This document shows, piece after piece, positions 1 to 64,000 of a DNA stretch of 64,000 nt. How positions within the stretch are numbered: position 1 is the stretch's first letter; each line of letters begins with the position of its first letter. The notes under the pieces are model-generated. The model was not told the DNA's origin and did not search any database. It was given only the letters and a program-made list of their open reading frames with translations. A program made the position numbers and the translations under genes. This DNA is from Natronococcus sp. A-GB1 (GTDB lineage Archaea; Halobacteriota; Halobacteria; Halobacteriales; Natrialbaceae): contig NZ_JARUKW010000001.1 of NCBI RefSeq assembly GCF_029688845.1, positions 372,001-436,000 on the forward strand, written 5' to 3'.

Positions 1-72
1 GGCGTCGGCGACGGCGAGCAGTACCAGCTGTTCGGTCAGCGAGAGCGAGTCGATCGCTTCTGATGCCACCAT
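1..72 (-). CDS. 5' end of an unidentified gene, cut by the window edge
   Basis: Only the first 24 codons are inside the window: an ATG at 70-72 reading leftwards and open to position 1. The peptide (MVASEAIDSLSLTEQLVLLA...) looks like the first helix of a helix-turn-helix or winged-helix protein, but that is inference. The start codon is the last three bases of a perfect inverted repeat, CATACG-N4-CGTATG, which also overlaps the pspA start at 1001-1016. The two genes may therefore share a repressor. I do not recognise the family. Confidence 0.5.
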   Translation of the reverse strand, partial: MVASEAIDSLSLTEQLVLLAVADA

Positions 73-85
73 ACGCGGTCGTATG
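70..85 (-). promoter_or_regulatory. Palindrome overlapping a start codon (copy 1)
   Basis: CATACG-N4-CGTATG, perfect 6-bp arms. On the minus strand the final ATG of the palindrome is the start codon of the truncated gene. The same palindrome lies in the same register on pspA. An operator or an mRNA 5' hairpin are both possible. Confidence 0.5.
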
Positions 86-169
86 AACTGACGGATGGTA
101 GCAGTTGCCCTTGCTCTACGGTCGTGAAAATACGTCTACTTTACCGGGACTCCGCTCGAAGTCCGTCGA

Positions 170-1003
170 TCAGGCGTTCTCCTCTTCTTGGAGCTCCTCG
201 AGTTCGGCGTCGATCTCGGTGTCGTCGACGTCGGCCTCGAGATCCTCGAGCTCCTCGTCGTCGACCGACTCGGGCTCGGGCTCGGGTTCGGCGTCCGCTT
301 CGGCGCCGCCGCCGACCTCCGATCTGAGCGTCTCGAGTTCGGCCTCGACGCCGCTGTCGGTCGAGAGCTCCTCGAGTTCGCGGTCGATCGAGTCCTTATC
401 GGACATGACGTCCTCGAACGCACCCGACTCCTGCAGTTCGTCGAGCGCGGCGGCGCGGGCCTCCATGTCCTCGGTCTGTTCCTCGGCGCGCTCGATGGCG
501 CGGCCGACGTCCTCGAACTCGTCTCCGGTAGCGGTCATCGCCTCCGACACCGTCGAGCTCGCCTTGGCGGCCTCGTGACGGGCCTTCATCGTCTCCTTTT
601 TCGTGCGGAACTCCTCGATGCGGTTCTGGAGCTCGTCCTTCTGGTCGATCAGACTGTCCTGCTGGCTCTGGAGCTTCGAGATCTGGCGCTCCAGATCCTC
701 GATCTGGTTCATCTTCGTCTTCTTCTTCTCGAGGGCGCGCCGGGCCAGGTCCTCCCGGTCCTGCTGGACTGCGGTCCGGGCCTGGTCGTTGTGTTTCTCG
801 ACGTTCTCCTCGAGGCGCTTTTTCTGCATTTCGAGGCGCTTTTTTTGCGTTGTGAGATCCGCGATCCCGCGTTTGACCTGCTGGAGCTGATCGCGCATCT
901 GCTCGTAGGAGTAGTCGAGCGTCTCGGTCGGGTCCTCGGCCCGGTTGAGCACCGAGTTGATCTTCGAGCGGATGACGTAGGAGGTCCGAGAGAGGATGCC
1001 CAT
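170..1003 (-). CDS. pspA: PspA/IM30 family protein
   Basis: 277-residue homologue of phage-shock protein A/Vipp1, a peripheral membrane-associated protein that protects or remodels the cytoplasmic membrane under stress. Residues 1-30 form the amphipathic N-terminus (GILSRTSYVIRSKIN), about 30-165 are heptad-rich coiled coil with the family pattern of Lys/Arg/Gln/Glu, and 200-277 are a very acidic Glu/Asp tail typical of haloarchaeal versions. The start ATG at 1003 is about 28 bp from a TTTTTAAG box, so the mRNA is probably leaderless. The start codon lies in a CATACG-N4-CGTATG palindrome. No Psp partners adjoin it. Confidence 0.9.
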   Translation of the reverse strand: MGILSRTSYVIRSKINSVLNRAEDPTETLDYSYEQMRDQLQQVKRGIADLTTQKKRLEMQKKRLEENVEKHNDQARTAVQQDREDLARRALEKKKTKMNQIEDLERQISKLQSQQDSLIDQKDELQNRIEEFRTKKETMKARHEAAKASSTVSEAMTATGDEFEDVGRAIERAEEQTEDMEARAAALDELQESGAFEDVMSDKDSIDRELEELSTDSGVEAELETLRSEVGGGAEADAEPEPEPESVDDEELEDLEADVDDTEIDAELEELQEEENA

Positions 1004-1016
1004 ACGCCTACGTATG
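1001..1016 (-). promoter_or_regulatory. Palindrome overlapping the pspA start codon (copy 2)
   Basis: CATACG-N4-CGTATG with the pspA ATG as its last three bases on the minus strand, the same register as the copy at 70-85. It lies at the predicted transcription start, which suits a repressor site. The N4 spacers differ (ccta versus cggt on the plus strand), so the conservation is confined to the arms. Confidence 0.5.
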
Positions 1017-1189
1017 GTTCCCCGCCCTTAAAAACATCACATCGGCGACAGTCGTCGGGAGAGCGACGCCGTGTGAGGTTTCTCGCCGACGATTTCTCGA
1101 GTAGCACGGTCCGATCGAGATCCGGCGTTCGGGCGGGTTGGAGAGCCGATTGCAGTACCTACTATAGGGCCCGAACACGACCAACGACT

Positions 1190-1816
1190 ATGACCGACGT
1201 ACTCGTCCCCGGCGCTCGAGACGTCCGAGGAACGCTCGAGGAGCCCGACGGCGAACCGGAGGCCGTCGTCGTCGCCTGCCCACCCCATCCCCAACACGGT
1301 GGCTCCCGTAGCGACGGACGACTAGTGGCGGTGAGCGAGGCGCTCTGCGAGGCGGGTATCGCCTGTCTGCGCTTCGACTACGGGCCGTGGGACGACGGTA
1401 ACGGCGAGCGCGAGGACGTCCGCAACGCGATCCGATGGGCGGACGAGCGGTACGAACGGGTCGGCGTCTTCGGCTACAGCTTCGGCGCGTCCCAGGCGCT
1501 GCTGGCGGCCGCGGCCGTCGATCGGCCGCTTCTCGGGGTTGCCTCGCTGGCGCCCACCGCGTCGCTGGCGACGGGCGCCGACGGTAACGGGAACGATCTC
1601 GACGCGGTCGCCGCGCTGTCGACCCTCGAGGTGCCGACCCTGATCCTCTACGGCGAACGCGACACGACCGTCGACTGGGAGCCCGTCGTCGAACAGGTCC
1701 GCGAACGGGGCGACGAGACCGTGGCGCTCCCGGCCGATCACTTCTTCCTCGGAACGCGCGACGAAATCACCCGCCGGGTCCGGGAGTTCTTCGCTGAACG
1801 GCTCGCGACGGCGTGA
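1190..1816 (+). CDS. Alpha/beta hydrolase (dienelactone-hydrolase-like)
   Basis: 208 residues from the ATG at 1190, about 26 bp after a TACTATA box; the frame is open far upstream, so the promoter decides the start. The nucleophile elbow is G-Y-S-F-G with Ser97. Asp158 in YGERD and His184 in PADHFF complete a plausible catalytic triad. The N-terminal strand with CPPHPQHGG resembles the oxyanion-hole region of the COG2945-like small hydrolases. Substrate is unknown. It is divergent from pspA and followed by a 308-bp gap, so probably monocistronic. Confidence 0.85.
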   Translation: MTDVLVPGARDVRGTLEEPDGEPEAVVVACPPHPQHGGSRSDGRLVAVSEALCEAGIACLRFDYGPWDDGNGEREDVRNAIRWADERYERVGVFGYSFGASQALLAAAAVDRPLLGVASLAPTASLATGADGNGNDLDAVAALSTLEVPTLILYGERDTTVDWEPVVEQVRERGDETVALPADHFFLGTRDEITRRVREFFAERLATA

Positions 1817-2124
1817 CTCGATCGAGGTCGATCCCGGAGAAACGACCGATTACGCCGGAGTAGCCGCGGCCTGCGTTTCGCCGACCGGTCCGTACGAGCG
1901 CCCAATTGGCGAGTTCCCGACACGAGACTCGTCGATCCGCGTTACGCGGTGACATCCGTCTCCTGGTGAGTCTTCCTCGAGCGCTTAACAATAGTTCCGG
2001 GACTGTTCCGATCGCCTGGTGTATCAATGAAACTGAAGACGCTTCGGGACTGTCGCCCGGTCGGACTCGACGCCCGTCGAGCGGACGGGGTCGTCCCGAG
2101 GAGGGAACGGTGGGGTGATGTGCT
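1817..2124. other. Intergenic region without a recognised gene
   Basis: 308 bp between the hydrolase and the WbqC gene. Overlapping frames here are shadows. A weak TATA-like TTAACAATAG lies near 1985, too far upstream to serve a leaderless start at 2125, so the wbqC transcript may have a leader of roughly 100 nt. Confidence 0.5.
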
Positions 2125-2886
2125 GTGAGCGAATCGTTCGATCGACCGAGGGACGCGTTCGAATCAGATGCTGCGGCGTCGGCTGCCGGCGAGGGAGGGT
2201 GCACCGTCGCGATCCACCAGCCGAACTACCTGCCCTGGCTCGGCTACTTCGAGAAGATCCGTCGAAGCGACGTCTTCGTCTTCCTCGACGACGCCGAGTA
2301 CACGTCGGGGTCCTGGATCAACCGGAACAGGATCAAGACGCCACACGACTGGACGTGGCTCACCGTCCCGGTCCGAGGGACGAGCGGGACGATTGCGGAC
2401 GTCGAGATCGTCGACGACGGCTGGCGCGAGACCCACCGGAAGAGCCTGCAGGCGAGCTACGGCGGCGCGGCCCACTACGAGCAGTTCGCGGCCTTCTTCG
2501 CGGCGACCTACGCGCGCTCGTGGGAGTCGCTGTGCGAGCTGAACGTCCACCTCGTTCGGCAGCTCGCCGACCGACTCGGGCTCGACTGCGAGTTCGTCCG
2601 CGCGTCGACCCTCGAGGTCGACGCCGCTGGCAGCGAGCGGGTCGTTCGCCTCTGTACGGAACTCGGCGCCGATCGGTACTACTCGGGGGAGGGTGCCCGA
2701 TCCTACAACGACCACGCGCGGTTCGAGGAGGCAGGGATCGCCCTCGAGTACCAGTCGTTCGACCCGCCCCGGTACGAGCAGCGCTTCGGCAAGTTCCTGT
2801 CGAACCTCTCGGTCGTCGACGCGCTCATGAACCTCGGGGCCGCGGGGACGCGGGAGCTGCTGGAGGAGGCGAGCGGCGATGCGTAA
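2125..2886 (+). CDS. WbqC family protein
   Basis: 253 residues starting with GTG at 2125. The diagnostic WbqC N-terminal motif (IHQPNYLPWLGYF) begins around residue 30, followed by the conserved region around DDAEYTSGSWINRNRI and a C-terminal helical part. Members sit in O-antigen, glycolipid and sugar-modification clusters; WbqC-like proteins are proposed acyl or aminoacyl transferases on dTDP-sugars, but the biochemistry is thin. The stop overlaps the next gene by 8 bp, so translation is probably coupled to the deacetylase-like protein. About 25 residues precede the conserved domain, so a later start is possible though no nearby ATG is seen. Confidence 0.85.
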   Translation: MSESFDRPRDAFESDAAASAAGEGGCTVAIHQPNYLPWLGYFEKIRRSDVFVFLDDAEYTSGSWINRNRIKTPHDWTWLTVPVRGTSGTIADVEIVDDGWRETHRKSLQASYGGAAHYEQFAAFFAATYARSWESLCELNVHLVRQLADRLGLDCEFVRASTLEVDAAGSERVVRLCTELGADRYYSGEGARSYNDHARFEEAGIALEYQSFDPPRYEQRFGKFLSNLSVVDALMNLGAAGTRELLEEASGDA

Positions 2887-3673
2887 CGCCGACCTCGAGG
2901 GGTGGGCCGAGGACTTCAGCTACGACTACTACCGGACGCTACTGGAGACGCTGCAAGCGATCTTTGAGCTCCGGACGCTCTCGGAGTACCGACCCGACCG
3001 CCTGGCGGGCGCCCGGGTCGCGTTCGTCCGCCACGACGTCGACGTCTGCCTCGAGCGGGCCGTCGAGATGGCCGAACTCGAGTACGAACTCGGTGTTCGA
3101 TCGACGTACATGGTCCTTCCCGACACCCCGCTGTACGACCTCGAGGAGGAGCGGGATCTCCTCCACCTCATCCAGGAGTTCGGCCACGAGATCGCCCTCC
3201 ACTGCGATCTGTCCGGCGTCGAGTCCGACGAGCCCGTCAGCCTGGATGGGCTGGCGCCGAGCGAGCGCCGACGGGTCGACGCCGGTAGGCGGCACTTGGA
3301 GGAGCTGGGAATCGACCCGGTCACCTCAGTCTCCTTTCACCGCCCGTCCGAACGGGTGCTCGAGGGACCGCGAACGATCGATGGAATGGTAAACGCCTAC
3401 AATCCGGACCTGCTCTCGACGTACGTCTCCGACTCGAGCGGCCGGTGGCGCGAGGGCGACCCGCTCGAGTCGATCCTCGAGAGCGCCGACGCCGAGCGAC
3501 TGCAGGTACTGACCCACCCGGTCTGGTGGGGGACCGAGCACGAGCCGCCCCTCGAGCGCTTCGCCGCGGTCGCCGACCGGTTCGACGCGAGCGACCCGCG
3601 AACGTACGAGGAACTCGTCTCGATCTACGCGCCCTACGCCGAGCGAATCGACACGGATCGGGTTCTCGTCTGA
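2879..3673 (+). CDS. Polysaccharide-deacetylase (NodB-fold) family protein
   Basis: 264 residues, ATG at 2879 overlapping the WbqC gene by 8 bp. The HDVD motif at 52-55 matches the metal-binding Asp of NodB-fold deacetylases (motif 1), and FGHEIALHCD at 102-110 supplies candidate metal ligands (motif 2). The C-terminal TYVSDSSGRWREG and LTHPVWWG segments match the WalW-type haloarchaeal and bacterial group. Likely acts on a cell-surface or lipid-linked sugar together with WbqC; the substrate is inferred only. The TGA stop at 3671-3673 directly abuts an 80-bp repeat element. Confidence 0.8.
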   Translation: MRNADLEGWAEDFSYDYYRTLLETLQAIFELRTLSEYRPDRLAGARVAFVRHDVDVCLERAVEMAELEYELGVRSTYMVLPDTPLYDLEEERDLLHLIQEFGHEIALHCDLSGVESDEPVSLDGLAPSERRRVDAGRRHLEELGIDPVTSVSFHRPSERVLEGPRTIDGMVNAYNPDLLSTYVSDSSGRWREGDPLESILESADAERLQVLTHPVWWGTEHEPPLERFAAVADRFDASDPRTYEELVSIYAPYAERIDTDRVLV

Positions 3674-3753
3674 TACGGTTTACTGTACGTCAGTACCGGC
3701 GTACCCGCGACCCGTGGGGCGGTTGCGCCGGGACATCGGTACAGCAATCCGTC
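3674..3753 (+). repeat. 80-bp interspersed repeat B, copy 1
   Basis: Starts at the base after the TGA stop of the deacetylase gene. About 90% or more identical, by eye, to the reverse complement of 54091-54170. The ends are inverted repeats, TACGGTTTACTGTAC and its near complement GTACAGCAATCCGT. The internal part is GC-rich with a conserved GGCGGTTGCGCCGGGACA block. It lies between convergent genes, so a 3'-end or terminator role or a MITE-like element are both plausible. Confidence 0.75.
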
Positions 3754-3816
3754 TGAGGCGCCGACGGAGGATGGTCGTCTCCGGTTTCGGTTCGGGTCGC
3801 GCCGCAGCCGAGGCGA

Positions 3817-5628
3817 TCAGTCCCGGCCGTGTCGAGTGACGCAACTCGAGAGCCCGATCAGCTCGACGGGTTCCGAGTTGTCCGGCGAGTAGACGACCAT
3901 CTGCCCCTTCTCCATATATGGGACCTTCGACTCGAGATTGGCGGGGATGTTGACGCTCTTGATCGCATCCTCGTCGCCGAGGTTGAGCACGATCGTCGTG
4001 TTGATCTGCTTGAAGACGGCGTCGTCGATGTCCTGGGGGTCCTGGGTGATCAGGAAGAGACCGAGCCGTTCCTTGCGGCCCTGTTTGGCGGCTTCGGTGA
4101 ACTTGGTGATGACCTTTCGCGCCTGGACGCTGTCGGCGTCGGTGAGGAAGTTGTGGGCCTCGTCCATCCCCAGCACGAGCGGCGTCTCCTTGATTCGGTC
4201 GTACGTGGGATCGTTCGAGAGCTTCTCGTCGATCAGCAGCGAGGACAACGCGAGAACGACGGCCTCCGTCGCGCGGGTGTTCGAGACGTGGTAGGTCGGG
4301 ACGACGGTGAGGCCGCCGGGGCGGACGAACTCGTGGATCAGCTCCGTGATCGGGCGGGCGTCCTGGTCGAAGACGTCCTCGAAGCCGAACACCCGGCGAC
4401 GAACGGCGTCGTAGGTCGCCTCGTGGACCCGACCCGACTCGTCGAGTTCCTCGCGCAGGGCGGGGTCGTCGAGGAACGATTTGAACCCCGCGTAGGAGCC
4501 GTCGTTCCCGGCCTCAGTGAAAAAGCGATCGAGGAGGTAGGTCAGCGCGCCGTACTGGTTGTCGTTGAGCGAGCCCCCCGACACGAGCCACGGCCGGGTG
4601 CGACACATCGAGAAGGGGATCGTGAACTCGACGCACTCGGCGCGGTGGTGGCCCGCCGAGTAGCTGGCGTCGCCGACCTTCGGCACGAACGCCGTGGTGT
4701 CCGCGACGCCGCCATGAGCAACCCCCTCGCGCTCGAGCCGACGGGCGAACTCGTCGTCGAGGTCGGGGTTGTCGTCGTGCATCTGGGCGTACTCGTCCTG
4801 AGGGTCGAACTGGACGACGGCGGGGCCGACGGTGCGACCGTCCTCCATCGGGTACTGGCGCTCATCGGCGAGGTACTGCCGGAGGACGTTCTTCGCACCG
4901 TGGGTTTTCCCCGATCCGGTACCACCCGCGACCAGGGTGTGTCGGAAGACGAGCGGGTCGCCCGCCTCGTAGTCGTCTTTCAGTCGGTAGTCGATCGTCG
5001 GCGGGGTGGCTGCGGTCCGTACCTTCTCGCCGCCGACCGAGAGGTGGCCCAGGAAGACGCCGTCTTCGGGCATCTTCAGCCCGGTCTTGATCTCGGTCGT
5101 GTCGTTTGCCTGCCGGACGACCGTCTGGGGCTTGGGGACCCGATCGGTCATCCGCCGTTTGAGTTCGCCGTCGTCGTCGTACAACACCGCGACGGGCTCG
5201 AGCGAGGCGACGAACTTGTAGTCGGCCTCGTCGACGTTGTCCTGGCGCATCGCCCGGCGGGCGTGGATCTCCGTCGCGTCGTCGGCGTGGTACTGCTGGG
5301 CGTACTCGAGGCCGGTGATCCGACAGAACAGCGTCTCGCCGTCGGGGTAGGGCGCGACCAGGTAGCTGCCGATCCGAACCGACGAGCGGTTACCGCTGGT
5401 GACGTAGGCCCGCAACGAGGTGTCGTCTTCGTCCTCGGCGATTCGAAGCCCCTGGGAGACACAGATCGTTCCGATGCCGACGTCCTCGCCCCGCGGTTCG
5501 ACGTCTGCGGGTTCGAACCCGCTCGAGTCGGTCGCCGATGCCGACGTCGATGTCGACGCGCTCGAATCGGCCGTCGAATCGGCGTCCGCGTCGGTATCGA
5601 ACTCGCTGAAATCTCCCAGATCCGTCAT
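3817..5628 (-). CDS. herA: HerA-like ATP-binding protein (DUF87/FtsK-HerA superfamily)
   Basis: 603 residues. Order: low-complexity Asp/Ser-rich leader (1-45), a HAS-barrel-like beta domain (about 50-200), then a RecA-like motor with Walker A GGTGSGKT at 235-242 and Walker B LVLGMDEAHNF near 490, followed by the sensor-like LFLITQDPQDID region. HerA is the hexameric translocase that works with NurA and Mre11-Rad50 in archaeal DNA end resection. A NurA homologue is encoded about 3-4 kb away at 8837-10108, which supports the name. A relative with another role (conjugation-type DUF87 ATPase) cannot be excluded. Confidence 0.8.
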   Translation of the reverse strand: MTDLGDFSEFDTDADADSTADSSASTSTSASATDSSGFEPADVEPRGEDVGIGTICVSQGLRIAEDEDDTSLRAYVTSGNRSSVRIGSYLVAPYPDGETLFCRITGLEYAQQYHADDATEIHARRAMRQDNVDEADYKFVASLEPVAVLYDDDGELKRRMTDRVPKPQTVVRQANDTTEIKTGLKMPEDGVFLGHLSVGGEKVRTAATPPTIDYRLKDDYEAGDPLVFRHTLVAGGTGSGKTHGAKNVLRQYLADERQYPMEDGRTVGPAVVQFDPQDEYAQMHDDNPDLDDEFARRLEREGVAHGGVADTTAFVPKVGDASYSAGHHRAECVEFTIPFSMCRTRPWLVSGGSLNDNQYGALTYLLDRFFTEAGNDGSYAGFKSFLDDPALREELDESGRVHEATYDAVRRRVFGFEDVFDQDARPITELIHEFVRPGGLTVVPTYHVSNTRATEAVVLALSSLLIDEKLSNDPTYDRIKETPLVLGMDEAHNFLTDADSVQARKVITKFTEAAKQGRKERLGLFLITQDPQDIDDAVFKQINTTIVLNLGDEDAIKSVNIPANLESKVPYMEKGQMVVYSPDNSEPVELIGLSSCVTRHGRD

Positions 5629-5710
5629 ATCTCGCCCATGAGGGGCCGTCTACAAACGCGTTTCCCTCCGGTCGCGAACGGGTTCGGAGAAGTCGGACGC
5701 CAGGAGTCGT

Positions 5711-6313
5711 TCAGTTCGTCGACGGCGTCGATCGGTTCGGCCCTCGAACCATTCCGGATCGGGGATCGAACTCGACGGCGCCGACGTCGGTCATCGCCGG
5801 GAGGTGGACGTGGTAGAGCGCGAGGCGGGCCTCGGAACGCTCCGAGAGCGAGTCGACGTCTCGATCGATCAGTTCGGCGGCGAGCGTCTCGACCGAGACT
5901 GCCCGATCCAGCTCCGCGAGCATCGCGTACAGCTGGGTCCGGACAGGATGGACGAGCGTCTCGAGCGTTCGTCCGTCAACCCGGTCACCGCCCTCGAGCA
6001 GCTCCGAGAGGTCGGCGATCGGGAACGATCGCTCGACGGTCCGACAGGCGATCTCGCCGTCCCACTCGATGATTCCGTGGTCGGCCAGCCGCGGCAGGTG
6101 GTTGTGGACGAGCTCGATCCGGATCTCGTCTCGATCGACCGGCTCCCGGGCCGCGATGGTGTCGACGAGCTCCTCGAGGGTGTGTGATCCGTTTTCGAGG
6201 GCTGCCAGCAGGTGAATCCGTTTCGGATGCCGGAGTGCATCGTACCACTCCCGCGAGACGGCTGCCACTCCCCCTTGTGCCCCGTCGCTACTAGTCTGTG
6301 CGTCCGAGCTCAT
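5711..6313 (-). CDS. Tandem winged-helix protein (DUF7344-like, ArsR-type fold)
   Basis: 200 residues with two similar units: residues 18-95 (WYDALRHPKRIHLLAAL ... LPRLADHGIIEWDG) and about 105-190 (ETLVHPVRTQLYAML ... LPAMTDVGAVEFDP). Both have the haloarchaeal DUF7344 pattern of a winged helix ending in LP-L/M-x-D-x-G-x-x-x-F/W-D. Probably a DNA-binding regulator; the ligand is unknown. A GGTTTATTCC box at about 6336-6345 lies 27 bp upstream of the ATG, implying a leaderless mRNA. Confidence 0.8.
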   Translation of the reverse strand: MSSDAQTSSDGAQGGVAAVSREWYDALRHPKRIHLLAALENGSHTLEELVDTIAAREPVDRDEIRIELVHNHLPRLADHGIIEWDGEIACRTVERSFPIADLSELLEGGDRVDGRTLETLVHPVRTQLYAMLAELDRAVSVETLAAELIDRDVDSLSERSEARLALYHVHLPAMTDVGAVEFDPRSGMVRGPNRSTPSTN

Positions 6314-6369
6314 TATACAAAGGCAGTACAGCTACGGGAATAAACCCGGCCCCGAAACAGTTTGGGTTA

Positions 6370-6384
6370 GTATTATTATACTTT
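6370..6384 (+). promoter_or_regulatory. Strong AT-rich promoter-like box with no assigned gene
   Basis: GTATTATTATACTTTT lies in the divergent space between the winged-helix gene and the 109-residue gene at 6544. It is too distant to serve the start at 6544, which has its own GTATTTTTGC box at 6509-6518. It could drive a small RNA or the tiny ORF at 6389-6445 (18 codons). Confidence 0.3.
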
Positions 6385-6543
6385 TGCGATGATCACACGA
6401 AACCCCCGTCGCTGGCCGTCGACAGACGCCGACGCCGCCGACTGAGGCAGCACCGGAACGCCATCGACCGGGCCCGCCTGGGTTTCGAGCGTGAACCGAC
6501 TCGAGTACGGGTATTTTTGCATCTCGGACCCGTAGTTGAACGC

Positions 6544-6873
6544 ATGTTCATCGTGCGCGGTCGAGCGGGCGGAACCGAACTCACCGGAACGGTGTACGAG
6601 CGGGGCGAACGACCCCCCTCGTTCCGGGGTGCACCCGATGAGGACGCCGCGTACGTCTGGATCTGCGACGAGTTCTACGAGGTCGACAGCGGCGGCAGCG
6701 TCCAGGTCGTCGACGGCCGCGAGGTCAACCTCGCCTTCGAGTCGCCGATGCCCCGCGGGTTCGACACCCGCGAACAGGCTCTCGAGGCCGCCAAAGAGCA
6801 CGTTCGCACGCAGTTCGCCAGGATCGGCGTCGACCCGGAGTCGGTCGAACTCGAGGTCGAACGGGACCCTTGA
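6544..6873 (+). CDS. Conserved haloarchaeal protein (DUF7113-like)
   Basis: 109 residues from the ATG at 6544, 26-35 bp after GTATTTTTGC, so leaderless. The sequence begins MFIVRGRAGG and contains PPSFRGAPDEDAAYVWICDEFYEVDSGG and a C-terminal helix RGFDTREQALEAAKEHVRTQFARIG. This matches the haloarchaeal family I remember as DUF7113; the function is unknown. It is soluble, with no membrane segment or metal motif. An upstream in-frame extension exists, but the promoter position favours this start. Confidence 0.75.
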   Translation: MFIVRGRAGGTELTGTVYERGERPPSFRGAPDEDAAYVWICDEFYEVDSGGSVQVVDGREVNLAFESPMPRGFDTREQALEAAKEHVRTQFARIGVDPESVELEVERDP

Positions 6874-7210
6874 TAGCCCTGATCACGTCGAACCTGGGTT
6901 CGTCGGATCGCCACGGATGAGTTCGAACGGAACGTCCGGCCTCGAGTGCGTGGCCTTGGCTATCCACTCCTGGGCAGGGCTGAGAGGGCCAGCAGCTTTC
7001 GCGGGACGTACGACGATACCAGTTACCCGTCTCTACTATTACTCGAGGGCTCGAGGAGCCGACCGGTTCGAAACAGTTTGCTGCCGGTGACACCTGAAGG
7101 GGTTATCCCGTTTGACCACTGAGAACCGATGTGCAGTGGTGCGACCAGCCGACCGAATCGTCCGAAACCGAGGGTTCGGGGACCGAAGCCGGAGCCCGGT
7201 GGGGGGTAGC
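6874..7210. other. Intergenic region without a recognised gene
   Basis: 337 bp between the DUF7113-like gene and RNase HI. Open frames exist on both strands but have atypical, Arg/Cys/Trp-rich composition, so they look non-coding. The AT-richer patch GTCTCTACTATTACTCG near 7027-7043 could be a promoter. Confidence 0.4.
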
Positions 7211-7864
7211 GTGACCGACGACTCTCTCCCGGCCGAACACCTCCCGCCGCCCGCCGCGCTCGTCGACGAGGTCCTCGCGGAGGTCGGCTACGAGGTGGCG
7301 GCCGCCACCGACGCCGTCGACGACGCCGTCCCCGGCTACGGCGGGCTGTTCGATCCCGCGACCAGCCGGGACGAGTTGCGCTCGGCACTCGAGGAGCTGC
7401 TGGCGTCGGGACTCAGACGACCACCCACTCCCGATCCCACGGGTGACGCCTTCGTCCTCTACGTCGACGGCAGCTCCCGCGGTAACCCCGGTCCCGCGGG
7501 TGCGGGTGCCGTCATTTTAGATGCCTCGGGGGACCAACTCGCCCGTCTCGGCCGACCCGTCGGCTCCCGGGCTGGGAACAACACCGCCGAGTACGTCGCC
7601 CTCCAGCTCGGACTGTCCGAACTCTTGGTCCGCTACGAGCCCCGCAGCCTCGAGGTGCGCATCGACTCGATGACGGTCATCCGGGACGTCTGGGGCGGCG
7701 ACGATCCGACGGAACCGGGCGTCGAGACGTACAGCGAGGCCGTCGCGGACGCGCTCTCGAGCGTCCCCGACCACCGGTACACGCACCTGGCCGACAGCGA
7801 TCCGAACCCCGCCGACGCGCTGGCAACGGTGGGTGCCGATATCGCGGCGTTTGGCCCCGGGTAG
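7211..7864 (+). CDS. rnhA: Ribonuclease HI family protein
   Basis: 217 residues from GTG at 7211 (an in-frame ATG/GTG extension to 7112 looks non-coding). An N-terminal helical extension of about 75 residues precedes the RNase H fold: YVDGSSRGNPGPAGAG with Asp86, TAEYVAL with Glu127, RIDSM with Asp152, and a final Asp in ADSDPNPADA, completing the D-E-D-D metal-binding set. Expected to cleave RNA of RNA:DNA hybrids in replication and R-loop removal. The extended N-terminus is common in haloarchaeal homologues, unlike the roughly 150-residue bacterial core. Monocistronic. Confidence 0.88.
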   Translation: MTDDSLPAEHLPPPAALVDEVLAEVGYEVAAATDAVDDAVPGYGGLFDPATSRDELRSALEELLASGLRRPPTPDPTGDAFVLYVDGSSRGNPGPAGAGAVILDASGDQLARLGRPVGSRAGNNTAEYVALQLGLSELLVRYEPRSLEVRIDSMTVIRDVWGGDDPTEPGVETYSEAVADALSSVPDHRYTHLADSDPNPADALATVGADIAAFGPG

Positions 7865-7994
7865 TGGTATTACGACACTCGAAAATGAACCGCGGTCCTG
7901 TTGCACCGTTCGCAACTCATCCACCTGACTCGGAAGCTCGAGCGGTCGCCTTCTCCGAACCGAACGTACAGACGCCGAACGGTCTCTCGAGGAT

Positions 7995-8792
7995 TTACCG
8001 GAGGAACGCGGTGATCGCTTCGGTGAAATCCGTTCTTCGCTCTTCGAACGCTCCGTGTCCGGTGCCCTCGAGGATTCGGGTGGTGGCGTTCGGAATCGTC
8101 CCTCCCATCGATCGAAGGTCGTCAGCATCGAAGAGGGCGTCCAGTTCACCACCGAGAACCAGGGTTTCAGGTTCGATCGACGAGAGGACTGCGGTCGAGT
8201 CGTGATTGAGACAAGCCTGCGCCGACGTGACGAAATCGCTCGGATATGGTGGTTGCCTCACGACCCCGGGAAGCTGTAGCAGCGTGCCGTAGGCAGCACG
8301 CGCTCCGGTCGACGAATACGTGGCTTCGACGGATCCGAGGTAGACCTCGCTCCATCGCCCCTCGAGCGCGCTGTCGAGCCACTTCGAAACGTGCTCGGCT
8401 CCCGACTCGCTCAGGTGTGGCCCCGCAAGGGACACGACGAGTTTCTGTACGTTGGCGGGGTGATCGCTACCGAGGTACTGGGCGATAAGCCCGCCCATCG
8501 ACATGCCGAGGACGGCCGCCTGACCGATCTCTTCCAGTACCGCCGCGTAGTTTGCAGCGAGCTTGCGGGTCGTCGTATCGTCCGGAAGCTCCCGTGGGCG
8601 ACTGACGATGTAGACGTCGTAGTCGTCGGCGAACGCCCGCATGTAGTATCGCTTCAGCAGCAGTCGAGTAAATCGAGACGTCTCGTCGCCCTGCAGCGAA
8701 TCACTCAACCCGGGAATGATAACCAGCGGTTGGTCGCCGTTTCCGAAGCGGACGGTTGGATGGCCGGCGATACGGCCCTCGAATTCAGCCAT
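7995..8792 (-). CDS. Alpha/beta fold hydrolase
   Basis: 265 residues. The oxyanion segment IIPGLSDS is near 25-32, the nucleophile elbow is G-M-S-M-G with Ser98, the acid Asp is in LGGELDALFD, and the His is in EGTGHGAFEE, giving the full lipase/esterase-type triad. No signal peptide, so cytoplasmic. Substrate unknown; homologues include haloperoxidases and small esterases. It stands alone between RNase HI and NurA. Confidence 0.85.
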   Translation of the reverse strand: MAEFEGRIAGHPTVRFGNGDQPLVIIPGLSDSLQGDETSRFTRLLLKRYYMRAFADDYDVYIVSRPRELPDDTTTRKLAANYAAVLEEIGQAAVLGMSMGGLIAQYLGSDHPANVQKLVVSLAGPHLSESGAEHVSKWLDSALEGRWSEVYLGSVEATYSSTGARAAYGTLLQLPGVVRQPPYPSDFVTSAQACLNHDSTAVLSSIEPETLVLGGELDALFDADDLRSMGGTIPNATTRILEGTGHGAFEERRTDFTEAITAFLR

Positions 8793-8836
8793 ACTGGTTG
8801 TCGTAGTAGATTGGAGTTATAGCTTCTAGAAGACGC

Positions 8837-10108
8837 TCAGTAGTCCTCGAGCCAGCGGTGCTCGTCGTAGCTGCGGTCCTGACTCGTCTCGAAACGGCTC
8901 TCGAGCGTTTCCCTGAGAGAGCGCTTCTCGGGGGCGCTGATCCGGGCGAGCTCGTCGGCCTTGCCGACGATCGTGGGCGGTCCGTGGGCGACGGCGACAT
9001 CTTGGAGCAGCTGGATCGCGAGCCGTTCGCGGGTCTCCCGGTCGCGGGTAACGGCGTAGGGCGCCTCGATCCGGTACAGCAGGTCGTCGCGGGGGTCGTA
9101 GACGACGAAGAATGTGACCTCGTACGCCTCCGGCGGCAGTTCGCGGTCGATCCCGAGCGCGTCGCCGTCGACCGAGAGCGGTCGGTCGACGCCGGCCCGC
9201 GAGCGAAACCAGTTCGTGTAGGTCAGCGCCGAGGTGTCCCGCTCCCAGCGCTCGCCATCGACGTCGTCGACGTACTCGCCGCGCTCGAGCAGCCGGGTGA
9301 ACATCGCCGCGTCGTTCGTCCAGGGGGCACTCGCGTCGGTCGTCTTCCGGACCGCCCGGGTGATCGCCTTCGTCGCCGGGTTCTTGACGAACCCGACGAG
9401 GGGGACGTCGCGCTCGACGAACCGCTCGACGAGCCGGACGTAGTTCTCGAGGACCGTCGTCGGTCGTGGGTCCTCGAGCAGGAAGTCGGCGAGGTCGGGG
9501 TGTTGGTCGGCCCAGCGAAGCAGCCCGCGCGGGTAGAGCGGCCCGTCGAGGACGAGCAGGTCCGACACCGCGTCGGCGTGCTCGTGAGCGTGTTCGCTCT
9601 CGGCGAGATAGAGCGCCAGTGCGTGGACGACGCCCTCGGCGAACCGATCCAGGCGGCCGATCCGGATCACCCGGCGCCTGCTCGTCTCCTCGTCGAAGCG
9701 ATCCCACTCCTCGTTGTCGACGCTTGCAGTCGCGTCGCTCGAGTGAACCGTCATCACCGCCGTTCGCGAGCGATGGAGCTCGAGGTCGCTGGGCGTCGCG
9801 CTCATCGCCGCCTGGGCGACGTCGATGACGAGACCGTTTTTGAACGTCGTCGGGTTGATCGTTCCCGCGTCGAGCCCGTGCTCGGTCGGGAACGGTCGCT
9901 CGGTCAGCGCGACGTCCTCGCAGTCGACCAGCCGGCGGGATCGTTCGTCGATCGGCTCGAGGACGACCCGGCCGTTTTGACGGAGCGGATCGAGGAACTC
10001 CTCCCAGACGGTCTCGGCGAAGGCCCGCCGGTCCCGCTCGTCCGCGCCGTGGTCGATCCGTCCCGCAAGTTCGGCGATCCCGTCGAAGTGGACCGGATCG
10101 AGGGTCAT
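8837..10108 (-). CDS. nurA: NurA domain 5'-3' nuclease
   Basis: 423 residues from the ATG at 10108; an ORF extension to 10135 is less likely. The NurA domain shows the conserved metal-binding Asp in NGLVIDVAQAAMSA (Asp96), LLVLDGPLYPRG, GFVKNPATKAITRAV, and the C-terminal YRIEAPY and QLLQDVA...GPPTIVGKADELARI blocks. NurA dimers dock onto HerA and resect DNA ends for homologous recombination. The HerA-like gene at 3817 is close by but not in the same operon. Confidence 0.88.
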   Translation of the reverse strand: MTLDPVHFDGIAELAGRIDHGADERDRRAFAETVWEEFLDPLRQNGRVVLEPIDERSRRLVDCEDVALTERPFPTEHGLDAGTINPTTFKNGLVIDVAQAAMSATPSDLELHRSRTAVMTVHSSDATASVDNEEWDRFDEETSRRRVIRIGRLDRFAEGVVHALALYLAESEHAHEHADAVSDLLVLDGPLYPRGLLRWADQHPDLADFLLEDPRPTTVLENYVRLVERFVERDVPLVGFVKNPATKAITRAVRKTTDASAPWTNDAAMFTRLLERGEYVDDVDGERWERDTSALTYTNWFRSRAGVDRPLSVDGDALGIDRELPPEAYEVTFFVVYDPRDDLLYRIEAPYAVTRDRETRERLAIQLLQDVAVAHGPPTIVGKADELARISAPEKRSLRETLESRFETSQDRSYDEHRWLEDY

Positions 10109-10208
10109 GGCAGTGACCTTTCGCCCCGCTTTCAAATATCTCGCGGTCGGCGCCGCGACGCTCGCCGACAGCGACAGCTAGTTACGGGAGGCCGCGCAGC
10201 CCTCGAGT

Positions 10209-11732
10209 ATGGACGCTGCGCTGATCATCCTCGACGGCTGGGGGCTCGGCGACGACACGGGACGCGACGCAGTAAAGGCGGCCGACACGCCGGTTTTCGA
10301 CCGCCTCTCGGAGGCGGGCGCCAGCGGCCGTCTCGAGGTCGCCGGCCGACGAGTTGGACTGCCGGACGGCCAGATGGGTAACAGCGAGGTCGGCCACCTC
10401 AACATCGGCGCCGGACGGGTCGTCTACCAGGAGTACACCCGCGTGTCGGACTCGATCGCCGACGGCTCCTTCCGCGAGAACGCCGCTATCCAGTCCGCTT
10501 TCGAACACGCTCGCGAGAACGACGGCCGAGTCCACTTCGTCGGTCTCGTCAGCGACGGCGGAGTCCACTCGGACCAGGAACACCTCCACGCGCTGATCGA
10601 GCTGGCCGGCGACCGCGAGGTCGAGGCCGTCACCCACGCGATCACCGACGGGCGGGACACCTCCCCGACCGGGGGTCGGGAGTACCTGGCCGAACTCGAG
10701 GACGTCGTCGACGAGCACGGCACCGGGGACGTCGCCACCGTCTCGGGTCGGTACTACGCGATGGACCGCGACCAGAACTGGGAGCGGACCAAGCGGGCCT
10801 ACGACGCGATCGTCGAGCGGGAGGCGAAGTACGAGGCCGAATCTGCCGTCGAAGTGGTCGAAGCGTCCTACGACCGGGGCGAGACCGACGAGTTCGTCGA
10901 TCCGACGGTGATAGCGGATCAGCCCGCCCTCGAGGACGGCGACTCGGTCGTCTGGTTCAACTTCCGGTCCGATCGCGCGCGCCAACTCACCCGGATGCTC
11001 GCGGACATCCGGCCCGAGGACTGGACCGACGAGATCGAGACCCACCCGCCGGACGTCGAGGTCGTCATGCTCACCCAGTACGACAAGACGTTCGACCTTC
11101 CCGTCGCCTACCCGCCGAACCAGCCCGAGAACGTGCTAGGGGAGGTGTTGGCCGATCACGGAAAAACCCAGCTCCGGATCGCCGAATCCGAGAAGTACGC
11201 CCACGTCACCTACTTCTTGAACGGCGGCCGCGAGATCGAGTTCGATGGCGAGATCAGGAGAATCGTCGAGAGCCCGGACGTCCCGACCTACGATCGTCAG
11301 CCCGAGATGAGCGCACCCGAAGTAACGGATACGGCGATCGACACGGTCGAGACCGACGATCCGGACGTGCTCGTGCTCAACTACGCTAACCCCGACATGG
11401 TCGGGCACACGGGCGACTACGAGGCCGCGATCGAGGCCGTCGAGGCCGTCGATACCCAGCTCGGGCGACTCGTCGACGCGCTCGAGGCCGCGGGGGCTCA
11501 CGTCCTCATCACGGCCGACCACGGCAACGCCGACGACATGGGCACCGAGGAGGAACCCCACACTGCCCACACCTACAACGAGGTGCCGTTCGTCTACCTC
11601 GCCCCCGACGGCACCGGCGGCGGACGGGCGGTTCGGGAGGGCGGCACCCTCGCCGACATCTCCCCGACGATCCTCGAGCTGATCGTGCTCGACCAGCCCC
11701 CGGAGATGACCGGCGAGCCGCTGCTCGAGTAG
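10209..11732 (+). CDS. gpmI: 2,3-bisphosphoglycerate-independent phosphoglycerate mutase
   Basis: 507 residues, full length for the bacterial-type iPGM (alkaline phosphatase superfamily), which converts 3- to 2-phosphoglycerate. Metal ligand Asp9 lies in IILDGWG and catalytic Ser59 in MGNSEVGHLNIGAG; the phosphatase insert and the metal-binding C-terminal NYANPDMVGHTGD and ITADHGNADDM segments are all present. GGGAGG lies upstream of the ATG as a possible Shine-Dalgarno site. Essential glycolysis/gluconeogenesis step. Confidence 0.97.
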   Translation: MDAALIILDGWGLGDDTGRDAVKAADTPVFDRLSEAGASGRLEVAGRRVGLPDGQMGNSEVGHLNIGAGRVVYQEYTRVSDSIADGSFRENAAIQSAFEHARENDGRVHFVGLVSDGGVHSDQEHLHALIELAGDREVEAVTHAITDGRDTSPTGGREYLAELEDVVDEHGTGDVATVSGRYYAMDRDQNWERTKRAYDAIVEREAKYEAESAVEVVEASYDRGETDEFVDPTVIADQPALEDGDSVVWFNFRSDRARQLTRMLADIRPEDWTDEIETHPPDVEVVMLTQYDKTFDLPVAYPPNQPENVLGEVLADHGKTQLRIAESEKYAHVTYFLNGGREIEFDGEIRRIVESPDVPTYDRQPEMSAPEVTDTAIDTVETDDPDVLVLNYANPDMVGHTGDYEAAIEAVEAVDTQLGRLVDALEAAGAHVLITADHGNADDMGTEEEPHTAHTYNEVPFVYLAPDGTGGGRAVREGGTLADISPTILELIVLDQPPEMTGEPLLE

Positions 11733-11822
11733 CCCTTTCTCTCCCCGAGCCGTTCACGTCCGTCGCTTTCCCGAACATAGTCGACTGGTGACTTTATTAG
11801 CTACGGGACAGAGGTCACAGCC

Positions 11823-13109
11823 ATGAGCGACGAGCAGGACGACCGACGGTTCGCAACGAACAGCGTCCACGCCGGCCACGACCCCGATCCGACGACGGGT
11901 GCGCGGGCGCCGCCGATCTACCAGACGACCTCCTACGAGTTCGACGACACCGACCACGCGGCCGCCCTCTTCGGCCTCGAGGAGTTCGGCAACATCTACT
12001 CACGGATCATGAACCCGACGAACGCGATGCTCGAGGAACGCATCGCGACCCTCGAGGGTGGCGTCGGCGCACTCGCCACCTCGTCGGGCATGGCCGCATT
12101 CGACCTCGCGACGTTCATCCTCGCGGACGTCGGCGACAACATCGTCTCCTCGTCGTCGCTGTACGGCGGCACCTACACCTACCTCACCCACACCGTCGCG
12201 AAACGCGGCATCGAGACGAAATTCGTCGACACGCTCGACTACGACGCCTACGCGGAGGCGATCGAGGACGACACCGCGTTCGTCCACCTCGAGACGATCG
12301 GCAACCCGGCGCTCGTGACGCCCGACATCGAGCGCATTGCGGACATCGCCCACGACCACGACGTGCCGCTGTTCGTCGACAACACGTTCGCGACGCCCTA
12401 TCTGTGCCGGCCGATCGAACACGGCGCCGACCTCGTCTGGAACTCGACGACGAAGTGGATCCACGGGGCGGGCTCGACCGTCGGCGGCGTGCTCGTCGAC
12501 GGCGGCACCTTCCCCTGGGACGAGGGCGACTACCCCGAACTCACCGAGCCGAATCCCGCCTATCACGGGATCGACTTCTACGAGACGTTCGGCGAGCAGG
12601 CGTTCGCCATCGCCGCCCGCACCCGCGGCCTGCGGGATCTGGGCAACCAGCAGTCGCCGTTCGACGCCTGGGTCACGCTGCAGAAACTCGAGTCCCTTCC
12701 GCTGCGAATGGAGAAACACTGCGAGAACGGGATGGCCGTCGCGGAGTACCTCGAGGGCCACCCCGAGGTCGACTGGGTCACCTATCCCGGCCTCGAGAGC
12801 CACGAAACCCACGAGCACGCCAGCGAGTATCTCGACGGCGGCTACGGCGGCATGATCACGTTCGGCCTCGAGGGCGGGTACGACGCCGCCGAGACCGTCT
12901 GTAACGAGGTCGACCTGACGAGCCTGCTGGCGAACGTCGGCGACGCGAAGACCCTGATCATCCACCCCGCGAGCACGACCCACCAGCAGCTCTCCGCGGA
13001 GGAGAAACTCGCCAGCGGAACCACCGACGACCTCGTCCGGCTCTCGGTCGGCATCGAGGACCCCGAAGACGTGATCGCCGACCTCGACCGGGCGATCGAG
13101 TCGATCTGA
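11823..13109 (+). CDS. metY: O-acetylhomoserine aminocarboxypropyltransferase (PLP enzyme)
   Basis: 428 residues of the Cys/Met metabolism PLP family, long form typical of MetY, which makes homocysteine from O-acetylhomoserine and sulfide. PLP Lys211 sits in NSTTKWIHGAGSTVGG, and YSRIMNPTNAMLEERIA and the C-terminal HPASTTHQQLS are family signatures. A CTTTATTA box about 27 bp upstream of the ATG predicts a leaderless mRNA. The homoserine acetyltransferase gene (metX), often next door in haloarchaea, is not downstream here. Confidence 0.93.
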   Translation: MSDEQDDRRFATNSVHAGHDPDPTTGARAPPIYQTTSYEFDDTDHAAALFGLEEFGNIYSRIMNPTNAMLEERIATLEGGVGALATSSGMAAFDLATFILADVGDNIVSSSSLYGGTYTYLTHTVAKRGIETKFVDTLDYDAYAEAIEDDTAFVHLETIGNPALVTPDIERIADIAHDHDVPLFVDNTFATPYLCRPIEHGADLVWNSTTKWIHGAGSTVGGVLVDGGTFPWDEGDYPELTEPNPAYHGIDFYETFGEQAFAIAARTRGLRDLGNQQSPFDAWVTLQKLESLPLRMEKHCENGMAVAEYLEGHPEVDWVTYPGLESHETHEHASEYLDGGYGGMITFGLEGGYDAAETVCNEVDLTSLLANVGDAKTLIIHPASTTHQQLSAEEKLASGTTDDLVRLSVGIEDPEDVIADLDRAIESI

Positions 13110-13354
13110 GTTCCACTCGAGCCCTCACCGGGGCGATCGAACGACGCAATACTTATCGTCCCTCCTGAACAACCGTTCGGTCAGTAGGAGCCGACCGACG
13201 GCGGTATCGGTCGGGGTCAGCGCGGAGAACCGATGTCGATCGTACTCGATCCACAGAAACGTACTCACGTGATTGGAATCCTGGAACGAACTGTCGGCGG
13301 GACCGACCTCACTTCGAAGCGTCCCCTGCGAGGGAACCCACAGCGGGGACGGCC

Positions 13355-14116
13355 ATGAGACGGACGATCGCGCGGCGACGAGCGGCGATCGAGGACGCGC
13401 TCCGGACGCACCTGCCCGAGGCGGGTGCGTTCGATCGCTCCCCCGAGGAACTGCTCGAGCTCGGCCGGCCACGGATTCGCGGCCAAGTGTTTCTGGCGAT
13501 GGCCGACGGGCTCGGCGACGAGCGTCCGCTCGAGGAACTGGTGCCGATCGCCGCGTCGCTGGAGCTCGTCTCGCTGCAGGTGCGTCTCCACCGCAGCGCC
13601 GCCGAGTACGGCCGACGGACCGGCCACAGGCCGACGGACGACGTTCTACTCGGGGATCTCCTCGAGTCGAAGGCGTTCGCGCTGACGGCGAGGTTCGACG
13701 CCGAGCCGGCGCTTGTCGAACGCTGTCTCGAGACGCTGGCCGAGGCAACGCGAGCCGTCCAGGAGGGGGAAGCGTCGCTTGCGTCCGAGCCGCAGTCGGC
13801 GGTTCTCGAGACCGACGCGGTTCGCCGGATCGGTTCGCTGACGGGCTGTGCGGTCGAACTCGCGGCGCTTCTCACTGACGTCGAGCCGCGGAGGGAGCTG
13901 GCACAGCACGGTAGCGCGCTCGGCTACTGCGTCCGCTCTCGTCGGTCCGGAAACGGCGTTTCGACCGACCGACGGCGCTGTCCGCCGGACCGCTCGCAGT
14001 GGATCGAGCCGATCGTCGAGTGCTGTCCGCCGGATTCGAAAGCGGCGGTTCGGACGCAGCTATCGGCGGTTCTCGAGGCCAGCATCGACCGGGAGTCGGC
14101 CGATCCGATCGCGTAG
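13355..14116 (+). CDS. Polyprenyl-synthetase-like protein lacking the catalytic Asp motifs
   Basis: 253 residues, Arg-rich N-terminus, all-helical prediction. IAASLELVSLQVRLHRSAAEY and DDVLLGDLLESKAFALTARF align in style with helices C-D of trans-prenyltransferases, where the first Asp-rich motif should follow. Neither DDxxD motif is present, and the protein is about 80 residues shorter than active enzymes. I read it as a diverged, probably non-catalytic isoprenoid-synthase-fold protein; this is inference. Between metY and a small membrane protein, with no operon partner. Confidence 0.5.
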   Translation: MRRTIARRRAAIEDALRTHLPEAGAFDRSPEELLELGRPRIRGQVFLAMADGLGDERPLEELVPIAASLELVSLQVRLHRSAAEYGRRTGHRPTDDVLLGDLLESKAFALTARFDAEPALVERCLETLAEATRAVQEGEASLASEPQSAVLETDAVRRIGSLTGCAVELAALLTDVEPRRELAQHGSALGYCVRSRRSGNGVSTDRRRCPPDRSQWIEPIVECCPPDSKAAVRTQLSAVLEASIDRESADPIA

Positions 14117-14181
14117 CTCCCGTTGTCCGGGCGATTTCTGCGCTCGCTATCGAGCACGACCGACGCCGCCCGCCGATCCTG

Positions 14182-14195
14182 ACTGAACGGTCAGT
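14182..14195 (+). promoter_or_regulatory. Inverted repeat overlapping the promoter of the small membrane protein
   Basis: ACTGA-N4-TCAGT directly abuts the TATA box TTTATATA (14195-14202), at the BRE position. The start ATG at 14229 is 27 bp further on. The dyad is of the size bound by TetR proteins, and a TetR gene lies convergently next to the target. Confidence 0.45.
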
Positions 14196-14228
14196 TTATA
14201 TACCTTCGGCGCGAAGGACGAACGTTTC

Positions 14229-14477
14229 ATGAGCAACTCGAAGGCGAGTCTCTCGGACGACCTCAGGCGCGCACACGACGAGTCGAAGTTCCACGTCTGG
14301 AACGGTATCGGTGCGGCGATCGCCTCGCTGTTCGTGCCGCTGCTCGGTGCGCTTGCGGCCTACAGCGGGTACAACCTGGTTCGGATCATGGAACGACGGT
14401 GGGTCGGCGTCATGATCGGCGTCCTCGGCGCCGTCAACTTCCTCATGTGGGTGGTCTGGCTGCTGTTCGTGTTCTAA
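14229..14477 (+). CDS. Small two-helix membrane protein
   Basis: 82 residues: a hydrophilic N-terminus (SNSKASLSDDLRRAHDESKFHVWN) followed by two membrane segments, about 26-48 (GIGAAIASLFVPLLGALAAYSG) and 57-82 (VGVMIGVLGAVNFLMWVVWLLFVF). Promoter TTTATATA 27-34 bp upstream indicates a leaderless mRNA. Function unknown. A palindrome on the promoter and a convergent TetR gene suggest regulated expression. Confidence 0.7.
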   Translation: MSNSKASLSDDLRRAHDESKFHVWNGIGAAIASLFVPLLGALAAYSGYNLVRIMERRWVGVMIGVLGAVNFLMWVVWLLFVF

Positions 14478-14519
14478 GGGGCGGCTCCGAGCGCTCCGTC
14501 GAATACGGCACGGTCCGCC

Positions 14520-15149
14520 TTACTCGGACTCGAGCAGCCAGCGGTCGATGCGGTCGTGGAGGGTCTCCTTGTTCCGTTCGATGAGCGCTCGGTCCTCCAG
14601 GGTGACGCCCCGTTCCATGATGCCGTAGATCGTCGAGAAGAGGAGTTCGGCCTCCCGTTCGGGGTCGACGTCGGCGAACCGATCCTCGTCGACGCCTCGA
14701 CGGACCGTCTCGGTCAGCGCCTCGAGGATGATCTCGTCCGAACGCTCGATCTGCTCGTGGTAGGACTGATTGTGCGGGGCCTGCGACCGAATCTCGAAGA
14801 ACGCCCGCCGGAATCGGAGCGACTCGTCGTCCATCTCCGCGGGCAGCAGCCGGTCGATCAGGGCCAGTAGCTGTTCGTGCGGGTCGTCGTAGGGGTCCTC
14901 GACGAGCGTCGCCTCGAGGCGCTCACAGAGGTGAGCGAAGAAGTCGTTGAGGATCTCCTCCTTGCTCTCGTAGTGGTAGTACAGCAGGGACTTGCTCTTC
15001 TCGAACTCGGCGGCGATCTCGGACATCGTCGTCGCGGGGTAGCCGTTGTGTGACAGCGCCCGGTACACCGCATCCATGATCGCCGCGGTCGTCTCGTCGA
15101 GATCCTCGCCGAGCGTCGTCGACCGTTCCTCGCCGGAGGTTCCGCCCAT
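14520..15149 (-). CDS. TetR/AcrR family transcriptional regulator
   Basis: 209 residues from the ATG at 15149; an upstream ATG at 15173 would put translation inside the promoter region. N-terminal TetR HTH: AIMDAVYRALSHNGYPATTMSEIAAEFEKSKSLLYYHYESKEEILNDF about residues 22-70. The C-terminal helices form the ligand/dimer domain. In RC, TATTTATGG lies about 20-28 bp upstream of the start. Ligand unknown; possible targets are itself and the convergent membrane-protein gene, whose promoter carries a matching-size palindrome. Confidence 0.88.
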   Translation of the reverse strand: MGGTSGEERSTTLGEDLDETTAAIMDAVYRALSHNGYPATTMSEIAAEFEKSKSLLYYHYESKEEILNDFFAHLCERLEATLVEDPYDDPHEQLLALIDRLLPAEMDDESLRFRRAFFEIRSQAPHNQSYHEQIERSDEIILEALTETVRRGVDEDRFADVDPEREAELLFSTIYGIMERGVTLEDRALIERNKETLHDRIDRWLLESE

Positions 15150-15307
15150 AGCGAACGATCGTCTATGGCCCATAAATACTTCAGGATCTCTCGTTGCGGC
15201 TTCGGAGCGTTGCGGCGGTTCAGTGCCGTCTCGCCGGTATCAGATCGTCGTGACTCTCAGGAGAGAGACGACAATTGTTAACACCGATGTAGCGCAAACT
15301 CCAGTCT

Positions 15308-16306
15308 ATGTCGGACGCCGCCGCGGTGCTCACCCGGCTGCGGTCGGCCTCGTCGCTTACCGTGGTCTGTCACGACGATCCGGATCCGGACTCGCTGGCG
15401 TCGGCGATCGCCCTCGAGTCGCTCGCTCGAGCCCGCGGCGTCGACACCGTTGACATCTTGTACGGTGGGACGATCGTCCACCAGCAAAACCGCGCGTTTG
15501 TCGAACTGTTCGACGTCACGCCACAGCGCTACAGCGACGCGAAACTCGGGGCGAACGACATCGTCGCGTTCGTCGACCACTCGGTTCCCGGCGACCACAA
15601 CCCGGTTCCGCCCGAGGAGACGATCGACATCGTGATCGATCACCACCCCGCGGACGGTCCGATCCCGGCCGACATCGTCGACGTCCGCGAGTCCTACGGG
15701 GCGACGGCGACGATCCTCGCGGAGTACTTTCGGGAGTCGGCGACCGAGCCCACGCCGCGGATCGCCTCCGCGCTTCTCTTTGGGATCCACCGGGAACGGC
15801 TCGACTTCTATCGCCAGCCGACCGACCGGGAGTACGCGGTCGCCGACTACCTCCACGAGCGGTCGGATCCAAGCCGGCTTCGCGAGCTGTACGGCGTGTC
15901 CTTTCTTCCCGACAGCGTCGACGCGTTCGGCGACGTGATCCACAACCGGGTTCGGTGGGGTTCCTGTCTGGCCTCCTGTATCGGCCGGCTGGAGAACAGG
16001 GTCGCCCTGGCCCAGGGGGCCGACTTCCTCCTGAACATCGACGGCGTCGACACCGTTCTCGTCTGCGGGATCATCCGCGAGGAGATCCACCTGAGCGGAC
16101 GGACGAACAGACCGGATCTCGATCTCGGCGAAACACTCATCGAACTGTTCGCCGACCGAGGGAACGTCGGCGGCCACGACGACATGGCCGGGGGGCAGCT
16201 TCCGCTCACCCCCGTCGCGGGAACGGCCGAGGAGGAGGCGGTGCTCGTCGACCGAGTTCGAGACCGGATCGGCCGCGAGTTTCTCGAGGCGGTCTCGAAC
16301 ACCTGA
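15308..16306 (+). CDS. DHH family phosphoesterase (NrnA/RecJ-like)
   Basis: 332 residues. The DHH domain has HDDPDPDSLASAIAL (motif I, near 22), VDHSVPGDHN (motif II) and IDHHPADG (motif III DHH, Asp-His-His). The C-terminal DHHA1 domain ends in GNVGGHDDMAGGQLP with the family GGHxxxAGG motif. Members hydrolyse short oligonucleotides, pAp or cyclic dinucleotide products using Mn2+. An N-terminal TrkA-N domain, seen in many haloarchaeal paralogues, is absent. Divergent from the TetR gene. Confidence 0.88.
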   Translation: MSDAAAVLTRLRSASSLTVVCHDDPDPDSLASAIALESLARARGVDTVDILYGGTIVHQQNRAFVELFDVTPQRYSDAKLGANDIVAFVDHSVPGDHNPVPPEETIDIVIDHHPADGPIPADIVDVRESYGATATILAEYFRESATEPTPRIASALLFGIHRERLDFYRQPTDREYAVADYLHERSDPSRLRELYGVSFLPDSVDAFGDVIHNRVRWGSCLASCIGRLENRVALAQGADFLLNIDGVDTVLVCGIIREEIHLSGRTNRPDLDLGETLIELFADRGNVGGHDDMAGGQLPLTPVAGTAEEEAVLVDRVRDRIGREFLEAVSNT

Positions 16307-16345
16307 CTTCCTCCCACGACTGAAGTCGTGGGCTTTCTCCTCGAA
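16301..16345 (+). mobile_element. Solitary IS200/IS605-type end hairpin
   Basis: A perfect 8-bp stem, CCCACGAC-TGAA-GTCGTGGG (16313-16332), is flanked by CTTCCT and CTTTCTCC. In haloarchaea this arrangement is the subterminal right-end hairpin of IS200/IS605/IS1341 (TnpB) elements. No tnpA or tnpB is present, so this is a relic or a minimal element. It lies just after the DHH gene stop, where it could also terminate transcription. Confidence 0.6.
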
Positions 16346-16484
16346 TCTCCGTAATCAGGAGCTACGATCTCCGGCCTCGGTCGAAACCACTGCTTACAGC
16401 CGCTCCGGGCGCGGTCCCGGATCACCTCTCCGGATCCTGTCACCAGCCCCCGGGGTTAAGGTATCGGACGTTCACTGCTCGGAT

Positions 16485-16874
16485 ATGGCAACGGGGCTCC
16501 TCAACGCGGAGATCGCGGACCAGATCGAAACGACCTGCAGAACGGCGATCGGCGACAGTCTCCGCTCGGTCACCTACTTCACGCGGGACGACTACGAGCA
16601 GCTGTACCTCCGGGAGGATCTCGAGCGCGACGCCGACCTCTCGACGTTCATCGGTCACGAGTGGCGCGGATTCAAAACGGCCCAGACGGCCTACCAGCAG
16701 TCCGAGCTCGGTGATTACAACTACACGATCCGCGTGTTCGACAACGGCTTTCTGATCCGGGTCACGAGCGACAGGGAGGGCGTGTTCGTCACCACCGATG
16801 GGCTCACGATCAAGGACTTCGAGGAGGTCGCAACCGCGGTCGAGACGGTTCTCAGCGATCGCGCGATCCAGTAG
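16485..16874 (+). CDS. Conserved haloarchaeal protein (DUF7522-like)
   Basis: 129 residues; ATG at 16485 about 27 bp after GTTAAGGTAT, so leaderless. Distinctive segment: SVTYFTRDDYEQLYLREDLE at 29-48, then FIGHEWRGFKTAQTAYQQSELGDYNYTIRVFDNGFLIRV. The family, remembered as DUF7522, is widespread in haloarchaea and of unknown function; the alpha/beta pattern fits a small sensor or adaptor. Its last 23 bp overlap the end of an antisense short ORF. Confidence 0.75.
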   Translation: MATGLLNAEIADQIETTCRTAIGDSLRSVTYFTRDDYEQLYLREDLERDADLSTFIGHEWRGFKTAQTAYQQSELGDYNYTIRVFDNGFLIRVTSDREGVFVTTDGLTIKDFEEVATAVETVLSDRAIQ

Positions 16875-17028
16875 GGTCAGGTTCGGACTCGTCGGCCCGC
16901 GTCGGATCCGTGGGCTCGTCGCCGACGGACCGATCGAGACCGATCGGCAGACCGAGGCCGTCGCGCTCGTCGAGACCGAGCAGTCGAGCGAACCGTCGTC
17001 GATCCGCGGCGTGTCTATCGAGACTCAT
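16852..17028 (-). CDS. Possible 58-residue acidic protein
   Basis: An ORF of 59 codons (MSLDRHAADRRRFARLLGLD ... TGSRDR). ATTACTAT (17055-17062) sits 27 bp upstream of its ATG, a good leaderless promoter on the minus strand. Asp, Arg and Leu use and third-position GC look like its neighbours. It overlaps the 3' end of the upstream plus-strand gene by 23 bp. I do not recognise the family; it may be spurious. Confidence 0.4.
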   Translation of the reverse strand: MSLDRHAADRRRFARLLGLDERDGLGLPIGLDRSVGDEPTDPTRADESEPDPTGSRDR

Positions 17029-17163
17029 GCCGAGCTACGACGAGCGAGTCGGGGATAGTAATGCGGGCCGTTTTCCGGGAAACACCGGACTTCGTCGCGA
17101 AACGGGTCGCCGAATCCGCGAGAAACGCAACATCCTTTCGACTCAGGCCCGTTTACGAGGATA

Positions 17164-17694
17164 ATGAGCGAACTTCCCCAGCCCGTCGAGCGCGAACTCG
17201 AGAGTCACGACGCCTTCGACGCGCTCGAGGACGGCTACGAGCTGACGACGACGGTGTTCGAGACGACGGTAGACGCGACCGAGGCGGACGGCAAGCGCGA
17301 CGGCCGCTTTCGGGTGATCGTCCACTTGCCGACGCTCGACGCCGCGGTCGGCGACGAGACCGTCGCGCCGGTCGTCGAAGACGGCTGGTTCGAGACCCTC
17401 GAGCGCCGCCTCGAGGACACCTTCACCGTCGCCCGGACGAGCACCCACGAGGAGCCGACCGTCGAGCGCGACGGCGAGACCGTGCGGGTTACTCTCGAGT
17501 TCGTCGCTTGGGACGCCCGCGAAGGCGTCGAGGACGCCAAGGCGCTGATCGAGTACGTCGAGGGCACCTACGCCCAGGGGCTGATCCCCGGCTACGTCTA
17601 CCGCGGGCCCGCCGCGACGCTGCTCGAAAGCGCCCAGAGTCGCGGTCAGGAGGCGGCCGAGGGAGACGGCGAGAGTGGCGGAATGCCGATGTAA
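17164..17694 (+). CDS. Conserved haloarchaeal protein (DUF5813-like)
   Basis: 176 residues beginning MSELPQPVERELESHDAFD. The pattern DGYELTTTVFETTVDA ... FRVIVHLPTLDAAV ... VVEDGWFETLERRLEDTF ... AREGVEDAKALIEYVEGTYAQGLIPGYVYRGPAATLL matches the family I remember as DUF5813. Soluble alpha/beta protein, unknown role. The C-terminus is Gly/Glu-rich and probably disordered (GDGESGGMPM). Confidence 0.75.
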   Translation: MSELPQPVERELESHDAFDALEDGYELTTTVFETTVDATEADGKRDGRFRVIVHLPTLDAAVGDETVAPVVEDGWFETLERRLEDTFTVARTSTHEEPTVERDGETVRVTLEFVAWDAREGVEDAKALIEYVEGTYAQGLIPGYVYRGPAATLLESAQSRGQEAAEGDGESGGMPM

Positions 17695-17721
17695 ACGCGA
17701 GTCGCCGGACGGGATCGTCGC

Positions 17722-17952
17722 TCAGTCCATCGCGATGTAGGTCTGTGTGTCCTCGACGCCGTTGATCCCCTGGATCTCCGTTGCCGCGATCTTCTTGACC
17801 GCGGCGGGAGTGTCGACGGCCGCCTTCGCGATGATGTCGACGTCGCCGGCAACGATGTGTGCCGCTTCGACGCCGTCGATCGATTCGACGCTCTCTCTGA
17901 GTCGATCCGCCTCGCCCGTGTTCGCCTTGATCATGACGTACGCTGTAACCAT
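17722..17952 (-). CDS. Stand-alone Lrp/AsnC ligand-binding (RAM) domain protein
   Basis: 76 residues containing only the RAM domain: MVTAYVMIKANTGEADRL ... AAHIVAGDVDIIAKAAVD ... INGVEDTQTYIAMD. There is no HTH, so it cannot bind DNA alone; such proteins usually act as amino-acid sensing partners. Its ATG overlaps the stop of the TrkA-type gene by one base (ATGA), so the two are co-translated. A paralogue of the same length is divergent at 18766, with the same YIAMD ending. Confidence 0.88.
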   Translation of the reverse strand: MVTAYVMIKANTGEADRLRESVESIDGVEAAHIVAGDVDIIAKAAVDTPAAVKKIAATEIQGINGVEDTQTYIAMD

Positions 17953-18653
17953 CAGTTGACACCTCCCGCGCCCGCGTTCGCCGCCGCGCGAGTCGCCGAC
18001 TCGCCGACGATCAGCTGTCTGACCGAGTTCAACACCTCGTAGTCCGCTAGCACGACGATCCGGTCGCCGGTCTCGAGCGATTCGTCCTCGGAGGGGATCT
18101 CCAGGGGACGGTCGCGCTTGCCGAACGCGATGACGGTCGCGTCGGCCGGCAACTCGAGTTCGCTGATCGAGTAGCCGTTGATCGGCGCCTCGTCGGTAAA
18201 GGTAAGTTCGACGATCTGGAGGTTCTGTGCGATGTCGGCGATCGCGCGGATCGTCCCCCCGAGCAGGGCGTTTTTCGCACCGATCGCACCCAGCCGTTCG
18301 GGGTAGATGATCTCGTCGACCTCCTCGGCGTACTTGCGGTAGATCCCCTCGCGGTAGGCCTCGTCGATGCGCATGACCGTCCGGCAGCCGTGGTGTTTGG
18401 CTATCATACAGGCGGTGAAGTTGACGTTCATGTCACCGGTCAGCGCCCCCAGCGCGTCGGCTTCGGCGAGGCCGGCCTCCTCGAGGATCGTCTCCTGGGA
18501 CCCGTCGCCTTCCACGACGGTGAACTCCTGGTTTCGGGCACGCCGTACCTTCGACTCTTCGCGCTCGATGACGGTCACCTCGTGTCCCTCCTCGCGTAAG
18601 ACACGCGCTGTGCGCAGGCCGACTCGTCCGGCGCCGATGATCACGAACCGCAT
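17952..18653 (-). CDS. trkA: TrkA-type NAD-binding potassium transport regulator
   Basis: 233 residues from the ATG at 18653. The RCK N-domain starts MRFVIIGAGRVGLRTARVL (GxGxxG at 7-12), with acidic Glu ending beta-2 (VIEREE), typical for NAD(H). The RCK C-domain follows about residue 145 (PINGYSISELELPADATVIAFGKRD). One RCK unit, half of bacterial TrkA. It gates Trk/Ktr-type K+ uptake at the membrane, essential in salt-in halophiles; no TrkH is encoded here. Promoter AAACTTATT lies upstream. Confidence 0.85.
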   Translation of the reverse strand: MRFVIIGAGRVGLRTARVLREEGHEVTVIEREESKVRRARNQEFTVVEGDGSQETILEEAGLAEADALGALTGDMNVNFTACMIAKHHGCRTVMRIDEAYREGIYRKYAEEVDEIIYPERLGAIGAKNALLGGTIRAIADIAQNLQIVELTFTDEAPINGYSISELELPADATVIAFGKRDRPLEIPSEDESLETGDRIVVLADYEVLNSVRQLIVGESATRAAANAGAGGVN

Positions 18654-18765
18654 GAACGGAGGGTACGCCCGCCCCCGCCAATAAGTTTGCCCTGGTGACC
18701 CATACCACTCGGCCGGAAGCCGACAAAAGGCTTTAGTCATGCCACGATGTACCACACCAGCGAGA

Positions 18766-18996
18766 ATGGTTCACGCCTTCATCATGGTGAAGACGGCCGC
18801 CGGAAAGTCCGAGGGGCTGCTCGAGTCGATCAGGGGGCTCGGGTCGGTCGCCGAGGCCCACATCGTCGCGGGCAACTACGACATCATCGTCGAGGTCACC
18901 ACCGAGGAGGTGTACGAGATCCTCAAGGCCGTCTCGACCGACATTCAGGGACTCGAGGGCGTGACCGACACGAAGACGTACATCGCGATGGACTGA
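18766..18996 (+). CDS. Stand-alone Lrp/AsnC ligand-binding (RAM) domain protein, paralogue
   Basis: 76 residues, ATG at 18766 (an ATG at 18739 would add nine atypical residues). MVHAFIMVKTAAGKSEGLL ... AHIVAGNYDIIVEVTTEEV ... LEGVTDTKTYIAMD mirrors the 17722 protein over its full length. No HTH. Divergent from trkA. A T-run at 19003-19007 just after the stop looks like its terminator. The two may form a mixed sensor complex; that is inference. Confidence 0.88.
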   Translation: MVHAFIMVKTAAGKSEGLLESIRGLGSVAEAHIVAGNYDIIVEVTTEEVYEILKAVSTDIQGLEGVTDTKTYIAMD

Positions 18997-19002
18997 CGCC
19001 TC

Positions 19003-19010
19003 TTTTTATC
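19003..19010 (+). terminator. T-rich terminator
   Basis: TCTTTTTATC begins 5 bp after the RAM gene stop; archaeal RNA polymerase terminates on such T-runs. Confidence 0.5.
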
Positions 19011-19150
19011 GCACACTGGTCGAAGGCCCGCCCCCGTCCGGGTCGCGAGCGCGCCGAGATCGGAGTCGTCTCGGGCCACCGGTGACGCGTTCGCTCGAGC
19101 CTGCGCTCTGAGGCCTCGACGTTTTGCGGTGGAGTGGAGTACGGGTCGGC

Positions 19151-19522
19151 ATGGCAGACGACCAGCCGGAGCGTACCGACGATCCGCCCGAAATCGAGTG
19201 GCCCGGAGAGACGGATCTGGACGACGACCCCGGCCCCGCATCCGAGAACCTCGACTCCGAATCCGACGACGACTTCCAGCTGATCGGAATGGCAAACCCC
19301 GGAACGCCCGTCTTTCACAGCGCCGAATCTGGCCTGCTGTACCACGGCGACGTGAACGAGGACGGCGGGATCACGCCGCGACCCGGCGACGAGGTCGACA
19401 TCGAGTTCGGGGACGAGGGGACGCTCTCGGAGGCGATCACCGATCTCGGCGAGCGCCTCGGCTGGGACTCGCTGACCGACTACGGTCGCGACCATCAGAA
19501 CGACGACCCGCCCCGGGACTGA
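19151..19522 (+). CDS. Acidic haloarchaeal protein of unknown function
   Basis: 123 residues from the ATG at 19151. Residues 1-45 are disordered and Asp/Glu/Pro-rich. The conserved core is FQLIGMANPGTPVFHSAESGLLYHGDVNEDGG, then a beta segment RPGDEVDIEF and a helix with LGWDSLTDYGRDH. Not a family I can name. Convergent with the E1-alpha gene, 6 bp between stops. Confidence 0.6.
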   Translation: MADDQPERTDDPPEIEWPGETDLDDDPGPASENLDSESDDDFQLIGMANPGTPVFHSAESGLLYHGDVNEDGGITPRPGDEVDIEFGDEGTLSEAITDLGERLGWDSLTDYGRDHQNDDPPRD

Positions 19523-19528
19523 GCCGCA

Positions 19529-20575
19529 TCAACGCTCGAGCTCCCGCGGATCCTCGCGGGCGGCGAAGCCCTCGAGCCACGCCCGCTGTTCGTCGAGCCG
19601 CGGCGTCGACTCCGCGTACACCGGCTCGAACACCTCCCCGGGTTCGGGCGCGGGCCTCGATTCGGCGGTCTCGACGGCGTCCTCGAGCTCTGCTTCGGTT
19701 TCGTCCTCGACCTCTTCGACGAACGCGTCGTCGAGGACTCCCTCCTCGCGAAGGTAGGCCTCGTAGCGATCGAGGGGATCGGCGGTGCGCCACTCCGGGA
19801 GTTCCTCGCTCCCGTCGCGGTAGCGTGAGGGGTCGTCGCTCGTCGTGTGGGCGCCCTGGCGGTAGGTCAAACTCTCGAGCAGGACGGGGTTTTCCTCGCG
19901 GGCGCGCTCGAGGGCGGCCTCGGTCAGTTCCCGCACCGCCAGCGGATCGTTGCCGTCGACGCGAACGCCGTCGAAACCGTAGGCCTCTGCCTTGCGCGCG
20001 ATGGTGTCGCTCGCGGTCTGGCGCTCGCGAGGCGTCGAGATCGCCCAGCCGTTGTTCTCGCAGAAGAAGACGACGGGCGTGTCGAAGACGCCCGCGAAGT
20101 TCAGCCCCTCGTGGAAGTCGCCCTCGCTCGTCGCGCCGTCGCCGAGGTAACAGCAGATCGCCTCCTCGGAGTCGCCGTAGTTCGCGGCCATTCCCAACCC
20201 CGCGGCGTGGGGGATCTGGGTCGCGATCGGCACCGCCTGTGGGAAGACGTTCAGATCGTGATCGGAGGCGTACTCGGGGAACCCCCGACGGAACAGCAGG
20301 ATGTCGCTCATCGGAACGCCGTGAGCGAGCTGCATCGCGTTCGAACGATAGGTCGGTACGAGCCAGTCAGTCTCCGCCAGGGCGTGTGCGGCCCCGACCT
20401 GAGATCCCTCCTGGCCCCTGAATGGCGGGTAGCCGCTCATCCAGCCCCGGCGCTGCAGGGCGAGCGCGCGCTCGTCGAACCGGCGCGCTCGCACCATGTC
20501 GCGGTAGATATCGAGGGCCTCCTCGACGGAGACGCGACTGTCCTCGAGGGCGGTCTCGCCGATGACTCGGTGCAT
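19529..20575 (-). CDS. Thiamine-diphosphate-dependent dehydrogenase E1 alpha subunit, orphan
   Basis: 348 residues from the ATG at 20575. The ThDP/Mg motif is GDGATSEGD (145-153) ... NN (174-175), preceded by FRGQEGSQVGAA and VPTYRSNAMQLAHG, as in pyruvate/branched-chain 2-oxoacid dehydrogenase E1 alpha. The partner E1 beta, E2 and E3 genes are absent here, so it must pair with a subunit encoded elsewhere or be a paralogue of unknown substrate. An ATTACTTT box about 28 bp upstream, inside the tmk-pdhA gap, allows its own leaderless transcript. Archaeal 2-oxoacid complexes are known but often lack detectable activity. Confidence 0.85.
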   Translation of the reverse strand: MHRVIGETALEDSRVSVEEALDIYRDMVRARRFDERALALQRRGWMSGYPPFRGQEGSQVGAAHALAETDWLVPTYRSNAMQLAHGVPMSDILLFRRGFPEYASDHDLNVFPQAVPIATQIPHAAGLGMAANYGDSEEAICCYLGDGATSEGDFHEGLNFAGVFDTPVVFFCENNGWAISTPRERQTASDTIARKAEAYGFDGVRVDGNDPLAVRELTEAALERAREENPVLLESLTYRQGAHTTSDDPSRYRDGSEELPEWRTADPLDRYEAYLREEGVLDDAFVEEVEDETEAELEDAVETAESRPAPEPGEVFEPVYAESTPRLDEQRAWLEGFAAREDPRELER

Positions 20576-20613
20576 GCCACCAGCCTGGCGGAGATGGCTG
20601 AAAGTAATTCCGG

Positions 20614-21222
20614 TTACTCCGTGTCCGCGAGCGCGCTCGCCAGCACGTTCTCGACGCGCTCGAGAACGACCTCCGGCGGCTGGGTGGCGTCGACCCGCAC
20701 GAACCGGGCCGGATCCCGCTCGATCAACCGCTCGTAGTTGTCCCGCACGTTCGAGAGATACTCGACGCGTTCGAACTTGTTCGTCGTCCCCGCACGAGCA
20801 GCGGCAGTCTCGGGGTCGAGATCGAGGTAGATCGTCAGGTCGGGCTCGATCGAGAACGCGCTGTGGATCCCGACGACGTACTCGAGCGGGCGGGTGATCC
20901 GGCCGTCCGCCTCGAGGGTCGCCCCCTGGTAGGCGTAGCGGGAGTCGGAGTAGCGATCGGAGATCACGAGGTCGCCGCGCTCGAGAGCGGGCTCGATCAC
21001 CCGCGTGAGGTGATCGGCGTGGTCCGCCGTATACAGGAAGAGTTCGGCCAGCGGGTCGGCGTCGTCGTCGGCGATCGAGCGATAGACGGCCTCGCCGTAC
21101 CACGACCCCGTCTCTCCCGAGGTAGGCTCGGTCGTAAACGTCGCGTCGGGGTAGACGTCCCGCAGGGCCTCCCAGACCGTCGTCTTCCCGCTCCCGTCCA
21201 GTCCCTCGAGCGTCACGAGCAT
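20614..21222 (-). CDS. tmk: dTMP kinase
   Basis: 202 residues from the ATG at 21222. P-loop GLDGSGKT at 7-14, the [12 protein letters not shown] motif (DRYxxS) near 95-106, and the LID-like region with [10 protein letters not shown]. Phosphorylates dTMP to dTDP for dTTP synthesis. 38 bp upstream of the E1-alpha gene on the same strand, so partial co-transcription is possible. Confidence 0.93.
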
Positions 21223-21326
21223 ACTCCCACGTCGCTCGGGCGGATACAAGACGGCATCGCCATCGCTCGGCCGACCCTTACAATGATGCCGTCCCCTATT
21301 TGTCCGTCCAGGGACCTAGTGCAGGT

Positions 21327-22232
21327 ATGAACGTTCTCGTCGCCGGTGGCACCGGCTTCATCGGGACGCATCTCTGTACGGAACTACACGAGCGGGGTCA
21401 CGACGTGACCGCACTCTCCCGGAGCCCCGACGATGCCGACCTCCCCCCGGAGATCGACCGCGCCATGGGCGACGCCAGCGCCTACGACTCGATCGTCGAG
21501 GAAGTCGAGGGCCACGACGCCGTCGTCAACCTCGTCTCGCTGTCGCCGCTGTACGAACCCCCCGAGGGAACCAGCCACCAGGAGGTCCACCTCGGCGGTA
21601 CGAAAAATCTCGTCCGGGCCTGTGAGGAACGGGGCGTCGACCGGTTCGTCCAGATGAGCGCGCTCGGGGCCGACCCCGACGGGGCGACCGACTACATCCG
21701 ATCGAAGGGTCGGGCCGAGTCCGTCGTCACCGGTTCGGACCTCGAGTGGACGATCGTCCGACCCTCCGTCGTTTTCGGCGACGGCGGGGAGTTCGTCGGG
21801 TTCACCAAGCAGCTGACGACGCCCCACGTCACGGGACTTCCCGGGGGCGGGAAGACGCGGTTCCAGCCGATCTGGGTCGGCGACCTCGTTCCGATGCTTG
21901 CCGACATCCTCGAGGACGACGCCCACGTCGGCGAGACCTACGAATTCGCGGGACCCCAGGTCGCGACGCTGGCCGACGTCACCGAACTGGCCTACGCGGC
22001 CGAGGGCAAGTCCGTCACCATCGTGCCGATCCCGATGGAGCTGACGAAACTCGGGCTGACGGCCGCGAAGCCGGTTCCGTTCATCCCCTTCGGCCCGGAC
22101 CAGGCCCGCTCGCTCGAGATGGACAACACCCTCGCCGACAACGACGTCACCGCTTTCGGGTTCGACCTCGAGGAGCTGACGACGCTCAAGGAACATCTCG
22201 GACTCGAGGTCGAGGCGCCGACCGCCGACTGA
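21327..22232 (+). CDS. NAD(P)-binding protein, NDUFA9-like atypical SDR
   Basis: 301 residues. The Rossmann motif GGTGFIG (7-13) starts at the N-terminus of the short ATG form (21327), chosen because CCTATTTG lies about 27 bp upstream. The core VNLVSLSPLYEPPEG ... HLGGTKNLVRACEERGVDRFVQMSALGA resembles the atypical-SDR group of complex I subunit NDUFA9. The Tyr-x3-Lys pair is YIRSK. Homologues serve in quinone, isoprenoid or carotenoid chemistry; the substrate is not evident. Confidence 0.85.
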   Translation: MNVLVAGGTGFIGTHLCTELHERGHDVTALSRSPDDADLPPEIDRAMGDASAYDSIVEEVEGHDAVVNLVSLSPLYEPPEGTSHQEVHLGGTKNLVRACEERGVDRFVQMSALGADPDGATDYIRSKGRAESVVTGSDLEWTIVRPSVVFGDGGEFVGFTKQLTTPHVTGLPGGGKTRFQPIWVGDLVPMLADILEDDAHVGETYEFAGPQVATLADVTELAYAAEGKSVTIVPIPMELTKLGLTAAKPVPFIPFGPDQARSLEMDNTLADNDVTAFGFDLEELTTLKEHLGLEVEAPTAD

Positions 22233-22346
22233 CGGTCCTCGGTGGCGGACCGCGGCCACAGTTGTAGTATAAGCTGAAATTCTCTTTTGACACAAAACTT
22301 ATGCCCGCGATAGCACTCGGTCAGACAACGGAGACCTCTGATACGC

Positions 22347-23519
22347 ATGAAACTGGCGATGATCGGATTCGGACAGGCCGGCGGCAAGATCGTCGATCGC
22401 TTCCTCGAGCACGACGATCGAACCGGCAGCGGGATCGTTCGGGCGGCCGTCGCCGTCAACTCCGCGAAGGCGGATCTGATGGGTCTCGAGCGGATCCCCG
22501 AGGAGAACCGCGTGCTCATCGGGCAGGCCGAGGTCAACGGCCACGGCGTGGGCGCCGACAACGAGCTCGGCGCCGAGATCGCCGAGAACAACGTCGACGA
22601 AATCCAACACGCCGTCGACTCGATCCCGACCCACGAGGTCGACGCCTTCCTGATCGTCGCTGGAATGGGCGGCGGGACCGGCTCCGGCGGCGCGCCGGTG
22701 CTGGCCGACCACCTCAAGCGGATCTACACGATCCCGGTTTACGGGCTCGGCGTGTTGCCGGGCGCCGACGAGGGCGGGATCTACACGCTCAACGCGGCCC
22801 GATCGTTCCAGACGTTCGTCCGCGAGACGGACAACCTGCTCGTCTTCGACAACGACTCCTGGCGTCAGACCGGCGAGTCCGTCGAGGGGAGCTACGACCA
22901 GATCAACGGCGAGATCGTTCGCCGGCTCGCTATTCTCTTCGGCGCCGGCGAGATCCGCGAGGGCGAAGACGTCGCCGAGAGCGTCGTCGACTCCTCGGAG
23001 ATCATCAACACCCTCGCAGGCGGGGGCGTCTCGACGATCGGCTTCGCCAGCGAGGACGTCGAACTCGAGTCGGGCGGGCTGCTCTCGCGGTTTACGGGCG
23101 GTGACGAGGGCGCCGAACTCGACACCGCCGAGACGACCAACCGAATCACGAGCCTCGTCCGAAAGGCCACCCTCGGGCGGCTCACCCTTCCCTGCGAGGT
23201 CGACGGTACCGAGCGCGCGCTGCTGGTGCTGGCCGGCCCGTCGTCGTATCTCAACCGCAAGGGGATCGAGCGGGGCCGGACCTGGCTCGAGGACGAGACC
23301 GGCTCGATGGAGGTCCGCGGCGGCGACTACCCGCGCCAGGAACCCGAGGTCGACGCCGTCGTCCTGCTGTCGGGCGTGACGAACGTCCCGCGAATCAAGC
23401 GCCTCCAAGAAGTTGCGATCGAGGCCCAGGACCGGATCGACGACATCGAGGCCGAGCGCGAGCAGAACCTCGAGAGCCTCGTCGTCGACGAGGCCGACGA
23501 GCTCGAACCCCTCTTCTGA
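22347..23519 (+). CDS. cetZ1: CetZ family tubulin-like GTPase
   Basis: 390 residues. GQAGGK near 9-14 and the tubulin signature GGGTGSG at 108-114 (MGGGTGSGGAP), with GLGVLPGADEGGIYTLNAARS in the T6/T7 region. CetZ proteins are archaeal FtsZ/tubulin relatives; CetZ1 controls cell shape and motility in Haloferax. Position beside cofC/cofG is, as I recall, the CetZ1 context in Haloferax, so I favour that paralogue. A CAAAACTTAT box precedes a roughly 20-nt leader with GGAG. A T-run at 23531-23535 follows the stop. Confidence 0.93.
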   Translation: MKLAMIGFGQAGGKIVDRFLEHDDRTGSGIVRAAVAVNSAKADLMGLERIPEENRVLIGQAEVNGHGVGADNELGAEIAENNVDEIQHAVDSIPTHEVDAFLIVAGMGGGTGSGGAPVLADHLKRIYTIPVYGLGVLPGADEGGIYTLNAARSFQTFVRETDNLLVFDNDSWRQTGESVEGSYDQINGEIVRRLAILFGAGEIREGEDVAESVVDSSEIINTLAGGGVSTIGFASEDVELESGGLLSRFTGGDEGAELDTAETTNRITSLVRKATLGRLTLPCEVDGTERALLVLAGPSSYLNRKGIERGRTWLEDETGSMEVRGGDYPRQEPEVDAVVLLSGVTNVPRIKRLQEVAIEAQDRIDDIEAEREQNLESLVVDEADELEPLF

Positions 23520-23530
23520 GCTCCGACGCG

Positions 23531-23535
23531 TTTTT
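23531..23535 (+). terminator. T-run after cetZ
   Basis: TTTTT 12 bp after the cetZ stop, in the 42-bp space before cofC. It may act as a partial terminator. Confidence 0.35.
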
Positions 23536-23561
23536 GCCCGCGTGCCGGCAACGGTAGCCGA

Positions 23562-24209
23562 ATGCGGGTCCTCGTTCCGTTTGCGGCCGACGCTCCGAAA
23601 ACGCGCCTCGAGCCGGTGCTCTCGGCCGACGAGCGGGCGGCGTTCGCGCGGGCGATGTTGCGCGACGTGCTGGCCGCGATCCACGCCGTCGGCTACGAGC
23701 CGACGGTGCTCTCGACGGCACCACTCGAGCTCGAGGAGCCGATCCCGGCACCGGTAGTCGTCGACGACCGTCCGCTGACGCCAGCGGTCGACGCCCGGCT
23801 ACCGGAGCGTTCCGAGGACGACCCTGTCGCCGTCGTGATGGCCGACCTCGCGCTGGCGACGCCCGACGCCCTCGAGCGCCTTTTCGCCGCCGAGGGCGAC
23901 GTCGTCGTCGCGCCCGGCCGCGGCGCAGGGACCAACGCCCTCGTCGTGGACCACCCCGAGTTTCGGGTGGACTACCATGGCGGCTCCTTCCTCGACCACC
24001 GCGAGATCGCCGCGGAGGTCGGTGCCGACCTCGCGGTCGTCGACTCGTTCCGGCTCTCGACCGACATCGACGAACCGACCGACCTCGTCGAGGTGCTGGT
24101 CCACGGCACTGACCACGCGCCCGCAGCCCTCCGAGAGCGGGGGTTCGAACTCGAGGCCGACGACGGGCGGGTCGGAGTCGTCCGGGTTGGAAACGCGACC
24201 TCGAGCTGA
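23562..24209 (+). CDS. cofC: 2-phospho-L-lactate guanylyltransferase
   Basis: 215 residues, nucleotidyltransferase fold. [25 protein letters not shown] is the family start with the Lys/Arg triphosphate-binding residues, [14 protein letters not shown] carries the Asp-x-Ala-x-x motif, and [29 protein letters not shown] is the typical CofC stretch. Makes the activated 2-phospholactyl-GDP intermediate (or the PEP equivalent) for coenzyme F420. Followed 101 bp on by cofG. Confidence 0.93.
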
Positions 24210-24310
24210 GTCCCGCCGAAGACGGGCCGAACCGCACCGTCCTCACGGGCCGGGATCGGCCCCGACCCAACGAGAAGCCCTTATGGTCCCGGCGACGACA
24301 CTTCGAGGCA

Positions 24311-25483
24311 ATGATTCCCGGCGCGAGCGAGTACGGCGTCGCCCTCGAGATCGACGACGCGGCCGTCGAGCGGCTGCTCGAGGTCACCCCCGAGGACGTC
24401 GGCGCGCCGCCGGAACTCCACTTCGCCCGGAACGTCTTCGTCCCGCTGACGACCGCCTGCCGGTACACCTGTACCTACTGTACGTACTTCGATCCACCCG
24501 GTGAGGCCTCGCTGCTCTCGCTCGAGGAGGTCCGGGGGATCTGCGAGCGCGGCGCCGACGCCGGCTGCACGGAGGCGCTGTTTACGTTCGGCGACGACCC
24601 CGACGACCGGTACACCGAGATCCACGCGCAACTCGAGGAGTGGGGGTACGACTCGATCCACGACTATCTGCGGGCGGCCTGTGAGGTCGCCCTCGAAGCG
24701 GGGTTGCTCCCCCACTCGAACCCCGGCGACCAGACCCTCGAGCAAATGGAGACGGTGGCGGACGTCAACGCCAGCATGGGCGTGATGCTCGAGACGACGG
24801 CCGAGGTCGGCGCCCACGCGGGCCCCCGCCGGAAGGAGCCGGGCCAGCGCCTGCGGACGATCGAAAACGCGGGAAAACTCGACGTCGCCTTCACCACGGG
24901 AATCCTCGTCGGGATCGGCGAGGACTGGCACGATCGCGCCGAGAGCCTGCTCGCCATCCGGGAGCTGCACGAACGCTACGATCACGTCCAGGAGGTGATT
25001 GTCCAGCCCGTCGCCGAGAACGAGCGGTGGTCCGACGGGAGCCCCGGACTCGAGACGATGCGTCGAGTGACGGCGATGGCCCGCGTCGCCCTGCCCGAGG
25101 AGATCTCGGTGCAGGTGCCGCCGAACCTAGCACCGGCCCGCGATCTGGTCGACTGCGGCGTCGACGACCTGGGCGGGGTCTCGCCGATCACCGACGACCA
25201 CATCAATCCCGAGTACAAGTGGCCCGCGCTGCGGGAGCTCGAGGCGATCGCCGACGAAGCTGGCGTGCCCCTGGGCGAGCGACTGCCGGTCTACGAGCGG
25301 TTCCTTCCGAGCGATCTGCGAACGGCGGCGTTCGACGGCGTCGCGGCCGCAGGAACTGACGCCCGCGACGACGAGCGCGAGTGGATCCCGTCGCGGATCC
25401 GGGACGCACTCGAGGCCGACGACGCGGCTGGCGATCGGTACCGGGCCGTCCTCGAGGGCGAGAGCCTCGTGAACCGCTGCTAA
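24311..25483 (+). CDS. cofG: FO synthase subunit 1, CofG (radical SAM)
   Basis: 390 residues. Radical-SAM cluster C50-x3-C54-x2-C57 in TTACRYTCTYCTYF. The HINPEYKWPALRELE segment near the C-terminus is typical of CofG. With CofH it joins tyrosine and the ribityl-aminouracil to make 7,8-didemethyl-8-hydroxy-5-deazariboflavin, the F420 chromophore. A CCCTTATGG box about 27 bp upstream suggests its own leaderless promoter. cofH lies on the other strand, 2.3 kb downstream. Confidence 0.95.
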   Translation: MIPGASEYGVALEIDDAAVERLLEVTPEDVGAPPELHFARNVFVPLTTACRYTCTYCTYFDPPGEASLLSLEEVRGICERGADAGCTEALFTFGDDPDDRYTEIHAQLEEWGYDSIHDYLRAACEVALEAGLLPHSNPGDQTLEQMETVADVNASMGVMLETTAEVGAHAGPRRKEPGQRLRTIENAGKLDVAFTTGILVGIGEDWHDRAESLLAIRELHERYDHVQEVIVQPVAENERWSDGSPGLETMRRVTAMARVALPEEISVQVPPNLAPARDLVDCGVDDLGGVSPITDDHINPEYKWPALRELEAIADEAGVPLGERLPVYERFLPSDLRTAAFDGVAAAGTDARDDEREWIPSRIRDALEADDAAGDRYRAVLEGESLVNRC

Positions 25484-25622
25484 CCCGGCGCGCTCGGTAG
25501 ATCGCTCCTCGGTCGGCGGGCTCGCGACGGTCTCGAGGAGCGCCCCTCGGACAACGCCGCTCACGCGAAGCGAGCGGGAACCGAAAGCGTAAGACCGCGG
25601 CGGGTGCGTTCTCTCACACCCG

Positions 25623-27017
25623 ATGGTTACCCAGATCAAGGACCCGGTACACGGGTACATCGAGCTGCCGGAACCGCTGGTCGAGCGCGTCGTCGACCGG
25701 GCGGCGTTCCAGCGGCTCCGGTACGTCCGACAGCTGTCGGCGACGAACCTCGTCTACCCGGGCGCGAACCACACGCGCTTCGAGCACAGTCTGGGAGTCT
25801 ATCACCTCGGTCGGACGGTGTTCGAGAACCTGCGCGAGGAGCCCTACTTCGTGCGCGACACGCCCGAGTCCACCCTCGACGAGATTCAGCGGACCCTCGA
25901 GTGTGCCTGTCTGCTCCACGACGTCGGTCATCCGCCGTTTTCCCACATCTGCGAGCCGTTTCTGGACACGGGCGAGATTCGCGAGCGCCTCGCCGACCGC
26001 GGACTGCGCGCGGCGTTTCGCGACGCCGGCGTCGACGGGGCGCCGCTCCGGACAGCGAACGACCACGAACTGCTCGGCTGTCTGATCGTCCTTCGGGAGT
26101 TCCAGGAGGACCTGGAGGCGATGGGGGTCGACCCGTTCGAGGTCTGTGCGTACGTGCTGGGCTACAGCCTCGTCTACGAGCGCGGCGGTCCCTGGCAGCA
26201 CGGACTCGGCGCCCAGCTGCTCCACTCGCCGATCGACGTCGACCGACTGGACTACATCACGCGGGACAACCAGATGACGGGTGCGGACGTCCTGAGCTTC
26301 GACACCGATCGGATGGTCGATTCCTACACCGCCCACCCCGAGGAGGGGCTGGCGCTCTCCGAGAAGGCCCTGTCGACGCTCGGCAACTACCTCGAGGGCC
26401 GGATTGCGCTGTACATGTGGGTGACCCAGCACCACAAGTCGGTGTACGCGAACATCCTCTTGCGGGAGCTCGTCGAGGAGCTTGCGGCTGTAACGGGCGA
26501 ACCGCCGGTGACGCTCGAGGGGATTCTCGAGGGGTACGTCGACGACAACACGGTGATGGAGCGACTCCGGGTCGCCGCCCGCGACAACCCCGAAACGACG
26601 CTCGCGGCGCTCCACGAGCGCTTTCGGCGGCGACGGTTCCCGAAGACCTGCTGGAAACACCGCATTGCCTACGCCGACCGCATCGACGCCGACCTCGACG
26701 CCTTCGGCCAGTGGCTCGTCTCGAACGACGCTCGGCTGGAGGCAGCGCTCGCCGAGCGGTTCGACTTGCCCGCTCACGAGGTCTGGATCGAGCGCTCGTA
26801 CGTCCCGGAGTACGAGCCTGCGGAGCTAAAGGAGATCCCGATCGCCTACGGCGGGACGACTCGCTCGGCGGGCGACTGGGGGCTGTACGGCGAGCGGGCG
26901 TTCGACGCGCCGATCCCGTTCGTCTACGTTCCCGACGGGCACAAGACGAACGCCACGGAGTGGCTCGTCGATCGGTTCTACGCGGAACACGGCGGCGGAC
27001 GCGAGGGTGGGAGCTGA
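25623..27017 (+). CDS. HD domain phosphohydrolase (COG1078/SAMHD1-like)
   Basis: 464 residues. The N-terminus KDPVHGYIELPEPLVERVVD and FQRLRYVRQLSATNLVYPGANHTRFEHSLGVYHL is characteristic of the dGTPase/SAMHD1 group; His55 and the HD pair at 99-100 (CLLHDVGHPPFSH), plus the later HSPIDVDRLDYITRD Asp, give the H-HD-D metal site. Likely a (d)NTP triphosphohydrolase. Family size is normal. It stands alone after the cofG gene. Confidence 0.88.
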   Translation: MVTQIKDPVHGYIELPEPLVERVVDRAAFQRLRYVRQLSATNLVYPGANHTRFEHSLGVYHLGRTVFENLREEPYFVRDTPESTLDEIQRTLECACLLHDVGHPPFSHICEPFLDTGEIRERLADRGLRAAFRDAGVDGAPLRTANDHELLGCLIVLREFQEDLEAMGVDPFEVCAYVLGYSLVYERGGPWQHGLGAQLLHSPIDVDRLDYITRDNQMTGADVLSFDTDRMVDSYTAHPEEGLALSEKALSTLGNYLEGRIALYMWVTQHHKSVYANILLRELVEELAAVTGEPPVTLEGILEGYVDDNTVMERLRVAARDNPETTLAALHERFRRRRFPKTCWKHRIAYADRIDADLDAFGQWLVSNDARLEAALAERFDLPAHEVWIERSYVPEYEPAELKEIPIAYGGTTRSAGDWGLYGERAFDAPIPFVYVPDGHKTNATEWLVDRFYAEHGGGREGGS

Positions 27018-27105
27018 TCCCTCGAGACGCCAAAACTATCCTGTTGTCCGGACCTACCAGTGAAGCGGCAACGACGTATATTCTGGTTCGAGCCGTAGGA
27101 ATCGT

Positions 27106-27348
27106 ATGCACAGTGATACCATTGCGTTCGGCGTTCCGGTTGCCGGGCTCGTCCTGGGTGCAGCGATCCTCGTCGGCAGCCTCTTCCTCGGCGGGCTGTC
27201 GATCGTCTCCGTCGGTGGCGGCGCCATCGGCCTGCTGGCTATCGCCGCGCTCGCGCTCGCGGTCGCCCGCTCGGTGAGCGAGGAGCCGACCGTCGAACTC
27301 ACAGAACGCGAGGACGACGAACCTGGACTCGCCCGCGGCGCGAAGTGA
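27106..27348 (+). CDS. Small membrane protein
   Basis: 80 residues with two hydrophobic segments (about 7-29, FGVPVAGLVLGAAILVGSLFLGG, and 33-54, IVSVGGGAIGLLAIAALALAVA) and an acidic C-terminal tail. GTATATTCT at about 27075-27083 lies 27 bp upstream of the ATG, giving a leaderless mRNA. The stop is 7 bp before repeat element A, which then acts as the 3' flank. Function unknown. Confidence 0.65.
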   Translation: MHSDTIAFGVPVAGLVLGAAILVGSLFLGGLSIVSVGGGAIGLLAIAALALAVARSVSEEPTVELTEREDDEPGLARGAK

Positions 27349-27355
27349 GTGGAGT

Positions 27356-27439
27356 TATAGTAGCCACTGAACGTCAGTGCGCACCCGATCGCACGATGGC
27401 TGTGCGATCGGTGTGCAAACAGTTTCAGTTGTTACTATA
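27356..27439 (+). repeat. 84-bp palindromic element A, copy 1
   Basis: Ends are inverted repeats TATAGTAGCCACTGA / TCAGTTGTTACTATA. The centre is a perfect 10-bp stem CCGATCGCAC...GTGCGATCGG with a 7-nt loop, plus a small CACTGA/TCAGTG stem. The reverse complement recurs at 34686-34769 with only about four changes. It lies between convergent genes and encodes the last codons (Tyr-Ser-Asn-Asn-stop) of the minus-strand gene. MITE or terminator-type repeat. Confidence 0.85.
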
Positions 27440-27709
27440 GACGATCCGGTACCGGTCATCATCCGCTCGCTCGAGCGTCGCCGCCTCGCGAAGACTCACG
27501 GTGCGCCCGGTTGGATTCGGCTCGATAACGGCATCGACGTCGACCGACTCGAGGGTTCCCAGCAACTGCGCCTTCGGGGGTCCCTGGGTCGCCCCGCAGT
27601 CGTAGATCGTGAGCAGACCGCGCTCGCTTCCCTCGCGCTCGTAGACGACGAGATGGGCGTGGTTCGGCAGCCGCCAGCTGCGGTCGTCGATCTCGAGGAG
27701 GTGGTTCAT
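27425..27709 (-). CDS. Haloarchaeal protein of unknown function, 94 residues
   Basis: ATG at 27709 (MNHLLEIDDRSWRLPNHAHLVVYERE). The protein is a run of beta strands (HLVVYEREGSERGLLTIYDCGA ... DRYRIVYSNN) with no recognised domain. It starts upstream of the cofH terminator, so it may be transcribed with cofH or from its own promoter. The final four residues and stop lie inside element A, so the repeat defines its C-terminus. Its family is not known to me. Confidence 0.6.
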   Translation of the reverse strand: MNHLLEIDDRSWRLPNHAHLVVYEREGSERGLLTIYDCGATQGPPKAQLLGTLESVDVDAVIEPNPTGRTVSLREAATLERADDDRYRIVYSNN

Positions 27710-27732
27710 AGGCGCCGGTACGCGCGGCGTCG

Positions 27733-27740
27733 GCAAAAAG
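27733..27740 (-). terminator. T-run after cofH
   Basis: On the minus strand, GCTTTTTGCC begins about 12 bp after the cofH stop. Confidence 0.4.
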
Positions 27741-27751
27741 CTGCGTCGGGA

Positions 27752-29125
27752 TCAGTCGTCGGCCGGAACCGTCCGCTCGTCGCGCTCGAGCAGCGGCGTC
27801 CCGTCGGCCTTCGGGCCGAGCTCGGGGCCGAACGGCGGCTCATCGGGATCGATCACGCGCCGTTTCTCGTAGTCGGTCGACCGCTCGACTGGAACGCGGC
27901 CGATCGACTCGATTAGTTCGACGTAGTCCGAAAAGGAGCGGAACTCGCCGTACTCGCCGCCCGCGCGCTTGGTGATCTCTTCGGAGAGGATCGTCCCCAT
28001 GAAGTCGTCGGCGCCACAGGAGAGCATCTTCAGCCCCTGCTCGTCGCCGTACTTCACCCACGAGGACTGGATGTGATCGACGTTGTCGAGGAACAGTCGC
28101 GAGACGGCGATCAGTAGCTCGTCCTCGTCGTCGCTCGGACCGCTCGAGACGACGTCGTGTTCGAACAGCGGCGTGTTCTGATGGACAAAGGAGAGGGGGA
28201 CGAACTCCGTGATCGCGCCGTCGACGCGCTCCTGGAGGTCACGGACTCGTTTCAGATGTATCGCGTGGTGGGCCTCGTTCTCGACGTGGCCGTACATGAT
28301 CGTCGCGGTGAGCCCGAGCCCGACGTCCGCGGCGGCCTCCATCGCCTCGAGCCAGCCGTCGGTGCCGATCTTGCCGGGACAGATCACCTCTCGGATCTCG
28401 TCGACGAGTATCTCGGCTGCCGTTCCTGGAACGGTGTCTAGTCCTGCGTCCTGTAATCTGCGGTAGACCTCCTCGTAGGACCAGTCGGTCCCTCGGCAGG
28501 CGTGGTAGGCCTCCTCGGGAGTCATCGAGTGGACGTGAACCCCGTCGACGCTCATCGCTTCCAGTTGTGCGGCGTAGGTGCCGGGATCGGTTTCGTAGGT
28601 TCCGGGCGGTTTGAAGTTGACTTCCTTCGGAGTCGGATGACTGCGAAGAATCTCGAGGTGCTCGTCGTCGAGGGCGAACGCGGGGTGGAGCCCCGACACC
28701 GACGTGACCTCGTAGATCCCCCGGTCGACCGCATCGGCGACGGTTTCGCGGGAGTCGGCGGGCGTCTTCGTAAACCCGGCCATCTCGGCCTCGTACTCGC
28801 TCTCGAAGGTGTGAGCGGCGTCCTTGAAGTTACAGAACAGACAGCCGACGTTGCAGGCGGTGGTGACGTTGTTGTTCAGGTTCGCGACGAAGGTGACCTC
28901 CTCGCCGACGACGTTGGCTCGGCGTCGGTCGGCGGCCTCGAGTACGCGCTCCTTGCGTCGGCGGTCGATCCCCTCGATATCGGTCCCCGTCGTCAGCAGT
29001 TCGATCGCGTCGTCGACGGTCAGCCGGTCGCCGTCCCGGGCCTTCGCGAGCGCGTTCTCGAAGGACTGGTCGGTGTCGGGAACGTGATCGAACTCGAGAT
29101 CTGCCTCGGTCACCGGTCGCTCCAT
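27752..29125 (-). CDS. cofH: FO synthase subunit 2, CofH (radical SAM)
   Basis: 457 residues. Cluster C91-x3-C95-x2-C98 in TTACNVGCLFCNF, followed by the AKDAAHTFESE-like segment and VSGLHPAFALDDEHLEILRSHPTPK. 5-amino-6-(D-ribitylamino)uracil:tyrosine 4-hydroxyphenyl transferase, the first half-reaction of FO synthesis, with CofG (24311-25483). Divergent from purC across a 270-bp space. A CTTTTTGCC run at 27733-27739 follows the stop as a probable terminator. Confidence 0.95.
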   Translation of the reverse strand: MERPVTEADLEFDHVPDTDQSFENALAKARDGDRLTVDDAIELLTTGTDIEGIDRRRKERVLEAADRRRANVVGEEVTFVANLNNNVTTACNVGCLFCNFKDAAHTFESEYEAEMAGFTKTPADSRETVADAVDRGIYEVTSVSGLHPAFALDDEHLEILRSHPTPKEVNFKPPGTYETDPGTYAAQLEAMSVDGVHVHSMTPEEAYHACRGTDWSYEEVYRRLQDAGLDTVPGTAAEILVDEIREVICPGKIGTDGWLEAMEAAADVGLGLTATIMYGHVENEAHHAIHLKRVRDLQERVDGAITEFVPLSFVHQNTPLFEHDVVSSGPSDDEDELLIAVSRLFLDNVDHIQSSWVKYGDEQGLKMLSCGADDFMGTILSEEITKRAGGEYGEFRSFSDYVELIESIGRVPVERSTDYEKRRVIDPDEPPFGPELGPKADGTPLLERDERTVPADD

Positions 29126-29360
29126 CGGCGTATCAATACCAGTACAGCGAGAAAAGGGTGGTGGATCGGTCGTTCAGTTCGTGCGAGTCCCGGTCTCTCG
29201 GCGGCTGCGAGCGGTCGGGTTCGTCCCGTTCACGCACCGAGAGTCCGGAGGGATGCCGGTCTGGCGTATGTTGTCAATAGTTAGTCACTCTGGAGCCGCA
29301 GTGGGAGCCGTCCGCGCCGATACTGAAACCTTCTTACCGCCCGGCCTCCGCATCTGACAT

Positions 29361-29402
29361 ATGAACCGCGGCCGCCCGGCTGCCCAGAGGTGTCTCGGAT
29401 GA
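29361..29402 (+). CDS. 13-residue leader ORF coupled to purC
   Basis: ATG AAC CGC ... GGA TGA, encoding MNRGRPAAQRCLG. Its stop overlaps the purC start as ATGA (29399-29402). CTTCTTA at 29332-29338 is about 27 bp upstream, so transcription may start at this ATG, making it a leaderless leader peptide. Comparable tiny coupled ORFs precede purQ and the feoB-like gene in this window. Coding status is unproven. Confidence 0.35.
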   Translation: MNRGRPAAQRCLG

Positions 29403-30418
29403 CGAGCGTCAAGGAGTTCCACATCGAGGAGGAGGCCACCGCCGACAGCCTCGGTGCGGGCTCGTTCGTCTTCACCGACGACTACTCCGTGTTCGACTGG
29501 GGGAAGATGCCCGACCAGATCCCCGATAAGGGCGCGAGCCTCTGTACGATGGGCGCCTTTAATTTCGAGCTCCTCGAGGAGGCCGGCGTGCCGACCCACT
29601 ACCGCGGCGTCGTCGAGAACGGCGAGGTCCGCTCGCTCGAGGAGGCCTCGCGCCCGCCCTGGCAGATGGCGATCGACCTCACCCAGACGCCGAAGCTGCC
29701 CAACGAGGGCCTGGAGTACGACTACGACAGCTACCACGAGGCCGCGGGGGAGAACTTCCTGATCCCCCTCGAGATCGTCTTCCGAAACCGGGTCCCGATC
29801 GGATCGAGCCTGCGCCGGCGCACCGAGCCAGCTGACCACGGGCTCGAGTTTGACTCCTGGCCTGACGAACCCGTCGACCTCCCGGAGCCGGTCGTCGAGT
29901 TCACGACGAAGTACGAGGAGACCGATCGCCAACTCGACCGTGCGGAGGCCGACGAGATCGCCGGGAAGGCCGACCTCGACGAGCTCGAGTCGCTCGCACT
30001 CGAGGTCAACCGGGTCATCACCGAACAGGCCGCCGAAACCGAGCTGGTCCATCAGGACGGCAAGATCGAGTGTCTCTACTACAAGGGCGACGTCGGGGTC
30101 GCGGACGTCGTCGGCACGTTCGACGAGAACCGTTTCAGCTACGGGGCGACCCAGCTCTCGAAGGAGGTGCTGCGCCAGTACCACAAGCGAACCCAGCCCG
30201 AGTGGGTCCAGGCCGTCGAGGCCGCGAAGGCACAGGCTAAACAGGAGGATATCGCCGACTGGCGGTCCCTCTGTGACGTCGAGCCGAAACCGCTCGACGA
30301 CCGCGTGCTCGAGACGGCCCGAAACATGTACTGTGCCGGCACCAACACCTACACCGGACTGGACGTCTTCGACGCCCCGCCGCTCTCGAGTGCCATTGGC
30401 TCCGTTCAGGGGCTGTAG
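29399..30418 (+). CDS. purC: Phosphoribosylaminoimidazole-succinocarboxamide synthase
   Basis: 339 residues from the ATG at 29399 (GTG at 29390 is an alternative). SAICAR synthetase signatures: FVFTDDYSVFDWGKMPDQIPDKG at the ATP-binding lobe, VFRNRVPIGSSLRRR and the Lys/Glu-rich C-lobe. The long haloarchaeal form carries about 100 residues more than the bacterial enzyme. Seventh step of purine synthesis. T-run TTTTT at 30441-30445 after the stop. purS and purQ are 14 kb away. Confidence 0.93.
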   Translation: MTSVKEFHIEEEATADSLGAGSFVFTDDYSVFDWGKMPDQIPDKGASLCTMGAFNFELLEEAGVPTHYRGVVENGEVRSLEEASRPPWQMAIDLTQTPKLPNEGLEYDYDSYHEAAGENFLIPLEIVFRNRVPIGSSLRRRTEPADHGLEFDSWPDEPVDLPEPVVEFTTKYEETDRQLDRAEADEIAGKADLDELESLALEVNRVITEQAAETELVHQDGKIECLYYKGDVGVADVVGTFDENRFSYGATQLSKEVLRQYHKRTQPEWVQAVEAAKAQAKQEDIADWRSLCDVEPKPLDDRVLETARNMYCAGTNTYTGLDVFDAPPLSSAIGSVQGL

Positions 30419-30440
30419 TTCGGGCGCTCTCTCGAGTCGA

Positions 30441-30445
30441 TTTTT
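30441..30445 (+). terminator. T-run after purC
   Basis: CGATTTTTGACGG 23 bp after the purC stop. Confidence 0.4.
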
Positions 30446-30485
30446 GACGGACGGGCGACGGTCCGACACCAGAGACGAACGGTTC

Positions 30486-30777
30486 GACCCCCCTCCCCCC
30501 AGTGTGTCCAGTGTCTTCGGTCGTCTTGCATGTGGTCATCTCCGTATGCGGTCCCTGGAACAGTGTACGGATACAACCGCGACACGTACTGTGATTGCAC
30601 TGTCGATTATCTCTATGACAATCCATCTACCCCGATCTCTCCTCGAACGGACCTGTCGCTCCCTCTTTTTTTGCTATCGTCCGGAAAGATACTAATTACA
30701 AGTTTTGGTCGACAAGCGTCGACAACCTCATCCCACACTCAGTCTCCGAGACACTGGACACAATGGGGTGGGGGGTT
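30486..30777. other. Candidate replication origin: inverted ORB-like repeats around an AT-richer core
   Basis: Left element (30486-30520, read on the minus strand) and right element (30746-30777, plus strand) share GACACTGGACACA followed by TGGGG and a run of six G, that is, an ORB-like TCCAGTG core plus the G-string of haloarchaeal origin recognition boxes. They face each other across about 225 bp. The part near 30600-30720 is roughly half A+T, with TTTTTTTT and AGATACTAATTACAAG, in a genome of about 65% GC. This matches the layout described for Halobacterium and Haloferax origins. No orc1/cdc6 gene adjoins. Confidence 0.55.
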
Positions 30778-30963
30778 CTGGAGGCGGCGGACGGTGCCCC
30801 CTCCGGACAATGTTTCGTTTCACACACCGAGTCCGGAGTCGGCCGGACCGTTCGGAACGGGCGCGCTCGAGACGGTCCGGAACGAGCGTTACACCCTCCG
30901 CGTCGTCACCGAGCCGGGCGCTCGACGTACTGCCGCTCGAGTCCGACCAACCTCATGAGCGGA

Positions 30964-31170
30964 CTACGGGTCGGCAGCGTCAGTCGGCTCTTCCGGCTCC
31001 GGGACGACGTCCGACGAGTATTCGGCCATTCGAAACTCCGTCGATCCACAGCGACAGCTCCCCTTCGTTCCGATCGGTTTGATCGTTCCGTCCGGCCATA
31101 CTTCGGCGGCGTAAGCGGATTCGCAGGAGGTGCAGACGGCCATCCTTCGTCCACTCTCCCCGTCGGGCAT
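30964..31170 (-). CDS. Small zinc-ribbon-like protein
   Basis: 68 residues; a C-x2-C pair (AVCTSCESAY) and a C-x-C pair (GSCRCGSTEF) can bind one zinc ion. Tail is acidic (PEPEEPTDAADP). TATCTATTATC upstream at about 31192-31204 predicts a transcript starting at the ATG at 31170; an internal ATG at 31143 is possible. TACGGCGCCGTA (31170-31181), a perfect 12-bp palindrome, abuts the start codon. Located beside the candidate origin. Possibly a nucleic-acid-binding accessory protein; that is inference. Confidence 0.65.
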   Translation of the reverse strand: MPDGESGRRMAVCTSCESAYAAEVWPDGTIKPIGTKGSCRCGSTEFRMAEYSSDVVPEPEEPTDAADP

Positions 31171-31181
31171 ACGGCGCCGTA
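31170..31181 (-). promoter_or_regulatory. Palindrome abutting the zinc-ribbon gene start
   Basis: TACGGCGCCGTA, perfect 12-bp dyad at the predicted transcription start. Third example in this window of a palindrome touching an ATG. Confidence 0.3.
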
Positions 31182-31291
31182 CTGTTCGTCCGATAATAGA
31201 TATTGTGTGAGGACTCGGGTGAAAAACGAGGTCGAACGTCTTCCGCGCGGAAACGTCGTCTGTGACGGACTTCGAGGACGCTCGAACCGTC

Positions 31292-32365
31292 TCAGGGAGC
31301 AGGCAGCGTCACGAAGAACGTCGACCCCTCGCCGGGCTCGGAGTCGACCTCGATGCTCCCGCCGTGGCGCTCGGCGATCCGCTCACACAGCGCGAGGCCG
31401 ATCCCCGTTCCCTCGTACTCCTCGCGGCTGTGGAGTCGATCGAAGACGTCGAAGATCCGATCCTGATCACCGGGAGCGATCCCGATCCCGTCGTCGCTGA
31501 CCGCGACGATCCACTCGCCGTCGCTCTCCTCGGCCTCCACGTGAACCCGTGGCGGATCCTCGCCCGAGTACGTGATCGCGTTCTCGAGCAGGTTCTGAAA
31601 CAGCCGCCGGAGCTGGCTGCGATCGCCCTCGACCATCGGTAGCGACCCGATCGTCAGCTCGCCGTCATCGTCGTCGACGGCCATCTGGAGGTCCGTGCTG
31701 ACCTCCTCGAGAACGTTCTCGAGGTCGACGGGCTCGAACGGGTCCCCGCGGGTCTCGACGCGGGAGTACTCGAGCAGCCCCTCGATCATGTCCCGCATTC
31801 GTTCGGCGCCGTCGACGGCGAACTCGATGAACTCCCGGCCGTCCTCGTCGAGCTCGTCCTCGTAGCGACGCTCGATCAGGCCGAGGTAGCTCGTGATCAT
31901 TCGCAGGGGTTCCTGGAGGTCGTGGGAAACGGCGTAAGCGAACTGCTGGAGGCGTTCGTTGGACTCCTCGACCCGCCGTTCGCTCAGCTTACGGTCGGTG
32001 ATGTTCCAGTGGGAGACGATCGCGTACAGCTCGTCCTCGTAGCGCGTCCGTTCGACGGTCAGCTGGAACCACTGCTGCGAGTCCGGCGAGTGGCAGGGGT
32101 ACTCGAGGGTAAACGTCTCCTGTTCGCCCTCAAGGACGGCCCGAACGCCCTCGACCGCCTGCTCGGCGTACGGGCTGTCGCTGTCCTCGCAGACCTCGAC
32201 GTAGTTGACGCCGACGCTGTCGACCAGCGGCTGGAGTTCGTTCTCCTCGGCGAAGGACTTCCAGGCCTCGTTCGTCCCCAGAATCGCGCCCTCATCGTCC
32301 AGCACTGCGATGTTCGGCGCGAGCGTATCGAGGACGTGTGACCCCAGCCCCTCGGGTATCTCCAT
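31292..32365 (-). CDS. PAS-domain sensor histidine kinase
   Basis: 357 residues from the ATG at 32365. The PAS sensor (about 10-125) is followed by HisKA with phospho-acceptor His148 in AVSHDLQEPLRMI, and a complete HATPase_c domain with N box LLENAITYSG, G1 DDGIGIAPGD, and G2 GTGIGLALCERI. No membrane segment, so it is cytoplasmic and senses an internal signal through PAS. No response regulator adjoins, which is common in haloarchaea. Its partner is unknown. Confidence 0.92.
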   Translation of the reverse strand: MEIPEGLGSHVLDTLAPNIAVLDDEGAILGTNEAWKSFAEENELQPLVDSVGVNYVEVCEDSDSPYAEQAVEGVRAVLEGEQETFTLEYPCHSPDSQQWFQLTVERTRYEDELYAIVSHWNITDRKLSERRVEESNERLQQFAYAVSHDLQEPLRMITSYLGLIERRYEDELDEDGREFIEFAVDGAERMRDMIEGLLEYSRVETRGDPFEPVDLENVLEEVSTDLQMAVDDDDGELTIGSLPMVEGDRSQLRRLFQNLLENAITYSGEDPPRVHVEAEESDGEWIVAVSDDGIGIAPGDQDRIFDVFDRLHSREEYEGTGIGLALCERIAERHGGSIEVDSEPGEGSTFFVTLPAP

Positions 32366-32506
32366 ACGAACAGGTCCGGCTGCTGCTGTAAATGCCGTTC
32401 GGTCGTCCCGTTGACCCACCCGACGGAGGGGGATGGCGGTTCCACGAAGTCGACCACGAAAAAGTAACACTCATGTGAGCCGATACGAAAGGAACGGCCG
32501 AAAGCG

Positions 32507-32749
32507 ATGAGTCCCGTCACTCCCGGTGGAATCCTTGCGGGTGTTACGTCCGGTATCTTCGCGGGTATTGTCCCGTTCAGCGTTACGACGGTCGTTCTCT
32601 CGATGCTGGCGGTGTTTATGTTCGCGATGCTGTTGCTGGCCGTTGCACCGCTGGTTTCGGAGGACCGAAGCGCACGGCTCGGCACGGCCGCGAGCGACGA
32701 CCGTGCGACCGACGAGCGCGCGACCATCGAGCCGAACGAAGCCGACTGA
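32507..32749 (+). CDS. Small membrane protein
   Basis: 80 residues: one or two hydrophobic segments (about 8-30 and 30-50, IVPFSVTTVVLSMLAVFMFAMLLLAVAPL) and an acidic cytoplasmic tail (EDRSARLGTAASDDRATDER). No homologue recognised. Divergent from the histidine kinase, convergent with the formamidase gene. Confidence 0.55.
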   Translation: MSPVTPGGILAGVTSGIFAGIVPFSVTTVVLSMLAVFMFAMLLLAVAPLVSEDRSARLGTAASDDRATDERATIEPNEAD

Positions 32750-32814
32750 GACGCGCCGGACGGGCGGAGTCGGCTGTTTTCCCCCTGCGAATCCGAGCGT
32801 TACGTCGGCCGGAG

Positions 32815-34137
32815 TCAGGCCTCTCGTTCACCTTCGCCGTACTGTTCTCGAACGAGGTGTTCGATCCCCCGGTCCTCGAGGACGTCCATCGGCGCGAGCA
32901 TGTCGAGCTGGACCACGCCCGGCAGCCGGCCGATCTGGACGCCGCCGGTGAACGTACACCGCGAGCGTACCTCGCCCTCGCTCATCTCGAGTAGCTTGCC
33001 GGCCCGATCGAAGGCGTTCTCCGTCGCGTCGTTGATCGTCGCGCCCGTTCCGACGACCTGAATGGGCCCCATCTCCTCGAGCAGGTCGACGCCGTGTTCG
33101 TCGGCGAGCGCGCGCCCGGTCTCGAGTTCGTCGTCGCTGTACGGTTTGCTGATAAACGGCAGATCCTCCTCGTTGGGCAGGAGGATCGGCCCGTCGATCT
33201 CGAGACCCTTGATCACCCCGACGTCCATCCGCACCCTGCCGCTGACGTCGGTCGTGTGCAGGGAGAGCTCGCCGTCGCCCTGGTTGGCGTGGAGGTCCCC
33301 GACGTAGACGCCCGCGCCGTCGACCTTGACGGGACAGATCAGCGTCGCGCCCGCACGGACCTCGGGGATGTCCATGTGGCCGTCGGTGCGGGCCTCGAGT
33401 TCGGCCTCGCTCTCGAGTCCCCAGTCGTGGTCGGTTTCGAGGAGGAACTGACCGAAGTCGCCAGCGTTGTGGGAGTCGGGCAGCTCCACGGACGGTGTGG
33501 TCCCGATATTGCCGACGAAGGGGCGCAGCCGACCGAGCGTGCCGGGCATCTCGGAGGGTGCGTACAGCAGGATCGGGTGCTGGCGGGAGTTTTCGGGGAT
33601 GTCCATCAGCTCCGTGGCGTCCTCGGCGAGGTCGTGTGCGGCGTCCTCGTCGACCGTGATTCCTACCGTGTGATCCTCGTCGAAGACGACGGTGTAGCCG
33701 TACTCGAAACCAAACGAGGAGGCGTTGGCGCCACACTCCGCACAGCGGATCGCCTCCTCGCCGGTGCCCTCGACGATCGACTCGGGCCACTCGGTGCCGC
33801 AGTCGGGACAGCGGTGGTCGACAAACGGGTCGTCGCCGAACGCCTCCGTTCGCTCGCGCATCGACCCCGTGCTCGTCGCGAGGCTCGTCACCTCGACGTC
33901 CCGGATCGTCAGCGCCACGGCGTCGCCGACCTCGGCGTTCTCGACCCGAATCGGCCTCGTTACCTCGTGGCCGCCCCGGAACTCGGGAGTGATCATCGGC
34001 CCCCAGCAGCCCGGCGGGGTGTAGGTCTCGATCGTCCCGCCGTCGGCCACCGTTCCCGCCCACTCCTGGTCGGGGCCGACGAGTCCGAGCGTGTACTGGT
34101 CGACCGACAGCTCCTGTTGAACCTCTCGCTGTGCCAT
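32815..34137 (-). CDS. fmdA: Acetamidase/formamidase family protein
   Basis: 440 residues from the ATG at 34137 (the open frame extends upstream only as shadow). FmdA/AmdA signatures: TIETYTPPGCWGPMITPEF, GDLHANQGDGELSLHTTDVSG, and PILLPNEEDLPFISKPYSDDELE. Hydrolyses formamide or acetamide to ammonia and acid. An unusual insert, CPDCG ... CAECG near residues 100-130, forms a four-Cys zinc ribbon not needed in bacterial formamidases. ABC transporter genes usually linked to FmdA are absent. Confidence 0.9.
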   Translation of the reverse strand: MAQREVQQELSVDQYTLGLVGPDQEWAGTVADGGTIETYTPPGCWGPMITPEFRGGHEVTRPIRVENAEVGDAVALTIRDVEVTSLATSTGSMRERTEAFGDDPFVDHRCPDCGTEWPESIVEGTGEEAIRCAECGANASSFGFEYGYTVVFDEDHTVGITVDEDAAHDLAEDATELMDIPENSRQHPILLYAPSEMPGTLGRLRPFVGNIGTTPSVELPDSHNAGDFGQFLLETDHDWGLESEAELEARTDGHMDIPEVRAGATLICPVKVDGAGVYVGDLHANQGDGELSLHTTDVSGRVRMDVGVIKGLEIDGPILLPNEEDLPFISKPYSDDELETGRALADEHGVDLLEEMGPIQVVGTGATINDATENAFDRAGKLLEMSEGEVRSRCTFTGGVQIGRLPGVVQLDMLAPMDVLEDRGIEHLVREQYGEGEREA

Positions 34138-34146
34138 TGTGCGTGA

Positions 34147-34446
34147 GAGTATCACCCGGACCGTGATAAACGATTCAGTAACACGGACGTCAGCCGATTT
34201 CGCTCGCTCGAGAACGCCGATCTTGACGGCGCCGGCTACGATCGCGAGGCGTTCGTCGATCGCGTCGGTGACCACCTCCAAGGGACCGAGATCGAAGGCG
34301 ACGACGCCGAACAGTTCGCCGACGGGGTTACCGACGCGATTGCGGCCACGCTCACGCAGGGTGAACTCCAGGACCTGAAGGCCCAGCTCGACGGCGATCT
34401 CCACCCGCTGTTCGAGGGCGTGGCGGTCGACCCTGAAGACGTCTGA
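34147..34446 (+). pseudogene. DUF2267-like gene remnant without a start codon
   Basis: A 100-codon open frame ending at TGA 34446 with no in-frame ATG or usable GTG near its beginning. The C-terminal half YDREAFVDRVGDHLQGTEIE ... DAIAATLTQGELQDLKAQLD ... LHPLFEGV has the DUF2267 pattern (aromatic-x-x-F-x-x-R-V ... L-x-x-G-E-x-x-D-L-x-x-Q-L). The upstream part is Arg/Ser-rich and lies under the formamidase promoter. Read as a 5'-truncated copy, probably dead. Confidence 0.5.
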
Positions 34447-34517
34447 GTCCTCGTATCGGCCGGCCGATACCGCCGCAACAGGATCGTTCAAGTAGCTGCA
34501 TCCTATTTTGAGGATCG

Positions 34518-34700
34518 ATGACTGGTTCGAGCGACGAGGACACACCGGCGTGTCAGGCCTGCGAGAAACCGGTGACACAAAATGGCGAGCGTCGGGTCGT
34601 GAGCGTCGTCGAGAACGGCGAAGCCGTCCACTACGAGTTCTGTAGCGTCGACTGTCGCGAGTCCTGGGACGATTCGACGTCCCGTTATAGTAACAACTGA
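34518..34700 (+). CDS. Small zinc-finger protein (DUF7576-like)
   Basis: 60 residues with paired cysteines ACQACEKPV and FCSVDCRESW, a C-x2-C/C-x3-C zinc site like treble-clef or MYM-type fingers, typical of many tiny haloarchaeal proteins. Its last residues, Tyr-Ser-Asn-Asn, and stop are encoded by the left end of element A (34686 onward), the same C-terminus as the unrelated gene at 27425. Confidence 0.65.
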   Translation: MTGSSDEDTPACQACEKPVTQNGERRVVSVVENGEAVHYEFCSVDCRESWDDSTSRYSNN

Positions 34701-34769
34701 AACGGTTTGCACACCGATCGCACAGCCGTCGTGCGATCGGGTGCGCACTGACTGTCAGTGGCTACTATA
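34686..34769 (-). repeat. 84-bp palindromic element A, copy 2 (inverted)
   Basis: Reverse complement of copy 1 at 27356-27439 with about four substitutions, same length, same 10-bp central stem CCGATCGCAC/GTGCGATCGG. It lies between convergent genes and supplies both stops: Tyr-Ser-Asn-Asn-stop for the zinc-finger gene on its left and Tyr-Ser-Ser-His-stop for purU on its right. Confidence 0.85.
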
Positions 34770-35780
34770 GTTCGCCGGTGGCTCCGGTTCTGTCTCTCGC
34801 TCCGCCTCGTCCTCGCTTTTCCCTTCCGAGACCGTCGCGTCGTCGACGGTGTCGGCGATCCCGTCGATCGGTCGGTCCGGCGTGAGTTCGTCCATCTCCT
34901 CGGGTAGCCCCAGCTGATACGCTGTCTCGCCCCCACGGACGCTCGTCCGACCGCGGTGGACCGAGACGTCGCCGTTCAGGTGGAGCCGCACCGCCTCGAG
35001 CAAGGCGTCGGCCTCGAGGGGCTGACCCCGCTGCTTGAGATCCTTGAGGTCGGCGTCGTCGGGGACGTCGAACGCGCGCTGGGTAATGATCGGCCCCTGA
35101 TCGAGGTCGGTCGTGACGTAGTGGGCGGTGACGCCCGCGACACGGACGCCCTCCTCGAGGGCCTGGCGGTAGGCCTCCGCGCCGGGGAACGCGGGTAGCA
35201 GCGAGGGGTGGACGTTGATGATCCGGTCCTCGTAGCGGAAGACGACGTTCGGGCTCAGAATTCGCATGTACCGCGCGAGGACGATCAGGTCGGCGTCGTA
35301 CTCCGACAACAACTCGAGCAGCCGTTCCTCGTTTTGCTGGCCGTTCTCGTTGCCGATGTCGTGGAACGGAACGTCGTACCGTTCGGCGAGGGGTTCGAGG
35401 TCGTCGTGGTTGCCGATGACGACCCCAATGTCGGCGCCGAGTTCGTCGTTCGCCCAGGCTTCGAACAGCGCCTCGAGACAGTGGCTCTCGCTTGTGCCGA
35501 GGACGGCGATCCGCTGGGTCTCGCGGTCGGCGGGGAACCGGACCTGCACGTCGAGCCCCAGGTCCTCGCCGAGGTCGCGGAGGTCGTTTCGCAGCGTTTC
35601 CTCGGTACAGACCATCTCCGCGGTGTCGACCGCGAGATACATTCGGAAGACGCCGTCCCGAACCGCCTGGTCCATGTCCTCGATGTTCGCTCCGCGCTCG
35701 AACAGGAGGCTGGTCACGCGGGCGACCAGTCCGGTGTCGTCATCTCCGATAACGGTGATCTCGGTCAGGTCGGTCGTCAT
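34755..35780 (-). CDS. purU: Formyltetrahydrofolate deformylase-like (ACT + formyltransferase)
   Basis: 341 residues from the ATG at 35780. An N-terminal ACT domain (about 5-80, TEITVIGDDDTGLVARVTSLLFERGANIED) precedes a formyltransferase-fold domain: LIVLARYMRILSP, NVHPSLLPAFPGAEAYRQA (catalytic Asn/His), HYVTTDLDQGPIITQR (Asp). Releases formate from 10-formyl-THF, feeding PurT or balancing one-carbon pools. A haloarchaeal acidic tail of about 60 residues follows and ends within element A. Confidence 0.88.
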   Translation of the reverse strand: MTTDLTEITVIGDDDTGLVARVTSLLFERGANIEDMDQAVRDGVFRMYLAVDTAEMVCTEETLRNDLRDLGEDLGLDVQVRFPADRETQRIAVLGTSESHCLEALFEAWANDELGADIGVVIGNHDDLEPLAERYDVPFHDIGNENGQQNEERLLELLSEYDADLIVLARYMRILSPNVVFRYEDRIINVHPSLLPAFPGAEAYRQALEEGVRVAGVTAHYVTTDLDQGPIITQRAFDVPDDADLKDLKQRGQPLEADALLEAVRLHLNGDVSVHRGRTSVRGGETAYQLGLPEEMDELTPDRPIDGIADTVDDATVSEGKSEDEAERETEPEPPANYSSH

Positions 35781-35908
35781 CGCAGCCACCTCCGCTCGAG
35801 CGGTCGTCGAGTCATCAGTATCGGATCCAGTTTCCGGGTAGTCAAAAGCACCGCGGATCGCCGCTCCACGAGCCGGAGTTAACATCCACCTCCCAATCTA
35901 TGCCATTA

Positions 35909-35938
35909 GTTAGTAATCTTGTGGACAGTATTATTAAC
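35909..35938 (+). promoter_or_regulatory. AT-rich inverted repeat in the flavoprotein promoter
   Basis: GTTAGTAAT-N12-ATTATTAAC, arms matching 8 of 9. The right arm includes the TATA box of the gene at 35960. The same ATTATTAAC arm, with a GTTA-type partner at the same 12-nt spacing, recurs at 40453-40482 and a variant at 42859. Confidence 0.45.
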
Positions 35939-35959
35939 ACGTAGCGACCATCGGCGGGT

Positions 35960-37159
35960 ATGAACGACTCACTCGAGGTCGCGGTCGTCGGCGCCGGGCC
36001 GGCCGGGATCGGGACTGCAGTCGCGCTCGAGCGCCTCGACGTCGATTACGCCGTCCTCGAACGCCACCGCATCGGCGCCTCCTTCCGGAACTGGCCCGAC
36101 GAGATGCGACTGCTGACGCCGTCGTTTCCGGCCAACGCGTTCGGAGTTCGGGATCTGAACGCCGTCACGATCGACACCTCGCCGGCACTGGCCTTAGACT
36201 GTGAACACCCCACGGGCGAGCAGTACGCCGAGTACCTCGAAGCGATCGCCGAGTTTCACGACCTCCCCGTCGAAACCGGAATCGATGTCGAGTCCGTCCT
36301 CCCGCAGCGAGACGGAGAAACGGACGGGTTCGTCCTCGAGACCGGCGAGGAACCGATCCGCGCTCGCTACATCGTCTGGGCCGCCGGCCAGTATCAGTAC
36401 CCCTCGAGCGGGGACCTCGATGGAGCGACCCACGGGGTCCACGTCGCGAACGTCGACTCGTGGGCCGAGTACGCGACGCGAGCCTCGAGTACCGAATCGG
36501 CCGGACCGAACCGGATCGCCGCCGACGGCGCGGGAGCCGCGGCAGAGGCCGTCTCGGACGTCGTGGTCGTCGGCGGCGCCGAGAGCGGGATCGACGCGGC
36601 GCTGGGACTCGCCGAAGCGGGACGCTCGGTGACGGTGCTCGACGACGAGGGAACCTGGCAGTTCCGCAGCCCCGACCCGAGCGAGGTGCTCTCCCCGCGA
36701 ACGAACGAGCGCCTCGAGACGTCCCTCGAAGAGGGCGCGCCGATCGACCTCGTCGCCGACGCCCGCGTCGCCGGGGTCGAACGCGACGACGGAGGGTACC
36801 TCGTCACGACGACCGCCGGCGATCGAGTTCGCTCTCGAGCCCCGCCCGTGCTCGCGACCGGGTTCGAGGGGAGCCTCGCGGTCGTCGACGACCTGTTCGC
36901 GTTCGACGGCGAGTTTCCCGAACTCACAGATCGGGACGAGTCGACCGAGACGTCCGGCCTCTTCCTCGCCGGGCCGCAGGTCGCACACAACGGCCAGCAG
37001 TTCTGTTTCATCTACAAGTTCCGCCAGCGCTTCGCCGTCGTCGTCGAGGAACTCGGCGAGCGACTCGGCGTCGAGACGGGGTCGCTCGAGGCCTACCGGG
37101 AGAAACGGATGGTGCTCGAGGACCTCGAGTGTTGCGAACCTGACTACTGCAACTGTTGA
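35960..37159 (+). CDS. FAD/NAD(P)-dependent oxidoreductase with Cys-rich tail (YpdA-like)
   Basis: 399 residues. FAD-binding GAGPAG at 10-15 with Glu at the end of beta-2 (VLERHRIG), a second Rossmann site VVVVGGAESGIDAALGLAE near 195-210, and an ATG-like VLATGFEGS segment. Overall it resembles YpdA/flavin monooxygenase-type proteins. The C-terminus ECCEPDYCNC has four Cys in eight residues, suggesting a metal site or thiol relay. Position near COG0523 and FeoB-like genes and a shared promoter motif point to metal or thiol homeostasis; substrate unknown. Confidence 0.75.
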   Translation: MNDSLEVAVVGAGPAGIGTAVALERLDVDYAVLERHRIGASFRNWPDEMRLLTPSFPANAFGVRDLNAVTIDTSPALALDCEHPTGEQYAEYLEAIAEFHDLPVETGIDVESVLPQRDGETDGFVLETGEEPIRARYIVWAAGQYQYPSSGDLDGATHGVHVANVDSWAEYATRASSTESAGPNRIAADGAGAAAEAVSDVVVVGGAESGIDAALGLAEAGRSVTVLDDEGTWQFRSPDPSEVLSPRTNERLETSLEEGAPIDLVADARVAGVERDDGGYLVTTTAGDRVRSRAPPVLATGFEGSLAVVDDLFAFDGEFPELTDRDESTETSGLFLAGPQVAHNGQQFCFIYKFRQRFAVVVEELGERLGVETGSLEAYREKRMVLEDLECCEPDYCNC

Positions 37160-37226
37160 GCGTGGACGCAACCCGCGTCGCTGGCCGCCAGAATTAGTTT
37201 TCTTTGGGCGAACCGTATACCCCTAT

Positions 37227-37760
37227 ATGGCCGACGAAGACGTGTCCGTTGATACCGAATCCGATTCCGACGACGAGAACGGTGAGGCGGTCGAGATCGA
37301 CGCCATCGACGAAGGTGTGCTGTTCGCGCTGCAACGCGACGCCCGTAACGTCACGATCAACGAGATCGCGACGGAGGTGGACGTTTCGCCCAGCACCGTC
37401 CGCAACCGGATCGACAAGATGGAGAACGCGGGAATCATCAGAGGATACGAGCCCAAGATCGACTACGAACGGGGGGGTTTTCCGCTTCGGCTCCTTTTCG
37501 TGTGTACCAGCGATCCGTCGGCCCGCTCGAGCGTCGCCAAAAACGTTCTCGACATCGTCGGTGTCGTCGATATCACCGAGATGATCACCAGCGAGCACAA
37601 CCTCTACATCGAAACTATCGCGACCTCCACGTCCGATCTCATCCGACTGACGAAGGACTTGAACGAACACGGGCTCACCGTTCACAGCTCCGAGATCATC
37701 ACGAGAAAGTACAGTCAGCCGTGGGGTCACTTCGAGCCGAAAGAGCCGAGTAGCGAGTGA
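37227..37760 (+). CDS. Lrp/AsnC family transcriptional regulator
   Basis: 177 residues. An acidic leader (1-35) is followed by an AsnC HTH, IDEGVLFALQRDARNVTINEIATEVDVSPSTVRNRIDKMENAGIIRGYEPKIDYE, then a RAM-like domain (RLLFVCTSDP ... VVDITEMITSEHNLYIETIA). Likely binds DNA as a dimer or octamer and senses a small molecule. Starts 67 bp after the flavoprotein gene on the same strand, so possible co-regulation. Confidence 0.88.
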   Translation: MADEDVSVDTESDSDDENGEAVEIDAIDEGVLFALQRDARNVTINEIATEVDVSPSTVRNRIDKMENAGIIRGYEPKIDYERGGFPLRLLFVCTSDPSARSSVAKNVLDIVGVVDITEMITSEHNLYIETIATSTSDLIRLTKDLNEHGLTVHSSEIITRKYSQPWGHFEPKEPSSE

Positions 37761-37801
37761 CGGACAGCGCAACCGGAAACCGCAGCTGTTTCGGACAGAA
37801 C

Positions 37802-37814
37802 TGCGAAATTCGCA
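37802..37814 (+). promoter_or_regulatory. Palindrome upstream of the winged-helix gene TATA box
   Basis: TGCGAA-A-TTCGCA, perfect 6-bp arms, directly before AATTCTTA (37815-37822), itself 27 bp from the ATG at 37844. Good position for an autoregulatory operator. Confidence 0.45.
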
Positions 37815-37843
37815 ATTCTTAGAGGTTCATATACGTTACACTT

Positions 37844-38209
37844 ATGAGCGAGCTGCGGTTTCTGTTATCCAAGGGTCGAATTCCGATGAACGCCAACCCC
37901 CACGCCGAGAAGTGTGACGAACTGCTCCAGTTGTTGTGTCACCGTCACAGACGGCAGATCCTTCGGCTCCTCGATAAACAACCGACGAACACGGCCACTG
38001 TCGACGAGCTCGTGGAACACGTGGACTCTCAGTCGGGAGAGACCTCGCTGTCCACCGAGATACACCACGTCCACCTCCCGAAACTGGCCGATTCGGGACT
38101 GGTAGAGTGGGACTTTCGGAGCGAGACGGTCCGCTACTACCCCGAGCCGCTCTGTCAGGATATGTTACGGACGCTGCGCAGTCACAACGCTCAGTCGACG
38201 AGCGTGTAG
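37844..38209 (+). CDS. Winged-helix regulator (DUF7344/ArsR-like)
   Basis: 121 residues. Core LCHRHRRQILRLLDKQ ... VDELVEHVDS ... LSTEIHHVHLPKLADSGLVEWDFRSETVRYYP is the haloarchaeal DUF7344 winged helix with the LPKLxxxGxVxWD motif. One domain, unlike the tandem protein at 5711. ATG 37844 chosen because of the promoter; an internal ATG at 37889 would begin the conserved domain. A palindrome overlies its promoter. Confidence 0.8.
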   Translation: MSELRFLLSKGRIPMNANPHAEKCDELLQLLCHRHRRQILRLLDKQPTNTATVDELVEHVDSQSGETSLSTEIHHVHLPKLADSGLVEWDFRSETVRYYPEPLCQDMLRTLRSHNAQSTSV

Positions 38210-38345
38210 CCGTTTCGGTCGGTGGGGTATCCACTGTCGGTAGGAGATTCGTGGACGAACTTCGGGCTCACCACGGTCGTACTCGAGAATGGGGTTCGAG
38301 CAGCGCTTTTCGGAACCGGACACAAAACGGAATCTGGGATCGCAG

Positions 38346-38498
38346 CTAGTGGTTCTCGTGAACGTGGTTGCGAAGTCCGTCTACGTCGTCGAACGCGTCG
38401 TCACAGACGGCACAGGTGTTGTGATGCAGCGCGACGTGCTGGGTGACGCCTGCCGCGGACTGGAACGACTCGTCGCAGGTAGAGCAGCTGTATGCCAT
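38346..38498 (-). CDS. 50-residue protein with two C2H2 zinc fingers
   Basis: ORF of 51 codons starting at the ATG at 38496-38498. Finger 1: Cys5, Cys8, then His21 and His25/26 (YSCSTCDESFQSAAGVTQHV). Finger 2: Cys29, Cys32, His45, His47/50 (TCAVCDDAFDDVDGLRNHVH). Spacing C-x2-C-x12-H-x3-5-H is that of classical C2H2 fingers. A CTTTTTACG box about 27-34 bp upstream predicts a leaderless mRNA, and GTTAATAAC lies between promoter and start. Nearly the whole protein is the two fingers; acidic Asp-rich linkers are haloarchaeal adaptation. DNA or protein binding is unproven. Confidence 0.8.
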   Translation of the reverse strand: MAYSCSTCDESFQSAAGVTQHVALHHNTCAVCDDAFDDVDGLRNHVHENH

Positions 38499-38634
38499 AG
38501 CGTTATTAACCGAGTGCTTGGTACGTAAAAAGAGTTACTAGCAACAGGGTAATTGTGCCCCATATATTTTAACAACATCGACCCGGTTTGCTGCTAGCCG
38601 AACCGAGCCGCCGACAGCGTCAACGGGTGTAACG

Positions 38635-38892
38635 CTAGGACAACTCGGCCGCGCGTCGCCGGAGCGACGGATCGACCGTCGTATCCTCGGCTAGCTCCTC
38701 GAGCTGTTCGTTCGCGTTACAGTCGGCGAGTCCCTCGAGGGCCCGGCGACGAACCTCCCCGCGGAGGCCGCCCATCTCGACGAGGAGTGCGAGATTCCGT
38801 CGCTCGTCCGCCGCGACGAGACGGTCGATGGCTTCGCGTCGGGTTGCGTGCGAGACGTTCGATCTGACTGCGGTCTGGAAGTTGGTTGACAT
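38635..38892 (-). CDS. Small HEAT-repeat-like helical protein
   Basis: 85 residues, all helical: ATRREAIDRLVAADERRNLALLVEMGGLRGEVRRRALEGLADCNANEQLEELAEDTTVDPSLRRRAAELS resembles two to three HEAT/armadillo units. Probably an adaptor. It follows the COG0523 and DUF7511-like genes on the same strand with a 39-bp gap, so likely the third gene of that operon. Confidence 0.65.
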   Translation of the reverse strand: MSTNFQTAVRSNVSHATRREAIDRLVAADERRNLALLVEMGGLRGEVRRRALEGLADCNANEQLEELAEDTTVDPSLRRRAAELS

Positions 38893-38931
38893 CGTCGTGT
38901 GGCGTGTTGGAGTGTATAGCGTTCGGAACCG

Positions 38932-39144
38932 TTACCTGGCGTCCTCGCGGGAGACGAACGCGTCGCCCTTCGCGCGGATCCAGGTATCCTCGATCGATTC
39001 GCCGTCGAGCGCACAGTAGACGGTGCAGCTGTCGGGTCGATGGTCGCGGCGCTCGACGTACGCCTGGTAACACGGCGAGACGTCGCCGTCGGTTTCGGTG
39101 CGTGCGTCGGCGAACGGGTCGGTGTCGGTGTCGTACTCGGTCAC
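38932..39144 (-). CDS. Small haloarchaeal protein (DUF7511-like)
   Basis: 70 residues: acidic leader, then CYQAYVERRDHRPDSCTVYCALDGESIEDTWIRAKGDAFVSREDAR. The ending TWIRAKGDAFVSxExxR is the pattern I recall for DUF7511; function unknown. Three cysteines (CYQ, SCTVYC) might bind metal. Starts 9 bp after the COG0523 stop, so clearly co-transcribed and probably a partner of the GTPase. Confidence 0.65.
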   Translation of the reverse strand: MTEYDTDTDPFADARTETDGDVSPCYQAYVERRDHRPDSCTVYCALDGESIEDTWIRAKGDAFVSREDAR

Positions 39145-39153
39145 TGGTGGGTT

Positions 39154-40419
39154 TCAGTCCGCGATGCCGATCTCTTCCTGGCTCGAGTCGTCCTCGGGCT
39201 CCGCCGTCGGCTCGTCTTCGGGGGGTTCGAACGTCGGGAACCGGTCCTCGTAGCTCGACCAGTCCGCCTCGAGTTCCGCGTCCTCGAGCAGGCAGTCCTC
39301 GAGGGCGGCCCGCAGCGCCTCGTGGTCCATCTCGGTGCCGATCAGGACGAGCTGGGTGCTCCGGTCGCCCCACCGGTCGTGCCAGCCCTCCTCGAGTTCG
39401 GGGTTTTCCTCGAGGTGTTCGCTGCGCTCCGGTTCCGGCAAGGCGTCGACCCACGAGCCAGCGGGGCCGACGCGAATCGATCGGCCGGCGACGTTGATCG
39501 TTAGCGCCTCCTCGCTGCGGCCGGCGAGCCAGAAGTGGCCCTTCGCGCGGACGACCTCGTCGGGGAACGAATCGAGCAGGTCGGCGAGCCGTTCGGGGTG
39601 GAACGGGCGACGGGCGCCGAAGACGAACGAGGTGACGCCGTGTTCCTCCTCGGCGGACTGGTGGGGCTCCTGGAGTTCCCGAATCCAGCCGGCCGACTGG
39701 CTCGCGTCCTCGAAGTCGAACCGATCAGTGTCGACGATGGCGTCGGGGTCGATGCGACCGTGTTCGGTACGGACGATCTCTGCACGAGGTTGCAGTACTT
39801 CGAGCGTCGACTCGATGCGCTCGAGGGTCTCTTCGTCGACGAGGTCGCACTTGTTGAGCAACAGGACGTCACAGAACTCGACCTGCTCGACGAGCAGGTC
39901 ACCGAGGTGTTTCTCGGTGCCGTCGTCGTCGAGGAGCTCGTCCGAGCGCATCGCCGCGTCGAACTGGTGGGCGTCGACGACGGTCACAGTCGTGTCGAGG
40001 TGACAGTCCTCGAGCGGTTCCATCCCGGTTTCCTCGTAGAACTCGGTGGGCTCGAGGTCGCTCTGGTCGAACCCGATCGTCAGCGTCTGGGCGACCGGCA
40101 GCGGCTCGGCGACGCCGGTCGACTCGACGACGACGGCGTCGAACGCCCGCTCGCGGGTGAGCTCGTCGATCGCCTCGAGCAGGTCGCCACGGAGCTCACA
40201 GCAGATGCAGCCGTCCGAGAGTTCGATCAGCTCCTCGTCCTCGTCTGCGATGTCGGAGGATTCGGCGACGTGTTCGGCGTCGACGTTCACCTCGCCCATA
40301 TCGTTGACCAGGACCGCGACCCGATCCTCGGTCTCGCGCAAGAGATGGTTCAGAACGGTGGTTTTGCCGGCACCGAGCGTTCCGGACAGGACCGTGACTG
40401 GGGTCGAGTTGTCGGGCAT
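39154..40419 (-). CDS. COG0523 (CobW/ZNG1-type) metallochaperone GTPase
   Basis: 421 residues. P-loop GTLGAGKT at 13-20, the metal-binding CxCC motif GCICCEL (Cys71, 73, 74), VVVESTGVAEP, and LLLNKCDLVDEETL (NKxD), then the CobW C-terminal domain (FPDEVVRAKGHFWLAGR). Family members deliver Zn, Co or Ni to target enzymes, often under metal-limitation control. CTATTATCC about 27 bp upstream of the ATG gives a leaderless start. Heads an operon with a DUF7511-like and a HEAT-like gene, divergent from the FeoB-like transporter. Confidence 0.92.
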   Translation of the reverse strand: MPDNSTPVTVLSGTLGAGKTTVLNHLLRETEDRVAVLVNDMGEVNVDAEHVAESSDIADEDEELIELSDGCICCELRGDLLEAIDELTRERAFDAVVVESTGVAEPLPVAQTLTIGFDQSDLEPTEFYEETGMEPLEDCHLDTTVTVVDAHQFDAAMRSDELLDDDGTEKHLGDLLVEQVEFCDVLLLNKCDLVDEETLERIESTLEVLQPRAEIVRTEHGRIDPDAIVDTDRFDFEDASQSAGWIRELQEPHQSAEEEHGVTSFVFGARRPFHPERLADLLDSFPDEVVRAKGHFWLAGRSEEALTINVAGRSIRVGPAGSWVDALPEPERSEHLEENPELEEGWHDRWGDRSTQLVLIGTEMDHEALRAALEDCLLEDAELEADWSSYEDRFPTFEPPEDEPTAEPEDDSSQEEIGIAD

Positions 40420-40443
40420 TCGATTGCCAATACAGGCTCGAGG

Positions 40444-40484
40444 ATAATAGAAGTTATTATTCTATACGTTACTATTATTAACAC
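40444..40484. promoter_or_regulatory. Divergent AT-rich promoter between COG0523 and FeoB-like genes
   Basis: Contains ATAGAA-N7-TTCTAT (40447-40465), and GTTATTATT-N12-ATTATTAAC (40453-40482), whose right arm carries the TATA box of the feoB-like transcript. The left part holds the COG0523 TATA box. The compact overlap suggests a single regulator controlling both directions. Confidence 0.5.
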
Positions 40485-40508
40485 TGGCCGGCGAGTGAGC
40501 AGCCACGG

Positions 40509-40595
40509 ATGGAGCACCGAAATCGCGCCGCCGAGGAGACCGGCCGATCCGAGACGTCGGCGAGTACACCGGTGACGGAGGAGTCGTCGAGATGA
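40509..40595 (+). CDS. 28-residue leader ORF coupled to the feoB-like gene
   Basis: ATG GAG CAC ... TCG AGA TGA, encoding MEHRNRAAEETGRSETSAST plus eight more residues. Its stop overlaps the transporter ATG (ATGA at 40592-40595). The TATTATTAAC box ends about 27 bp before this ATG, so a leaderless transcript would start here, not at the transporter. The peptide is hydrophilic, with no metal ligands except one His. Might be a leader or a vestigial FeoA-like slot. Confidence 0.45.
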   Translation: MEHRNRAAEETGRSETSASTPVTEESSR

Positions 40596-42280
40596 GTGAG
40601 AGTCGAGATCGGATCACCCTGATCGGGAAGGAAAGCGTCGGCAAATCGGCGCTCGCGGCCGGCCTGACCGGCTCGAGACCGGCCGACCGGAACGTCGAGG
40701 GATCGACCGTCTCGAGCGAGGTCTACCGGACCGACGGGTTCGAGCTGGTCGACACGCCGGGGATCACCCTCGAGGCCGACACCGAGACGACCCGCGAGGC
40801 GCTGTCGGAACTCGAGGCGACCGACCGTGTCGTCCTCGTCCTTCCGGCGACCGATCTCGATCGGGACCTCGAGGAGCTGCTGCCCCTCGTCGAGGGCCGT
40901 CCCGGTGCGGTGGTCGTCACCCACTGGGACCGGGTCGACGAGCCCGGCGATGCCGAGGAGACGATCGCCGCACTCGAGTCGGATCTTGGCGTCCCGGTCG
41001 TCCCCGTCGACGCCCGTCGTCTGACGCAGGTGGCCGCAGACGGCGGGATCGCTCCCGACGCGGATCCTCCAGCGGGAGCCGATGCCGGCTCGACCCTCGA
41101 GGCGCTTCGTTACGCGGGCTCGTTTCCTGTCGAGACGACGACCCACGCGGGCTGGGAGATCGAGCCGTCCGAGACGATCCTCGAGCGCCCGTATCTGGGG
41201 CCGATCGCGAGCGCGCTCGTTCTCCTCCTCCCCGCCGCCGTTGCCGTCTGGTTCGCAAACACCGTCGCAGGCGAACTCGATCCGATCGTCGGTGCCGCCC
41301 TCGAGCCCGCCGTCACCTGGTTCGAGGCGGCATCGCTGCCGGAGCCGGTCGCGGCCGTGTTCGTCAGCGACTACGGACTGCTCGCGATGGGGCCGTTCCT
41401 GTTCGTCTGGGCGCTGCCGACGATGCTGATCTTCGCCCTGTTCATGGGCGCATACAAAGCCAGCGGGCTCGTGACGCGAGTGACGACCGCACTCTACCCG
41501 ATCATGAGCCGCGTTGGGCTGACGGGACGGGATCTCGTCCGCGTCGTGATGGGCTTTGGCTGTAACGTCCCCGCCGTGACGAGCACCCGGAGCTGTTCGG
41601 ACTGCACGCGCTGTACCACCATCTCGGCGATCTCCTTCGGTGCGGCCTGCTCCTACCAGTTTCCGGCCACGCTCGCGGTCTTCGCCGCGGTCGGGATGAG
41701 CTGGCTCGTCGTCCCCTATCTTGCCGTGCTCGTCGCGACGACGCTGCTCTACGTCCGCCTGATCGCTCCCCCGGAGGCACGGACGGCGTCGCTCGCGGTC
41801 GATCGTCGGACGTTCCTCGAGTGGCCCCGTCCGCGCGCGATCTGGCGGGAGGCGAGATCCTCGCTCGAGAGCTTTCTCACGACCGCCTTACCCGTCTTCG
41901 CGGGAATCTGCGTCGTCGCCGCGTTGCTCGAGTACGTCGGCGCGCTCGAACGCCTCGGCGACGCGCTGGTGCCGGCGATGGGCGCCTTCGGCCTCCCCGC
42001 CGAGGCCGCCATGCCGATCGTCCTCGCCTCGATCCGCAAGGACGGCATCGCGCTCCTGACAGCCGACGCGAGCGGGATCGCCGCGCTCTCGCCGGTCCAG
42101 GTGCTGGTCGCGGTCTACCTCGCCGGCGTGCTCCTGCCCTGTCTGGTCACCGCGATCACGGTCGCTCGCGAGGTGTCGGCCCGGTTCGTCGCGAAGATGC
42201 TCGCCCGTCAGGCCGCGGCGGCGATCGGATTCGCGCTCGCGCTCGCGTGGATCGGACGGCTGCTTACACGTCTTCTCTGA
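40592..42280 (+). CDS. FeoB-like GTPase-permease with unusual cysteines
   Basis: 562 residues. A small G domain (GKESVGKS at 12-19, DTPG at 54-57; the NKxD position reads VTHWD) is joined at about residue 200 to a nucleoside-recognition/FeoB permease of roughly eight membrane segments. The gate signature GFGCNVPAVTSTR (321-333) is followed by Cys335, 338, 341 and 353, a C-x2-C-x2-C cluster not usual in FeoB. The short length and absent FeoA distinguish it from canonical ferrous transporters. It faces a COG0523 operon, so a divalent-metal substrate (Fe, Zn or Mn) is inferred. Confidence 0.8.
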   Translation: MSESRDRITLIGKESVGKSALAAGLTGSRPADRNVEGSTVSSEVYRTDGFELVDTPGITLEADTETTREALSELEATDRVVLVLPATDLDRDLEELLPLVEGRPGAVVVTHWDRVDEPGDAEETIAALESDLGVPVVPVDARRLTQVAADGGIAPDADPPAGADAGSTLEALRYAGSFPVETTTHAGWEIEPSETILERPYLGPIASALVLLLPAAVAVWFANTVAGELDPIVGAALEPAVTWFEAASLPEPVAAVFVSDYGLLAMGPFLFVWALPTMLIFALFMGAYKASGLVTRVTTALYPIMSRVGLTGRDLVRVVMGFGCNVPAVTSTRSCSDCTRCTTISAISFGAACSYQFPATLAVFAAVGMSWLVVPYLAVLVATTLLYVRLIAPPEARTASLAVDRRTFLEWPRPRAIWREARSSLESFLTTALPVFAGICVVAALLEYVGALERLGDALVPAMGAFGLPAEAAMPIVLASIRKDGIALLTADASGIAALSPVQVLVAVYLAGVLLPCLVTAITVAREVSARFVAKMLARQAAAAIGFALALAWIGRLLTRLL

Positions 42281-42734
42281 CGGTGCCGCCGATCACGAGC
42301 GCCGCGCCGATGATGACGAGGTTCTTGATGATGTACTGCCCCTCGACCGTGAGCGCGTACGGGAACGTGACGTAGACCGCCTCCGGAACGAGGAGCAGCG
42401 GGAGGAACGTGCCGGGTAGCTGGAAGAACAGCAGGAGGATGCCGAGCCGAATGAGGGGTCGGTAGAGCAGACTGATCCCGATGAGCACCTCCCAGACGCC
42501 GAGGACGGGGATGAACAGCTCCGGCGGCACCAGATAGACGGTCGCCGCGACGAGTTCGCCGGCCGGCGAGACGCCGAGCACCTTGAGCGCGCCGAACCAG
42601 ATGAAGACGACGCCGATCGCAGCCCGCAACACCGGTATTCCCCACCGATCCATGTACGCAGCTATCGTCGCGTCGAGCCTGTCGAACTGCCGCTGATAGG
42701 CGCCGAACCGGTCGGCGAGGGTTTCTTCGGACAT
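42264..42734 (-). CDS. DoxX family membrane protein
   Basis: 156 residues from the ATG at 42734 (GTG at 42746 is an alternative). Four membrane segments: VLRAAIGVVFIWFGALKVLG, LVAATVYLVPPELFIPVLGVWEVLIGI, LGILLLFFQLPGTFLPLLLV and a last one near the C-terminus (IIKNLVIIGAALVIGG). The DoxX family is linked to thiol and quinone redox chemistry; some act with rhodanese- or thiosulfate-type partners. Its 3' end overlaps the feoB-like gene by 17 bp in convergent orientation. Confidence 0.8.
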   Translation of the reverse strand: MSEETLADRFGAYQRQFDRLDATIAAYMDRWGIPVLRAAIGVVFIWFGALKVLGVSPAGELVAATVYLVPPELFIPVLGVWEVLIGISLLYRPLIRLGILLLFFQLPGTFLPLLLVPEAVYVTFPYALTVEGQYIIKNLVIIGAALVIGGTVREDV

Positions 42735-42857
42735 GGCACTCGCCACGGGACTACGCGTTGGACCGACGAAAACCCCACAGCTTTCGACCGAACGACCGGG
42801 CGCTTCCCGTCCGGATCGCTCACACGGTTACTATCCTAACCCAGAACTCTACGCAAT

Positions 42858-42869
42858 TATTATTAATAC
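42858..42869 (+). promoter_or_regulatory. AT-rich promoter box shared with two neighbouring genes
   Basis: TATTATTAATAC, closely matching TATTATTAACAC at 35929-35940 and 40473-40484. A GGTTA-N6-TAACC dyad lies upstream at 42827-42842. Serves the flavoprotein gene at 42907 with a leader of about 15 nt. Confidence 0.4.
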
Positions 42870-42906
42870 AAGGGTATGAAGTAACAACGGTGGCTATCCG
42901 ATTCAC

Positions 42907-44115
42907 ATGTACGACTGCGTCATCGTCGGCGGGGGCGTTCACGGCACGTACCTCGTCCAGCGGTTGCTCGAGGACAGCGACCTCGAGCGCGAGGACGTTC
43001 TGATCGTCGATCCGAACGAACGGCTGCTGGCCTCGTTCCGACGGAAGGCCCGGGCCTGCGAGATGGACGCGATGCGCTCGACGTTCGTCCACCACGTCGG
43101 CACCGAGCCGTTCGGCCTCGAGAGCTTCGCGGAGGCCCGCGGCCGCGAGGACGAACTCCTCCCGACGCCGGGCTACCCACGTCGGCCGTCGCTGTCGCTG
43201 TTTCTCGACTACGCCGACCGGGTCATCGACCGGGAGAACCTCGAGGCGCTGCACAGGCAAACGGCGGTCGACGCCGTCAGCGAACGCGAGGACGGAACAC
43301 TCGTCCTCGAGACCGACGAGGGACCGATCCGAACCCGAACCTGCGTGCTGGCGATCGGACGCGGTGGACGGTACCGAACGCCCGACTGGGCGAACGGCGT
43401 CGACGGGATCGCCCACGTCTGGGACGGGTTCGACCCCGACCGTCGGGCCGAGGAGACGGTCGTCGTCGGAGGCGGGGTTACCGCGGCCCAGCTGGCGACC
43501 TGCCTCGCCGACCGGGAACCCGTGACGCTGCTCTCCAGGCGCGACCTCGAGGAGGCGACGATCGAGGCCGATCCCCGCTGGATCAACTGGTCACACGTCG
43601 AACGACACCTCCATCGCCACCCGGCCGGTTCGCGGAACCGCCTCGAGGTCGTTCAGGAGGCGCGCAATGACGCCACCGTCCCGCCGACGCTGCTCGATCG
43701 GCTCGACTCGGCAGTGGCTGACGAAGACCTGCGAACCCGGATCGGCGAGGTCGACTCCGCCCGCGCGGTCGACGGCAGCGTGCGACTGCTGCTCGAGGAC
43801 GGCGGCTGCTGTTCGGCCGAGCGCGTCGTACTCGCGACCGGGTTCGCCCCGGTGTTCGATCACCCGTTCGTCGACCGGGTCGCCGAGGAGCTGGGGCTCG
43901 AGCGCGGCTACCGAGGGATGCCGATGCTCGAGGACGAGACGCTGGCCTGGTGCCGTCCCGACGGCACCCGATCCCCGGTGTTCGTCACCGGCGCGCTGGC
44001 GGCCGGGACCGTCGGCCCGTTCGCGGGGAACGTCGCCGGCGCGCGGCGGGCGGCCGATCGGCTGGTCGAACCGATCGCCGAACGTGAGGGGGCGGTTCTC
44101 ACAGCGGACTGGTAG
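42907..44115 (+). CDS. FAD/NAD(P)-binding oxidoreductase (SidA/ornithine-hydroxylase-like fold)
   Basis: 402 residues. FAD motif GGGVHG near 8-13, then DPNERLLASFRRKARACEMDAMRSTFVHHVG, typical of a family distantly related to lysine/ornithine N-hydroxylases. A second nucleotide site, VVVGGGVTAAQLATCLADREPVTLLSRR, is near 190, and VVLATGFAP (ATGxxP-type) closes the fold. A C-terminal Gly/Ala stretch (VTGALAAGTVGPFAGNVAGARRA) binds FAD. The promoter motif links it with the metal-transport genes; role may be ligand or cofactor modification. Substrate unknown. Confidence 0.75.
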   Translation: MYDCVIVGGGVHGTYLVQRLLEDSDLEREDVLIVDPNERLLASFRRKARACEMDAMRSTFVHHVGTEPFGLESFAEARGREDELLPTPGYPRRPSLSLFLDYADRVIDRENLEALHRQTAVDAVSEREDGTLVLETDEGPIRTRTCVLAIGRGGRYRTPDWANGVDGIAHVWDGFDPDRRAEETVVVGGGVTAAQLATCLADREPVTLLSRRDLEEATIEADPRWINWSHVERHLHRHPAGSRNRLEVVQEARNDATVPPTLLDRLDSAVADEDLRTRIGEVDSARAVDGSVRLLLEDGGCCSAERVVLATGFAPVFDHPFVDRVAEELGLERGYRGMPMLEDETLAWCRPDGTRSPVFVTGALAAGTVGPFAGNVAGARRAADRLVEPIAEREGAVLTADW

Positions 44116-44197
44116 TTCTGATTGCACGAGGCTCGGCGCAACGCGAACGCCAAGCGAGCATCCGCACCGTTTTGTACGCCGACCGGTGTTGTACCGT

Positions 44198-44569
44198 ATG
44201 AGCAAGATCAGCCCGTCGGCGTTCGAGGAACGCCGCTCGAGCGGCGAGGACTACTACGTTCTCGATATCAGACCGTCCGAGAGCTACCGGCGCGGGCACA
44301 TCGAGGGGAGCCACAACGTCCCCGTCTACGACGACCTGCGACGCGGCGACGAGGCCGAACTCCGGCGATCGCTCGCGGAGGTTCCCGACGACGGGACGGT
44401 CGTCACGGTCTGCAAGGCCGGAATCGTGGCACGAAAAGCAACGTCCGTCCTCGAGGAGGAGGGGTACGACGCCGTGACCCTGGCCGGCGGGATGCGGGGC
44501 TGGAACGGCTATCAGAGTGGATCGATCGGCCACCGATTGCAGTCGGCGATCGGTCGACTGCTTCCCTGA
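44198..44569 (+). CDS. Rhodanese-like domain protein
   Basis: 123 residues, a single rhodanese domain: YYVLDIRPSESYRRGHIEGSHNVP, active-site Cys72 in VTVCKAGIVARKA, and LAGGMRGWNGY. Sulfur carrier or sulfurtransferase in the cytoplasm. Directly downstream of the flavoprotein, 82 bp apart, and may serve the same redox/sulfur network as DoxX. The C-terminal tail (YQSGSIGHRLQSAIGRLLP) is an amphipathic helix. Confidence 0.9.
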   Translation: MSKISPSAFEERRSSGEDYYVLDIRPSESYRRGHIEGSHNVPVYDDLRRGDEAELRRSLAEVPDDGTVVTVCKAGIVARKATSVLEEEGYDAVTLAGGMRGWNGYQSGSIGHRLQSAIGRLLP

Positions 44570-44652
44570 GGGCGCTCCAGTCGGTATCCACGAACGTGGA
44601 TTTCGGACGAAAGCCGAAAGCGTTTTTGAGCACGGTTACGGGGTATCAGGTA

Positions 44653-44904
44653 ATGACGGCCTACACCGCGACGGTGACGGTTCGACTCAAACGCGGCGTC
44701 CTCGACCCCGAGGCCGAGACCACGAAACAGGCCCTCGAGCGGCTGGGCTTCGAACTCGAGGCGCTGCGCTCGGCCGACCGCTTCGAGATCGACCTCGAGG
44801 CGGACTCCGCCGACGGCGCCCGCGAGCGCGCCGACGAGATGGCCGAACGACTGCTCGCGAACCCGACCATCCACGACTACGACGTGGAGGTCGACGAGCG
44901 GTAG
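44653..44904 (+). CDS. purS: Phosphoribosylformylglycinamidine synthase subunit PurS
   Basis: 83 residues: MTAYTATVTVRLKRGVLDPEAETTKQALERLGF ... FEIDLEAD ... AERLLANPTIHDYDVEV is a complete PurS. It bridges PurL and PurQ in the FGAM synthase complex (fourth step of purine synthesis). Followed by a 20-codon ORF and purQ, in the same direction. purL is not in the window. Confidence 0.95.
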   Translation: MTAYTATVTVRLKRGVLDPEAETTKQALERLGFELEALRSADRFEIDLEADSADGARERADEMAERLLANPTIHDYDVEVDER

Positions 44905-44967
44905 ATGACGGTATCGATCACGACGATCGAGACCGTCGGTCACAACACCGTGGGGTGGCGACTGTGA
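44905..44967 (+). CDS. 20-residue ORF between purS and purQ
   Basis: ATG immediately follows the purS TAG. The peptide MTVSITTIETVGHNTVGWRL ends with TGA overlapping the purQ GTG as GTGA. Its first bases, TGACGGTATCGATC (44906-44919), recur exactly at the purQ start (44965-44978), so it arose by a 59-bp duplication of the gene start. It may keep ribosomes coupled from purS to purQ. Coding use is unproven. Confidence 0.4.
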   Translation: MTVSITTIETVGHNTVGWRL

Positions 44968-45656
44968 CGGTATCGATCGTCCGATTCGGCGGCTCGAACT
45001 GTGACCGCGACGCCGAGCGAGCCCTCGAGCATCTCGGTATCGACGCCGAGATCGTCTGGCACGAGGACGGCCTGCCAGCCGAGACGTCGGGGATCGTTCT
45101 GCCGGGCGGGTTCTCCTACGGCGACTACCTGCGCGCGGGAGCGATGGCCGCGCGCTCGCCGATCATGGCCGAGGTCCGCGAGGCGGCCGCCGACGGCGTT
45201 CCGGTGTTGGGGATCTGTAACGGCGCCCAGGTGGGCTGTGAGTCCGGCCTGACCGAGGGCGCGTTTACGACCAACGAGAGCGCCCGGTTCCAGTGCGAGC
45301 CGGTCCACCTCCGGGTCGAGCGCGCCGACACACCCTGGACGGCCGCCTACGAGGAGGGCGACGTGATCGAGGTGCCGATCGCCCACGGCGAGGGCCGTTA
45401 CGAGATCGGCGACGACCGACTGGCGGCGCTTGAGGCCGACGATCGGATCCTCTTCCGATACTGCGACGCCGACGGCGCGGTCGACGGCGACTCGAACCCC
45501 AACGGGTCGAAGGGGGCGGTCGCCGGCCTGCTCGGCGAGCGCGAGACGGTCGCGGTGTTGATGCCCCATCCCGAGCGCGCCGCGCTGCCGGACGTCGGCC
45601 CGACCGACGGGCAGGGGATTCTCCGCGGGTTCGAATCTGTGGCCGATAAACTGTAG
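44964..45656 (+). CDS. purQ: Phosphoribosylformylglycinamidine synthase subunit PurQ
   Basis: 230 residues from GTG at 44964 (TVSIVRFGGSNCDRD is the conserved PurQ start). Glutamine amidotransferase class I: catalytic Cys in LGICNGAQVG, and His/Glu in MPHPERA near residue 200. Generates ammonia for FGAM synthase. The GTGA overlap with a small upstream ORF supports translational coupling with purS. Confidence 0.95.
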   Translation: MTVSIVRFGGSNCDRDAERALEHLGIDAEIVWHEDGLPAETSGIVLPGGFSYGDYLRAGAMAARSPIMAEVREAAADGVPVLGICNGAQVGCESGLTEGAFTTNESARFQCEPVHLRVERADTPWTAAYEEGDVIEVPIAHGEGRYEIGDDRLAALEADDRILFRYCDADGAVDGDSNPNGSKGAVAGLLGERETVAVLMPHPERAALPDVGPTDGQGILRGFESVADKL

Positions 45657-45772
45657 CTACGGCCAACATATTTATTCCATTACCTGTGTGATATCGATAC
45701 AGTTAGTCGAACGTGTCGGTCGACTCGTCCGGAGCGAGCGGGCGACGGTCCCGACTACGTGGAACACGGGCT

Positions 45773-48700
45773 ATGGATACGACAACGCGCGTCGTCTGTG
45801 TCGGGTCGGACGTTCCGCAAAACGTCGACGGCGTCTTCGACGAAGTCGTCGAGACGCTAGCGGACTGCCTGGCGGAACTCGAGAGTGCCGACTGCGTCGT
45901 GGCGACCGATACCATCCCTGACGCGACCTGTTCCGAGCTCTGCTCGCTGGTCCGGAGTCGTCGACCCGACCTTCCGCTGGTAGCGTTTCCCTCGGCCGGC
46001 AGCGAAGAGCTGGCCGGCGAGGTTATCGCGGCCGGCGTCGACGGTTACGTGCCGCAGTCTCAGGGCCTCGAGACACTGCGCTCGCGTCTCGCCGCGTTGC
46101 TTTCCGATTCTCACTCGCGATCGGTCGGCCACTCGAGCCGGTTCGAGTTGCTCGTCGAACAGTCCCCGCTCGCGATCATCGAGTGGAACCGGTCGTTCGA
46201 GGCGATCAGCTGGAACCCGGCCGCGACGGAACTGTTCGGCTACGATCGAGCGGAGGCCCTCGGTACGTCGGCGTTCGAGCTGGTCGTCGGCGAACGCGAC
46301 CGAACCGACGTTGCGGCCCAGTGGGAGCTACTCGTCGGGACCGACCTCGAAGAGTCGTCCCGATCCGTCACCCGGAACGTTCGCAAGGACGGCACCGAAG
46401 TCACCTGCGAGTGGGTCACCGCGCCGCTGCTAGCGAACGGCGAGGTCGTTCGAGTGCTCTCCTTCGCCCGCGACATCACCGACGATCTCGAGCGGGCGAA
46501 CACCCTTGAGGCGCTCCAGGAGACGACGCGCCAGCTCGTGGGCGCGTCCTCGTTCGAGACGATCGCTGAGATTACCATGAGTGCGACCGGAAGCGTCCTC
46601 GATCGCTCGCTGGCCGGCGTCTGGTTCGCCGACGAGGACGGCGAGGCCCTCGAGCTCGCGGCGACGGCCTCGCAGCTGGCCGACGCCAGCGTCGATCGAT
46701 CGCCGGTCACCCCTAGCGACAGTCTTCTCTGGGAGGTCTACGAACGCGGGGAACCGATGGTGGTCGAGGACGCCTCGATCGAGCGGTTTCCCTACTACCT
46801 CGAGTTCCCCCTCGGGAACGCGATCGTGTATCCGCTCGGCGCACACGGCGTGCTGTCGGTCTGTTCGGTCGGGGGGCGCGAACTCGAGACTGCCGACATG
46901 AACCTGGTTCGGGTGCTCGCCGCGACCGCCGAGGCCGCCCTCGACCGGACGGCGCGTCAGCGGGAACTCGAGCGCGCGAAGACGATCGTCGAGGCCGTCG
47001 GCGACGGCGTGTACGCGACCGACGGGGAGGGCCGGTTCGTCACCGTCAACGACACGCTCGCATCGATAACCGGCTACGACCGGGAGACGCTCGTCGGCGA
47101 CCACTTCTCGTCGGTGTTGACCGCTGAAAGCGCCGATCGAGTCCGGGACCGAGTCGGCGCCCTCGAGCCCGGAACCGAAGACGCCGCGACCTACGAGGTG
47201 ACCGTGCTGACCGAGTCAGGGGAACGAATCCCCTGTGAGTCCACCACACGACTGCTGTGTTCGGGCGGCGACATCGAGGGCTCTGTCGGAGTCGTTCGCG
47301 ACGTCAGTGACCGGAAACGAATGGAGCGCGAACTCCGGGAACGCCGGGCCAAGATCGAGAACCTCCACGAGGTCGCCTCCCGCCTGGACGACCGTTGCCG
47401 TCCCGAGGACGTTTACGAGCTGATCGTTGAGACGGCCGAGGACGTCCTCGAGTTCGACGTCTGCGTCGTCGACCGGGCGGTCGGCGACTCGCTCGTGAAG
47501 GTTGCCCTCTCTTCACACCTCGACGACGCGGACTACGTCGACCGCATACCAGTCGAGACCGGGATCGCGGGGAAGACCTACCGAACCGGCCGAACGTACC
47601 GGATCGACGACGTCGAGCGCTGCGATGACGCGGCGGCGGACGCCGGCGCCTACGCGTCGGTGTTGAGCGCCCCGATCGGCGACCACGGCGTCTTCCAGGC
47701 GGCCTCGCGAGTGCCCGGCGCGTTCGACCGCCACGACGAGGAGCTGGTGGAGTTGCTGCTCTCCCACGTTACCGACAGGCTGGATCAGCTCGAGTCGGAG
47801 TCGGTGCTCAGGGCCGAACGGGATCGGTTCGCGGCGCTGTTCGAGAACGTTCCCGACGCCGTCGCGAGCGTCCAACACCGGGACGGCGAACCGATCGTCG
47901 AGGCGGTCAACCCCGCGTTCGAACGGACGTTCGGCTACGACGAGGCGGAGCTGATCGGGGAGTCGCTGCACGCATACATCGTCCCGTTCGAGGACCGGGA
48001 CGCGGCGGAGGCGATCAATCGGTGCAGCGACGAGGGGTCGGTGGTCGAGGCCGAGGTGAGACGTCGAACAGCGGACGGCTTCCGCGAGTTCATGCTGCGA
48101 CTCGTTCCGATCAAGCTCGACGACACCGAGAGCCGATCGTTCGCGCTCTATACCGACGTCACCGAGCAGAAGCGGCGACGAAAGCGCCTCGAGATCCTAA
48201 ACCGGGTGTTACGACACGACCTGCGAAACGGGATGAACGTGATCGGCGGCTGTGCCGACCTGCTCGCGGATCGGGTCGACGGGGAGGCCGCGGCACGTGT
48301 CGAGACGATCCGGGAACGTGCGAACGAGCTCACCTCGCTGGCCGAGAAGTCGAGAACCGTCGAACGGACGCTTAATCGGGACGGCACAGACATCTGCCCG
48401 ATCGACGTCGCCGCGCTCGCCGAACGAGCGACGACCCGACTCGAGAACGACGATCCGAACGTCGAGATCGAACGTTCGATATCGGGGCCTGCTCCGGTTT
48501 CCGGCGGAGCGCATCTGGAGACCGCGTTCGAACAGCTCCTCGAGAACGCGGTCGAACACCACGACGGCGATCCCTCGATCGAGGTCACGGTCCGGGATCG
48601 GCCGACGGAGGACCTGGTCGCGCTGTCGGTCGCCGACGACGGCCCCGGTATTCCGCCCGAGGAGCGGGAACTGCTCCGGGAGGAACGGGAGATCACCCAG

Positions 48701-48859
48701 CTCCAGCACACGAACGGTCTCGGGCTCTGGCTGGTCAACTGGGCCGTCTCGCAGTCGGGGGGTCGCCTGTCCATCGCCGACAACGAGCCGCGGGGGACCG
48801 TCGTCACGCTCGAACTCCCGCGGGCGGATCCTGACGGCGTCGATCCGATGCGGGATTGA
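45773..48859 (+). CDS. Multi-PAS/GAF sensor histidine kinase with degenerate receiver
   Basis: 1028 residues from the ATG at 45773 (GTG at 45713 is nearer the ATATTTATT promoter and may be the true start). Order: a receiver-like domain (about 1-105, VVCVGSDVP ... AGVDGYVPQ) lacking a clear phospho-acceptor Asp; PAS (about 125-245); GAF (250-390); PAS (400-520); GAF (530-680); PAS (690-800); HisKA with His in VLRHDLRNGMNVIGG; HATPase_c with DDGPGIPPEER and GLGLWLV. Soluble. A multi-input signalling kinase; the cognate regulator is not adjacent. Confidence 0.9.
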   Translation: MDTTTRVVCVGSDVPQNVDGVFDEVVETLADCLAELESADCVVATDTIPDATCSELCSLVRSRRPDLPLVAFPSAGSEELAGEVIAAGVDGYVPQSQGLETLRSRLAALLSDSHSRSVGHSSRFELLVEQSPLAIIEWNRSFEAISWNPAATELFGYDRAEALGTSAFELVVGERDRTDVAAQWELLVGTDLEESSRSVTRNVRKDGTEVTCEWVTAPLLANGEVVRVLSFARDITDDLERANTLEALQETTRQLVGASSFETIAEITMSATGSVLDRSLAGVWFADEDGEALELAATASQLADASVDRSPVTPSDSLLWEVYERGEPMVVEDASIERFPYYLEFPLGNAIVYPLGAHGVLSVCSVGGRELETADMNLVRVLAATAEAALDRTARQRELERAKTIVEAVGDGVYATDGEGRFVTVNDTLASITGYDRETLVGDHFSSVLTAESADRVRDRVGALEPGTEDAATYEVTVLTESGERIPCESTTRLLCSGGDIEGSVGVVRDVSDRKRMERELRERRAKIENLHEVASRLDDRCRPEDVYELIVETAEDVLEFDVCVVDRAVGDSLVKVALSSHLDDADYVDRIPVETGIAGKTYRTGRTYRIDDVERCDDAAADAGAYASVLSAPIGDHGVFQAASRVPGAFDRHDEELVELLLSHVTDRLDQLESESVLRAERDRFAALFENVPDAVASVQHRDGEPIVEAVNPAFERTFGYDEAELIGESLHAYIVPFEDRDAAEAINRCSDEGSVVEAEVRRRTADGFREFMLRLVPIKLDDTESRSFALYTDVTEQKRRRKRLEILNRVLRHDLRNGMNVIGGCADLLADRVDGEAAARVETIRERANELTSLAEKSRTVERTLNRDGTDICPIDVAALAERATTRLENDDPNVEIERSISGPAPVSGGAHLETAFEQLLENAVEHHDGDPSIEVTVRDRPTEDLVALSVADDGPGIPPEERELLREEREITQLQHTNGLGLWLVNWAVSQSGGRLSIADNEPRGTVVTLELPRADPDGVDPMRD

Positions 48860-48869
48860 GCCGACGCGA

Positions 48870-49970
48870 CTAGCGGGTCAGCGGTTGGTTGAAGCTCCGC
48901 TCGCGCTCCATGACGGCCTCCCACGTCAGTTCGCAGTCACAGGAGACCTGCCCGAACACCGAGGGATCCTGCCGCAGGTCGAAGTCTTTGATCGCCTTCT
49001 GGACGAGGTCGTCACACTCCTGGCAGTTGTGCGGACCGCGATCCGAGCCGTGGCCGACGGGGTCCGAGACGACGATGGCGTTGACATCGACGGTCTCGCG
49101 GAGGACGTGGGCGACCGACCAGAGCCACGGCGGCCGGTAGCCGTCCTCGAAGTAGAGGTCGTCGACCATCGTGTAGCGCTGGACGTTACAGGGGTTCATC
49201 GAGACGGTGTGACAGCCGTCGACGGCGGCGCAGCGCTCGACGGAGGAGATCATGTCCGCGACGGCTTCCGACTCCGTGAGGAACGGTGGTTTCATCAGGA
49301 GATACGCTTTGATTCCTGCATCGGCGTCGCTGCCCGCTTCCTCGTCCGCCGTGGCGGCCTCGGCACAGGCATCCTCGAAGTCCGCGAAGTCGAAGTACTT
49401 GTTCACGCAGTCGTGACGGACCCGGTCGGTTGCGGTCTCGAGCCCGATCGCGACGTCCGTATTCACGCCGTGACGGGTGAAGTCGGCGATCTTCTCGCGG
49501 TCGACGAAGTCGGGCAGCGACTCGACGACCATTCGCTCGCGGTCGGCGAAGGTGTCGGCGATCGCCCGTCGACTCTTCGCGCCGACCTCGCGCTCGTCTA
49601 AGAACGAGCCGGAGGTGTAGATCTTGATGAGGTCGGCGGGCTCGTCTCCGTTCTCTTCTTCGTGTGCGAGACAGACGTCGATCTGGTCCATCAGGGCGTC
49701 GTGGCTGACGCTGCCGCCGTCGACGCTCTCGGCGACGTAGCCACACATCGTACAGCCGCCGGCGCGGGCCCATCGGCAGCCGCCGGTGTTGAGAATGATC
49801 GTCAGGCTCCGCTTGACGCCATTGGGAGTGTTGTCCTCGTCGAGCCAGACGCGGGTCGGCTCGTGGGGGTCGTAGCTGGCCTCCTTGCGCGAGCGGATCT
49901 CGCGCATGACCTGGTTGTGGGCGTCCATGCCCTTGCCCTGCTCGTAGACGTCGGGCGTGGGGTGACTCAT
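48870..49970 (-). CDS. raSEA: Archaeosine biosynthesis radical SAM protein RaSEA
   Basis: 366 residues. The unusual cluster motif C65-x7-C73-x2-C76 (NTGGCRWARAGGCTMCGY) and the downstream FLDEREVG, VNKYFDFADFE and NCQECD segments are typical of the archaeosine lyase subunit RaSEA (Elp3/TGT-linked COG1244). With ArcS it converts preQ0-lysine to archaeosine at tRNA position 15. arcS and tgtA are not in the window. Convergent with the kinase gene, 10 bp between stops. Confidence 0.92.
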   Translation of the reverse strand: MSHPTPDVYEQGKGMDAHNQVMREIRSRKEASYDPHEPTRVWLDEDNTPNGVKRSLTIILNTGGCRWARAGGCTMCGYVAESVDGGSVSHDALMDQIDVCLAHEEENGDEPADLIKIYTSGSFLDEREVGAKSRRAIADTFADRERMVVESLPDFVDREKIADFTRHGVNTDVAIGLETATDRVRHDCVNKYFDFADFEDACAEAATADEEAGSDADAGIKAYLLMKPPFLTESEAVADMISSVERCAAVDGCHTVSMNPCNVQRYTMVDDLYFEDGYRPPWLWSVAHVLRETVDVNAIVVSDPVGHGSDRGPHNCQECDDLVQKAIKDFDLRQDPSVFGQVSCDCELTWEAVMERERSFNQPLTR

Positions 49971-50063
49971 TAGGAGCAGAAAACGGTCGGGTACCTAAAG
50001 CGCCTTCGTCTATACGGCGCGGCTCCCGAATCGTTAGGGGCTCCCTCGCACAACGGACGAACG

Positions 50064-51929
50064 ATGCCTCTCGCTCCCGCTCAGATCGCCCTCGCCGCAG
50101 CGTTCGTCGCCGCGGTCGGCTTCGCGCTGGCCGTCGGCGACCACCGACGCTGGCGTTCGCTCCTCGAGTCGCGGTTCGTCTACGGCGTTCCCTGGGGGAC
50201 GCTCGTCACCGTGAGTCTCGTCGTCGCGTTCTACCTGCTGGTCCAGGGTGGGCTCCACCACTGGAGCGAGCCGCTCACCTACCCGTTCATCACGTGGTCG
50301 TACCTCTACCCGACCGGGTGGCTCACCGCGGGGATCGCCCACGGCTCGCCCGAACATCTTGTCTCGAACGTCGCCGGGACACTCGCGTTCGCCCCGATCG
50401 CGGAGTACGCCTGGAGCCACTATCCCCGGGACGGGCGCGACCGGGAGGCCGACGGCCTCCTCGCTCGTCCCTGGATTCGGGCGGTCGTCGTCTTTCCTGC
50501 GGCGTTGCTCGGCGTCGCCTACGCGACGGCTTTCTTTTCGCTGGGGCCGGGACTCGGCTTTTCGGGCGCCGTATTCGCCATCGCCGGCTTCGCCCTCGTT
50601 ACCCACCCGCTGGCGACCGTCGTCGGCGTGGTCGCAACCAGCGGGGTCCAGCTGGCGTACCAGGCGCTGACTCAGCCGATCGTCTCCGAAGCGATCGAGC
50701 GCGGACCGCCGGCGCCGCCCGAGTGGGCCGGGATCGGGTTTCAGGCGCACCTGCTCGGCTTTCTCCTCGGAGCGCTCGTCGGGATCGCGCTCCTGCGGCG
50801 GCGCAACCGTCGGCCGGCGGCCAGCCGGGTGTTCGGAGCGACGATACTGTTCGGGTTCGCCCAGTCGCTCTGGCTGCTCGTCGGTACCGTCGGCGACGAC
50901 ACGTTCGTGCTCTACCGGGCCCCTGGTGTCGTCCTCGTACTTCTGCTGGCCGCGGTGCTCTCGATCGCGGTCGCTGGAAGCGATCGCCCGCTCCCGTGGC
51001 CGGTGTCGCTCCCGACGCGAGTCCGGCGACTGCTCGCGCTCGGGTGGCTCGCTGTCCTCTCACTCGGACTCATCGCGGGGGGCGCCCTCGTCGTCAGCGA
51101 GGGCGCCCCGCTCGCGCTCTCGGTCGGCGCGATGGTCCTCGCCGTCGGACTCGTCGCGCTGCCGGCACTGGTGGTGCTGGCGCCCGACCGGTGGCTCTCG
51201 AGTCCGACGCCGCGTCGGCGAGCGGCGCTCATCGTCCTGCTGGCCGCCACGGTGCTCGTCGCCGCGCCGAGCCTCCCGCTCGGACTGACCGTCGTCGACG
51301 ACGACGCCGTCGACGGCTCGAACGAACTCGAGATCGAGGAGTACACCCTCACCTACGAGCAGAACGCGTCCGTCGAGCAGGGGTCGCCGATCGACCTCGG
51401 CGAGGAATCAATCGAGTCCCAGCAGGACGGCCTGCTTCTGGCCAGTGACGAGCGCGAGATTGCTACCGTCGCGGTCAGAGACGACGTCCTCGCGTACGCC
51501 GGCGAGGAGACAGTCCACGTCGGCGGGCTCGGCTGGCGGGAGTCGGTCGACGTCGACCGAACCGGCTGGGAGGTCGTCGGCAACGAGACGGCCTACGCCG
51601 TCGATCTCGAGGTCGGCAACGAGACGACCAGAACGTTCGTCACCGATCCCGTCGAGGCGGAGGCGACCGTCGGCGGTTACAAGATGTCGGTCGCACCAAC
51701 CGAAGAGGGGTTCTCGCTTCGGATCACCGAAGACGGTACCGAAGTCGGCGAGACGGCGATCCCGGACGCGAACGAGTCGACGACGGTCGGAGAACTACAG
51801 GTTTCGACGGAGCGCGTCGACGACCGCGAGCGGGTCGCCGTCGGGACCGACGACACCCAGGTGACGGTCGCCGAGCGCGAGACGTACGCCGACGAAGCGG
51901 ATCCAGCGGACGAGTTCGACGAGGAGTGA
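50064..51929 (+). CDS. Rhomboid family intramembrane serine protease with large C-terminal domain
   Basis: 621 residues. Rhomboid core: HGSPEHLVSNVAGTLAFAPIAE (TM2 with His/Asn), catalytic Ser167 in GLGFSGAVFA and His229 in FQAHLLGFLLGALVG. Further membrane helices follow to about residue 415, then a 200-residue acidic beta-rich domain (IEEYTLTYEQNASV...) presumed extracellular. Cleaves membrane proteins. The C-terminal domain is rare in bacterial rhomboids but seen in haloarchaea. Confidence 0.88.
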   Translation: MPLAPAQIALAAAFVAAVGFALAVGDHRRWRSLLESRFVYGVPWGTLVTVSLVVAFYLLVQGGLHHWSEPLTYPFITWSYLYPTGWLTAGIAHGSPEHLVSNVAGTLAFAPIAEYAWSHYPRDGRDREADGLLARPWIRAVVVFPAALLGVAYATAFFSLGPGLGFSGAVFAIAGFALVTHPLATVVGVVATSGVQLAYQALTQPIVSEAIERGPPAPPEWAGIGFQAHLLGFLLGALVGIALLRRRNRRPAASRVFGATILFGFAQSLWLLVGTVGDDTFVLYRAPGVVLVLLLAAVLSIAVAGSDRPLPWPVSLPTRVRRLLALGWLAVLSLGLIAGGALVVSEGAPLALSVGAMVLAVGLVALPALVVLAPDRWLSSPTPRRRAALIVLLAATVLVAAPSLPLGLTVVDDDAVDGSNELEIEEYTLTYEQNASVEQGSPIDLGEESIESQQDGLLLASDEREIATVAVRDDVLAYAGEETVHVGGLGWRESVDVDRTGWEVVGNETAYAVDLEVGNETTRTFVTDPVEAEATVGGYKMSVAPTEEGFSLRITEDGTEVGETAIPDANESTTVGELQVSTERVDDRERVAVGTDDTQVTVAERETYADEADPADEFDEE

Positions 51930-52233
51930 CCGTTCCGCGACAGCGCGAGCCCACGATCCCACATCTCGACGGTCGGCCTTACAGGACGAGCGGACGAACC
52001 GGCGCTGGATGCCAGTCCCGCTCATCGAAACGCTCCGGCCGCCGTCGTCGCGATAGCCCAAGCGTCGATACTCGAGTTTCGCGTCGTCGAACTTCTCCTG
52101 CAGCCGCTCGGACGGAGACGGGCAAACTGGTGTGATAGCACACTTCTCGAAAAGATATGACGAAAGGCGAGATTTCGTTGATACGTCGAGCGTACCAGCA
52201 TGGTTCTTAGGCATCGCCTTCGTACGTGGGTGT
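51930..52233. other. Intergenic region without a confident gene
   Basis: 304 bp between rhomboid and the LOV regulator. On the minus strand a frame reads SERLQEKFDDAKLEYRRLGY, which looks protein-like but has no start or context, so it may be a relic. GTTCTTAG at about 52203-52210 is the probable promoter of the gene at 52234. Confidence 0.4.
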
Positions 52234-54090
52234 ATGGACAGCGTCAGTGAGACACACGATCCCGGAGGCGGGACCGCGGCGACCGCCCTCGAGTGGTTCG
52301 TCGACCCCGTCATGGCCGTGACGGACGGGGTGATCACGTTCGCGAACGAGGCCGCTCGGACGGAGTTCGACCTTCAGGAAGACGCCCTCCCGAGGGAGCC
52401 GGAACCGGTTTTCGACTCGCACTGGGAGCGCATCGAGGCCGCCCTGACCGAGACGACGGTCGGCACGGCCCGCCACGTCTCCCTCGAGACTGCGGAGTAC
52501 GATGTCCGGATCCACCGCGGAGAGGACGGAGCGACGATCGCGTTCGAACGCCTCGGTGAACAGGAGCCGCCGGCGAGCGACCGGGCGGTCAAGGACCGGG
52601 CGATCAACGAGGCGCCCGTGGGGATCACTATCTCCGACCCGGACCGCGACGATAACCCGCTGGTCTACGTCAACGAGGCCTACGAAGAGATCACCGGCTA
52701 CAGCTACGAGGACGTCGTCGGGCGCAACTGTCGGCTCCTGCAGGGTGAGGAGTCGGACCCGGAAGCCATCGCGGAGATGCGCGCGGGAGTCGACGAGGAA
52801 CGCCCCGTCACGGTCGAACTCGTCAACTACCGGAAGGACGGCACCGCCTTCTGGAACGAGGTAACGATCGCGCCCGTCCGCAACGGCGACGGCGAGACCA
52901 CCCACTACGTCGGTTTCCAGAACGACGTCACCCCCCGCAAGGAGGCCGAAATCGAACTCGAGCGCCGAACCGAGGAACTCGAGTACATCCTCGAGCGGGT
53001 CCAGGGGCTGATCCAGGACGTCACCGACGTCGTCGCGGGCTCGACCTCCCGGTCGGAGCTCGAAGCCGCTGTCTGCGAGCGTATCGCCGCGGAGGAGGCC
53101 TACGACGGCGCCTGGATCGGTGAGCGCGATCCGGCCACAGAACGCATCGAGGTCCGAGAACGGGCGGGGGTTCCCGTCGACGGGTCCTCGATCGGCGACG
53201 ACCACCCCTCGATAGCGGCGCTCGATACCCACGCCGTCGCCGTCGACGGCGACGGCGACACCACTCACGCCTCGTTCCCGCTTCGGTACAACGGGATCGA
53301 CTACGGCGTGCTGACGGTCTGTACCGACCGCGACCGCCCGATCGACGACCGCGAGTCGGTGATCCTCTCGGCGCTGGCCCGCGCGGTCGCAAGCGGCGTT
53401 AACGCCCGCGAGACCAGCCGCACGCTCGCGACCGACGCCGTCGTCGCCGTCGACATCGAACTCACGGACCCCGCGTTCACCGCCGTCGCACTATCGGCGG
53501 CAACCGACGCCCACCTCGAGTACCGCCGCTCGGTCCACCGCACCGGTGACGGGACGGCGTCGCTGTTCACCGCCGAGGACGCGAGCGGGGAGGAGCTTCG
53601 AGCGGCCGCGGCCGACCTCTCGGGCGTCTCTCTCGAGGTACTGGTCGAGCACGAAGGGAGCTGTCTGATCGAGCTGGCCGACGACGACGATCCGGTCGGC
53701 TGGCTCTCCGACCGGGGCGTTCGGACCCGAACGATCGAGAGCGAGGGCGGCAGCGCCCGACTCTCGCTGGAGATACCGCGATCGGCGAACGTTCGCTCGG
53801 TCATCGAGGCGATCGAGGACCGGTATGCCGGGACCGACGTCGTCTCGTTTCGTCAGCGCGAGAACGAGGGTCGCTCCCGTCACGAGTTCGCCTCGCGGCT
53901 CGAGGCGTCGCTCACCGACCGGCAGTTCACGGCGTTACAGCGGGCCTACCTCGCGGGCTACTTCGAGTGGCCCCGACCGACGACCGGAGAGGAACTCGCA
54001 CAGACGATGGACGTCTCGCGACCGACGTTCCACGAACACCTCCGCGGCGCGGAGGCGAAACTGTGTCGGGCGTTCTTCGGCGACGACTGA
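52234..54090 (+). CDS. LOV/PAS-GAF Bat-type HTH regulator
   Basis: 618 residues from the ATG at 52234. A PAS-like region (15-110), then a LOV-type PAS with the photoactive-site motif GRNCRLLQG (Cys166), NEAYEEITGY and NYRKDGTAFWNE; GAF (about 265-400); a Bat-specific domain (405-540); and the C-terminal HTH_10 (LTDRQFTALQRAYLAGYFEWPRPTTGEELAQTMDVSRPTFHEHLRGAEAKL). This is the bacterio-opsin-activator arrangement, so it probably links blue light or redox to transcription. No opsin gene is in the window. The TGA stop directly abuts repeat B. Confidence 0.9.
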   Translation: MDSVSETHDPGGGTAATALEWFVDPVMAVTDGVITFANEAARTEFDLQEDALPREPEPVFDSHWERIEAALTETTVGTARHVSLETAEYDVRIHRGEDGATIAFERLGEQEPPASDRAVKDRAINEAPVGITISDPDRDDNPLVYVNEAYEEITGYSYEDVVGRNCRLLQGEESDPEAIAEMRAGVDEERPVTVELVNYRKDGTAFWNEVTIAPVRNGDGETTHYVGFQNDVTPRKEAEIELERRTEELEYILERVQGLIQDVTDVVAGSTSRSELEAAVCERIAAEEAYDGAWIGERDPATERIEVRERAGVPVDGSSIGDDHPSIAALDTHAVAVDGDGDTTHASFPLRYNGIDYGVLTVCTDRDRPIDDRESVILSALARAVASGVNARETSRTLATDAVVAVDIELTDPAFTAVALSAATDAHLEYRRSVHRTGDGTASLFTAEDASGEELRAAAADLSGVSLEVLVEHEGSCLIELADDDDPVGWLSDRGVRTRTIESEGGSARLSLEIPRSANVRSVIEAIEDRYAGTDVVSFRQRENEGRSRHEFASRLEASLTDRQFTALQRAYLAGYFEWPRPTTGEELAQTMDVSRPTFHEHLRGAEAKLCRAFFGDD

Positions 54091-54170
54091 TACGGGTTGC
54101 TGTACCGATGTCCCGGCGCAACCGCCGCACGGGTCGCGGTTACGCCGATACTGACGTACAGTAAACCGCA
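54091..54170 (-). repeat. 80-bp interspersed repeat B, copy 2 (inverted)
   Basis: Reverse complement of 3674-3753 with few differences. As with copy 1, its outer TACGG begins at the base right after a TGA stop, here of the LOV-Bat gene, but the element is in the opposite orientation relative to that gene. Confidence 0.75.
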
Positions 54171-54257
54171 TGAGACCGTCGATACTCCCCTCCTGCCGAA
54201 CCGACGGGCCGCGGACCGACACCGGCGTTTATAATCGTCGGCGTGGGATCGATCAGT

Positions 54258-54452
54258 ATGTACGAACTCGCAACGGCGGTCCCACTCCAGATCGGCGGCG
54301 TCGACTTCCTCTACTGGGCAGTCATCTTCATGGTCCTCGCACTCGTCGCCGCCGCGGTCGGCGCCGGTGGCGTCGCGGGCGTCTCGATGGAGATCGCACG
54401 CATCTTCGTGCTGATCTTCATCGTCCTCGCGGTGATCGCACTCCTGCTGTAA
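54258..54452 (+). CDS. DUF1328-type small membrane protein
   Basis: 64 residues from the ATG at 54258: two hydrophobic segments, FLYWAVIFMVLALVAAAVG with the conserved GAGGVAGVS turn, and IFVLIFIVLAVIALLL. This is the DUF1328 (YtjA) pattern of tiny membrane proteins. Function unknown. A short in-frame extension to 54243 is possible. Confidence 0.8.
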   Translation: MYELATAVPLQIGGVDFLYWAVIFMVLALVAAAVGAGGVAGVSMEIARIFVLIFIVLAVIALLL

Positions 54453-54473
54453 CCCGTTCTCGGTTCCGAACGC

Positions 54474-54836
54474 CTACCCGTCGGACCCGATCAACACCGG
54501 CTCGCGGATCTCGAGGGCGGTTTCGAACTCGTCCTCGCGATCGGTGCGCCGCCCGATCCGTAACAGCTGCTCCTCGTGGGCGCGCTCGACGGCCGACCGC
54601 TCGCTGTCGCTCATTCCCAGCTCGGCACCCAGTGCTGCCCAGTGGCCCGTCTCGACGGCGAACGCCTCGAGCCCGTCGCCCTCGTAGAGGCGTTCGTACT
54701 CGCGGCGGTAGCGCTCGCGGTCGGCCGCCAGCCGCTTCTGTGCGACGTCGACGAGGTCGGGCAGCTGCGTCGGCGTAATGCTCGCCTTCGCGGCGGTAAG
54801 CAGCAGGATCTGTCCTTCGATCGGCTCCCCCGCCAT
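54474..54836 (-). CDS. Helical protein of unknown function
   Basis: 120 residues, mostly helical and charged: GEPIEGQILLLTAAKASITPTQLPDLVDVAQKRLAADRERYRREYERLYEGDG ... ALGAELGMSDSERSAVERAHEEQLLRIGRR. Not a family I recognise, though clearly haloarchaeal in composition. Its ATG overlaps the stop of the DUF1952-like gene by one base (ATGA), so the two are one operon and probably act together. Confidence 0.65.
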   Translation of the reverse strand: MAGEPIEGQILLLTAAKASITPTQLPDLVDVAQKRLAADRERYRREYERLYEGDGLEAFAVETGHWAALGAELGMSDSERSAVERAHEEQLLRIGRRTDREDEFETALEIREPVLIGSDG

Positions 54837-55102
54837 CAGCCACCCGCGCGCATCGCCTTCTGTGCGAAGTCCTCGATCAGCCCGTCGAGCGCGTCGGGAT
54901 CGCCCTCGAAGACGACCGTCACCTCCGTTAGCGTCAGCGACGGGCCGATGCCGACCGTCTCCGAGGAGAGCGATGCCGTCCAGTCCTCGCCCGCGACAGT
55001 CTCGTCGTCGACTCGCTCCCCGCCGAGGTTCGTCAGGTAGCGTCTCGCGAGTCGTTCGGAGATGCCGCGAAAGGAGCGTTCGACCCGCGTCCGTTCTGTC
55101 AT
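54836..55102 (-). CDS. DUF1952-like (MoaD C-terminal-type) protein
   Basis: 88 residues from the ATG at 55102. RSFRGISERLARRYLTNLGGERV ... VAGEDWTASL ... LTEVTVVFEGDPDALDGLIEDFAQKAMRAGG resembles the DUF1952 domain that is fused to MoaD in some bacteria (pattern LGGxRxx ... GxxWxA ... VxFEGD ... KxxRxGG). It ends in Gly-Gly. A MoaD-like SAMP3 is encoded nearby at 56285, separated by azlCD, so this may be its detached partner. Family assignment is from memory. Confidence 0.55.
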   Translation of the reverse strand: MTERTRVERSFRGISERLARRYLTNLGGERVDDETVAGEDWTASLSSETVGIGPSLTLTEVTVVFEGDPDALDGLIEDFAQKAMRAGG

Positions 55103-55137
55103 ACCACCCGTTGGGCCGCCGGAGGAATAAAGCTCCC

Positions 55138-55458
55138 TCAGACGACCGCTCGCAGCGCGACGACCGAAACGACGCCGGTACACAGCGCCAGCAGGATGCT
55201 CTCGGTGCGCCACATCACGGCGACGACGAGGACGCCGGCACCCCACTCGGCCGGACCGCCCGCCGCCAGTTCGGGACCGAGGACGGCGATCACGATCGCG
55301 CCCGGCAACACCGAGAGGGCGGCCTCGAGGCGTTCGCTCGCCTCGATCCGGTTGAGCAGCCAGAGCCCGCCCGTTTTGGTCGCGTAGGTGACGACGGCCA
55401 TCGCGAGGACGACGCCGACGACGATCGGATCGACCGAGAGCGCGCCGTCACCGATCAT
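55138..55458 (-). CDS. azlD: AzlD family branched-chain amino-acid exporter subunit
   Basis: 106 residues with about four membrane segments: IVVGVVLAMAVVTYATKTGGLWLL, ALSVLPGAIVIAVLGPEL, WGAGVLVVAVMWRTESILLALCTGV and the last near the end. Small partner of AzlC. Overlaps azlC by 11 bp, so translationally coupled. Confidence 0.88.
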   Translation of the reverse strand: MIGDGALSVDPIVVGVVLAMAVVTYATKTGGLWLLNRIEASERLEAALSVLPGAIVIAVLGPELAAGGPAEWGAGVLVVAVMWRTESILLALCTGVVSVVALRAVV

Positions 55459-56218
55459 GGCGGATCACCTCGACGACCGCCGCGGCGAGCCCGCCCAGCA
55501 GGATGTACCACCGACCGGGAAGCGCCTCGGCAGCGATCACCGCGGTTCCGAGCGACGCCATCCACGGCGCCAGCGACGACCGCCCCTCCCAGAGCTCGGC
55601 CGCCAGCGCGAGAAACACTGCCGCGAGGACGAAGTCGACGCCGTACTCTGCGGGGTCGCCGATCGTCTCGCCCGCGAGCGCGCCGACGACCGTCGACGCA
55701 ACCCAGAACGTCCAGATCGCGATCCCGCTGCCGAGCAGGAAGGCGCCGCGTCTGTTGCCCGCCCGGAAGTCCCGCATCGTCAGCGCCCAGTTCTCGTCGG
55801 CCATGAAAAACAGGCTGCCGTACGCCTTCGACGCCGACAGGCGTTTAAACCAGGGCTGGAGCGCTGCCCCCATCAGCGAGTACCGCAGGTTGATCGCGAA
55901 CGTCGTGACGACGATGGCGGCAATCGGGATCGGATCGGCCCAGAGCTCGACCGCGACGATCTGGGAGGCGCCGGCGACGACCAGCGCGCTCATCAGCGCC
56001 GCCTCCGCGACGCTCAACCCGACCTGATTCGCGAGGACGCCGAACGCGACGCCGTAGCCGGCGACGCCGAACGCGATCGGGACGCAGGTGAGTAATCCCG
56101 CCCGGACCCCCCGCCAACCGAAGGTCACCGGCTCGGCGCCGTCGGTCGAGCCGGAGATCTCCGTCGCGTCTCCGGTGGCGTTGCCGTCGCTCGCGTTCGT
56201 CTCCGTCTCGTTCTCCAT
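55448..56218 (-). CDS. azlC: AzlC family branched-chain amino-acid exporter subunit
   Basis: 256 residues from the ATG at 56218. An acidic 35-residue leader, then the AzlC core with FGVAGYGVAFGVLANQ, ALVVAGASQIVAVELW and FAINLRYSLMGAALQPWF plus several membrane helices. With AzlD it exports valine, leucine and analogues. The pair splits the SAMP3 and DUF1952-like genes. Confidence 0.9.
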   Translation of the reverse strand: MENETETNASDGNATGDATEISGSTDGAEPVTFGWRGVRAGLLTCVPIAFGVAGYGVAFGVLANQVGLSVAEAALMSALVVAGASQIVAVELWADPIPIAAIVVTTFAINLRYSLMGAALQPWFKRLSASKAYGSLFFMADENWALTMRDFRAGNRRGAFLLGSGIAIWTFWVASTVVGALAGETIGDPAEYGVDFVLAAVFLALAAELWEGRSSLAPWMASLGTAVIAAEALPGRWYILLGGLAAAVVEVIRHDR

Positions 56219-56284
56219 CACCACTCGAGACTCCGGGAACGACGTATAAGTTCCTCTCGAAACCGCTTCTGGCCGTCGCGCCGA

Positions 56285-56563
56285 TTACCCGCCCGCGACC
56301 GGTGGGAACACCGACAGCGTATCCCCCGCCTCGAGCGCGGTGTCGGGGCCTTCCATGTGGACCACGTCGCGGCCGTTCTTCAGCACGCTCAGTTGGGGAC
56401 GGATCTCGCCGTCCTCGAGCAGTTCTCCCTCGAGATCGTCGTACTCGGCCTCGAGCTCGCCCAGGATGTCACCGACGGTCGCGTCGTCCTCGAACGACGA
56501 CGTCAGCTCCTTCTGTCCCACCGCCTCGCGAAAGGTGGCGAAGAATCGCAAATCGAGTTCCAT
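56285..56563 (-). CDS. samp3: Ubiquitin-like small modifier protein 3 / MoaD-like
   Basis: 92 residues from the ATG at 56563: MELDLRFFATFREAVGQKEL ... ELEAEYDDLEGELLEDGEI ... VLKNGRDVVHMEG ... GDTLSVFPPVAGG. Beta-grasp fold ending in the conjugatable Gly-Gly. Very close to what I remember of Haloferax SAMP3 in length and sequence. Activated by UbaA and attached to lysines of target proteins; may also carry sulfur for molybdopterin synthase, with MoaE as known target. Confidence 0.9.
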   Translation of the reverse strand: MELDLRFFATFREAVGQKELTSSFEDDATVGDILGELEAEYDDLEGELLEDGEIRPQLSVLKNGRDVVHMEGPDTALEAGDTLSVFPPVAGG

Positions 56564-56682
56564 ACCGGGTGATCGGAGGCCGGAACCATAAGTCCGGCTC
56601 TCGGACTGGCCGCTGTACGTCAGTTCTGGCACAGCTGTGATCGAACTGCGGTCACGCCGCGAAGTCGGTACCGTAGTCCATG

Positions 56683-57030
56683 TCAGGCCGATGCCGTCGG
56701 CGACGAACGGTACGTGATCGAGTCGACGCCCGCCTCGGCCAGCGCCGCGTCGATCGTCTCGGCGCCGCGCTCACCGGCCGCCTCGGCGTCGTCGGCTTCG
56801 ACGGTGACGACGACGTCGAACTCGATCGCGATCGTGTACGGATCGAACGGCGCCGAGGGCGGTTCGTGGACCTCGGCGTCGGTCACCGCCCAGTCGACGA
56901 GCGTTCCCTCGGTCGCGAGCGACTCGAACGTCTCCTCGAGTTCCGCGGCCGCGTCCTCGCGGGCGGTCGTGTTGCTTCCTCCGTGCAGCGTGACGAGCGT
57001 CGTACCTTCGCGTGAGACGGCGAACTCCAT
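56683..57030 (-). CDS. Haloarchaeal alpha/beta protein of unknown function
   Basis: 115 residues: MEFAVSREGTTLVTLHGGSN ... AAAELEETFESLATEGTLVDWAVTDAEV ... YTIAIEFDVVVTVEADDAEAAGERGAETIDAALAEAGVDSITYRSS. Two beta-alpha-beta repeats resembling a ferredoxin-like or RAM-like fold; no motif identified. Its ATG at 57030 follows the hairpin-rich gap, so the promoter is not clear. Confidence 0.6.
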   Translation of the reverse strand: MEFAVSREGTTLVTLHGGSNTTAREDAAAELEETFESLATEGTLVDWAVTDAEVHEPPSAPFDPYTIAIEFDVVVTVEADDAEAAGERGAETIDAALAEAGVDSITYRSSPTASA

Positions 57031-57157
57031 ACCCGCTGTAGGAAGTCACGGGATTTGAACGCTTGGGATGCGTCCGCGTACCATTGCTCCTACGGCTCGT
57101 CGTACACCCGCGCCAGCTGCTCGAGGGAGTGTTCGACCGAGAGCATCGCCCGTCGGC

Positions 57158-57479
57158 GTCGACAGCCGGTTTCGCGACGCTGTCGACCGCATCCCCGCGT
57201 CGGCGCCGACGCCCTCAGAATCGCACGGCGATTCTGATGGGCTGTGAAAATCGCATAGCGATTTTCGAACGTCGGCGGAGACTGCGCTCCCGATGGGAAC
57301 CGATTCGGTTCCTGCAAAGCGCGTTTGTCGAGGGAATCTCGACAGGCTGTCAGACTGCGTCTGACACTGCCATGGAAGCCAGGACGCCCCATCTGCTCAC
57401 GGGCGCTTCGCGTCCGTTCGCATGGTCCGTGAGATCTTCGGTCTCACGCTACCCTCGAGGAGCGAACGGCGTCAGCCGT
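57158..57479. repeat. Array of nine short hairpins in a gene-free stretch
   Basis: Perfect or near-perfect stems in row: GTCGACAGC loop 12 (57158-57187); CAGAATCGC-acg (57216-57236); GAAAATCGC-ata (57246-57266); GGAACCGA-t (57296-57312); TGTCGAG-ggaat (57326-57344); TGTCAGAC-tgc (57348-57366); ACGGGCGC-ttc with one G-T pair (57399-57417); CGTGAGA loop 7 (57428-57448); ACGGC-gtca (57466-57479). Plus palindrome GTCGGCGCCGAC at 57199-57210. No convincing ORF lies here. Possible structured RNA, palindrome-insertion hotspot or gene relic. Confidence 0.7.
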
Positions 57480-57502
57480 GAGCGAGGAGAGTGGGGTGGA
57501 AG

Positions 57503-57889
57503 TCACAGGTCCTGCAGCCGGATTCCGTCCTCGACCAACTGGGCGTTTCGCTCCCGCTCTAGATGCTCGCCGAGACCGTCGTGTTCGTACAGTTGGGCGA
57601 CGACGTCGGCGTACAGCGTCCGCCACGCGATCGCGTAGATCGGCGACTGGCCCCACGCCCGCAGCTCCGGGACCAGTTCGTCGTAGGTTTGGTATCGGTC
57701 CTCGAAGCGCTCGATCGCCTCGAGGATTCGACCGGCCGCCTCGCGCTCGTCCTCGGACTCCTCGATCACGCGGTTGAGCTGTCGTTCCCAGCCGCCAACC
57801 GCCTCCTGCATGTCGGTCGCGGCGGTGGTGTCGTCCTCGGGCAGTCGCTCGAGCAGCGGTTCCGGAACGCCGAGTGAGATCTCGTCCAT
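57503..57889 (-). CDS. Acidic helical haloarchaeal protein of unknown function
   Basis: 128 residues from the ATG at 57889 (upstream frame extension rejected as atypical). MDEISLGVPEPLLERLPEDD ... GGWERQLNRVIEESEDEREAAGRILEAIERFEDRYQTYDELVPELRAWGQSPIYAIAWRTLYADVVAQLYEHDGLGEHL. Helical, soluble; no named family recognised. Followed downstream by the hairpin array. Confidence 0.65.
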   Translation of the reverse strand: MDEISLGVPEPLLERLPEDDTTAATDMQEAVGGWERQLNRVIEESEDEREAAGRILEAIERFEDRYQTYDELVPELRAWGQSPIYAIAWRTLYADVVAQLYEHDGLGEHLERERNAQLVEDGIRLQDL

Positions 57890-58031
57890 GGGCGACCGTA
57901 CGAACGGGACCGGTATGAAACCACTAGCCAGCCATTCGGTGGCAGCGTTCGAACGGCTCGAGGAAACCACTGGTGGGACAGCACCAACCGTGGGAACCGT
58001 CTCGACTCGAGGCCGAAACAAGGCAAAACCC

Positions 58032-58057
58032 ATCACATATCAAACGTCATATGTGAT
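58032..58057 (+). promoter_or_regulatory. Palindrome directly upstream of the lipoprotein start
   Basis: ATCACATAT-N8-ATATGTGAT, perfect 9-bp arms ending one base before the ATG at 58058. Its AT-rich arm may include the promoter. Probable operator of the gene interrupted by the IS6 element. Confidence 0.55.
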
Positions 58058-58066
58058 ATGAACAGG
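58058..58066 (+). pseudogene. 5' fragment (Met-Asn-Arg) of the interrupted lipoprotein gene
   Basis: ATG AAC AGG, the first three codons, cut off by the IS6 insertion at 58067. The remaining 144 codons including stop lie at 58814-59245. The TGAACAGG target-site duplication spans the junction. Confidence 0.75.
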
Positions 58067-58811
58067 GGCACTGTCTAGTTGAGCCAGTTTGAGAAACGAG
58101 CAGGTCGTTGAGTGAATTGGTTAGGATGCTCGCAGACCTGCTCAGCGAGAGCTACGACGCGGATTTAGAAGAATCTTGGGAGAACGAGCGGACGGCGACG
58201 CCCGTCAGGGCGTTCGCCGTCCGCCTTCATCAGACCGGTTGTTCACTTCGGGAGACAACAACGATTCTCGCTGAATTAGACGTTGAGCGCTCTCACGGAG
58301 CGGTCTGGAACTGGGTACATCGGCTGGCTGACATCGGGTACGACCCGCCTGAGGCGCAGCCGAAGCGGGTCGCGATTGACGAGACCGCTGTCAAGATCAA
58401 TGGCGAGTGGTCTTGGCTGTGCGCTGCAATAGACACCGAAACGAAGCTGATTCTCGATGTCGCATTGTTTGGTCGGCATGGCACCGTTCCGGCAGCTGCG
58501 TTTCTGCATCGACTTAACGAGAAATACGATCTCTCCGACACCGTATTTCTCGTCGATCAATTCGGCTATCGAACTGCCCTTGCTCGATTAGGGTTAAGCG
58601 GTCGGGTCAACTATACCGAGCGAAACCTCATCGAAAAATGGTTTCACACCCTCAAAGTGCGCATCGACCGCTTCCATAACTCGTGGGTGGGCAGTCGGGC
58701 GAGTGCACGCGAATGGTTTGAACGATTCATGCACTACTACAACCGCCAGAGACTGCACCAAGCTCTCGACGGAAAGACGCCGATCGAGGAGGTGCAGAAC
58801 TAGACAGTGCC
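58067..58811 (+). mobile_element. Intact IS6-family insertion sequence
   Basis: 745 bp bounded by perfect 14-bp inverted repeats GGCACTGTCTAGTT (58067-58080) and AACTAGACAGTGCC (58798-58811). An exact 8-bp target duplication TGAACAGG flanks it (58059-58066 and 58812-58819). GC is clearly lower than the surroundings. The exact duplication and intact transposase indicate a recent jump. Confidence 0.95.
58108..58803 (+). CDS. tnpA: IS6-family DDE transposase
   Basis: 231 residues from TTG at 58108, or 225 from the ATG at 58126. Sequence RTATPVRAFAVRLHQTGCSLRETTTILAEL is the N-terminal HTH. The DDE catalytic triad is Asp91 (VAIDETAVKING), Asp150 (VFLVDQFGY) and Glu176 (ERNLIEKWFHTLK), with the YNRQRLHQALDGKTPIEE C-terminus. 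Resembles ISH14/ISH29-type haloarchaeal IS6 elements. Appears fully intact, so probably active. Confidence 0.93.
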   Translation: MSELVRMLADLLSESYDADLEESWENERTATPVRAFAVRLHQTGCSLRETTTILAELDVERSHGAVWNWVHRLADIGYDPPEAQPKRVAIDETAVKINGEWSWLCAAIDTETKLILDVALFGRHGTVPAAAFLHRLNEKYDLSDTVFLVDQFGYRTALARLGLSGRVNYTERNLIEKWFHTLKVRIDRFHNSWVGSRASAREWFERFMHYYNRQRLHQALDGKTPIEEVQN

Positions 58812-58813
58812 TG

Positions 58814-59245
58814 AACAGGAGGCAGCTGGTGGCTTCGATCGCCGGTGTCGGCGCTGTGTCGATGACCGGCTGCATCAGCCGGGAGGGGTACGAGGGCGGA
58901 TACCTCTACGCACAGGGGCTCGAGCGGATTCCTGACGACGCAGTAGCGATCGACGAGAGCGAGTCCGCGCTCGAACACGAACTCCTCCGAGAGGCGATCG
59001 ACGATCTCGGGACCCCGATCGAGGTCAACCAAGACGAGTACGAGGAACTCGGTACGACGCTGTCACAGCTCCCGTTCTACGACGCCGACGAGGACTCCAA
59101 CCCACAGCTCAGCGCGTATTTCGTCGAGCAGTCCGACGAGGAGTACTGGGTCGCGCTCGAGCTCGTCCCGAGCTGTACGGAGTCGCTGCTGTTCGACGAA
59201 ACCGACGGTACACACTCCAGCTCGGACTGCTGGGATCGGGACTGA
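58814..59245 (+). pseudogene. Lipoprotein gene disrupted by the IS6 element
   Basis: In-frame remainder of a 144-residue protein. Joined to the first three codons it reads MNRRQLVASIAGVGAVSMTGC, a signal peptide with a twin-Arg and the lipobox S-M-T-G-C; mature acidic domain follows (LERIPDDAVAIDESESALEHELLREAIDDLG...). The IS6 insertion turned the ATG at the junction into CTG, and its promoter is now 750 bp away. Probably silent, though low CTG initiation from IS-driven transcripts is conceivable. Family unknown. Confidence 0.8.
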
Positions 59246-60122
59246 CGTTCCGGTGTGGCGGTACGAAAGCAGTTTTCGAGCGACGGCATCAGAGCACGAT
59301 CCGAACCGCTGGTAGCAACAAGCGAGCGGACGCGGGAAAACTGATCGCACTACCGAAGTCGATTCTCTATCGCGATACCGGATTTATATTCGTTTTCCGT
59401 CTACCTGAAACCGGTACGAGTACGCCGACACCGAGGCTGCTCGGACGTGCTCGAGGGAGAACCGGTCCCCAGTGATTCGGAACACGATCACGACGTCGCA
59501 CTCCCCGCGGACGATCGCCCTCGTCGTTTGTCGAGCTGTACCGCACTCACTCCCGGTCGTCTCGAGATGGTGGCCGGTAGCGGAGCGACAGGGCTGCGAA
59601 CGGAACTCCGTTCCCGTCGGGAACGATTCGGTACCGAGCCGTCCGGTCCTGTCTCGAGCACACGGGATCCGTCGTCCACCGAGAACCGAACCGCGAAGAT
59701 CGGGCTACTCTCGAGCGACGGCTTCCGTATTTTATCTTCCGCGTGCGAGGCGAGCGACGCCGTGGCGACTCGCTTTCGTCGCTATCGCGACTCCGATTTC
59801 GCCGATACAGTTTATACTACGATACGGAACTCCCTGTAAACGGATCGAGTTCCAGCCGGGGAGTCTCGCGCTCGTAGTGGGGTGCGTTCGACGACACGAC
59901 CGTCGCGTTTGGGGACTCGAGGTTCGCACGCGAAGACCGCACGTATATCCGTCTTCGTCGACAATTGCAGGTAACCTTGTCTCCGAACAGTTGCGCTCGC
60001 TGCGGGTTCGAGACGGATTCCGCGAGTTCGGACGCGGAACGTGACTCGAGGACCGCGTCGAAGCTCTCCCTTCACCTGCGAAACCGAAGCAGAAACGACC
60101 GTCGAGTACTAACCGAAGACCA
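59246..60122. other. 877-bp region without a recognised gene
   Basis: Open frames on both strands here have Arg/Ser-rich, atypical composition. A TTTATATTC box (59390-59398) and a perfect hairpin CGTTCCC-gtc-GGGAACG (59609-59625) could belong to a small RNA of about 200 nt. A second AT-rich spot, GTTTATACTACG, is near 59811. The 3' part includes the promoter of the response-regulator pair (60123). Confidence 0.4.
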
Positions 60123-60587
60123 ATGAGCGAGTCAGGACAGCACTCCCCCGAACCCGCACAGCTGCTCCTGGTCGAGGACAATCCGGGTGACGTCCGTCTA
60201 ACCCGAGAGGCGTTCAAGCAGGGTCGGATCGACAACGACCTGCACACCGTCTCGGACGGCAGCGACGCGTTGGATTTTCTCCACCAGCGAGGCGAGTACG
60301 AGGACGCGCCGCGACCCGATCTCGTGTTGCTCGACCTCAATCTTCCCCGGAAGGACGGCGAGGAAGTACTCGCCGATCTCAAGGACGATCCCCAGCTTCA
60401 GTCGATCCCGGTGATCGTCCTGACGAGTTCGCGAGCCGAGGAGGACATCGCCAGATCGTACGAGCTCCACGCGAACGCCTACCTGACGAAGCCGGTCGAC
60501 CCCGACGAGTTCATCGAGACCGTCCGCGCGTTCGAGAAGTTCTGGTTCTCCGTGGTCCGACTCCCCCCCGAGGAGGAGGGTCAATGA
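60123..60587 (+). CDS. Single-domain response regulator (Rcp1-like)
   Basis: 154 residues. Receiver domain with acidic pocket VEDNPGD (18-24), phospho-acceptor Asp71 in [13 protein letters not shown], Thr in [10 protein letters not shown], and Lys in [11 protein letters not shown]. The C-terminal helix [12 protein letters not shown] is typical of the Rcp1/phytochrome-type group of stand-alone regulators. Acts by protein-protein contact. The stop overlaps the next gene by 4 bp. Confidence 0.93.
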
Positions 60588-62269
60588 ACGACGTCGTCTC
60601 CGGGGCCGGCGACGACGCCGATATCGGCGGCACGCTCGAGTTGCTGCTGATCGAGGACAACCCCGGCGACGCGCGGCTAATCCAGGAGATGCTCCGGGAC
60701 GCGACCGAACTCACCCAGCGAGTCAACCCCGACGAGTCGACGAACCAGGCGCCGACGGTGATCCACGAGGACCACCTCGAGGAGGGCCTCGAGACGCTCC
60801 GATCGACGCCGCCGGATCTCGTGTTGCTCGATCTGAACCTTCCGGACAGTCGTGGGCTCGACACCCTCGAGACGGTCGACGACGTCGCCGACGAGACGCC
60901 GATCGTCGTCTTCACCGGCGTCAGCGACCAGGAGGTCGGCGTCCAGGCAATTCAAAGCGGTGCCCAGGACTTCCTCGTCAAGGACGAGGTCACCGACGAG
61001 TTGCTGATCCGGACGATCCACCACGCGATCGAACGGGCTCACCAGGAACGACAACGCCGACGCCAGCGCGAACAGCTCGAGGCACTCAACCGCCTCAACC
61101 GGATCGGCCACGACATCACCCACGCGGTGATCACGACCGAAACCCGCGCAGAGCTCGAACAGGAGGTCTGTGACCGCCTCGTCGAGTCGGACGGCTACCG
61201 GTTCGCCTGGCTCGGGAGCGTCAACCCTGGCAGCGACCGGATCGAGCCAACCGCGGCTGCCGGCGCCGAGAACGGCTACCTCGACGAGGTCGAGGTCACC
61301 GCTGATCCGGACGACGAACGGGGCCAGGGACCCTCCGGAACGGCGATCCGAACCGGCGAGGTCCAGATCGCCCAGGATACACAGACCGACGAGACGTTCG
61401 GCCCGTGGCGGGAGGCTGCAAGCGACCGCGGCTACCGATCGACGGTCGCGATCCCGATCGTCCACGAGGATCTCGTCTACGGCGTGTTGAACGTCTACTC
61501 GGCATCGGCCCGGTCGTTCACCGACGCCGAGGCGACGATCCTCTCGCGGATCGGCGACGTTATCGCCCACGCGATCACCGCCATCGAACGCAAGGACGCG
61601 CTGGTCAGCGACGCCGTCATCGAACTCGAGTTCCGGATCGGGGAGATGGCTCCGGAGTTGATCGCCCTCTCCACCGAGGAGTCGTGTACGATCCGGTTCG
61701 ACCAGATGATCCATGGCGACGAGACGCTGCTGGTCTACGGCTCCGCGTCCAATCTCGACCAGGAGACGTTCCTCGAGACGATCGAGGAAACCGACGGTCT
61801 CGGCGAGGCTCGGGTCCTCTCGGCTCGAAAGGACTACTTCGAGTTCGAGCTCGTCGCGCCGACGGCGGTCTCGCTGTTTGAGACGATCGCGACCCACGGC
61901 GGTCGGGTCGCCTCCGCGACGATCGCCGACGGCGAGTTCCGGTTCGTCGTCGAACTCCCTCGCGGCCGGGACACCCGCCAGATGATCGAACTGCTCAAAG
62001 AACAGCGCCCGGACGTCACCTACCTCGCCCAGCGGACGACCGAACGGGGCGATCGCTCGGAGTCGGGCTCGGAGTCGGTTCTTGAGAGCGACCTCACCGA
62101 AAAGCAGCGGGCTGCCCTCGAGACGGCCTACTTTGCGGGCTACTTCGACTGGCCCCGTGAGAGTACCGGCGAGGAGATCGCCGACCGACTCGGCATCTCA
62201 CCCGCAACGTTCAACCAACATCTGCGGACCTCGGAGCGGAAGTTCTTCGATTCGATACTCGGAGAGTGA
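60584..62269 (+). CDS. Receiver-GAF-Bat HTH regulator
   Basis: 561 residues, ATG overlapping the previous stop (ATGA). Receiver (15-150) with IEDNPGD and Asp83 in [16 protein letters not shown] (about 165-335; [14 protein letters not shown] ... [22 protein letters not shown]), a Bat-type domain (345-490), and a C-terminal HTH_10 ([52 protein letters not shown]). Integrates phosphorylation and GAF ligand to control transcription. Both regulators probably share a distant kinase. Confidence 0.92.
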
Positions 62270-62403
62270 GCGAATCGGGCGGTCGGATCGATCCTGCCGT
62301 ACCCGAACACCTTCGTAATGCAATGGGCACAGTTATCCGAATCCAGCCCACACAATAGATTGAGAATTATCATGCGAATCCGTCACGGGGGTGAACGCTG
62401 GCG

Positions 62404-62598
62404 ATGAACGGAACCGAACGGGCGTTCGGAGAAACGAGGACGCTGCTCGGCGCGGTACGTCACTCGCTGACGTCGGAGGACTTCCCGGACCGAAGCGTCC
62501 GTGATACCGTCCTGGTCGGCCTCGTGTACGCGGCGACGGTCCTGTTGCTTCCGTTCGCGATCGGCGCCGATCTGGCCAACTTGGCGGTTCACTGGTAA
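62404..62598 (+). CDS. Small membrane protein
   Basis: 64 residues: charged N-terminus and one membrane segment (about 38-60, TVLVGLVYAATVLLLPFAIGADLANL). TATA-like GAGAATTAT about 37 bp upstream. Unknown function, typical of tiny haloarchaeal membrane ORFs. Confidence 0.55.
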   Translation: MNGTERAFGETRTLLGAVRHSLTSEDFPDRSVRDTVLVGLVYAATVLLLPFAIGADLANLAVHW

Positions 62599-62628
62599 CG
62601 GCGCGGTTTCGACCCCGTCCGAGTCGCC

Positions 62629-63660
62629 TCAGCGCGCGGCCGTGAGATCGGCCGCCTCCGCGAGCAGTTCGTGCGATCGGATCACGTCGTCGTGATCGGC
62701 GATCAGGTTCTGGAGGATTACGTCGTCGACGCCGACCCGGACGGTCAGTTGCTCGAGCAGATCCCGCATCGTCTTCGGACTCCCCGAAATCGAACGCGGC
62801 CACTCACCGTCCGGAAGCGGGTTCGGGGTCGGTTCGGGAACACCGCCGAGTTCGTCGATCGCCTCCTCGACCGACGGCATCGAGCCGACGACGCCGCGTT
62901 GCATCCGTTTGTACGAGGCCTCGGCCGTCGCCCGCAGCCGCGCCGCTTCCTCGTCGGTCTCGGCACACGCCGCGTTCACCGCGAGCATCCCCCGGGGCTC
63001 GTCGGGGCCGGCGCCGAACGCGGAGGGGTCGAAGTTGTCGCGATAGGTTTCGAAGGCGCGCTCGGCGAGCTGCGGGCGGATAAACGCCGCGAAGCAGTAC
63101 CGCAGCCCGAGCTCTCCGGCGATCTCGGCGCTCGAGGGGCTTGAGCCGAGCACCCAGATCTCGGGGACGTCGTCGGCCGAGCGCGGGATCTTGATATCCG
63201 CGTAGGGGTGGCCCTCCTCGAACCCGTTGTAGAGATGGCTCGTAGCGGCCTCGATCTTCTCTCGGTGGTCCTGATCGGGGTTGCGCTTGCGTCGCTCGGT
63301 GCCCAGCGCGCGGTCGACTTCCGGCATTCCCGTCGCGCGACCGAGCCCGAGGTCGACTCGGCCGGGCGCCAGCCCGTCCAGCGAGGCGAACGTCTCGGCA
63401 ACCTTGAACGGACTGTAGTGGTTCAGCAGGACGGTTCCCGAACCGACGCGAATGTTGTCGGTTTTCGCGGCGAGGTGGGCGATCAACACCTCCGGCGTAG
63501 TGCTTGCGATCGAGTCGGCCAGCCCGTGGTGTTCGGCCACCCAGAACCGCTCGTAGCCCAGTTCCTCGGCGACTCGAGCGAGTTCGGTCGTGTGCTCGTA
63601 GCCCTCGGTCGCGCTCTCTCCGTCCCGAACAGGCGCCAGATCGACGATCGAGAGGTTCAC
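62629..63660 (-). CDS. LLM class flavin-dependent oxidoreductase
   Basis: 343 residues, luciferase-like TIM barrel: LSIVDLAPVRDGESATEGYEHTTELARVAEELGYERFWVAEHHG at the N-terminus is the signature of the COG2141 MsnO8-like subgroup, with IRVGSGTVLLNHYSPFKVAETFASLDGLAPGRVDLGLGRATG. Uses FMN or F420; given the F420 genes in the window, F420 use is possible but not shown. Substrate unknown. TTATTCAG is near the expected promoter position. Confidence 0.9.
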   Translation of the reverse strand: MNLSIVDLAPVRDGESATEGYEHTTELARVAEELGYERFWVAEHHGLADSIASTTPEVLIAHLAAKTDNIRVGSGTVLLNHYSPFKVAETFASLDGLAPGRVDLGLGRATGMPEVDRALGTERRKRNPDQDHREKIEAATSHLYNGFEEGHPYADIKIPRSADDVPEIWVLGSSPSSAEIAGELGLRYCFAAFIRPQLAERAFETYRDNFDPSAFGAGPDEPRGMLAVNAACAETDEEAARLRATAEASYKRMQRGVVGSMPSVEEAIDELGGVPEPTPNPLPDGEWPRSISGSPKTMRDLLEQLTVRVGVDDVILQNLIADHDDVIRSHELLAEAADLTAAR

Positions 63661-63757
63661 GACGGGCGGTCGGAGTTGGGGACTGAATAACCGTTCGGTC
63701 GACGCTCTCGATCGTTCGTTCTCGAAAACTTATACGCCTCGAAACGCGTCGGTGCGT

Positions 63758-64000
63758 ATGGGAACGGAACCGAAACCTGACGGCGGAACGGCGGCCGAGG
63801 TCGATCGCGATGAGCTGTACGTCGTCGTCCGTACCGCCGTCAGAGACGCACTGCTCGACGTCGTCGGCACCGTTGTGTTGCTCGGGTTCGCCTTGCTGTT
63901 CGTCGCGACCGGGGTTCGAGGGTTGCTCGAGGTGGCCGGGACGACCGGTGCGGTCGTCAGCCTCGCACTCGTTGTTCTCGGTTTCGCCATCGCTGCGGTT
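63758..64000 (+). CDS. 5' part of a membrane protein, cut by the window edge
   Basis: 81 codons from the ATG at 63758 to the window end, no stop. A hydrophilic start (MGTEPKPDGGTAAEVDRDELYVVVRTAVRDALLD) precedes two membrane segments, VVGTVVLLGFALLFVATGV and TTGAVVSLALVVLGFAIAAV. ACTTATACG is about 27 bp upstream, giving a leaderless start. Family not recognised. Confidence 0.7.
   Translation, partial: MGTEPKPDGGTAAEVDRDELYVVVRTAVRDALLDVVGTVVLLGFALLFVATGVRGLLEVAGTTGAVVSLALVVLGFAIAAV

Follow-up and report, generated by a model that had tools for sequence, protein, structure and literature searches.

The occurrence of an origin-like pair of ORBs without an adjoining orc1/cdc6 gene in Natronococcus sp. 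A-GB1 raises the question of whether the locus is a replication origin and, if so, what became of its initiator. In the window, i.e., the whole 64-kb stretch of DNA analysed here, a first-pass annotation had described two head-to-head elements sharing a sequence and a G-string around about 225 bp with an AT-rich, T-tract-containing core, and had suggested a dormant, integrated or trans-served origin. Based on comparison with related genomes, the locus is very probably an orphaned origin whose orc1 was lost by ORB × ORB deletion from a plasmid-type cassette.

The inverted ORB pair and its class

The two elements are 27-nt head-to-head arms that are complementary at 24 of 27 positions and enclose 232 bp (Table 1). 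Both contain GACACTGGACACA exactly (30503-30515 on the minus strand and 30750-30762 on the plus strand), followed in each arm by NNGGGG and then a longer G-string, so that the first-pass description of the elements holds. No other inverted repeat in the 64 kb reaches 24/27 with its arms within about 500 bp of each other, and 100 Markov-1 random sequences matched in length and dinucleotide make-up yielded none; the 13-mer GACACTGGACACA alone with 2 mismatches is within chance, whereas the paired 27-nt layout is beyond it. Genome-wide, GACACTGGACACANNGGGG with at most 2 mismatches matches the two window sites only. The core, 50% AT (50% GC) against 66% GC in the window, lies at the 99.9th percentile among 232-bp window stretches and thus provides the AT-rich stretch expected of an unwinding region between ORBs, its AT content being modest in absolute terms. 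GC skew within the window displayed no clear shift at the ORB pair. At the sequence level, the arms are haloarchaeal ORBs and the locus has the origin anatomy of the haloarchaeal type. Elsewhere in the window, the ORF at 58108-58803 resembles an IS6-family transposase as judged by eye, and 57-61 kb is a lower-GC stretch.

Table 1. Coordinates of the ORB pair, the core and the flanking genes in the window
Feature	Position	Strand	Remarks
purC (SAICAR synthetase), left flanking gene	29390..30418	+	fixes the syntenic site
Left (outer) ORB, minus-strand sequence GACACTGGACACACTGGGGGGAGGGG	30490..30516	-	also present next to orc1 in G092 and in other genera
Putative origin core, 50% AT, with T7 tract	30517..30748	.	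identical at 214/232 positions to the core preceding orc1 in Natronococcus sp. A-GB7
Broken central motif, GCTATCG/TCCGGAA after 8-bp loss	30669..30685 (approximate span)	+	relatives have GCTATCGTTCGGACTA, G092 has GCTATCGTTCGGAACT
Right ORB, chimeric; probable scar of the 1,488-bp deletion of orc1 and intervening ORBs	30749..30775	+	agrees with the intact cassette's inner ORB in its left flank and with the outermost one in its right flank
Small Cys-containing protein, 59 aa, right flank	30964..31143	-	DNA about 99% identical in N. amylolyticus
PAS/HisKA/HATPase histidine kinase, right flanking gene	31292..32470	-	fixes the syntenic site

Genomes of the family were searched for the ORB and the surroundings of each match were inspected; most matches adjoin an orc1/cdc6 gene. 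The class was defined by the ORB consensus GACACTGGACANNNTGGGG together with an Orc1/Cdc6 at least 83% identical to the Orc1 of Natronococcus sp. A-GB7 (G092), a sister species. Such a gene, encoding a protein with Cdc6 lid and winged-helix domains, is present in 13 of the 125 family genomes, and all 13 loci carry this ORB type, in most cases with an inverted pair upstream of the gene and directly oriented copies downstream; the usual pair is missing upstream in G026, and the ORB variants of G104 and G026 were missed by the exact pattern. The window locus likewise has an inverted ORB pair with the halophile G-string. The haloarchaeal origin layout recognized in the first-pass annotation is thus borne out by the same ORBs beside orc1/cdc6 in relatives, and the match to an Orc1-linked ORB that it called for was obtained across genomes but not within the host genome. 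Related initiators at 73-74% and 62-63% identity are paired with other ORBs, AGCACTGGAANCAGTGGGG and GAACAGCGGACANAGTGGGG, respectively, and the GAACAGCGGACANAGTGGGG group includes the sole annotated initiator found on Haloarcula hispanica pHH400, which is cdc6K by the literature (PMC3528665). As an exception, one class ORB in G009 (C13:8991-9006; L080 4992) lies near a 63% Orc1 of the neighbouring class, and it may be a relic of a lost cassette. Since class members sit on megaplasmids of related genera, an integrated origin, one of the earlier suggestions, is plausible, and we infer a plasmid-type descent for the window cassette. A phage search for the class initiator returned only 25-29% relatives.

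GCTATCGTTCGGACTA lies between the ORBs of most orc1-linked origins in the class and is inverted once (G102). This motif was first spotted by eye in the alignment and counted afterwards, and the count is therefore descriptive: its 12-base heart occurs with at most one mismatch in 10 of the 11 orc1-linked origins compared, the exception being G056. The loss of 8 bp from it in the window core is a single event, however, and the orc1-bearing G056 also has no good copy.

Probable excision of orc1 at an ORB

In Natronococcus sp. A-GB7, the same site between purC and the kinase gene reads purC, ORB>, core, <ORB, orc1, three further <ORB and kinase. The window equals this arrangement minus 1,488 bp and is thus homologous, at the same site, to an orc1-bearing cassette, as a relic of the class would be. 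Window positions 30301-30774 align with G092 3994-4473 at 91% identity and positions 30747-31400 with G092 5936-6596 at 83% identity; the two alignments overlap solely in the ORB, and in G092 orc1 and ORBs lie between them. In G092, the end of the left alignment falls within the inner ORB and the start of the right one within the outermost ORB, 1,488 bp away. The breakpoint is located inside an ORB, and the right window ORB is a chimera of the inner and outermost ORBs, which points to excision of orc1 by ORB × ORB recombination. As the inner ORB is repeated in direct orientation downstream of orc1, the gene could be removed cleanly by recombination or slippage between such copies.

A probable course of events may be proposed from these alignments. 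The ancestor would have carried a plasmid-type ori-orc1 cassette on the Natronococcus chromosome between purC and the histidine kinase gene, in the order ORB>, AT-rich core, <ORB, orc1 and more <ORB copies. Then, recombination or slippage of the inner ORB upstream of orc1 with the outermost ORB downstream would have deleted 1,488 bp together with orc1, and a complete-looking ORB pair and core would have remained without the cognate initiator. The orphaned site is probably silent now and would be expected to decay, but both window ORBs are intact and decay is not yet visible there. Over 232 positions, the window core shows 18 differences from that of G092 and, in addition, an 8-bp gap, whereas the four-fold divergence of the host (G000) is 12.7% to N. 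amylolyticus (G087) and 20.2% to G092; slower change in the core than at four-fold sites can reflect constraint before orc1 loss.

Chance, misassembly or an unrelated element (for instance, a MITE) can practically be dismissed as the source of this structure. Short direct repeats can mislead assemblers, but the site lies inside a 507-kb contig with both flanks syntenic, and the deleted segment is absent from the assembly. Moreover, the random sequences contained no such repeat, and the element is single-copy and conserved across genera.

Probable graded loss among the relatives

Six related Natronococcus genomes (G000, G087, G088, G089, G091 and G092) all carry class ORBs at the kinase. At this site, orc1 is intact in G092 and G088, reduced to a C-terminal fragment in G089 and to a 39-codon fragment in G091, and absent from G000 and G087. 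In the tree with G090, G093 and G094 as outgroups (support range 57 to 100), G000 and N. amylolyticus are sisters, followed by G092, with G091, G089 and G088 further out, and G000 is nested among orc1 bearers. The most economical explanation is that at least three lineages lost orc1. Conversely, the orc1-less state could be ancestral, G092 and G088 having gained orc1 via a circle into an ORB, or the window could be mosaic, with an origin from a donor fused at an ORB to a flank of the recipient. The crossover geometry is reciprocal, such that insertion of an orc1 circle into an ORB leaves the same breakpoint as a deletion, and the relative similarity to N. amylolyticus and to G092 changes from one side of the site to the other. 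Nevertheless, these routes are decidedly unlikely: orc1 fragments occur at the site in G089 and G091, other genera have the ORB pair and core along with orc1, and the position of G000 among bearers speaks against an ancestral absence, while even in a mosaic orc1 would still have been excluded at an ORB. The case for loss rests on the tree, in which some splits have 57-87% support, together with the orc1 fragments in sister lineages.

The G089 locus (L137 6945-7706) has four direct ORBs and the C-terminal orc1 fragment beside the kinase, and purC was not found near it within the 15 kb retrieved. In G088 (N. jeotgali, L153), purC and cofH are on the other side of purN, and the block from the kinase to purN seems to have the opposite orientation to that in the window. 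The ORBs of N. amylolyticus are degenerate, and comparison of its spacer with the core, orc1 and downstream array gave at most a weak hint for the array (p 0.036, best of four comparisons). In another genus, G018 C7 (L082 4399-4900) has the ORB pair and the downstream array without orc1; at its junction, the inner ORB is joined to an ORB-like stretch at the orc1 3' end, a similarly precise deletion, and a second locus of this genome holds a broken C-terminal orc1 fragment. In G075, 1.8 kb has been lost and a single ORB remains, and G057 and G058 each kept one ORB with a homologous flank.

Changes in the orc1 fragments are biased to third positions in G089 and more weakly in G018 C3; the G091 fragment is too short to judge. 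Since the G089 fragment is still third-position-biased, its loss looks recent, and intact orphan ORBs need no function; the orphaning of the window origin is probably recent. Reading ORB conservation in orphans as selection was set aside, because conservation carries no information on selection when some of the losses, at least, appear to be recent. The retained ORBs could alternatively act as a decoy that titrates the initiator of incoming same-class plasmids and hinders their establishment, in keeping with the class being found on megaplasmids of related genera and with several genomes retaining ORBs without orc1. Such a role is very unlikely, in that recent loss leaves ORBs intact without selection, the N. 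amylolyticus ORBs have degenerated, and two ORBs are few for titration.

Host initiators, known origins and the meaning of an orphan

No orc1/cdc6 was found in the window or elsewhere on its 507-kb contig, apart from one weak partial match (E 6e-4). The first-pass annotation was thus right about the missing neighbour, which in relatives lies in the cassette at the same site and which is deleted from the window relative to G092. The host genome has at least 14 other Orc1/Cdc6 genes above the family cut-off; none in the assembly is of the class, the best reaching 36% over the full length and none exceeding 41% over any long stretch, and the deleted G092 segment with orc1 is absent everywhere in it. 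Scans for G-string repeats revealed convincing ORB families beside nine of these genes (L005; L006 to L013), all unlike the window ORB, and none at L014 to L019. One locus (G000:C12:79357-82671; L013/L020) encodes an oriC1-type Orc1 within an open frame of 580 aa and has ORBs of the type CTCCAGTTGAAACGAAGGGG, and it is probably the main chromosomal origin. Because no class Orc1 was found and the ORBs beside nine host genes belong to other families, no cognate initiator appears to remain anywhere in the genome, although a draft of 57 contigs (99.96% complete) could miss an initiator-bearing plasmid.

Since haloarchaeal origins need their own Cdc6, silence of the window origin is the best prediction from this analysis, even though Cdc6 is able to act in trans in principle. 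Individual H. hispanica origins depend on the co-located cdc6, though trans supply is possible (PMC3936714), and no transformants were obtained with Haloferax mediterranei oriC4 devoid of cdc6H when the recipient strain also lacked this gene (PMC4595724). A live or conditionally dormant origin, fired in trans by another host Orc1/Cdc6 or by the initiator of an unassembled plasmid, could draw on both intact ORBs, most of the core and the many host initiators, and Cdc6 proteins of H. hispanica can recognize their own origins in trans (PMC3936714). This reading is nonetheless unlikely given the distance of the host Orc1 proteins from the class, the other ORB families beside nine of their genes, the window ORB having no other genomic copy, and the specificity of Haloarcula origins for the co-located Cdc6. 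The term "trans-served" in the first-pass annotation is accordingly not supported, and "dormant", in the sense of H. mediterranei oriC4-cdc6H with its own initiator, does not fit, whereas "orphaned" does.

Of the known systems, oriP-cdc6K of H. hispanica pHH400 is similar in its initiator (62% to the G092 Orc1) and in an ORB layout of GAACAGCGGACAAAGTGGGG with a long G-string; in contrast to the orc1-less window, it has a different ORB core and an adjacent cdc6, and its ARS activity was demonstrated (PMC3528665). Five of the seven predicted H. hispanica origins are active, the inactive ones being oriC4 and oriC5 (PMC3528665). Intact cassettes of the relatives resemble oriC2-cdc6E with the ORB-rich oriC2D (PMC3936714) in having the origin upstream and an ORB array downstream of the initiator, whereas the window kept the upstream pair only and lost initiator and array. 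Dormant oriC4-cdc6H of H. mediterranei (PMC4595724) is likewise an extra chromosomal origin thought to be recently acquired, but it keeps its own cdc6 and can be activated when other origins are deleted, unlike the window origin without a cognate initiator. The oriC3-cdc6D variants of Haloarcula (PMC3528665, PMC4441112) similarly represent origins gained, disrupted and lost in related species, their disruption being attributed to transposases, whereas the window loss would have proceeded via ORB recombination with survival of the origin half and its matched pair. Gain, deletion and transposase disruption of origins were described in the 2014 Haloarcula study (PMC4441112); a limited search of the open-access literature yielded no description of an initiator being excised between ORBs. 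The main survey of haloarchaeal origins, from 2012, was confined to intergenic regions next to orc/cdc6, and its authors did not exclude origins elsewhere (PMC3528665); origins without the gene were therefore out of its scope by design.

It is conceivable, though quite improbable, that ORBs act as built-in excision points by which cassettes repeatedly shed their initiator, the orphan ORBs staying as latent sites that are fired by a same-class plasmid or titrate its initiator as incompatibility loci. The window locus offers a mechanism for how orphan origins arise, and one genus provides a graded natural series of intact cassettes, an ORB pair only, gene fragments and degenerate ORBs. With this series, it becomes possible to test by what steps an acquired origin disappears from a chromosome, whether the initiator is lost before its binding sites, and whether orphan ORBs affect the later entry of plasmids.
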